Origin: a virus
IMG/VR virus record: IMGVR_UViG_3300031705_000038
Span: 1 to 26,990 of that record
Reading direction: 5' to 3' (one strand)
DNA length: 26,990 bases
Part shown: positions 1-26,990 of the stretch, in pieces
Position numbering within the stretch: the stretch's first letter is position 1
Layout of the letters: the number at the start of each line of letters is the position of its first letter
Made by a program: the position numbers and the translations under genes
Notes under the pieces: model-generated
Databases searched by the model: none
Seen by the model: the letters and a program-made list of their open reading frames with translations, nothing else
Told to the model about the DNA's origin: nothing

Positions 1-318
1 GCTAAGGCAGCTAAAGCTAGAGCCAAAAAGATGGCAGACGACAAAGCAGCTAAGGCAGCTCAAGCAGCCAAGATTGAAGCCGCTACTAAAGCTAGAGAAG
101 AGCAGAAGCGTAAAGCAGCAGCAGCAGCTAAAGCTAAGGCTAAGAAGATAGCAGCAGATAAGGCAGCTTATCAGGCTAAGGTAGCAGCAGACGCATTAGC
201 AGCTAAGAAAGCAGCAGCCAAGAAGAAAGCGGATAATAGGGGGCCAGATACATGGTCGCCACCAAAGAATAATGGTTACAACAGCAAGGGCCGTAAAGGT
301 TACAGATTCGGGTTATAA
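1..318 (+). CDS. Lys/Ala-rich protein, 5' end missing
   Basis: The reading frame is open from base 1, so the ATG at 31 is probably internal and the gene is cut by the window edge; 105 residues are visible. Residues 1 to about 75 are almost entirely Ala, Lys, Arg, Gln and Glu in short AAK/KAAA-type units, which predicts a long, strongly positive helix or coiled coil. The C-terminus changes to a Gly/Asn/Tyr/Arg-rich tail ending KGYRFGL. It lies 11 bases upstream of the ejection-protein genes in the same direction, so a virion or DNA-associated role is possible, but this is inference from position. TolA-like low-complexity similarity would be uninformative. Confidence 0.7.
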   Translation, partial: AKAAKARAKKMADDKAAKAAQAAKIEAATKAREEQKRKAAAAAKAKAKKIAADKAAYQAKVAADALAAKKAAAKKKADNRGPDTWSPPKNNGYNSKGRKGYRFGL

Positions 319-329
319 GGAATAAGATT

Positions 330-1658
330 ATGGCAGCACCAGCAGGCGGTAACGGTCAAGTACCTAGCAATTTCACAGATCGAATGTATCGGGGTGGCCC
401 ACCAAAGGCAAAGGCAATGGCAGGGTATATGCGAAATCCTGATGGATCAGCTACGGGTGGAGGTATGGAGAGAATGCCAACAGCTAACCCTACGCAGCCT
501 ACTCAAGGTTTCGATATCAACCAAGCAGCAGCACAAGGCATTCAAGGTGCTTTAGGCGCTACAGCAGCAGAGACAGGTTATCGGCCTATGCAGGTAGATC
601 CAGCAATGGTTCGTCAGCGTGGGTATAACCCATCTACTATGGCTGGTGTTAATCCCATCACTGCTGGTAATGTTGCAGGTCAAGGCTTTGCAGCTACCAC
701 CATTGGTGATGTAGGGACTGTAGATGCTACTGACGTAACTGCTGGCCAATTATCTGGTACTGGGTTGTTTAAATACACTAACCCATACGAAGATCAGGTA
801 GTACAGCAGTCTCTTGGTGATATAGAGCGTCAGCGCTTAATGGCCCAGAATGTTGGTGGCGCACAAGCAGGTGCAGCTAATGCGTTTGGTGGTTCACGCC
901 AAGGTGTTGCTGAGTCAGAAACCAACCGAGCTTTTGCGGATCAAGCAGCACGTACAGCTTCAGGCTTACGTCAAGCTGGCTATATGAACGCACAAGAGCA
1001 GGCGGGTCAAGATATTGGTCGTAGGATGCAGGCAGATTTAGCTAACCAGCAGGCAAATATGCAAGCAGGTCAGTTTAACGTAGGTACTGATCTACAGACA
1101 CAGCAAGCTAATCAGAACGCATTTATGCAGTCTGGTCAGTTCGGTGCAGCAGCTCGTAATCAAGCAGGACTAGCTAATCAGTCAGCAGGGCTACAGGCAC
1201 AACAAGCTACAGCAGCTAATGCTTTGGCGGCACAACAGGCTAACCAATCAGCTCGTAATCAAGCAGGTCAGTTTGGTGCTAACGCATTCAATCAGGCAGG
1301 CCAGTTAAACCAATCTGCAATGATGCAAGCACAGCTAGCTAACCAACAGGCAGGGTTGTCAGGATCACAGCAGCGTCTAGGAGCAGCAGGCCAATTAGGG
1401 TCTATGGCTAACTTAGGCTTTGGTATGGGCCAAGATATTCAGAACCGTATGGATTCACAAGGTGCTATGCAACAGGCTCTACAGCAGCAGCTTATTAATG
1501 CTGGCAAAGGTCAGTACCAAGGATTTACAGGCGCACCAGCCCAGAGCTTGCAGTATTTACTACAAGCAATGGGCCAAGCCCCTAATGTCGGATCTACTAC
1601 GCAGTCTAAGAATCCCGGATTATTTGATTACTTGTCGCTTGGTATGGGCGCTCTTTAA
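330..1658 (+). CDS. Gln/Asn/Ala-rich virion protein, probable ejection protein
   Basis: 442 residues. The N-terminal ~140 residues are Gly/Pro-rich. From about base 1040 to 1370 the protein consists of degenerate repeats built on QAGQF, ANQQA and NQSA units, predicting long helices with very few charges. The C-terminus is Gly-rich. There is a good ribosome site (AAGGAAT) before the ATG. It is followed 9 bases later by the next gene and lies three genes upstream of the portal gene, a position that in podoviruses commonly holds internal virion or DNA-ejection proteins. The function is inferred from composition and context; a tail or fibre component is the alternative. No enzymatic motif was seen. 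Confidence 0.75.
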   Translation: MAAPAGGNGQVPSNFTDRMYRGGPPKAKAMAGYMRNPDGSATGGGMERMPTANPTQPTQGFDINQAAAQGIQGALGATAAETGYRPMQVDPAMVRQRGYNPSTMAGVNPITAGNVAGQGFAATTIGDVGTVDATDVTAGQLSGTGLFKYTNPYEDQVVQQSLGDIERQRLMAQNVGGAQAGAANAFGGSRQGVAESETNRAFADQAARTASGLRQAGYMNAQEQAGQDIGRRMQADLANQQANMQAGQFNVGTDLQTQQANQNAFMQSGQFGAAARNQAGLANQSAGLQAQQATAANALAAQQANQSARNQAGQFGANAFNQAGQLNQSAMMQAQLANQQAGLSGSQQRLGAAGQLGSMANLGFGMGQDIQNRMDSQGAMQQALQQQLINAGKGQYQGFTGAPAQSLQYLLQAMGQAPNVGSTTQSKNPGLFDYLSLGMGAL

Positions 1659-1667
1659 GAGGTTATT

Positions 1668-2717
1668 ATGGCAGGATTGTTAGATTTTTTCACAAGTAAA
1701 GATCCAGATGATGTAGAGCGCAGGCTTCGGTTTGCACAGGGTTTAGGGGGTATGACAACTAACCCTAACCAAGCGCTACAAGCGGGCTTACAGTCTCGAA
1801 TAGAAGGTATTCAGGCAAATAGAGCGGCTACAAGTAAGGCTGATTTAGTTAAGGCTCAATCTAACGCTACGTTCGAGGCTTTAAGGGCGGCAGGCGTACC
1901 AGATGAAGTTCTAGCGATAGCTAAAAATAGCCCAGAGTTGGCTAAAACTATTACTGGAAGCTTCATTAAAGCTAAGATGGGTACGGGGCACATGCTGAAA
2001 TTCAGCGGTATCCAAACAGACCCTATAACAGGGCAGCAGTATAATGTTATGTCTAACCCTAATACAGGAACTAATGAGCGAGTTGATGTAACTGGCGCAA
2101 TAGCTCAAACTCCACAAGGTAAGATAACTATGGAGTCAGGAGCTAGACTAAACGAGGCAGATATTGCCAAGGCTACCGATGTAGGGCAGCAAGCGTTTGG
2201 TCGTGCAGGCGTTATTGATGAAATGCTAACTAAGCTTCAGACAGCTAAAAGAGCGGTTAAAGATGGCGCATCTAGTGGTATTATTGCTAGGTACGTACCA
2301 TCGTTTAATGCAGCCACTTCAGAGCTTCGTTCGATGGCTAACATGCTTGGTATTGATATCATTAATAGTGCTACCTTTGGCGCTTTAAGTGAGAAGGAAT
2401 TACAGTTAGCTTTAAGCACTGGCTTGGATTTATCGCTTCAGGGTGAAGAATTACGACAGCATATTGATGATAAGATAAACGCCCAGACTAAAATGCGTGA
2501 TGCTTTATTGAGTAAGGCTCGCGTGTTAACTGGTGGAAATAAAACCTATTCTAGCTACATACAAGAAATGAGCGATGTTGGAAAAAGGGAATCACCTATA
2601 GTTAACTTCCAGACTCCAGATGCACAGCCGAAAGGTGGGGTTACATTCTCTCAGTCTCAGATTGACCGAATGAATCCAGCACAGAAGAAACTATTTGAAT
2701 CTTTAATGGGTGGGTAA
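1668..2717 (+). CDS. Putative internal virion/ejection protein
   Basis: 349 residues, start ATG preceded by GAGG. It opens with MAGLLDFF and a short segment rich in Arg/Asp, then predicted helical stretches rich in Ala, Lys and Gln (residues about 45-110 and 190-290), and ends in a Gln/Pro-containing tail (MNPAQKKLFESLMGG). No known catalytic motif is visible. It is sandwiched between two other probable ejection proteins with gaps of only 9 bases, so all three are likely co-translated and may form the ejected complex. I do not recognise the family with certainty; the role is by context. Confidence 0.7.
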   Translation: MAGLLDFFTSKDPDDVERRLRFAQGLGGMTTNPNQALQAGLQSRIEGIQANRAATSKADLVKAQSNATFEALRAAGVPDEVLAIAKNSPELAKTITGSFIKAKMGTGHMLKFSGIQTDPITGQQYNVMSNPNTGTNERVDVTGAIAQTPQGKITMESGARLNEADIAKATDVGQQAFGRAGVIDEMLTKLQTAKRAVKDGASSGIIARYVPSFNAATSELRSMANMLGIDIINSATFGALSEKELQLALSTGLDLSLQGEELRQHIDDKINAQTKMRDALLSKARVLTGGNKTYSSYIQEMSDVGKRESPIVNFQTPDAQPKGGVTFSQSQIDRMNPAQKKLFESLMGG

Positions 2718-2726
2718 GGGTATCAC

Positions 2727-4613
2727 ATGGCACAATTAACAGATGATCAGTTTGACTTACTCATGGAAGCGTTGGAGACAATGCAGCCTGATTCTCAAGA
2801 GTTGCGACTAGTTGCACAAGGAATAACACTAGGATTTGGTGATGAGGCAGAGGCGTTAGTACGAGCACCATTTCAAAGTGAAGGTTACTCCGAGATCCGT
2901 GATGACTTACGGGCAAAGCTAAATGCACATAGGAAGCGAGCACCTTTAGAGGCTGCTGGCTATGAAATGCTTGGTGCTGCACTGCCCGCTATTGCAACTC
3001 TTGGTAGTTCTAGCCCGTTATCTATTGCTAGTGCCGCTAGGCCATTACTGCGAGCTGCACAGATTGGTGCTGTAGAGGGTGGCATTGCTGCTGTAGGCAC
3101 AAGTGAGGCTGAAGGAGTTAAGAGCTTATTAGATGCTCCGCTGGGTGCTGGTTTAGGCGCAGTTGCAGGCCCAATGGGATACCTTGGTGGAAAGTATGCT
3201 GGTGTAGCTGCTGATAAGGTTCTAGAGTTCTTGCGCCAACGTGGTAGCAATAAGATGGGAACTGTTGTTGAAAACGAACTAAAGCGACTAGCTGACCAAA
3301 CAGGGTTAAGTCAGGATGAGCTTGTTGGTCGCATTGCGGGTGGTGAGACTATGTCTGATGATCCTAACCTACATATGGCTGTAAGGTCTTATATGTCACA
3401 GGGTGGCGGTGCAGAGACAGCAATCAGGGCAACTACTCCAGCTAGAGCTACAGCAGCAAGAGACTCAGCCAAAGAAGCGGTGCAAACTGGTTTAACAGGT
3501 CGTACAGATAAGAACGTATTAAAAGCCGCTCGTATGCAGCAGGATGAGTGGAAGGCAGCAGAAGGTGGAGCATATAAGGATATATTCGCTAATGCTGGTG
3601 AAGTCACTCCAGAGTTATCACGGTCTGCGCTAGAGGCGGTAAAGCGCATCCCTAACGCTATGGACGAGATGAAAGAGCTTTATAGTGTGCGAAATTTAGT
3701 ACCTTTATTTAAGACCGCCGATAACGGATCTATTGATCTAGCCAGAGTGCCAACCCTAGAAGATGTTGAAATGATTAGGCGGGTAGCTGCTGAATCTGCT
3801 GGCAATGCGTATAAAGCAGGTCGCGGAACAATGGGTAGTGAGCTTAAAACTCTTGAAATGAACCTTAAAGGCGAGATTGACAACTTTAGTCCTGAGCTTG
3901 GTGAAACACGAGCTGGATGGGCTAGAATGTCTCAAGCTAGAGATGCGTTTGACGATGGTAAGAAAGCCTTTACTGGTGACGTTGAAGCATTTGAGGTTCT
4001 TGCAGAAGGTATAATGGGATCAGGAGACGCAGCCAAGATAAGCGCTTTCCGTGAAGGTATTATGTCTAGCATCAATAATAAGATGGCTATCGGTGGATCA
4101 AAGCGATTCCTTGGTAAGATGGCTAACCCAGAGACAAGAGAAGGTCGAGTATTTGCTAACGTATTCCCGCAAGATCAGCAGAAGAAGGCTCTAGCTAAAT
4201 TAGCGCTATCTGGTAAGGCGCAGTTATCATATGAAAAGATAGTTGAAGGATCTACAACCCAGTTAGCTAAAGACGCAGGAAAGCAGCAAGGCTTATCAAT
4301 AGGTATGGATGAGATACTAAGCGCAAGTGCTGGAAATCTATCATCTGGCATAGGTATTGGAATGAAGGCTATAAAAAGCCTTGCTCCAAGCCTTAGTGAT
4401 AGTCAGCGCAGGCAAATAACTGAAGTTCTTTTGAGTGATGATCCAGACTTTGTTAGGGCTGCGCTTAAAGATAGTGGTAAAATGGCTGTACTACAGCAGA
4501 AAGTGCAAGACTTATCACGCATGATTACTACTGGGGCTACAGGTGCGGCTGCATATGAAGGTGGCGTAACTGGACAGCAACAGACTAAAGGATTACTAGG
4601 AGCAGTTGAATAA
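2727..4613 (+). CDS. Large internal virion protein, probable membrane-active ejection protein
   Basis: 628 residues. Residues about 30-75 (QGITLGFGDEAEALVRAP, then RAKLNAHRKRAPLEAAGYE) resemble an N-terminal motif I recall from many large phage virion and polyvalent-type proteins. It is followed by an Ala/Gly/Leu-rich, weakly hydrophobic stretch (about 78-160) that could insert in a membrane. The rest is helical and charged, ending in an Ala/Gly segment with QQQTKG near the C-terminus. The stop codon overlaps the portal start by one base (TAATG), so translation is coupled to the portal gene. Size, position and composition fit an ejection protein; this is inference, not a motif-proven function. 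Confidence 0.75.
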   Translation: MAQLTDDQFDLLMEALETMQPDSQELRLVAQGITLGFGDEAEALVRAPFQSEGYSEIRDDLRAKLNAHRKRAPLEAAGYEMLGAALPAIATLGSSSPLSIASAARPLLRAAQIGAVEGGIAAVGTSEAEGVKSLLDAPLGAGLGAVAGPMGYLGGKYAGVAADKVLEFLRQRGSNKMGTVVENELKRLADQTGLSQDELVGRIAGGETMSDDPNLHMAVRSYMSQGGGAETAIRATTPARATAARDSAKEAVQTGLTGRTDKNVLKAARMQQDEWKAAEGGAYKDIFANAGEVTPELSRSALEAVKRIPNAMDEMKELYSVRNLVPLFKTADNGSIDLARVPTLEDVEMIRRVAAESAGNAYKAGRGTMGSELKTLEMNLKGEIDNFSPELGETRAGWARMSQARDAFDDGKKAFTGDVEAFEVLAEGIMGSGDAAKISAFREGIMSSINNKMAIGGSKRFLGKMANPETREGRVFANVFPQDQQKKALAKLALSGKAQLSYEKIVEGSTTQLAKDAGKQQGLSIGMDEILSASAGNLSSGIGIGMKAIKSLAPSLSDSQRRQITEVLLSDDPDFVRAALKDSGKMAVLQQKVQDLSRMITTGATGAAAYEGGVTGQQQTKGLLGAVE

Positions 4614-6781
4614 TGTCAAAGATGTCAGAGCAGGATATTCAGGGCGCAATCAAACAGGCTATACAGTCTGCCATTGATTACGTTGATAGTGATATTAGTC
4701 GCCAGCGTGAACGCGCACAGCGGTACTTTGATGGGCAAGTAGACCTAGAGCATGAAGATGGACGCTCTAAGGTCGTATCTACAAAGGTTCGTGACGTAGT
4801 GCGTGGAGCTAAACCTAGCTTAATGCGTGTGTTTATGTCGAATGATAAGTTTGTAGAGTTCACACCTAAAGGCCCAGAAGATGTAGCTAACGCAGAACAA
4901 GCGACAGCATACACTCATTGGGTATTTAATAAGTGTAATGGCTACAACGTACTTAGTAACGCCATACATGACGCTCTAGTTAAGAAGGTTGGTCTGGCTA
5001 AGGTTTGGTGGAATACTGAAACCATCGCTAAGACCTACACCTACGAGAACCTATCAGACGAAGAAGTACAGATCCTAGTCAGTAAGGACGGTGTTGAGGT
5101 TGTAGAGCATAGCCAAGAAGTAGAGATTGAAGTTGATGAGAATGGTATGCAGGTTGAGCGTAACACGCACAGCATGGTTATTTCTCATAAGTTTGAAGAA
5201 GGTGAGATGGTCATTGAGGGCATCCCACCAGAAGAGTTCTTTATTGATGGTTCAGCTAAATCTATTGATGACGCTTACATTGTATGTCATCGCACAGAAA
5301 AACGTGCAGGCGATCTAGTCGCTATGGGATACGATCAAGACGTTGTTGATAACCTATCAGGTCAGGACGATGACACGTTAAGCGGTGAAGAAGAGAAAAT
5401 CTTACGCTTTGGTGAATCAATCGACACTACTGAAGGTCTAGCTAACGACCCATCTATGCGTGTTATTATCGTTACAGAAGCCTATATGCGTATTGATATA
5501 GAGGGTGATGGCGTACCTACACTGCACAAGTTCTTATGTGGTGGTACTGGTTACGAGATACTTGATTATGAAGCATGGGACAAAGTACCCTTTGCTGATT
5601 TCCACGTAGATCCAGAGCCACACGCATTCTATGGTCGCTCTTTGGCTGAATTGGTGATGAATGACCAAGACACTACCACTAGCGTACTACGCGGTATACT
5701 AGACAACGTAGCCCTTGTTAACACGCCTCGGCTTGAAGTTAACGAAGATATGGTTGAGATGGACGATGTGCTTAATAACGAGATTGGCGCTATCATCCGA
5801 TCAGAGCAGATTGGCTCAGTAAACCCATTAACAGTACCTTTTGTAGCTGGATCAACTTTACCTGCGCTACAGTATCTAGACATGCTTGTTGAAGAGAAAA
5901 CAGGTATTAGTAAAATGTCTATGGGCCTTAACGCTGATATGCTTCAAAACACTTCAGCCACAGCAGCAGCACTAACTGCACAAGCTGGAGCAGGTCAGGT
6001 TGAAGTGATGGCGAGAAACCTCGCTGAAGGCACTAAGCGCTTATTCCAACTAATGCTACATGTAGCTGTTAAAAACTCTCCTGACGAGCAGATGATGCGT
6101 CTGAATGGGCAATTCGTGCCAGTAGACCCAAGTGTTTGGGATATTGAGATGGATATGGAGATTAATGTTGGCTTAGGAACAGGTCAGGAAGACGTTAAAG
6201 CAGCAGCACTTATGCAAACATTTGCCACACAGCAGCAGATTTGGCAGACTTATGGCCCTACTAATGGCCTAGTAAGCATGACACAAATGCGTAATACCTT
6301 AGCAGATACTTTGGCTTTATCTGGGTTCAAGAATGCAGATCGATATTATGCACCCATGAATCCAGAGACTGAGCAGCAGCTTATGGCTCAGATAGCAGAA
6401 GCAGAAGCACAGGCAGCAGCACAGCAAGGTCAGCAAGGCGACCCAATGGCACAAGCTCTAATCGAGGCAGAGCAGATTAAAGCTCAAGCTAAGTTGCAAG
6501 GTGATCAGATGCGTATGCAGGGTAAGATGCAAGCTGACCAGATTAAGGCTCAAGCCACTATGCAGGTTAAGGGTGCAGAGATGCAATCCGCACAAGGCAA
6601 AGAATTAGCTGAACTACAACTAAAGTATCGTGAACTACAAGCTGGTGATGACCTAAGTCGTGACAAGATGAACCAAGATCTTCTAATTGAAGCAGCAAAG
6701 ATTCTGGGTCAGTACGGTAGTGCCGTTGATGTTGAGCGAGTACGGGCCATGCAAGCAGCTCCAAGAATGGGTAATTTGTAA
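4613..6781 (+). CDS. Portal (head-tail connector) protein, podovirus type
   Basis: 722 residues, the size of the larger podovirus portals (P22 and SU10 type). Typical portal features are an N-terminal helical region with RQRERAQRYFDGQ, a segment reading LVKKVGLAKVWWN near residues 122-136, a long acidic insert, then the FYGRSLAELVMNDQD region and a helical domain with ISKMSMGLNADML. From about residue 580 to 690 it is Gln/Ala/Lys-rich coiled coil (QIKAQAKLQGDQMRMQGK and similar), which fits a barrel or a tail extending into the capsid. It would form the dodecameric DNA channel and dock the terminase. It follows the ejection genes and precedes the scaffold and capsid genes. Confident by composition and order. 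Confidence 0.88.
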   Translation: MSKMSEQDIQGAIKQAIQSAIDYVDSDISRQRERAQRYFDGQVDLEHEDGRSKVVSTKVRDVVRGAKPSLMRVFMSNDKFVEFTPKGPEDVANAEQATAYTHWVFNKCNGYNVLSNAIHDALVKKVGLAKVWWNTETIAKTYTYENLSDEEVQILVSKDGVEVVEHSQEVEIEVDENGMQVERNTHSMVISHKFEEGEMVIEGIPPEEFFIDGSAKSIDDAYIVCHRTEKRAGDLVAMGYDQDVVDNLSGQDDDTLSGEEEKILRFGESIDTTEGLANDPSMRVIIVTEAYMRIDIEGDGVPTLHKFLCGGTGYEILDYEAWDKVPFADFHVDPEPHAFYGRSLAELVMNDQDTTTSVLRGILDNVALVNTPRLEVNEDMVEMDDVLNNEIGAIIRSEQIGSVNPLTVPFVAGSTLPALQYLDMLVEEKTGISKMSMGLNADMLQNTSATAAALTAQAGAGQVEVMARNLAEGTKRLFQLMLHVAVKNSPDEQMMRLNGQFVPVDPSVWDIEMDMEINVGLGTGQEDVKAAALMQTFATQQQIWQTYGPTNGLVSMTQMRNTLADTLALSGFKNADRYYAPMNPETEQQLMAQIAEAEAQAAAQQGQQGDPMAQALIEAEQIKAQAKLQGDQMRMQGKMQADQIKAQATMQVKGAEMQSAQGKELAELQLKYRELQAGDDLSRDKMNQDLLIEAAKILGQYGSAVDVERVRAMQAAPRMGNL

Positions 6782-7005
6782 TGATTAGTAAGTCTCAGGC
6801 TGAGTATTTGCTCAAAGATGATACTTTTACGACAGTATTTGATATAATCCGACAGGATCAGGTCAAAAAGTTCTTAGGATCTTCTAGGCTTGATACTGAG
6901 GTACGAGAAGAGGCCCACGCAATGACGAGGGCATTAAATGAGTTCGAGCATACTCTCAAACGTATTATTACCAATGAGGTTATGCAAGACAAACGCAGCA
7001 AATAA
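6781..7005 (+). CDS. Small hypothetical protein between portal and scaffold
   Basis: 74 residues. The start ATG overlaps the portal stop by one base (TAATG), so translation is coupled. The sequence is charged and predicted helical (LLKDDTFTTVFDIIRQDQVKKFLGS, then EAHAMTRALNEFEHTLKRI), with no cysteines or membrane segment. Small genes at this position occur in other podoviruses, but I do not recognise the family. It may be a minor morphogenesis factor; that is inference from position only. Confidence 0.75.
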   Translation: MISKSQAEYLLKDDTFTTVFDIIRQDQVKKFLGSSRLDTEVREEAHAMTRALNEFEHTLKRIITNEVMQDKRSK

Positions 7006-7016
7006 AGGATAGCACC

Positions 7017-8000
7017 GTGGAAACGACTAACCAAAGCGTTGAGAGCGCAGTTGAAGCGTTAATGGCTCCAGTGGAGTCAGAGACAGCGGAAGTAGAATCT
7101 ACCGAAACCGAAGGGTATGAAGTAGAAGAAACGGAGGCTGAAGATGAAGCCGAAGTTGAAGGATCTGATGATGACGATGTAGTCTACACAGATGACGAAG
7201 ATGAAGGCAAAGAAGAATATGAAGCATCGGATGAAGAAACCGCCGATCAAGTTGAGCCTAGTACATTCTCTATCAAAGTTGATGGTGAAGATGTATCAGT
7301 AACTCTAGATGATCTAAAGCGAGACTACTCAGGCCAGCAATATATTCAGAAGGGCATGAAGCAAGCAGCAGAGGCTCGAAAGCAAGCCGAGGTAGCCTAT
7401 AACGGGTTAAATCAGCAGCGCGAGCAGCTACAGCAACTTATGCAGCAGGTTCAGCAGCAAGGTGTAATGGTACAGCCTACTCCACCCACGAAGGAGCTAC
7501 TGGCAGATGACCCATTAGGGTACATTGAGGCAGACGCTAACTATCGTGAAGATATGGGCAGGTTCCAACACCAGCAACAGCAATTAGCACAGCAGCATCA
7601 AGCTATGCAGCAAGCGCAAGGACAGGCTAATAAAGCCCACTTGCAGGAGCAAATGAACGAATTGACTAGAGCTATTCCAGATTTTGGGGACGCTACTAAA
7701 GCTCCTAAAATGAAAGAACGCTTAGTTAAACAGGGGCTTAGTGAAGGCTATAGCACTGAAGAGATTGGCGGTATTGTCGACCATCGCGCCATGAAAGTTC
7801 TACATAAAGCTATGATGTACGATCAGATGATGGCAGGTACTTCTACAGTTGAAGCTAAACTAAAGAAGGCTAGACCATTAATGAAAGCTGGCGCTAAGAA
7901 GCAACCTGATTCTGATGCTAAGAAGCAGAGCAAGCAAATGTCAAGATTGAAGAAGTCGGGAAGCGTAGCAGACGCAGCCGCATTATTGTTTAGTAGTTAA
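7017..8000 (+). CDS. Capsid scaffolding protein (probable)
   Basis: 327 residues with a GTG start preceded by AAAGGATAG. Residues 1-85 are extremely acidic (runs of Glu, Asp and Thr, including DDDDVVYTDDEDEG). A Gln-rich coiled coil follows at about 120-215, and the C-terminus is basic (residues 275-318, many Lys). An acidic N-terminus, a central coiled coil and a basic capsid-binding C-terminus immediately upstream of the major capsid gene is the usual scaffold arrangement. There is no protease signature, so cleavage of the scaffold by a phage protease is not indicated here. The assignment is by architecture and position. Confidence 0.82.
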   Translation: METTNQSVESAVEALMAPVESETAEVESTETEGYEVEETEAEDEAEVEGSDDDDVVYTDDEDEGKEEYEASDEETADQVEPSTFSIKVDGEDVSVTLDDLKRDYSGQQYIQKGMKQAAEARKQAEVAYNGLNQQREQLQQLMQQVQQQGVMVQPTPPTKELLADDPLGYIEADANYREDMGRFQHQQQQLAQQHQAMQQAQGQANKAHLQEQMNELTRAIPDFGDATKAPKMKERLVKQGLSEGYSTEEIGGIVDHRAMKVLHKAMMYDQMMAGTSTVEAKLKKARPLMKAGAKKQPDSDAKKQSKQMSRLKKSGSVADAAALLFSS

Positions 8001-8028
8001 ATTTTAAATTATTTAGGAAGAAATTATC

Positions 8029-8973
8029 ATGGCACAACCAACTAATACTTTTGATACATACGATTCAGTAGGTATTCGTGAAGACTTATCTAACGTGATC
8101 TATAACGTATCACCTGAAGAAACCCCATTACTTAGCTCTATTGCTAAGGTTAAAGCATCAAGCACTTTGCATGAATGGATGACGGACTCACTTCGTGATT
8201 CAGCCGTTAACGCTCACATTGAAGGCGATGATACAGTTGCTGAAGCTCGCACTGCTACAACTCGTTTACAGAACTCTACACAGATCTTTAAGAATGCTGT
8301 TGTAACTTCTGGTACTGATGACGTTGTTGATAATGCAGGTCGTGGCAAAGAGATGTCTTACCAGATCGTTAAGGTCGGTCAAGAGCAGAAGCTAGACATG
8401 GAAGCCGCTTTGATGGCTAACCAAGCCCGCGTAGCTGGCAACTCTACCACAGCTCGTAAAATGGCTGGTCTTGGTGCTTTTGTTAAGACTAACGTGACCA
8501 ACGTAGGAACTGGCGGCGCTAACCCTGCTGGTGACGGCTCTAACGCTCGTACTGACGGTACTGCTACAGTATTTAGTCAAGCTGACTTTGACTCTGCCAT
8601 GCAGAGAATCTGGGCTGAGGGTGGTAAGCCTGATTGTGTTATCTTGTCTGCATTCCAGATGGATAAGGCTCTTGGCTTTGTTGGTAACAACAACCAGCGC
8701 TCTACAGGCGCATCTGGCAAGGTTGAAAACTTGTTGAATGTTTATGTAACTCCTTGGGGTTCTGTTGAGTTCATTCCTGCTCGTGAAAACCGTTCACGCG
8801 ATGTTTGGATTGTTGAGAAAGACAAGCTAGCATTGGCTCAGTTGCGTCCTATGAAGAGCCAAGCTCTTGCTAAGACTGGCGACAACGAGAAGCGTCAGGT
8901 TGTTGGCGAATGTACTCTTGTTGTTCGCAACGAAAAAGCTCTAGGCCTTGTAGCTGACTGTACTGTAAGCTAA
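8029..8973 (+). CDS. Major capsid protein, SU10-like (HK97 fold expected)
   Basis: 314 residues. The N-terminus (TNTFDTYDSVGIREDLSNVI, then SPEETPLLSSI) and the centre with QAGQ-like KVGQEQKLDMEAALMANQ resemble the SU10/DUF5309 capsid family as I recall it. The C-terminal part contains FIPARENRSRDVWIVEKDKL and a terminal VVRNEKALGLV typical of those proteins. A strong ribosome site (AGGAAGAAATT) precedes the ATG, and codon use looks more even and highly expressed than in its neighbours. A strong terminator with an embedded promoter sits directly downstream, as expected for a very abundant message. Family assignment is from memory of the sequences. Confidence 0.9.
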   Translation: MAQPTNTFDTYDSVGIREDLSNVIYNVSPEETPLLSSIAKVKASSTLHEWMTDSLRDSAVNAHIEGDDTVAEARTATTRLQNSTQIFKNAVVTSGTDDVVDNAGRGKEMSYQIVKVGQEQKLDMEAALMANQARVAGNSTTARKMAGLGAFVKTNVTNVGTGGANPAGDGSNARTDGTATVFSQADFDSAMQRIWAEGGKPDCVILSAFQMDKALGFVGNNNQRSTGASGKVENLLNVYVTPWGSVEFIPARENRSRDVWIVEKDKLALAQLRPMKSQALAKTGDNEKRQVVGECTLVVRNEKALGLVADCTVS

Positions 8974-8984
8974 ATAACACTTTT

Positions 8985-8994
8985 GTGTTACAAT
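8985..8994 (+). promoter_or_regulatory. Extended -10 promoter immediately before a terminator hairpin
   Basis: GTGTTACAAT: a TACAAT box at 8989-8994 preceded by TGT, an extended -10 arrangement. It overlaps the right arm of a perfect inverted repeat TAACAC-TTTT-GTGTTA (8975-8990). Predicted initiation near 9001 falls inside the left arm of the downstream terminator hairpin, so transcripts starting here would lack an intact hairpin and escape termination. No good -35 is visible. Confidence 0.4.
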
Positions 8995-8997
8995 AAG

Positions 8998-9022
8998 GGG
9001 GTGCTTCGGCATCCCTTTTTTT
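8998..9022 (+). terminator. Rho-independent terminator after the capsid gene
   Basis: Seven-base-pair GC-rich stem (GGGGTGC with GCATCCC, one G-U pair), a TTCG tetraloop and a run of seven T at 9016-9022. It lies 24 bases after the capsid stop codon and 12 bases before the next start codon, so it would cap the capsid message. Confidence 0.85.
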
Positions 9023-9033
9023 ATGGAGAAATT

Positions 9034-9216
9034 ATGTCTAAAGTAAATATTGAAGTAACGTGCGATAACATTATGCTTGACAAGATGCGCTATGCTGGCT
9101 GGAAAGGTGAGGTTGACCAAGCCATTGTGGATGCGATCAATGCTATGGATGAAGGTTATGGCTCACCACGAATTAAAGTAGAAGCTAAAAAGAAAACCAC
9201 CAAGAAGGTTGCATAA
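9034..9216 (+). CDS. Small basic-tailed hypothetical protein
   Basis: 60 residues. The ATG at 9034 is chosen over an upstream in-frame codon at 8983 because a ribosome site (GGAGAAATT) sits just before it and the longer version would run through the terminator hairpin. The protein starts MSKVNIEVTCDNIMLD and ends in a Lys-rich tail (VEAKKKTTKKVA). The stop overlaps the next start by one base (TAATG). Unknown function. Its place right after the capsid gene suggests a head-related or regulatory role, which is inference. Confidence 0.75.
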   Translation: MSKVNIEVTCDNIMLDKMRYAGWKGEVDQAIVDAINAMDEGYGSPRIKVEAKKKTTKKVA

Positions 9217-9500
9217 TGGCTAAAGTATCGGAACAATGGGTTAAGCAAGACGATAAGCTAATCCATATTAAACAGCAAGATTGGACACCTATGCTAGACC
9301 GAGCTGCTGCTTTACGTGAGAATGGCAATGCTGAGTTTGGTGAGTCTAGGCTAGTGGGTGTAATTGATGCTGCTCTGATTAGCGAATGGCTAAAAGAAGC
9401 AGGTATTGGTTGGGATGATCCAGCTAGATCAGACGTAATTAAGCGTAAAATGCTTAGTGGTGACTTTGATAAGTTACGAGTTTGGGAAGGTACATATTAA
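9216..9500 (+). CDS. Conserved-looking hypothetical phage protein
   Basis: 94 residues, translationally coupled to the preceding gene (TAATG overlap). It contains LRENGNAEFGESRLVGVID in the middle and ends VIKRKMLSGDFDKLRVWEGTY. That C-terminal pattern (KMLSGDF, then LRVWEGTY) resembles a small protein family I recall from marine phages, but I cannot name a function. It contains no Cys and no membrane segment. With its neighbour it forms a two-gene unit between the capsid and the phosphoesterase genes. Confidence 0.75.
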   Translation: MAKVSEQWVKQDDKLIHIKQQDWTPMLDRAAALRENGNAEFGESRLVGVIDAALISEWLKEAGIGWDDPARSDVIKRKMLSGDFDKLRVWEGTY

Positions 9501-9518
9501 TTAGTGCAGGGTTTTAGC

Positions 9519-10694
9519 ATGAGTTTAGAATCACTAAAGGAATTTGCAACAGACCGCCAGTGTGAGATCATTGACGCTATCATCGAGCATGGCTCACAGG
9601 CCAAGGCAGCTACAGCTCTCAATACAAATCTTCGAGGAATGCAGCGAGCAGTTAAGCGGGCTAAAGAGAATGCGTCACGGCGTGGCTGGAGTCCAGAGCA
9701 TGACATGAATCATAGCGTACCAGACACCCACGTTGTAAAGGGCGTCTCGACATTCTACGATGAAAATGGCACACCAATCCGTCAATGGGTAAAATCAGAC
9801 CTAAAGAAGCAATCTGAACAGGAGGCGCTAGAAGCGTTTGTAACAGCTCTTCGTGACGACCTACCCAAGTACCAGCCTTTACCAAGTAACCCGCTTAAAA
9901 GTATGCCACAGGAGCTTACAGCTTATGTTATAGGCGATGCTCACATAGGTATGAAAGCCAGCACTGATAGAAACCGTGGTGAGGGTGATTGGAACCTTGA
10001 GATAGCAGAACGGGTAACTAAGGGTGCAATATATAAGCTTATTAAAGCTGCTGGGCCTACTGATACTGGCTTATTGCTAGACTTGGGTGATATGCAACAT
10101 GCCGACAACATGCAATCGACCACCACCAGCGGTACACAGTTAGACGTAGATGGTGACTTTGGCGACACGATAGCAGCTTGTGTGCGTATCTACCGTGAGT
10201 CTATAGAGATGATGCTAGACAACCATAACCACGTATACGTTATGTGTGTCCGTGGCAATCATAACTCCAGTACCTCTCGCATAATGAACGTCATGCTACA
10301 GTCATTCTATAGTGAATGTAACCGCGTTACTATCATGGATAATTGCCACAAGTACCAGTCATTAGTGTATGGGAATAACCTTCTCGTCACCCATCATGGC
10401 GACCGTCTAAAAGCTGAACGAGGGCAAGAATATATAGCTAGATCCATGTATAAGGAATGGGGTTTATGTGAACACCGCCACATGTTGTGCGGGCATATCC
10501 ATCACGCAGTATCGAAGGAGGTTGGTGGTTTGATGGTTGAGTGGTTCCAAGCTTTACCAGCTCCAGATGCTTGGCACTCTGATAGCGGATACGGGGCAAA
10601 ACGTAGCATGAGTGCTATTGTATACGACAAAGAACATGGTGAAATTTCCCGCTTTAAGGTGAATATAAATCAATTAGGGGGTGATAATGAGTAA
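9519..10694 (+). CDS. HTH-metallophosphoesterase protein
   Basis: 391 residues; the ATG at 9519 has a ribosome site (GCAGGG) at proper spacing, unlike the GTG at 9504. The N-terminal ~55 residues (RQCEIIDAIIEHGSQAKAATALNTN, then MQRAVKRAK) look like a helix-turn-helix of the terminase-small-subunit type. From about residue 135 come calcineurin-like phosphoesterase motifs in order: GDAHIG, LDLGDMQHADN, RGNHNSS, THHGD and CGHIHH, which supply the metal-binding Asp, His and Asn residues. The substrate could be a nucleic acid (SbcD/Mre11-like) or a small phosphoester; the HTH favours DNA. It ends with an 8-base overlap (ATGAGTAA) with the lysozyme gene. Confidence 0.87.
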   Translation: MSLESLKEFATDRQCEIIDAIIEHGSQAKAATALNTNLRGMQRAVKRAKENASRRGWSPEHDMNHSVPDTHVVKGVSTFYDENGTPIRQWVKSDLKKQSEQEALEAFVTALRDDLPKYQPLPSNPLKSMPQELTAYVIGDAHIGMKASTDRNRGEGDWNLEIAERVTKGAIYKLIKAAGPTDTGLLLDLGDMQHADNMQSTTTSGTQLDVDGDFGDTIAACVRIYRESIEMMLDNHNHVYVMCVRGNHNSSTSRIMNVMLQSFYSECNRVTIMDNCHKYQSLVYGNNLLVTHHGDRLKAERGQEYIARSMYKEWGLCEHRHMLCGHIHHAVSKEVGGLMVEWFQALPAPDAWHSDSGYGAKRSMSAIVYDKEHGEISRFKVNINQLGGDNE

Positions 10695-11124
10695 TTTGAT
10701 AGAAATTCTAAAAAGGCATGAGGGCGTAGAGACTCACGCATATACCGATAGTGTGGGCAAGATAACTATTGGGGTTGGTCGTAACATAGATCCTAGTGGC
10801 GGCATTGGCTTGTCTACTGGTGAGATTAACCATCTACTTAGTAATGATATTTCTAGAGTTGAGAAGGAGCTATATAACACATTCGATTGGTTTGATTCCC
10901 TAGATGATGTGAGGGGTGACGCACTGGTTAATATCTGCTTTAACTTAGGCTTGCCAAGGCTTATGAAGTTCAAGAAAGCGCTAGCAGCCATGGAAGATGG
11001 TGACTACAACTTAGCAGCAATTGAGTGGCTAGATAGCGTCTGGGCAGAGCAGGTGGGCCAGCGGGCTATAGAGCTTTCATTAATGATTGAAACAGGAGAA
11101 TATCAGCATGAGTTGGTTTACTAG
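10687..11124 (+). CDS. Endolysin, T4-type lysozyme (GH24)
   Basis: 145 residues; the ATG at 10687 is preferred to a GTG at 10681 because AGGGGG lies 5-6 bases before it. The catalytic triad of the T4 lysozyme family is recognisable: Glu12 in RHEG, Asp21 in YTDSVG and Thr27 in KITIGVG (T4 equivalents are E11, D20, T26). LVNICFNLG and a C-terminal helical region complete the fold. There is no signal peptide, so release to the murein depends on the holin encoded next. It cuts the glycan chain of peptidoglycan at lysis. Its 3' end overlaps the holin gene by 17 bases. Confidence 0.93.
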   Translation: MSNLIEILKRHEGVETHAYTDSVGKITIGVGRNIDPSGGIGLSTGEINHLLSNDISRVEKELYNTFDWFDSLDDVRGDALVNICFNLGLPRLMKFKKALAAMEDGDYNLAAIEWLDSVWAEQVGQRAIELSLMIETGEYQHELVY

Positions 11125-11509
11125 CATATTAGGTGTAAAGGAAGTAGTTGAGCCAGTAAAGGCTATTGGTAATATTATAGATCAGCTATTTACTAGCGAT
11201 GACGAGCGGGCAGCAGGGGAGCTATTAAAGCAGAAGCTAAACCAAGCGCCTATGTTAGCTCAGACTGAGATTAATAAGGTTCAGGCAAGTCATAGATCTA
11301 CGTTTGTGGCTGGAGCTAGGCCGTTCTTGATGTGGGTATGTGGATTTGGATTGCTATTCGCCTTCCTACTTAACCCGCTAATGGAGTGGTTAATGCCTGA
11401 GCGTGGAAGCCCAGAATTGCCGTTAGATGCAATGATGGAGCTAACCCTTGCAATGTTAGGGCTAGCTACCTTACGTACAGTAGAGAAGGTTAAGGGTGTT
11501 TCTAAATAG
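11108..11509 (+). CDS. Holin, GTA-type with predicted membrane segments
   Basis: 133 residues from ATG 11108, preceded by AGGAGAA; an upstream codon at 11087 lacks a ribosome site. It resembles the holin family with three predicted membrane segments found in gene transfer agents: an amphipathic N-terminus, a charged region ending NKVQASHRSTFVAGARPFLMW, a strong membrane segment (about 72-95), then a second hydrophobic segment (about 108-123) and a basic tail. It would open the inner membrane for the lysozyme. The end overlaps the convergent 51-codon gene by 8 bases. No Rz/spanin gene was identified beside it. Confidence 0.85.
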   Translation: MSWFTSILGVKEVVEPVKAIGNIIDQLFTSDDERAAGELLKQKLNQAPMLAQTEINKVQASHRSTFVAGARPFLMWVCGFGLLFAFLLNPLMEWLMPERGSPELPLDAMMELTLAMLGLATLRTVEKVKGVSK

Positions 11510-11657
11510 CCTCTAACTTAGCCTTTAGTTGCACCATTTTGGTGCGGTAGTATTCTGAATACTTACTGCCACCAACTAAGGCTTGTTCATACGTAGCCAT
11601 TTCGTGCTTAATGTCATCGACTTTACGCGTTCTGGCTATCTTCTCTTTTAGTGTCAT
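11502..11657 (-). CDS. Short 51-residue charged protein at the end of the leftward operon
   Basis: Encodes MTLKEKIARTRKV and then a helical, charged sequence with YEQALVGGSKYSEYYRTK. The start overlaps the stop of the DUF3310 gene in the ATGA arrangement, the same coupling seen at several other junctions of this operon, which supports it as a real gene. Its last 8 bases overlap the end of the convergent holin gene. The middle (base 11531-11545) can form a GCACCA/TGGTGC hairpin. Function unknown. Confidence 0.65.
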   Translation of the reverse strand: MTLKEKIARTRKVDDIKHEMATYEQALVGGSKYSEYYRTKMVQLKAKLEAI

Positions 11658-11899
11658 TTCTTTAGTCTCTTGTTAATTTCCCGATCAAGATACCATCGTG
11701 CTTTTGTTAAATCCTCAATGCTATCACCATGTTTTAGGTCAGCCCTCCAGATGTACTTCATTGTGTTACCTAAGTTAAAACCCATGTGTTCAGTGACTTG
11801 GATACACTCAATACCACTAGGGTGGGACTTGTAGTGATTCGGGTTGATTGAACTAGACTCTAGTTCATTTAAACTAAATGTTGGATCTATCTTATTCAT
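11654..11899 (-). CDS. DUF3310 family protein
   Basis: 81 residues. It carries the signature of the DUF3310 (SaV-like) family: NPNHYKSHPSGIECI, then GFNLGNTMKYIWRADLKHG, then DLTKARWYLDREI. These small phage proteins are usually annotated as nucleotide-kinase-associated and one relative is the region of T7 gp1.7; the enzymatic role in this phage is unproven. It starts 8 bases inside the preceding gene and ends in an ATGA overlap with the next, so it is part of a coupled operon. Early takeover or nucleotide metabolism is the likely role. Confidence 0.88.
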   Translation of the reverse strand: MNKIDPTFSLNELESSSINPNHYKSHPSGIECIQVTEHMGFNLGNTMKYIWRADLKHGDSIEDLTKARWYLDREINKRLKK

Positions 11900-12170
11900 T
11901 AGGTTCTACCGCCATTATGTTATCTATTAATTGCTTTCTTAACTGATTAATATCAACCAGTGCGCCTGTAGTGTGAATAACCATGGCGCATGAACCTTTA
12001 GTTCTGTTAAGCATAACCTCACAATCTATGTAAGATATGTGCATAGCCCTAAGCTGTACGAGCCTCTTAATGTCTTCTTTAGACCATTCAACTCTTTTAT
12101 TGGCCTTCTTTTTTATTTTTTCTGGCAATTTAAACTTATCTGGTATTTTTGGTTTGAATGATAGGTTCAT
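11892..12170 (-). CDS. HTH-like small basic protein
   Basis: 92 residues; the ATG at 12170 makes an ATGA overlap with the upstream stop and has GGAG about 9 bases before it, better than the GTG at 12179. The N-terminus is Lys/Pro-rich. Residues about 28-70 (VEWSKEDIKRLVQLRAMHISY, CEVMLNRTKGSC) have the pattern of a Myb/SANT or GcrA-like helix-turn-helix. A DNA-binding or regulatory function is suggested by that pattern; targets are unknown. It overlaps the DUF3310 gene by 8 bases. Confidence 0.7.
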   Translation of the reverse strand: MNLSFKPKIPDKFKLPEKIKKKANKRVEWSKEDIKRLVQLRAMHISYIDCEVMLNRTKGSCAMVIHTTGALVDINQLRKQLIDNIMAVEPNE

Positions 12171-12637
12171 GACGCACACTCCACTTTTGTTTTAAATTCC
12201 CAAGCGTTCATCTTGGTGAATATGGCACCAGCTTCTTGTTCAGTCCATTCATGTCCTACAGGTGATGCTAACCATCCAACGTTTACTGTGTGTGCTCCAT
12301 TACATCCTGCCAGTAGATCTAAGTGGTTATCATGTAACACACTAAGTAGATCTGACTGCTTACAAGCTTCGTTAGTAGAGATAACTACGCTTTGCATATA
12401 CTCTTTACCTGTCTGATCCCTACAGAATACAGCACAGTATACTGACCACGTATAGCGACCAGCTTCAATTGTTTTAGCCAACGACAGTCCAGCACTGAAT
12501 ACTCGTTGCTTCTTTATGTCTACCATCTGGCATAGCCCATTACCACCGGCTACGAACACAACAGCACAACCTTTCAGTACCGCTTTACCTAATCGTTCCA
12601 TACGGCGTTGAGGGTTATTGGCTTTACGTTTGCTCAT
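12167..12637 (-). CDS. Hypothetical phage protein, 156 residues
   Basis: Starts MSKRKANNPQRRMER, a basic N-terminus, then a predicted alpha/beta region (GCAVVFVAGGNGLCQMV, SVYCAVFCRDQTG) and a Gly/Trp-containing C-terminal part (NVGWLASPVGHEWTEQEA). Six Cys are scattered without a zinc pattern. Start and stop both overlap neighbours by an ATGA-type junction, so it is co-expressed with them. I do not recognise the family. Confidence 0.7.
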   Translation of the reverse strand: MSKRKANNPQRRMERLGKAVLKGCAVVFVAGGNGLCQMVDIKKQRVFSAGLSLAKTIEAGRYTWSVYCAVFCRDQTGKEYMQSVVISTNEACKQSDLLSVLHDNHLDLLAGCNGAHTVNVGWLASPVGHEWTEQEAGAIFTKMNAWEFKTKVECAS

Positions 12638-13017
12638 ACTTCAATTTCCTCACCATACACACTAGCTACGAATGCTCGGCATATTGCTATGTTTAATGTC
12701 GGGCCTGACATTTCCCGCCAGCCTTTAGGTGAAAGGTATTCAGTGTCATACCACCAATCCCATACAATCTTACCAGTATCCTCATCAAACCACGTATCCC
12801 TTGAGGGAGATAGGTGAGCTATAGTAAGCAACTCAAAACACTGGCCACCGTTGGTTGATGGGGTGTACTTGCTCACTCTATAAATACGGTTAAGTTCTTT
12901 ATTTGACCACCATTTCACTACTCTACCGTTTGCGGCTGGAGTAGTAACGATAAACCACCCCTGAGCCTTGGCAACCCACGTATCTAAATCTTTACCTGTT
13001 AGTTCTGATGTTTTCAT
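12634..13017 (-). CDS. DUF2591-like phage protein
   Basis: 127 residues. The opening MKTSELTGKDLDTWVAKAQG and the ending LNIAICRAFVASVYGEEIEV match the DUF2591 pattern known from lambdoid and Salmonella phages, where the function is unknown. The central part is Trp/Tyr-rich. It overlaps both neighbours by 4 bases (ATGA type). It is probably an accessory early protein. Confidence 0.83.
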   Translation of the reverse strand: MKTSELTGKDLDTWVAKAQGWFIVTTPAANGRVVKWWSNKELNRIYRVSKYTPSTNGGQCFELLTIAHLSPSRDTWFDEDTGKIVWDWWYDTEYLSPKGWREMSGPTLNIAICRAFVASVYGEEIEV

Positions 13018-13574
13018 TCTTCACTCCAAGGATAAGCCCAACCATCTGCAAGCCCTAAGATTTCGTAGCCTATGATGTCAACGTCTGTCATACTATGTAC
13101 CCATGAATAGCAGTCCATGTAGAGACCATAGACTACCACTGGTGGTGCATTACGTATGTATAGCCTAACCTCAAACCCTTCTGGCAAAGGGCAAGCACCA
13201 CCAGCGTGGAACATCTTGTGGTTGATACGTGGTCGGCAGAACTTAGCATAACGTGTATGTCCATCACCTGAGTTACAAGCGTACGCATGGAAATCTGATC
13301 CTGAAGTGCTTGTTAGTCTCCCTACCCATATATTAGAGAAGTTGGAGCGATCACTAAACTCACAATCAATCCCACTCTCAATAAAGTGAGCCATGTCGAT
13401 GATCTTGTTGGCTGGTTTGATGCGCCATCTAGTTGTATCGGATCCGTAACTGGGAGTCATAGCCTCACCCATATTCTCCCATACTCCTGTGTAGTCTGGA
13501 AGGTACTGAGCGATACCACCATTCGCTACGCCATGGAAATGCTCTTCTAACTCTGCTGCTGTGAATTTACTCAT
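13014..13574 (-). CDS. Hypothetical phage protein, 186 residues
   Basis: MSKFTAAELEEHFHG is followed by a Gly/Asp-rich sequence with several His and Cys and the segment CPLPEGFEVRL near residue 128, a phrase I recall from other phage accessory proteins of unknown role. There is no membrane segment or catalytic triad that I can name. The start codon overlaps the preceding gene by 4 bases and the stop overlaps the next start (ATGA). A role in host takeover is only a guess from its place in the leftward accessory operon. Confidence 0.75.
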   Translation of the reverse strand: MSKFTAAELEEHFHGVANGGIAQYLPDYTGVWENMGEAMTPSYGSDTTRWRIKPANKIIDMAHFIESGIDCEFSDRSNFSNIWVGRLTSTSGSDFHAYACNSGDGHTRYAKFCRPRINHKMFHAGGACPLPEGFEVRLYIRNAPPVVVYGLYMDCYSWVHSMTDVDIIGYEILGLADGWAYPWSEE

Positions 13575-13753
13575 TTCTTACCCCCAATAGGCCAATCTTC
13601 TTCAACACAAGCGCTAGACAGTGCGCGTTTAATGCGATCCTTTGGTCTAGTGTCTTCACCAATTGGAATGTCTTTTTTGCCAAAAATCTTATCGTAGTTA
13701 TCGGCAAACTGTTTATTCATTGGCTTACTTACTGGTTTATCTTTTGCAGACAT
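13571..13753 (-). CDS. Small charged protein with a YDKIFGKK motif
   Basis: 60 residues: a basic N-terminus, then NKQFADNYDKIFGKKD, a motif I have seen in short phage proteins of unknown function, and a C-terminal CVEEDWPIGGKK. The start overlaps the previous stop by one base (TAATG) and the stop overlaps the next start by 4 bases. No function can be assigned. Confidence 0.65.
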   Translation of the reverse strand: MSAKDKPVSKPMNKQFADNYDKIFGKKDIPIGEDTRPKDRIKRALSSACVEEDWPIGGKK

Positions 13754-14046
13754 TAGACCGACTCCCCATCATATATTAAATGCTTTTCAATTTCTTCTTC
13801 ATCAAACTCAGATTTGAATGCAGACCATAATACTTCAACGGCAGTCTCTTTAGCTTCACCAGCCACAAGCAGCATGTTAATAATATTATCTTTATCCTCA
13901 TCCATGACATTCTCAAGAAGTTCAAAGATGGTGGTTTCATGCCTGTTAATCCAAACAGACCCAGTGCTAATCAGCTCATAAAACAACTCATCTTGAGCTT
14001 CTAGGATGGTTGATTCAGGCATTCTTAATTCTCTTGTTATAGGCAT
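13753..14046 (-). CDS. First gene of the leftward operon, acidic protein
   Basis: 97 residues, acidic and predicted helical (ESTILEAQDELFYELI, LLENVMDEDKDNIINMLL, FDEEEIEKHL). A strong ribosome site, AGGAG, lies 9 bases before the ATG, and the divergent control region begins directly behind it. Being promoter-proximal suggests an early, highly expressed protein. Small acidic early proteins in phages often bind host proteins, but nothing in the sequence identifies a target. Confidence 0.72.
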   Translation of the reverse strand: MPITRELRMPESTILEAQDELFYELISTGSVWINRHETTIFELLENVMDEDKDNIINMLLVAGEAKETAVEVLWSAFKSEFDEEEIEKHLIYDGESV

Positions 14047-14180
14047 TTTTATTTACTCCTTTTGTTAATGTGTAACTACTTTATTACAGTTAAATATAAA
14101 TTGCAATACCTTTGTGTTGACAATGATCACATATACGTGCAATAATTCTTCTGCGGTATAAATAACTAGGAGCAATAATA
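14047..14180. promoter_or_regulatory. Divergent control region between leftward and rightward early operons
   Basis: 134 AT-rich bases separate the two operons. Rightward: TTGACA at 14117-14122 and AATAAT at 14141-14146 with an 18-base spacer, a good sigma70-type promoter for the recombination operon. The same segment also reads GTGTTGACAAT, resembling the extended -10 boxes elsewhere. Leftward: the minus strand shows TTGTCA with TTTATA and TATATT in the expected range, overlapping the rightward -35, so the two promoters may compete. A TGATCA palindrome lies at 14124-14129. No operator could be proven. Confidence 0.6.
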
Positions 14181-14801
14181 ATGAAGCAATCAGAATCAAT
14201 CACAGACCTTGCAACGGCATTATGTCTTGCGCAGGCAGAGATGGGTGGTGCTGTAAAAGATAGCAATAACCCTTTCTTTAAATCATCATACGCAGACTTA
14301 ACTAGCGTCATAAAGGTTATCAAACAGCCATTTGCCAATCATGGCTTGTCGTTTGTTCAGTTACCTATAACGTCAGAAGGTGGTAAAGGCGTTGGCGTAG
14401 TAACAATGATTATGCACAATTCAGGTCAATGGTTACAGGGTGAGTATTTATTGCCTATGGATAAATTTACTGCTCAAGGTGCAGGTTCCGCTATTACTTA
14501 TGCTAGACGTTACGCTTTACAAGCAATGGCTGGAATACCTGCTGTAGATGATGACGGTGATGCGGCTACGTTTAGAAGTCAACCAGTAGAACCAGTTAAA
14601 AAAGCACCTAAAAAGCGTGTTGATAAAACTTTAGTACAAAGAATTGTATCATTGACCGCTAATTCAGAAGTATCAGGCGAAACCTCAATGCTTGTTGAAG
14701 CTTTGGCTGAAATTAAAGATGATGAAACAACTAAAAGCGCTGTATGGTCACAGTTAACAACAAGTCAGCAAGAATTTATACGTATAACTAAGGAGATGTA
14801 A
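14181..14801 (+). CDS. erf: ERF-type single-strand annealing recombinase
   Basis: 206 residues. The ERF family signature is clear: NPFFKSSYADLTSVIKVIK, then LSFVQLPITSE, the SGQW and LPMDKFTAQGAGSAITYARRYAL segments, and an acidic DDDGDAA at about residue 129. The C-terminal part is a less conserved helical tail. Such proteins anneal complementary single strands and can circularise or recombine phage DNA without RecA. The gene is preceded by AGGAG and followed 2 bases later by an SSB-like gene, a usual partner. First gene of the rightward operon. Confidence 0.92.
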   Translation: MKQSESITDLATALCLAQAEMGGAVKDSNNPFFKSSYADLTSVIKVIKQPFANHGLSFVQLPITSEGGKGVGVVTMIMHNSGQWLQGEYLLPMDKFTAQGAGSAITYARRYALQAMAGIPAVDDDGDAATFRSQPVEPVKKAPKKRVDKTLVQRIVSLTANSEVSGETSMLVEALAEIKDDETTKSAVWSQLTTSQQEFIRITKEM

Positions 14802-14803
14802 AA

Positions 14804-15067
14804 ATGAGCAACTATGACAACAACAACCGTGGGTCAATCTGGAAGAACGAAGATCGTAAGTCAGATACTCACCCACAGTTTAAAGGCAGTGCTGAAGTAA
14901 ATGGTGTTGAATACTGGGTATCTGGCTGGTTACGTAAAGCAGACGCAAACCCAAAGGCTCCCGCTATGTCATTTAGCTTTACCGCTAAAGAACAGCAGTC
15001 AGCACCTAAGCCAGCTCAAGCGCAAGATAATAACTTTGATGAAGATGGTGATATACCTTTTAACTAA
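14804..15067 (+). CDS. SSB-like protein with acidic C-terminal tip
   Basis: 87 residues. The N-terminus (NRGSIWKNEDRKSDTHPQFKG, then VNGVEYWVSGWLRKAD) resembles a common small phage protein, and the C-terminus is DNNFDEDGDIPFN, the acidic DDxIPF-like tip by which single-strand binding proteins dock partners (here followed by one Asn). A compact, OB-like beta sequence lies between. Its ribosome site, AAGGAGATG, overlaps the end of the annealing-protein gene. It probably works with the ERF protein on single-stranded DNA. Followed by a terminator. Confidence 0.75.
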   Translation: MSNYDNNNRGSIWKNEDRKSDTHPQFKGSAEVNGVEYWVSGWLRKADANPKAPAMSFSFTAKEQQSAPKPAQAQDNNFDEDGDIPFN

Positions 15068-15110
15068 ACCTGTCCTAGTTAGTGCGTAAAGCATAGGATA
15101 GGTATTATTT
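15068..15110 (+). terminator. Terminator after the annealing/SSB pair
   Basis: Ten-base-pair stem ACCTGTCCTA (15068-15077) with TAGGATAGGT (15094-15103), one G-U pair, a 16-base loop containing a further TGC/GCA pairing, then ATTATTTT. It begins directly after the stop codon. Confidence 0.72.
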
Positions 15111-15137
15111 TACTTATTAATCAAGGAGTACATTAAA

Positions 15138-15434
15138 GTGAAAACATTACATAACAGCGAAGTAAGTGGCGCAAAGAAAAACGTATCAGACCTAACTATC
15201 TTTGGTAACGGAGACACATTTCTATTGATTTGCAAAGCGTCAAGTAAATCTGAGAGATGGATGAAATCCACCAAGGCTATGGAAATCGAAGGATGTGGGT
15301 GCGTAGTTCAGGTTACTACGCAACAGGGCGATAACATTGCAGAGGCATTAACTTTTGTTCCCAATTCTCATATTGAGGTAATTGATGGTAATAAAGATAA
15401 CGGTCGAAGGTTAGTTTTTGGTAGCCATATCTAG
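15138..15434 (+). CDS. Hypothetical phage protein, 98 residues
   Basis: GTG start with AGGAG nine bases before it. The sequence MKTLHNSEVSGAKKNVSDL, then FGNGDTFLLICKASS and VVQVTTQQGDN, looks like a small beta-rich protein often seen in phages without assigned function. It contains three Cys (one before KASS and two close together in GCGCVV). It sits alone between two terminator-like hairpins, which suggests independent expression. Confidence 0.72.
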   Translation: MKTLHNSEVSGAKKNVSDLTIFGNGDTFLLICKASSKSERWMKSTKAMEIEGCGCVVQVTTQQGDNIAEALTFVPNSHIEVIDGNKDNGRRLVFGSHI

Positions 15435-15437
15435 GCC

Positions 15438-15467
15438 AAAAAAAAGCCCTCTTCTTTAAGGAGGGCT
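15438..15467 (-). terminator. Minus-strand terminator-like hairpin, possibly bidirectional
   Basis: Perfect 7-bp stem AGCCCTC/GAGGGCT (15445-15451 and 15461-15467) with eight A on its left side. Read on the minus strand it is a hairpin followed by a run of eight U. On the plus strand the tail is U-poor, although the hairpin lies just after a stop codon. No minus-strand gene is annotated to its right. Confidence 0.5.
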
Positions 15468-15495
15468 AAGGTTACTTCTGGAGCATTAAAGTCAA

Positions 15496-15501
15496 TATAA
15501 C
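15496..15501 (+). promoter_or_regulatory. Possible -10 box before the Cro-like gene
   Basis: TATAAC (one mismatch to TATAAT) about 20 bases before the start of the Cro-like gene, downstream of the hairpin at 15438-15467. No convincing -35 was seen. Confidence 0.3.
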
Positions 15502-15520
15502 ATACAAAGGGGAATTAAGC

Positions 15521-15733
15521 ATGAAAATAGATACTGGGGCTTCACTAAGGGTAGCACAGGCTAAGAATAAAGTAAGTGGTAGCTCACTAGCTAGGGCGTT
15601 TAATGTTCATCCGCAGCAGGTTATGCGGTGGCGTACTGGCGTAGATATGAAGGTATCATTAGCGATGCGGTTTGCGTCCCATTTTGGGATCACTTTGGCT
15701 GAGTTTATTGCATTAGGTGAGTCCAATGGCTGA
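15521..15733 (+). CDS. Cro/C2-type helix-turn-helix regulator
   Basis: 70 residues. A helix-turn-helix is readable at about residues 18-45 (VSGSSLARAFNVHPQQVMRWRTG) followed by helices SLAMRFASHFGITLAEFIALG. This is the XRE/Cro-like fold. AAAGGGG is placed before the ATG. The stop overlaps the NinB start by 8 bases. With no integrase or CI-like partner in view it more likely times early expression than maintains lysogeny, though part of the genome is unseen. Confidence 0.85.
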   Translation: MKIDTGASLRVAQAKNKVSGSSLARAFNVHPQQVMRWRTGVDMKVSLAMRFASHFGITLAEFIALGESNG

Positions 15734-16193
15734 TATTGATTTTACAATTACGCAGGACAACGTAAAAACAGAAATGACAAAAGTGTGGGAAATGGCTAAT
15801 AAGGGACTAAAAGGTGGCCCAGTATTAGTTACACTTGGCCGTGAAAAGAAGTCTAGGGCACAAGAGAAATGCTACCATGCCCAGATCAATGACTTTGCAA
15901 AGATTGAGGTTAATGGAAGTATCCACAAGCCAAAGATTTGGAAGGCTATGCTCGTCACTGAATTTGCCAAAGAACGTATGGAAATGGGTAAGCCGCTAGC
16001 TAAAGGTGTACAGCACGTTTTATCGTTATGTGGTCAATTTATGATCACCGTTAGGCCAGAAACTAAAGAATTTACAATACCAGACGCTAATGAATTTATA
16101 GAGTTTTTAAACGCTAAAGCTGTTGAGTATGAGGTTGTGTTTTCTAACACTGCGTTAACGGCTTACCAGACTTACAGGGAAGCTAATGGCTAA
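15726..16193 (+). CDS. ninB: NinB-like recombination protein
   Basis: 155 residues from ATG 15726, which has AGGTGAG before it, rather than the GTG at 15717. The layout (an N-terminal segment, VTLGREKKSRAQEKCYHAQIND, then KIWKAMLVTEFAKE and a C-terminal FLNAKAVEYEVVFSN) resembles the NinB/Orf recombination mediators of lambda-like phages, which bind single-stranded DNA and help load recombinases. The usual length in lambda is about 146 residues. It ends in an 8-base overlap (ATGGCTAA) with the NinG gene, repeating the ATGGCTGA overlap at its own start. Confidence 0.83.
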   Translation: MADIDFTITQDNVKTEMTKVWEMANKGLKGGPVLVTLGREKKSRAQEKCYHAQINDFAKIEVNGSIHKPKIWKAMLVTEFAKERMEMGKPLAKGVQHVLSLCGQFMITVRPETKEFTIPDANEFIEFLNAKAVEYEVVFSNTALTAYQTYREANG

Positions 16194-16758
16194 CGCTAAG
16201 AAACGGTGTAGGCATTGCAAGGAATATCATCTGGCTGAGTCAGGCATTAAAGTGCCTCTCGGCTTTTTTTGTTCTATGGATTGTGTAGTTAATCATGGTC
16301 AAACACGCGCTAGAACGTCTTCAGACAAACGCAAGAAAGAAACTGTAGCCAAACTAAAGGCAGAGCTTAAAACCGCTTCACAATGGCGTGTAGAGGCTCA
16401 AACAGCCTTTAACGCCTACATTAGATACCGTGATAGAGATCAGTCATGTATTAGCTGTAATTCTATTGTCAATAGGAGTAATGGTTACTGGGATGCTGGT
16501 CATTATCGATCTAGGGGCGCTGCTAGGCACCTTTCATTCCACCAGCACAATTGTCACAAACAATGTCATAGGTGTAATAGATATTTAACTGGTAACGTGG
16601 TTGAGTACCGCCATAAGCTAATAGATCGTATTGGTATAAGTAATGTTGAATCCCTAGAACATAACAACGATACCGTTAAACACGACATAACCTACCTGCG
16701 AAGAATTAAAAAAACATTCACTGCCAAATTGCGCCTTAAAAAGAAATTCAATAATTAA
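16186..16758 (+). CDS. ninG: NinG (Rap) -like recombination nuclease
   Basis: 190 residues. The N-terminal zinc knuckle CRHCKEYH with FFCSMDCV, a long basic helix, then CISCNSIVNRSNGYWDAGHYRSRGA and a His/Cys cluster HQHNCHKQCHRCNRYLTGN form the NinG/Rap signature, an HNH-type nuclease that cuts branched recombination intermediates. The C-terminus is very Lys-rich. It follows the NinB gene with an 8-base overlap, as in lambda-type nin regions. Confidence 0.92.
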   Translation: MANAKKRCRHCKEYHLAESGIKVPLGFFCSMDCVVNHGQTRARTSSDKRKKETVAKLKAELKTASQWRVEAQTAFNAYIRYRDRDQSCISCNSIVNRSNGYWDAGHYRSRGAARHLSFHQHNCHKQCHRCNRYLTGNVVEYRHKLIDRIGISNVESLEHNNDTVKHDITYLRRIKKTFTAKLRLKKKFNN

Positions 16759-16780
16759 TCATATTTATTGCACATAACCG

Positions 16781-16809
16781 TTTACATCCATAACAATAGT
16801 GTTTAATAT
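16781..16809 (+). promoter_or_regulatory. Promoter for the 16.8-17.9 kb genes
   Basis: TTTACA (16781-16786), a 17-base spacer and TAATAT (16804-16809), in the 86-base gap between the NinG gene and the next start. The box is preceded by GTGTT, similar to other boxes in the window. Confidence 0.5.
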
Positions 16810-16844
16810 GTCCCTAAGTTAATAAATAACAAGACGGGGTTTGT

Positions 16845-17093
16845 ATGAAGGATATTAAGGTTTTAGAAAGTGGTACGGCAGTTATTGTGGTAATCAATGA
16901 TGACTCATACTTAAAGCTAGACACTGGTGGTAATGTTCAGTGGTTTAAGGCTGATATGGTTAATGATTCTTGGGTCTATGTTGATGACATTGAATGGCCT
17001 TCGTACTACACCTGTGTTCAGTGTAATTTAACCCAATCAGAAGCTGAGTCTTGCACCTTGTGTGATTCATTATTAGTTAAGGATTCAAAGTGA
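16845..17093 (+). CDS. Small zinc-ribbon-like protein
   Basis: 82 residues. Two CxxC pairs (CVQC at about 57 and CTLC at about 72) near the C-terminus suggest a zinc ribbon; the N-terminal half is beta-rich (ESGTAVIVVINDDSY). The stop overlaps the next start by 4 bases (GTGA). It could be a regulator or adaptor, but no family is recognised. Confidence 0.7.
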   Translation: MKDIKVLESGTAVIVVINDDSYLKLDTGGNVQWFKADMVNDSWVYVDDIEWPSYYTCVQCNLTQSEAESCTLCDSLLVKDSK

Positions 17094-17503
17094 TTAGCGC
17101 GGCGGTAATGTGCCTAGCCATGAATATTTACCATGAGGCCCGTGGCGAGCCATTAGCAGGTCAATTAGCTGTAGGGTTTAGCACCATGAATAGGGTGGCT
17201 AGTAAGCGTTACCCAGACACTGTATGTGGTGTTGTGCATCAATCTAAATACCACGGCTGGGATATGGTAAACCCAATAAAACATCGCTGCCAGTACAGTT
17301 GGTTCTGTGACGGGTTAAGCGATAACCCACAAGATGGCAAGGCAATGCTGGAGTCAGTCTTAATATCTAAGCACATCTTTGCAGGGACTATTACAGACAT
17401 AAGTGAGGGAGCTACTCATTATCACGCTACATACGTTAACCCATATTGGGCTGACGACATGACCGTTGTGCTAGAAATTGGCCAACATATTTTTTATAAA
17501 TAA
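17090..17503 (+). CDS. SleB-like cell wall hydrolase
   Basis: 137 residues, GTG start coupled to the preceding gene (an ATG at 17108 is an alternative). The family signature is strong: CLAMNIYHEARGEPLAGQLAVGFSTMNRV at the N-terminus, then a QYSWFCDG segment and a C-terminal ATHYHATYVNPYW. The Glu in YHEARGE is the expected catalytic residue. These enzymes cleave peptidoglycan; there is no signal peptide. It is unusual here because it lies among replication genes and the phage also has a GH24 lysozyme. Confidence 0.88.
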   Translation: MISAAVMCLAMNIYHEARGEPLAGQLAVGFSTMNRVASKRYPDTVCGVVHQSKYHGWDMVNPIKHRCQYSWFCDGLSDNPQDGKAMLESVLISKHIFAGTITDISEGATHYHATYVNPYWADDMTVVLEIGQHIFYK

Positions 17504-17517
17504 CTGGAGTATTAAAA

Positions 17518-17913
17518 ATGAAAAACAATAGAAACAAAGCTTGGACTACGGCGCATAGTAAAAAAGCGCAGAATTTGCATGAAATGGGTATTGATTCATT
17601 TACTATAGGTGAACAACTTGGAAGAACTTCACAGGGTGTAAGTGTTCATCTGAGTAAGTTAAGAAATAACTATGTAAGGCCTAATGTTAAACCTGCATTA
17701 AAGCCAGTTAGGCCTGCATCAATAGGAGAAATGACCGTTAAGCAGTACAGACAGCAGCGCGAAAGAATTGGCAGAGAAAGGATAAATAAGGTTGTAATGC
17801 CGCCATTAAGTAAGTTAAAGGTTGCTAAAACTTTAGTGATTAACTTTATCACTTCTATAGCTGGTGGTGCGTTAGGTGTTTGGATTGCTCTTAATTTGAT
17901 AGTAGTGTCGTAG
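17518..17913 (+). CDS. Membrane-anchored HTH protein
   Basis: 131 residues with a GGAG ribosome site. Residues about 12-50 (AHSKKAQNLHEMGIDSFTIG, EQLGRTSQGVSVHLSKLRN) form a helix-turn-helix of the Myb/GcrA-like kind; a basic Pro-rich linker follows. Residues about 106-130 (NFITSIAGGALGVWIALNLIVV) are a clear single membrane segment at the C-terminus. The protein could hold DNA at the membrane or act as a regulator; both are inference. It is followed directly by the structured gene-poor region. Confidence 0.75.
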   Translation: MKNNRNKAWTTAHSKKAQNLHEMGIDSFTIGEQLGRTSQGVSVHLSKLRNNYVRPNVKPALKPVRPASIGEMTVKQYRQQRERIGRERINKVVMPPLSKLKVAKTLVINFITSIAGGALGVWIALNLIVVS

Positions 17914-17945
17914 AAATAAAAAGGGCCGCTTGTTTAGGGCGGCCC
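17914..17945 (-). terminator. Minus-strand terminator-like hairpin
   Basis: Perfect 7-bp stem GGGCCGC/GCGGCCC (17923-17929 and 17939-17945) with AAATAAAAA on its left. On the minus strand this is a GC-rich hairpin followed by UUUUUAUUU, a good intrinsic terminator. On the plus strand it sits after a stop codon but lacks a U-run. Confidence 0.5.
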
Positions 17946-18417
17946 ATTCATGTAATATAGATTGTGTTGGTGAAGAGGTTACAGCCTCATTCGAGCCAGC
18001 GAGAGTCAGAAAAGAACCAGCGCCAACACAGGTGTTAGTTTACCATTAGCGTTATATTAACGCAATAATCTCTCCTCGCAGCATCGAATCCAGCAATAAT
18101 ATGTGGGTTTCTTTAGTGTTGCCACAATAAAAAACAACTCTCATGCCAACCACAATGGCTTAAAAAGTGGGATAGCACTTACCGCACAGGATTGATGGGA
18201 CTGACTTCAGCCAGCAGCAATGGCGAAGTACAAACATACTTAGCGGACACAGTAGGGAGCTGACCAGCTCAACATGGAAGTTGAATGGTTTATGCAAATT
18301 ACGGTAAGTGGGCTAGCAAATAGCATATTAAATGGTCAAGACTAATAGTAATATCTTACTAGGTGTCCCAAACCATCTAATGACAACTATTGCCTAAAAT
18401 AAGTGGAGCAAATAATA
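17946..18417. ncRNA. Gene-poor, highly structured interval before the helicase (candidate structured RNA)
   Basis: No credible gene in 472 bases. Perfect complementary pairs: TGTGTTGG 17963-17970 with CCAACACA 18023-18030; GCGTTA/TAACGC at 18049-18063; CACTTACCG 18176-18184 with CGGTAAGTG 18302-18310; ACTTC-A-GCCA with TGGC-GAAGT at 18204-18229; GAGCT/AGCTC at 18257-18270; TAGTAA/TTACTA at 18346-18361. GGACAC 18245-18250 pairs with GTGTCC 18363-18368, and ATGGTTT 18285-18291 with AAACCAT 18370-18376; these cross each other and the CACTTACCG helix, so pseudoknots are possible. Orientation is unclear: wobble extension of the first helix favours the plus strand, while the terminator at 17914 favours the minus strand. 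It could be a leader, a non-coding RNA or an origin. Confidence 0.4.
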
Positions 18418-19899
18418 ATGATAAGTTTAAGACCTCACCAAGAAGAAGCTATACAGATGCTAAGACAGTCGCTAAGAATGGGCAATAAGCGTCCTATACT
18501 TGCAGCACCATGTAGCTTTGGCAAAACGCGAGTAGCAGCATACCTTTGCAACGAAGCAGCCAAGAAGGGAAAACGGGTGATATTTATCTGTGACCGTATT
18601 AAACTAATTACTCAGAGTTTAGAATCATTCCATGAGTTAGGTTTAAAATTTGGTGTAATGCAAGGTCAACATGAGCTAACCAACTATTCAGCACCCATTC
18701 AAATAGCAAGTACCCAGACGCTAGCAAGACGGCAGCGAATACCAGAATTTGACCTAGCTATAGTGGACGAATGCCAAACGCATTACGCATCTCTAACTAA
18801 AATAATGAATGTTTATAATAACGTACCCTTTATTGGTCTAAGCGCAACACCTTATTCTAAAGGCTTAGGTAAGCATTACGATGACCTGATTGTGCCTATT
18901 ACCCCAAGGCAATTGCTAGATCAAAATTATTTATGCCCAGTTGACTATTATGGTGGTCGAAATGTGAATTTAAAAGGCGTTAAAACCAAACAACTATCTA
19001 CTGGCGGCAGTGATTACGACCCTAAGAGCCTTGCAGTAGCTACAGAAGAAGATAAAGGGCTGGTGGGTGATATAGTAAAGAACTGGATTGAGCATGGCGA
19101 GAATGGGCAGACTATAGCCTTTGCTCCCAGCATTAAACATTCAAAGCATCTGGTTGAAACATTCAATAATGCAGGCATCTCATCAGAACACATAGACGGA
19201 TACATGGACGGATTCGAGAGAGATATTATTTACGCTGCTCACACTAGGGGCGAGTTCAAAATACTATCATGCAGTCGTTTGCTTAACACTGGTTACGATG
19301 AGCCTACTGTATCGTGCCTGATTGATTGCTTTCCCACTAAGTCATTGATTACGTTTGTTCAACGTGCAGGCCGCATTATGCGAACCTCAGAGGGCAAAGA
19401 TAAAGCGATATACCTAGATCATGCTGGCAACGTAGCTAGACATGGATTCGCTGAAGATGTGGTTCCAGATGAGCTAGACGATGGCGAGCAAAGGTTTAAT
19501 GAAAAACAATTAACCAAAGATAAAAAAGAAGCTAAAGTTAAAGAATGTCCTCAATGCACGCAACAAATGGTTGGCTTGCGCTGCAAATGTGGTTATGAGA
19601 TACCTATCAAAGAGCAATTAGAATCTACGGATGAAATACTAACTAAGTTGTCACCAGAACAACGCAACAGGAAGCACACTAAAGAAAACAAAAGTGTTTT
19701 TTATTCTGAGCTATTATTGTACAGTAGAACTAAGGGGTACAAGGATGGTGGATGGGCAAGCCACAAGTATAAAGAAAGGTATGGTGTTTGGCCTAATGCT
19801 ATAAAGCCCCAAATGCTGGCGAATGGAATCTCAGATGAGACTAAAAAATATATAACAAGTACCCAAATAAGGTACAGTAAGCGGAGTAACGCAGCATGA
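18418..19899 (+). CDS. SF2 DNA helicase with C-terminal zinc ribbon
   Basis: 493 residues; the ATG at 18418 has GGAG about 9 bases before it, unlike the GTG at 18403. Superfamily 2 motifs are present in order: Q-like LRPHQEEAI, Walker A APCSFGKT (about 30-37), DECQ in VDECQTHY (about 115), SATP (about 142), then the second RecA domain and motif VI QRAGRIMR (about 314-322). A zinc ribbon (CPQCTQQM, LRCKCGY) lies at about 377-395, followed by a basic helical tail. It unwinds DNA using ATP, probably at replication start. It ends in an ATGA overlap with the primase-like gene. Confidence 0.93.
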   Translation: MISLRPHQEEAIQMLRQSLRMGNKRPILAAPCSFGKTRVAAYLCNEAAKKGKRVIFICDRIKLITQSLESFHELGLKFGVMQGQHELTNYSAPIQIASTQTLARRQRIPEFDLAIVDECQTHYASLTKIMNVYNNVPFIGLSATPYSKGLGKHYDDLIVPITPRQLLDQNYLCPVDYYGGRNVNLKGVKTKQLSTGGSDYDPKSLAVATEEDKGLVGDIVKNWIEHGENGQTIAFAPSIKHSKHLVETFNNAGISSEHIDGYMDGFERDIIYAAHTRGEFKILSCSRLLNTGYDEPTVSCLIDCFPTKSLITFVQRAGRIMRTSEGKDKAIYLDHAGNVARHGFAEDVVPDELDDGEQRFNEKQLTKDKKEAKVKECPQCTQQMVGLRCKCGYEIPIKEQLESTDEILTKLSPEQRNRKHTKENKSVFYSELLLYSRTKGYKDGGWASHKYKERYGVWPNAIKPQMLANGISDETKKYITSTQIRYSKRSNAA

Positions 19900-20276
19900 G
19901 CATTGAATACGTTTCTGAAGGGTTAGGTCTAAAAAGAATGGGTGGGGAATATAAGGGGCCATGCCCGTGTTGCGGCGGTAATGACAGGTTCCATATCAAG
20001 ACTGGGCGCAGTGGCAATATGATGGTCTATTGCCGATACCTATGCTCGTACAGTTCAATCATGCGTAACCTAGAAGACCGAGGTTTAATTGAGAAAGAAG
20101 ATTTTGAACGTAAAGGCCCAACAGCTTCACAGAAAGCTTTGATTGCACAGGATAGGTTGGTAATGGCTTTGTATGAGGCTGACAGGAAGGTAATGCCTGA
20201 CCCATCACTCGCTGACTTTAGACGATACCGTTTAGCCCAAGAAAGATATAACGCAATGGCCCCATTAAATAATTAA
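19896..20276 (+). CDS. Primase zinc-binding domain protein
   Basis: 126 residues. The N-terminus has the primase zinc-binding pattern: GPCPCCGGNDRFHI, then VYCRYLCSYSS (Cys23/Cys26 with Cys46/Cys50 as probable ligands). The remaining ~60 residues are helical and contain no TOPRIM or RNA polymerase domain. The start overlaps the helicase stop by 4 bases, so helicase and primase-type zinc domain are made together, like a split version of a T7 gp4-type enzyme lacking the catalytic primase part. It may recognise priming sites for a host or an unseen primase. Confidence 0.85.
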   Translation: MSIEYVSEGLGLKRMGGEYKGPCPCCGGNDRFHIKTGRSGNMMVYCRYLCSYSSIMRNLEDRGLIEKEDFERKGPTASQKALIAQDRLVMALYEADRKVMPDPSLADFRRYRLAQERYNAMAPLNN

Positions 20277-20284
20277 CAAAAGTG

Positions 20285-20314
20285 TTGTACATGTAAACAT
20301 AAGTGTTATACAAT
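20285..20314 (+). promoter_or_regulatory. Promoter before the small-gene cluster
   Basis: TTGTAC (20285-20290) and a TGTTATACAAT box (-10 at 20307-20312 or 20309-20314, spacer 16-18). The segment carries two imperfect copies of AAGTGTTnTAC (20280-20290 and 20301-20311), which could also bind a regulator. Confidence 0.5.
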
Positions 20315-20350
20315 AGTTGCAAGTTAAGTAAATAAACGAAAGGAACCACC

Positions 20351-20656
20351 ATGTTAGAGCGCAACCTTACAGCACGAATCGAGCGAATCCTTAGTGAAAA
20401 CAAGTCTGGTGTTAAGACATACGCCAAGTACGAGGCCGCAGTTAAGGCCGCTGAGAAGATTACAGCCGACCACTTGAAGACTATCGGGTTCCAAGAGGAC
20501 GATAAGAGAATGCCTAGCCCAGCGGAGTTTGTTGTTACTTACATTCCAAGCAGTGGTCGTTTTTCACCAGTAATTTTATTCAACAACTGGAACGCAGTTA
20601 ACAGGCTTGGCGGCTACCTTGGGTTCTTCGCCATGCAGGGTTTTATGTCTAACTAA
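20351..20656 (+). CDS. Hypothetical phage protein, 101 residues
   Basis: Starts MLERNLTARIERILSENKSG; the first half is helical with many Lys, Glu and Ala, the second is a mixed sequence with VVTYIPSSGRFSPVILFNNW and a C-terminal Gly/Phe-rich GGYLGFFAMQGF. AAAGGAACC precedes the ATG, and a strong promoter-like segment lies just upstream. Codon choice looks even and suggests good expression. No family recognised. Confidence 0.75.
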   Translation: MLERNLTARIERILSENKSGVKTYAKYEAAVKAAEKITADHLKTIGFQEDDKRMPSPAEFVVTYIPSSGRFSPVILFNNWNAVNRLGGYLGFFAMQGFMSN

Positions 20657-20664
20657 CAACAATA

Positions 20665-20678
20665 GGGGCTTCGGCCCC
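20665..20678 (+). other. TTCG tetraloop hairpin between two small genes
   Basis: GGGGC-TTCG-GCCCC, a perfect 5-bp stem with the very stable TTCG loop, 8 bases after a stop codon and 14 bases before the next start, directly ahead of its ribosome site (AGGAGC). It has no U-run, so it is more likely a stability, processing or translation element than a terminator. The capsid-gene terminator has the same loop. Confidence 0.6.
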
Positions 20679-20691
20679 ATAGGAGCAACAT

Positions 20692-20925
20692 ATGAATATT
20701 TTAGACTTAATGACACTTGAGTTAGACGCATTTAATCCTTACACACTAATAAATGTAGATATTGGCGGCGTACAGTGGACTGATTATCCAATGTTTACTG
20801 AAGCCAATGTATTGTATGCAGAAGCAAGTAACGGAAGACCTTTGACTGATGATGAGTTAACACTGCTTGTTGAAAACTATCCAGACTTTGCTAGGGAGAT
20901 GGCTTGTGAACAGATACCCTTTTAG
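20692..20925 (+). CDS. Small acidic hypothetical protein
   Basis: 77 residues, acidic (MNILDLMTLELDAFNPYTL, then PLTDDELTLLVENYPDFA). AGGAGC precedes the ATG. The pattern LTDDELTLLVEN in the C-terminal half is reminiscent of small phage proteins of unknown role. Its end overlaps the next small membrane-protein gene by 20 bases. Confidence 0.72.
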   Translation: MNILDLMTLELDAFNPYTLINVDIGGVQWTDYPMFTEANVLYAEASNGRPLTDDELTLLVENYPDFAREMACEQIPF

Positions 20926-21058
20926 AGATCGTATAAACCCCAGTAAGCTGGTTGAAAAGATTGATAAGCGTGATAACACCACAAGGACGCTTAGTTGCTT
21001 AGGCGTTATAATTGGGGTAGTGTGCTGGTTATGGTTCATTGATGGAATATTGGGATGA
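20906..21058 (+). CDS. 50-residue single-membrane-segment protein
   Basis: GTG start with GGGAGA seven bases before it; the reading frame is longer upstream but has no ribosome site there. The N-terminus is basic (VNRYPFRDRI), and a single hydrophobic segment (about 29-48, LSCLGVIIGVVCWLWFIDGI) follows. It overlaps the previous gene by 20 bases and the next by 4 (ATGA). It could be a small membrane effector such as an exclusion or lysis-timing factor, but that is a guess. Confidence 0.6.
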   Translation: MNRYPFRDRINPSKLVEKIDKRDNTTRTLSCLGVIIGVVCWLWFIDGILG

Positions 21059-21243
21059 GTAACGAGCATTACCGATCAACTTACTATTCAAAAGAAGAAG
21101 CTGAAGAGATAGTGAAGAAGAATCAAGACAGGATGGACGCTAGAGCCAAGCAGATAACGTCCGCCAGAACAGGTGTAGACGATATCAAGACGGCTAAGTC
21201 ATTAGGTATGACGTTAGAAGAGTATCTGGAGATGATAGGATAG
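21055..21243 (+). CDS. Small charged protein, 62 residues
   Basis: MSNEHYRSTYYSKEEAEEIV, then many Lys/Arg/Gln residues and a C-terminal KTAKSLGMTLEEYLEMIG that reads like the end of a short helical DNA-associated protein. It overlaps the membrane-protein gene by 4 bases (ATGA). Last gene before the terS control region. No function assigned. Confidence 0.68.
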   Translation: MSNEHYRSTYYSKEEAEEIVKKNQDRMDARAKQITSARTGVDDIKTAKSLGMTLEEYLEMIG

Positions 21244-21465
21244 ATTTTATAGTGATTGCTGCGAGGTACGGGTATTAGTAGAAGCCCGTTATCAATGATG
21301 CTGAATAGACAGCGTAACGAAGAACCTAAAAAGCGGTGATGTATTGCCACCGCCACTATTAAATGACACTACGGAAAGACGAGTAGGCTAGTGGGTAAGC
21401 CGTTATGAGAACGTGTGATGGTCACGTTGAAGCCCACCTAGCTTGTACTAGAAACCATCAACTAA
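21244..21465. ncRNA. Gene-poor structured interval before terS (candidate structured RNA)
   Basis: No intact gene. Stems: ACGGG/CCCGT (21268-21272, 21285-21289); GCGGTG/CACCGC (21333-21338, 21348-21353) with five A before it, which on the minus strand reads as a hairpin plus five U; a long helix GGCTA-GTGGG with CCCAC-(C)-TAGC-T (21386-21395 and 21433-21443, one bulge and one G-U pair); inside it AACGTG/CACGTT (21410-21415, 21423-21428). The 7-base loop TGATGGT (21416-21422) is exactly complementary to ACCATCA at 21454-21460, an H-type pseudoknot. The 5' part also shows a possible broken HTH gene. Strand and role are undecided. Confidence 0.38.
21333..21353 (-). terminator. Weak minus-strand terminator-like hairpin
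   Basis: GCGGTG/CACCGC with AAAAA immediately to its left (21328-21332); on the minus strand a 6-bp hairpin is followed by five U. It would end leftward transcripts from the terS control region. Confidence 0.35.
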
Positions 21466-21506
21466 TTACGATGATATCGTAACGAATTACGGTATTGTGT
21501 TATAAT
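21466..21506 (+). promoter_or_regulatory. Late promoter with 17-bp palindrome, before terS
   Basis: TGTTATAAT, an extended -10 (TATAAT at 21501-21506), has no -35 consensus. Instead the perfect palindrome TTACGATGATATCGTAA (21466-21482) ends where the -35 should be, the usual site of an activator that contacts RNA polymerase, or of a repressor. A third partial copy (ATTACG, 21486-21491) follows. Candidate binders are the Cro-like or the HTH proteins of this phage. Confidence 0.6.
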
Positions 21507-21546
21507 GAACCATTAAGTTAACGTCCACCCCAAAGCGGAGACAGAC

Positions 21547-21915
21547 ATGGCACGACCTACGAAGTATTCAGATGAACTATTAGAGAAAGCTAATGGTTAC
21601 TTACTACAATACACACGATTAATTCCTAGTAATCAGGATTTGTGCCTGCATTTAAACATAAGTGAATCTACGCTATACGATTGGGCGCAAAAGCACGAAG
21701 AGTTTTCGGATATATTAGCGCGTGTGAAATTAACACAGTTTGCAGTAGCGATGGATGGCGGCTTAGGAGGCGATATGAACGCTAACCTAGTGAAGCTATT
21801 AATGGGTAAGCATGGACTGTCTGATAAGTCGGTAGTAGACCAGACAAGTAGTGATGGCTCAATGTCTGCACCTACAGTAATACAACTAGTGGCTAAAGAA
21901 TTTGGTGAGCTGTAG
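21547..21915 (+). CDS. terS: Terminase small subunit
   Basis: 122 residues. MARPTKYSDELLEKANGYL opens the protein, followed by a helix-turn-helix (SNQDLCLHLNISESTLYDWAQK) and a GKHGLSDKS segment, then a variable C-terminus. This matches phage terminase small subunits of the gp3 type, which recognise the packaging site and load the motor. GGAG lies before the ATG. The stop TAG overlaps the terL start (GTG) by one base. The packaging site may lie in this gene or just upstream in the structured region. Confidence 0.9.
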   Translation: MARPTKYSDELLEKANGYLLQYTRLIPSNQDLCLHLNISESTLYDWAQKHEEFSDILARVKLTQFAVAMDGGLGGDMNANLVKLLMGKHGLSDKSVVDQTSSDGSMSAPTVIQLVAKEFGEL

Positions 21916-23225
21916 TGTCTAAAGTAGACATAGAGCTACCACCTAAGCTAGTACCAATATTCCAAGGTGAAGCACGTTACAGGGCAGCTTATGGCGGTCG
22001 TGGTGGTGCTAAGTCTCGTGCCTTTGCTATGATGACTGCTGTATGGGGTTACAAGTTTGGCAAGAGTGGGCGTACAGGTCAGATCCTATGCTTACGCCAG
22101 TACATGAACAGCCTAAGTGAAAGCTCATTCGCAGAGATTAAAAGCGCCATCCAAGCAGTGCCATTCCTTAACGACTACTACGATTGCGGCGACCATTACA
22201 TACGCAGCAAGGATGGTAGGATCAACTACAGCTTCGCAGGCTTAACACGCAACATAGACAGCATTAAGTCAAAGGCCCGTATCATACTGGCGTTCATTGA
22301 TGAAGCTGAGACTGTGAGCGAAGAAGCCTACATGAAGCTGTTGCCATCTATCCGTGAAGAGAACTCAGAGTGCTGGGTAATCTGGAACCCTCAGTCTAAG
22401 GACTCAGCTACTCATAAGCGGTTCAGAATCAACACACCAGAAACCTGCAAGATCACAGACATTAACTGGCAGGATAATCCGTGGATGCCAGAGGTACTTA
22501 CTAACCAGCGCCTAGAAGACCTAGAGCTACGTCCTGATACTTATGGTCATGTATGGGAGGGTGACTTCTTAGAGTTCCCAGAAGGTGCTTTTTGGCTGCG
22601 TGAAATCAATGCCGCTAAAGCTGATGGCAGGGTAGGCAAGCTGCCAGTAGTAGAAGCTCATCCATGTATGACATTCTGGGACATTGGCGCTAGTGATGGC
22701 TGTGCAATATGGGTAGTGCAACAGGTAGGGTTAGAGTTCCGTCTAATAGACTTCTATGAAGCATGGGGCGAATCATACAGCCACGCGGTGAAATGGATTA
22801 AATCGCTTGATATGGTGTTTGAGGATATGTATCTGCCACATGATGCTGATCATAAGCGCCAAGGTCAGGTTACTAACAAGTCACCAAAGCAGATGCTTAA
22901 AGAATTAATGCCATCATCTAACTGGCGTATCGTCCCACGCATTCAGGATCTACTGTGGGGAATACAGCAAACGTCAGACATGTTCCCTTACCTTTACATC
23001 GATGAGGTTAAATGCGCTAAGGGTTTAGATCATCTCAAATCCTATCGTCGCAAGTGGTCAAATAGTGAGCAACGCTGGTCGCATATACCAGACAAGTCTG
23101 AAGGCCATTCAGAAGCTGCTGACGCGCTTAGGCAGATGGCCCAAGCATTCGCTGCTGGTGATCTAGGACGCGGCAAGAAGAAGCATCGTGGAGCCTTGAA
23201 ACGTGGGCTTAAAGGTATGGCTTAG
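21915..23225 (+). CDS. terL: Terminase large subunit
   Basis: 436 residues, GTG start. ATPase: Walker A GGRGGAKS (27-34), Walker B IILAFIDEAE (123-132, Asp129/Glu130) and coupling motif WVIWNPQ (154-160). Nuclease: FWDIGASDG (Asp256), LPHDADHK (Asp310/Asp312) and a C-terminal EAADALRQM with the third acidic residue. The basic C-terminal tail (GKKKHRGALKRGLKG) may bind the portal or DNA. It translocates and cuts phage DNA, probably by headful packaging, though cos cutting cannot be excluded from sequence alone. Confidence 0.95.
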   Translation: MSKVDIELPPKLVPIFQGEARYRAAYGGRGGAKSRAFAMMTAVWGYKFGKSGRTGQILCLRQYMNSLSESSFAEIKSAIQAVPFLNDYYDCGDHYIRSKDGRINYSFAGLTRNIDSIKSKARIILAFIDEAETVSEEAYMKLLPSIREENSECWVIWNPQSKDSATHKRFRINTPETCKITDINWQDNPWMPEVLTNQRLEDLELRPDTYGHVWEGDFLEFPEGAFWLREINAAKADGRVGKLPVVEAHPCMTFWDIGASDGCAIWVVQQVGLEFRLIDFYEAWGESYSHAVKWIKSLDMVFEDMYLPHDADHKRQGQVTNKSPKQMLKELMPSSNWRIVPRIQDLLWGIQQTSDMFPYLYIDEVKCAKGLDHLKSYRRKWSNSEQRWSHIPDKSEGHSEAADALRQMAQAFAAGDLGRGKKKHRGALKRGLKGMA

Positions 23226-23228
23226 TTG

Positions 23229-23237
23229 TGATATAAT
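23229..23237 (+). promoter_or_regulatory. Extended -10 box after terL
   Basis: TGATATAAT (TATAAT at 23232-23237, TG two bases before it) in the 40-base gap between terL and the next gene; only a weak -35 (TTAAAG). Predicted initiation near 23244, about 20 bases before the next start. Confidence 0.45.
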
Positions 23238-23265
23238 CGGGCTATATTTATTATAGGGTTTGGTT

Positions 23266-24885
23266 ATGGGTTTACTTAGCGACTACTGGCAGCAAAGCCA
23301 AGACTACAAGAAGGCTGGCTCTATTGGTGCTGGCTTGCTTCCTGACCGGCCTAATATGGCTTTAGGTCAACAGGGCTTGCTTGGTCAGATGCAGGCAGCA
23401 GAGGCTGAATACTTAAAGCGAGTTAGTAACCCAGTGCCTTATTATCAGAAGAATCCATCCGCACAAGGATTGCTAACTGTATCGCCAGAGCTAGACCTAT
23501 TAGATATGGCTACAGGCGGTGGTAAGATGGCTATGGGAGCTGCCGTAAAGAAGGCGGGTGGAAATACTGCTGATTATATTAAAGATCTAATGTTTTTGCA
23601 CAATACTAGTGCTGACAAAATTACTAGACAGCAGGGTATGGGTGGTATGCCAATGCCTTCTATTGCTGTTACGCAGAAAGATATTCCCTTTAATAGCTTT
23701 GGTGATATAACATTAATTGGAAAGCCGTCTAATTTCGACCCCAAAAGCTCAAAACTTAATCAAGCATTTAGTGCTGACGCTTATACTGTACGCGCACCAC
23801 AACCTGTTAGAGTCGCTAGGAAAGGCGCAGGTAAAGATTTTAGCGATAAGTATGAAGATAAACTTAAAGAGCTAGGCGTGTATACAAGTGAAGTGTCATC
23901 TAATATATGGGACTTAGAAAGCAAAGGCCAAGCAAACCCATCTAAATACAGACAGGTTTCCGACTTCTTTGAGAATAGGGCTGGAAGTTTATACTTAGAA
24001 GAGAGTGGTATTTCTTACAAAGGTAGTCTTGGCCCAGTTGGATTAAAGAAAAAGCGTGTTTTTGAGCAAAAAGCTATAGACAAGGCTAGGAATAGTGGTG
24101 AGTTGGAGTCTTGGAGCAAGAGCAAGGTAGATGAGATATTTGAACCAGAAGAATACTTTATCTCAAACCCTAATAGGGACTATTACACAACAGGCGCAAG
24201 GCTAAAGCCATACGATGCTGACGAGATAGCAAGCTTTATGAAGCGGTCTTCAGGAAGGAATCAAGAGGGCGGTATGTCTACTGGTTCGGCTGGTGCTGTA
24301 AGAGCTGCAACCACAGAGCAGTTCAAAGGCTTGCAGGGAATGCGAGATATTAAGGATAGGCTTGTGTCATCAGACGGCATGGCTAAATTCAAGCAGACTA
24401 GCGGTATGATGCTAGATGATCTATCAGAGGCATTTAAGGATAGTTACAAATATCAGTCAGATAGTATGCACTATGAAGATGAATTTAGAGAATTTGTTAG
24501 GTTAAGTGAAACTAAAGGTGTTAGAGCCGCTGCCGCTGAAGTAGGGTTTGACCCTAGCAAGGAATTAGTTAAAGAGCTAAACGACTATAAAGATATGCTT
24601 CGTGGCGGGCCTACTGAATACTTTGAATCAAAGCCTAAGAGAGTGGTAGATTTTAATGAATTTGCGGGCGCTATAGTACCGCAAGGAACGGATAAAAAAA
24701 CGCTTGGCCTGCTTGAGAGTTTCGGTATTAAGGTTAAGAAGTATAAAGATGAAGCTAGTCGAACAGCAGCGCGTGATAAATTTAAGTCTCAGATGTTTAC
24801 TAACCCAGCAGTATTGGGTGGCGCTGGTCTATTAGGGTACGGCATATTGGGCGAAGATCAAGAAGTGTCGTCTGGTGATCTTTAA
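23266..24885 (+). CDS. Polyvalent-type protein in the structural cluster
   Basis: 539 residues from ATG 23266 (AGGG before it). Residues about 1-100 are helical. From about 110 to 176 comes a distinctive segment: LHNTSADK, then GGMPMPSIAVTQKDIPF, FGDITLIGKPSNFDPKS and AFSADAYTVRAP. I recall this pattern from large polyvalent proteins that phages and conjugative elements send into cells with their DNA. The remainder is charged and helical, and the end is a Gly-rich hydrophobic patch (AVLGGAGLLGYGILG), as in ejected proteins. Its place between the terminase and the adaptor makes it a candidate virion cargo or effector; the enzymatic activity, if any, is unknown. Confidence 0.72.
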   Translation: MGLLSDYWQQSQDYKKAGSIGAGLLPDRPNMALGQQGLLGQMQAAEAEYLKRVSNPVPYYQKNPSAQGLLTVSPELDLLDMATGGGKMAMGAAVKKAGGNTADYIKDLMFLHNTSADKITRQQGMGGMPMPSIAVTQKDIPFNSFGDITLIGKPSNFDPKSSKLNQAFSADAYTVRAPQPVRVARKGAGKDFSDKYEDKLKELGVYTSEVSSNIWDLESKGQANPSKYRQVSDFFENRAGSLYLEESGISYKGSLGPVGLKKKRVFEQKAIDKARNSGELESWSKSKVDEIFEPEEYFISNPNRDYYTTGARLKPYDADEIASFMKRSSGRNQEGGMSTGSAGAVRAATTEQFKGLQGMRDIKDRLVSSDGMAKFKQTSGMMLDDLSEAFKDSYKYQSDSMHYEDEFREFVRLSETKGVRAAAAEVGFDPSKELVKELNDYKDMLRGGPTEYFESKPKRVVDFNEFAGAIVPQGTDKKTLGLLESFGIKVKKYKDEASRTAARDKFKSQMFTNPAVLGGAGLLGYGILGEDQEVSSGDL

Positions 24886-24887
24886 GG

Positions 24888-24893
24888 TATAAT
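24888..24893 (+). promoter_or_regulatory. TATAAT box before the adaptor gene
   Basis: GGTATAATACTGG in the 31-base gap after the polyvalent-type gene. No convincing -35. Similar boxes occur in other gaps of the late cluster. Confidence 0.35.
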
Positions 24894-24916
24894 ACTGGAA
24901 ACTACAGGGTATTTTA

Positions 24917-25537
24917 ATGGCAATTTCAACATACGATGAGCTGAAGACTTCAATTGCTGGTTGGTTAAACCGCGATGATCTGACAGCTAACATTCCAGAT
25001 TTCATTGCCTTGGCAGAGTCGTCTATCAGTAACGAGCTTCGTCATTGGCGTATGGAGACACGCGCAGAGACTACTCTTGATGGTCAGTTCACGGGTATTC
25101 CTAGTGATTGGCTATCGACTATACGCTTTCATTTAGACAATGCAGGCACTACTGATGTGCGCTACTTGCCACGAGCAGAAATGCAGCGTATGCGAGCAGA
25201 GCAGGTAGATGCTACAGGTATTCCAGCTTACTATGGGCATAATGCGGGCCAGTTTGAGGTATTCCCCACTCCAGACGGCTCGTATAGTTCTATCTTGCTG
25301 TACTATGCGAAGGTTCCTGCGCTATCTGATTCAGCCACGACTAACTGGCTGTTAACTCATTACCCAGACATTTACTTGTATGGTGCTTTAATTCACTCAG
25401 CTCCATTCCTAAAAGAAGACGAACGCGCTCAGACATGGGCTGCTTTGTACACATCGGCTGTAGAGCGTGTTAATGACGCAAGCAGTAAATCTACCGCGAG
25501 TGGCTCAGGCTTGCGCTTAAACATTAAGGCTTATTAA
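24917..25537 (+). CDS. SU10-like head-tail adaptor protein
   Basis: 206 residues. MAISTYDELKTSIAGWLNRDDL, then IPDFIALAESSISNELRHWRMETR and a GIPSDWLSTIRFHLD segment, followed by TDVRYLP and a C-terminal LYGALIHSAPFLKEDERAQTW, is the pattern of SU10-type phage adaptors. They bind below the portal and connect it to the tail. AGGG precedes the ATG. It is followed one base later by the next gene. Recognition is from memory of the family and fits the capsid gene type. Confidence 0.87.
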   Translation: MAISTYDELKTSIAGWLNRDDLTANIPDFIALAESSISNELRHWRMETRAETTLDGQFTGIPSDWLSTIRFHLDNAGTTDVRYLPRAEMQRMRAEQVDATGIPAYYGHNAGQFEVFPTPDGSYSSILLYYAKVPALSDSATTNWLLTHYPDIYLYGALIHSAPFLKEDERAQTWAALYTSAVERVNDASSKSTASGSGLRLNIKAY

Positions 25538-25538
25538 C

Positions 25539-25922
25539 ATGGCATTTACTACATTCCTACAAAATGAACTACTAGACCATGCGTTTCGCAATACGGCCTA
25601 TACAGCCCCTGCAACCGTTTACATAGGTCTTTATACAACAGCTACTGGCGTTGGCGGTACTGGCACAGAAGTCTCAGGCGGCTCATACACCCGTCAGGCA
25701 ATGACATTTGATGCTGCTGCCTCTGGTGCGATTGATAATACATCTGCTGTAGAGTTCCCAACAGCCTCTACTAGCTGGGGAACAATCACCCATACAGCCG
25801 TATTAGATGCTGCTACTGGCGGTAATATGCTGGCTCAGTCTGCTTTGACCACTAGCAAGCTTATCGGTGATGGTGATGTATTCCGATTCCAAGCGGGCGA
25901 GTTCGATATAACGCTTTCATAG
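25539..25922 (+). CDS. Gp80-like small tail-associated protein
   Basis: 127 residues. VYIGLYTTATG, TEVSGGSYTRQAMTFDAAASGAI, VEFPTASTSWGTITHTAVLDAATGG and LTTSKLIGDGD form the pattern of a widespread phage family annotated as tail fibre or decoration protein (Gp80-like). It is a compact beta structure. One base separates it from both neighbours, so the three proteins are made together. The exact location in the virion is not established. Confidence 0.82.
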   Translation: MAFTTFLQNELLDHAFRNTAYTAPATVYIGLYTTATGVGGTGTEVSGGSYTRQAMTFDAAASGAIDNTSAVEFPTASTSWGTITHTAVLDAATGGNMLAQSALTTSKLIGDGDVFRFQAGEFDITLS

Positions 25923-25923
25923 T

Positions 25924-26565
25924 ATGAATGGTTATGGTGCAGCTAACTTTGGCGTTAATATATATGGGCAAGCAGCCTATGTAGACGCTATTGCATCGAT
26001 TAATGCTACATCTGCCTTAACAGCCAATGCTCAACGAGTACGTGAGGCTGAGGCTATTATATCGGCATCATCTACAGTTGTAGCGTCAGGTCAGATAGTT
26101 TATCAGGCATCCGTCTCTATAGACTCTGTTTCTACGGCTACAGCTAATGGCAGTCTGGTAGCTGGTGGCATTGCCTCTATTGTGAATCCAAGTGTAGTTG
26201 CTGCTAGTGGTATTCGTATCGCTCAAGGCTCTGTACAGGTTGACGAAGTGTCAACTATTGCAGCTAAGGGCGCTATGGTTATTTCAGGCGCTGCTAGCAT
26301 TACGGCAGAGTCTAGCGTTACAGCTAACGGATCAGCTACCCTTAGTAGCTTGGCGGTTATTAGCTCAGTATCAGGTATGACAGCCACAGGTAGGCTTAAA
26401 TACATCCCGATACCTGCTGATGATGCAACCTACATAGACTTGCCTATAGACTCTGCTACATGGGTAGCAAGCGCTGTAGACTCACAAGATTACACAGACT
26501 TACCTATAGATTCTGCTGTTTGGGGTGCGCTGCCTAATGATAGCGCGAACTGGGCTAATTTATAG
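25924..26565 (+). CDS. Repetitive beta-rich structural protein
   Basis: 213 residues. The first ~150 residues are five or six imperfect repeats of roughly 25-28 residues following an ASIxxxSxxTAxG pattern (for example SINATSALTANAQ, SIDSVSTATANG, SITAESSVTANG), which predicts a beta-helix or stacked sandwich. The C-terminal part repeats D-L-P-I-D-S-A-x-W (three copies: ATYIDLPIDSATW, DYTDLPIDSAVW, ALPNDSANW). Such proteins usually lie in fibres or tail tips. It is very Ala/Ser/Thr/Val-rich with few charges. No catalytic motif. Starts one base after the previous stop. Confidence 0.75.
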   Translation: MNGYGAANFGVNIYGQAAYVDAIASINATSALTANAQRVREAEAIISASSTVVASGQIVYQASVSIDSVSTATANGSLVAGGIASIVNPSVVAASGIRIAQGSVQVDEVSTIAAKGAMVISGAASITAESSVTANGSATLSSLAVISSVSGMTATGRLKYIPIPADDATYIDLPIDSATWVASAVDSQDYTDLPIDSAVWGALPNDSANWANL

Positions 26566-26571
26566 TATAAT
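26566..26571 (+). promoter_or_regulatory. TATAAT box before the tail fibre gene
   Basis: TATAAT one base after the preceding stop codon, in a 35-base gap; GGAC is the ribosome site further on. No -35 consensus. Confidence 0.33.
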
Positions 26572-26600
26572 GCAATCAGATTAACGAATAGGACAGCACA

Positions 26601-26990
26601 ATGGCAGATACAACTACAACTAACTATGGTTTAACTAAACCAGAAGTAGGCGCCTCAGAAGATACGTGGGGAACTAAGGTCAATACAGACTTAGACTTAG
26701 TAGACGCGCAGATGAAGGTTAACGCTGACGGTTTGGCTGCTACTGTTCTTGTAGCTAACGCTGCTTTACCTAAAGCGGGTGGAGCTGTTACTGGGCCAAT
26801 CACAACGACTAGCACTGTAGACGGCGTAGATATCTCTGCTCGTGATGCTGTGCTTACGTCTACTACGACTACAGCAGGTGCTGCCTTGCCTAAAGCTGGC
26901 GGCACGATGACAGGCGATACGCTACATGGTGATGGAGTTAAGGCTAAGTTTGGTACTGGTGGTGACTTAGAGATTTACCATGATGGTGCA
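26601..26990 (+). CDS. Tail fibre protein, 3' end missing
   Basis: 130 residues are visible before the window ends. The N-terminus [22 protein letters not shown] is the common anchor segment of phage tail fibres and collar proteins. Two copies of the LPKAGG-(A/T)-(V/M)-TG motif follow (around residues 56-64 and 95-103), then [14 protein letters not shown], another typical fibre repeat. The receptor-binding part lies outside the window. It should decide host range. Confidence 0.88.

Follow-up and report, generated by a model that had tools for sequence, protein, structure and literature searches.

A predicted family of large pseudoknotted RNAs at the head of phage helicase/primase modules

What fills the half-kilobase of phage DNA between an HTH gene that ends at 17913 and a helicase gene whose ATG lies at 18418? 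The locus belongs to a stretch of 26,990 nt from an uncultivated virus, analyzed here as a whole and called the window. Between 17913 and 18403 the ORF listing of the window contains no open reading frame that reaches 50 aa, whichever strand is read, in agreement with the gene-poor interval of ~0.5 kb described in the initial annotation; in the relatives described below, where that annotation had allowed for a coding gene in this place, none lies inside the element. When both strands were folded against dinucleotide shuffles, as had been proposed, the plus strand of 17946-18417 had a minimum free energy of -123.7 kcal/mol (z = -2.69) that none of 100 shuffles equalled, and the minus strand was likewise low in energy (z = -2.23). 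Since both strands are low, energy alone cannot pick the strand. At gathering thresholds Rfam 15 returned no match in the window (GOLLD, ROOL, group I and II introns, RNase P, tmRNA and 6S included), in type A, B and C relatives or in the cultured phages, and relaxing the search of the window to E values up to 10 gave a sole, 20-nt chance match. ARAGORN found no tRNA or tmRNA gene in the window. The early view that the structure belongs to no nameable RNA class thus stands, and identities as an intron, RNase P or tmRNA were rejected for want of a match to any model.

The element opens the SF2-helicase/primase replication operon of the phage. The genes around it are as follows.

18418-19899, + strand: SF2 (ResIII/DEAD) DNA helicase, first gene 3' of the predicted RNA (Pfam ResIII 2e-20; PHROG 16 DNA helicase 2e-87)
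19896-20276, + strand: gene for a primase-type zinc-ribbon protein, partner of the helicase gene (Pfam Zn_Ribbon_Prim 8e-5)
Other genes of the window: portal (4613), ERF (14181), SSB (14804), NinB (15717), NinG (16186), HTH-like (17518), terminase large subunit (21915)

Searching IMG/VR with the helicase retrieved 80 loci, and BLASTN and nhmmer detected the element in most of the closest helicase-linked loci; two motif scans enlarged the set. After clean-up, the type A 3' domain, which is that of the window, was represented by 61 distinct sequences in IMG/VR contigs, 41 of them clearly different. Our locus counts (112) exceed the contig counts, since some contigs entered twice. A looser pattern scan returned mostly unrelated contigs, and only L185 and L213 were added from it. 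A divergent group, A' (L047, L048, L050, L052, L055, L058, L060, L063, L069 and L079), keeps the helix order of type A; because the type A covariance model picks it up only weakly (L079, E = 0.083), its membership rests on topology and shared motifs and not on score. BLASTN of the window region against phage records gave chance matches only, the distant member L150 had no match in phages or plasmids, and nine exact motif matches in bacterial and archaeal genomes were all judged to be chance by profile score. Type A RNA was absent from all cultured phage and bacterial genomes searched, and our literature search found no description of it. Judging from sequence comparison, the element is almost certainly a conserved structured RNA of ~430 nt that forms a previously undescribed family of its own in many uncultivated phages. 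The novelty lies in this family and the way it is built; that phages can carry large RNAs without an assigned function is already known from GOLLD and ROOL.

The element proved slightly larger than first annotated, with a promoter from 17930 and the RNA at ~17963-18392; a pseudoknotted module of ~285 nt follows the 5' hairpin P0. Its predicted parts, 5' to 3', are listed here.

17930-17958, + strand: sigma-70-like promoter, -35 TTGTTT (17930-35), 17-nt spacer, -10 TAATAT (17953-58)
17963-18030, + strand: P0, constant 5' hairpin domain, TGTGTTGG (17963-70) with CCAACACA (18023-30)
17975-78/17985-88, + strand: inner hairpin of P0, GAGG/CCTC
18049-18063, + strand: P0b, linker hairpin GCGTTATATTAACGC, retained in relatives with other sequence
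18103-18125, + strand: P1, GTGG/CCAC hairpin that opens the type A 3' module
18145-18170, + strand: P2, H-type pseudoknot, GCC/GGC (18145-47/18157-59), loop CCAC (18150-53) with GTGG (18167-70)
18176-18310, + strand: P3, long-range helix, CACTTACCG (18176-84) with CGGTAAGTG (18302-10)
18187-18203, + strand: P3b, hairpin CAG/CTG (18187-89/18201-03), loop displaying GATGG, from RNAalifold
18194-18377, + strand: P9, pseudoknot, GATGG (18194-98) with CCATC (18373-77), crossing P3
18204-18229, + strand: P4, hairpin ACTTC/GAAGT
18235-18294, + strand: P5, CATA (18235-38) with TATG (18291-94)
18245-18368, + strand: P8, pseudoknot, GGACAC (18245-50) with GTGTCC (18363-68), crossing P3 and P5
18257-18289, + strand: P6, GAGC/GCTC (18257-60/18267-70), loop ACCA (18263-66) with TGGT (18286-89)
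18271-73/18280-82, + strand: P7, hairpin inside the span bridged by the P6 loop pairing
18377-18394, + strand: conserved 3' motif CTAATGACAACTATTGCC, immediately 3' of P9

The order of helices is P1, P2 with its loop pseudoknot (P2pk), P3, P3b (whose loop reaches the 3' tail as P9), P4, P5, P8 and P6 (whose loop pairs beyond P7). The model that we evaluated has 11 helices with 47 pairs in all, and it was set against 40 relatives in a MAFFT alignment that was not fitted to any structure. In this alignment 94.2% of the cells pair, compared with 30-40% when partners are slid by 1-3 columns, and 31 of the 47 pairs show double changes. The covariation score is 0.483 as against 0.150 after shuffling, a value matched by none of 500 shuffles, which do not model phylogeny. 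With so many types of pair at single positions, and so much less pairing in the slid versions, a chance origin of the covariation appears very unlikely. RNAalifold independently recovered P2pk, P3, P4, P5, P6a and P7, and added P3b.

Throughout type A, P2pk, P3, P4, P5, P6, P8 and P9 pair, with covariation in all except the invariant P9. P2 is paired in 41/41 sequences (CG, TA and GC types at 18146/18158), and double changes occur in 4/4 pairs of P2pk. P3, whose 9 bp the initial annotation had already picked out, is an exact repeat that is 95.4% paired with double changes in 9/9 pairs. P3b changes from CAG/CUG to CGA/UCG in 11 of 40 sequences. The counted pairs of P4 show double changes in 3/3 and are 100% paired; P5 is 98% paired with double changes in 3/4, and the corresponding counts are 3/3 for P6a, 3/4 for the P6 loop pseudoknot and 2/3 for P7. 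P8, one of two crossing helices originally proposed, is paired in 100% of cells, with C-G replaced by U-A in 12 sequences and by A-T in one (13 changed sequences after local gap correction). The P0 stem varies in concert as GTGTTGG/CCAACAC, GAGTCGG/CCGACTC, GTGTCGG/CCGACAC, GTGCCGG/CCGGCAC, GTGCTGG/CCAGCAC and CTGTTGG/CCAACAG, and P0b appears, for example, as CCCA/TGGG or TGTTAC/GTAACA. In A', P8 reads GGTGATCC/GGATCACC or GGCAACC/GGTTGCC, and P9 reads GAGGAC/GTCCTC, GAGGGC/GCCCTC or GATGGAC/GTCCATC; TCTAAATGACNACTATNG recurs in types A and A'.

The compensatory changes in relatives thus uphold the pseudoknot-capable structured RNA proposed from the window, and with it the 9-bp helix and the first crossing helix; the functions suggested with it, a leader switch, a free RNA or an origin of replication, are weighed below. 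Other parts of that helix set were not retained. In 18 of 41 sequences the second crossing helix (18285-91/18370-76) would bring C opposite C, or A opposite C, at 18287/18374; the bases of 18285-91 pair instead with 18263-66 and those of 18370-76 with 18194-98. Two switch-like competing pairings, 18165-69/18176-80 and 18223-30/18236-43, lose to the covarying P3 and P4, respectively. A hairpin at 18312-15/18321-24 was ruled out by the alignment of relatives.

Because folded DNA would covary too, and helicase and primase genes adjoin the element, we considered whether the structure acts as single-stranded DNA, for instance as a fold-back single-strand initiation site recognised by the primase. 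On the plus strand, non-canonical cells comprise 53 G.U against 22 A.C, half of the latter coming from one misaligned P2 column; this excess fits an RNA or a plus-sense single strand and does not separate the two. Conserved promoters that end exactly at P0 and P1 speak against the DNA reading, which we regard as very improbable.

At helicase-linked loci, -35 and -10 elements ~17 nt apart (TTGACC/TTGCAA/TTGATA and TAGAAT/TATATT) lie just 5' of P0. A distant group of loci has, in 18/18 parsed loci, TTGTAC/TTTACA/TTGTAT, 17-18 nt of varying spacer sequence, then TATATT/TACACT/TATACT, ending just 5' of P1. The window pair is weak, is recognised only by comparison with relatives and is not flagged by a generic promoter scan; its -35 sits within an inverted repeat (17920-29/17939-48), as the -35 of type A loci is embedded in a terminator-like inverted repeat of the upstream gene. 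From these comparisons, the RNA is very probably transcribed from its own promoter. We also observed that the 17920-17948 repeat of the window, with its A-run on the left, reads as a terminator of leftward transcription overlapping the RNA promoter, and that a repeat of this type is found in most type A relatives.

Since our scan found no terminator after the RNA in the window, the RNA may simply be the leader of the helicase mRNA: a cis-acting 5' leader whose fold responds to a protein, a ligand or RNA polymerase and thereby governs how far the early replication genes are read through or translated, as riboswitches, autoregulatory leaders and put-type antitermination RNAs do. The promoter at the RNA 5' end, the lack of a terminator before the helicase and, in the window as in many relatives, a ribosome-binding site ~25 nt past the last helix are all consistent with such a leader. 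However, the distant group has a T-run and a separate promoter after the RNA, and the core offers no expression-platform alternation, since the competing helices that had been proposed are not the covarying ones. Nor is the next gene constant. Every type A locus with enough sequence (100/100) has an SF2 helicase downstream on the same strand, at a distance of 18-2,088 nt, but the gene in between may be PD-(D/E)XK-like, HNH, sigma-like or a DNA methylase (named by reading the sequences rather than by database search), or there may be none. What comes first after the RNA thus differs between loci, and the helicase can be as much as 2 kb off. We consider a leader possible but rather doubtful. The gap between RNA and helicase appears to be an insertion hotspot in L004, L006, L011, L028 and L038, where PD-(D/E)XK-like, sigma-like, HNH and DNA methylase genes were seen.

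The own promoters, the complex conserved fold and the T-run of the distant group would also suit a free trans-acting RNA that only travels with replication genes, for example one that decoys or inhibits an enzyme or a defence system of the host, or a GOLLD- or ROOL-like assembly made of RNA alone; exchangeable modules, described below, would also be expected under host-phage conflict. Strict helicase synteny in every judgeable locus is not expected of a free RNA, and we think this reading unlikely. ERF, NinB/NinG, helicase, primase and terminase genes flank the RNA in relatives, and in the distant group it occupies the divergent region that separates the recombination operon (ERF/exonuclease/SSB, running leftward) from the replication operon (helicase/primase, running rightward).

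While the promoter and 5' hairpin are constant, the place of the 3' module can be taken by RNAs that are not homologous to it, of at least two types, B and C, and P0 is common to all three types. L014, L019 and L030, with helicases 85.8, 82 and 69% identical to that of the window, share its promoter and P0 and have another conserved RNA 3' of these; type B thus lies upstream of the same helicase, behind the same promoter and P0, and is non-homologous to type A. Type B loci were noted at L014:2413-2812, L019:267-681, L030:2592-3009, L054, L075-L077, L080, L305, L310, L311 and L320. In type C (L062, L066-068, L070-074 and L078; e.g. L067:1752-2130) the same P0 precedes yet another conserved RNA with structure, in which 23 pairs are doubly changed among 8 sequences. 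Modules are exchanged even where the helicases of two phages are 82-86% identical, which suggests that their roles are equivalent. Several type C RNAs contain short ACTAGTCA-like repeats.

Cultured phages show what else can occupy this position. Among the best cultured matches to the helicase were those of Vibrio phage 1.148.O and Pseudoalteromonas phage HS1, and both have a gene for the initiator RepL directly upstream. Unannotated GC-rich non-coding DNA lies upstream of the helicase in Pseudomonas phage PS-1 (614 nt, L296:3388-4000) and in vB_PaeP_YA3 (472 nt, L297:3260-3730), two pieces of which the two phages have in common. No initiator was recognised among the proteins scanned in the window, a 27-kb fragment of a genome that may encode one elsewhere, and in L043-L045 and L061 coding sequence runs up to the helicase, with neither the RNA nor a recognised initiator.

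With less than even confidence, we favour the reading that the RNA belongs to the replication module as the part by which replication is started or controlled. This is our leading guess because of the strict synteny with replication genes, the RepL-equivalent slot and the module exchange. The RNA would be made early from a host sigma-70 promoter and fold during transcription; with P0 as a constant handle and the pseudoknotted core as an exchangeable part, it could bring in the helicase/primase, or control its entry, at the RNA's own template or close by, doing the job of the RepL-type initiator proteins that hold the same slot in related phages. The particular step is a guess, and might be an R-loop primer or a loading platform in the manner of ColE1 RNA II; a plain R-loop is not favoured because the RNA is not G-rich. 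The fuller proposal, that a structured RNA replaced a protein initiator and that a constant promoter/hairpin handle with interchangeable modules A, B and C sets replicon specificity, much as different repressors define lambdoid immunity, is speculative and, in our judgement, improbable as a whole. We found no iterons or origin-type repeats in 17900-18450, only three two-copy partial repeats, and no clear switch of GC skew at the element; an iteron-type origin was rejected on the absence of directly repeated initiator sites.

The likeness to ColE1 RNA II preprimer and RepL-type initiators is one of working only: the element stands at the replicon head and RepL holds the same slot in the Vibrio and Pseudoalteromonas relatives, but no sequence or structural relation is expected, and priming or initiation by the element is inferred. 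The put antiterminator RNAs of the lambdoid phage HK022 are short and nested. They too are structured early transcripts of a lambdoid-type phage, whereas the RNA here has ~285 nt with several pseudoknots. Group I and II introns and phage ribozymes share crossing long-range helices, and an HNH gene follows the RNA in L028, but Rfam matched no such model and no gene is interrupted. GOLLD (RF01998) and ROOL are likewise large pseudoknotted non-coding RNAs of phages and prophages, of unknown function, and GOLLD has one conserved and one variable half (PMC12286853). The present element is smaller (~430 nt), has the 5' hairpin as its constant part and has no Rfam match; GOLLD and ROOL lie near tRNA islands, whereas it is tied to helicase/primase genes in a window with no tRNA.

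With this element comes a large RNA family that has no known relative, whose pseudoknots are backed by covariation and which is tied to a defined place at the head of phage helicase/primase replication modules. It opens to experiment the question of how replication begins in such replicons, where no initiator is recognised, and it presents an RNA locus whose handle persists while the functional module swaps between close relatives.

Two further observations concern the neighbourhood of the element. This helicase also occurs in enterobacterial lambdoid phages (L298:1780-2060, Fels-1; L299; L300; L301, Fostie; L303, PhiR12_3), and in the Fels-1/Fostie/PhiR12_3 group the DNA 5' of it has in common a G-rich tract and, after this, a (GTACATAGGTTAAG)TAGATCACTGTAT-like motif, with low folding energy against shuffles. 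When the P0 hairpin was compared with the leader of the divergent ERF operon (L136, L138, L144, L148, L150, L156 and L159; L084, L095, L158 and L161), the two were found to have GATGGGAG in common in some loci and TGACGG in others, so that the P0 and ERF-leader sites look as if they were changing together.
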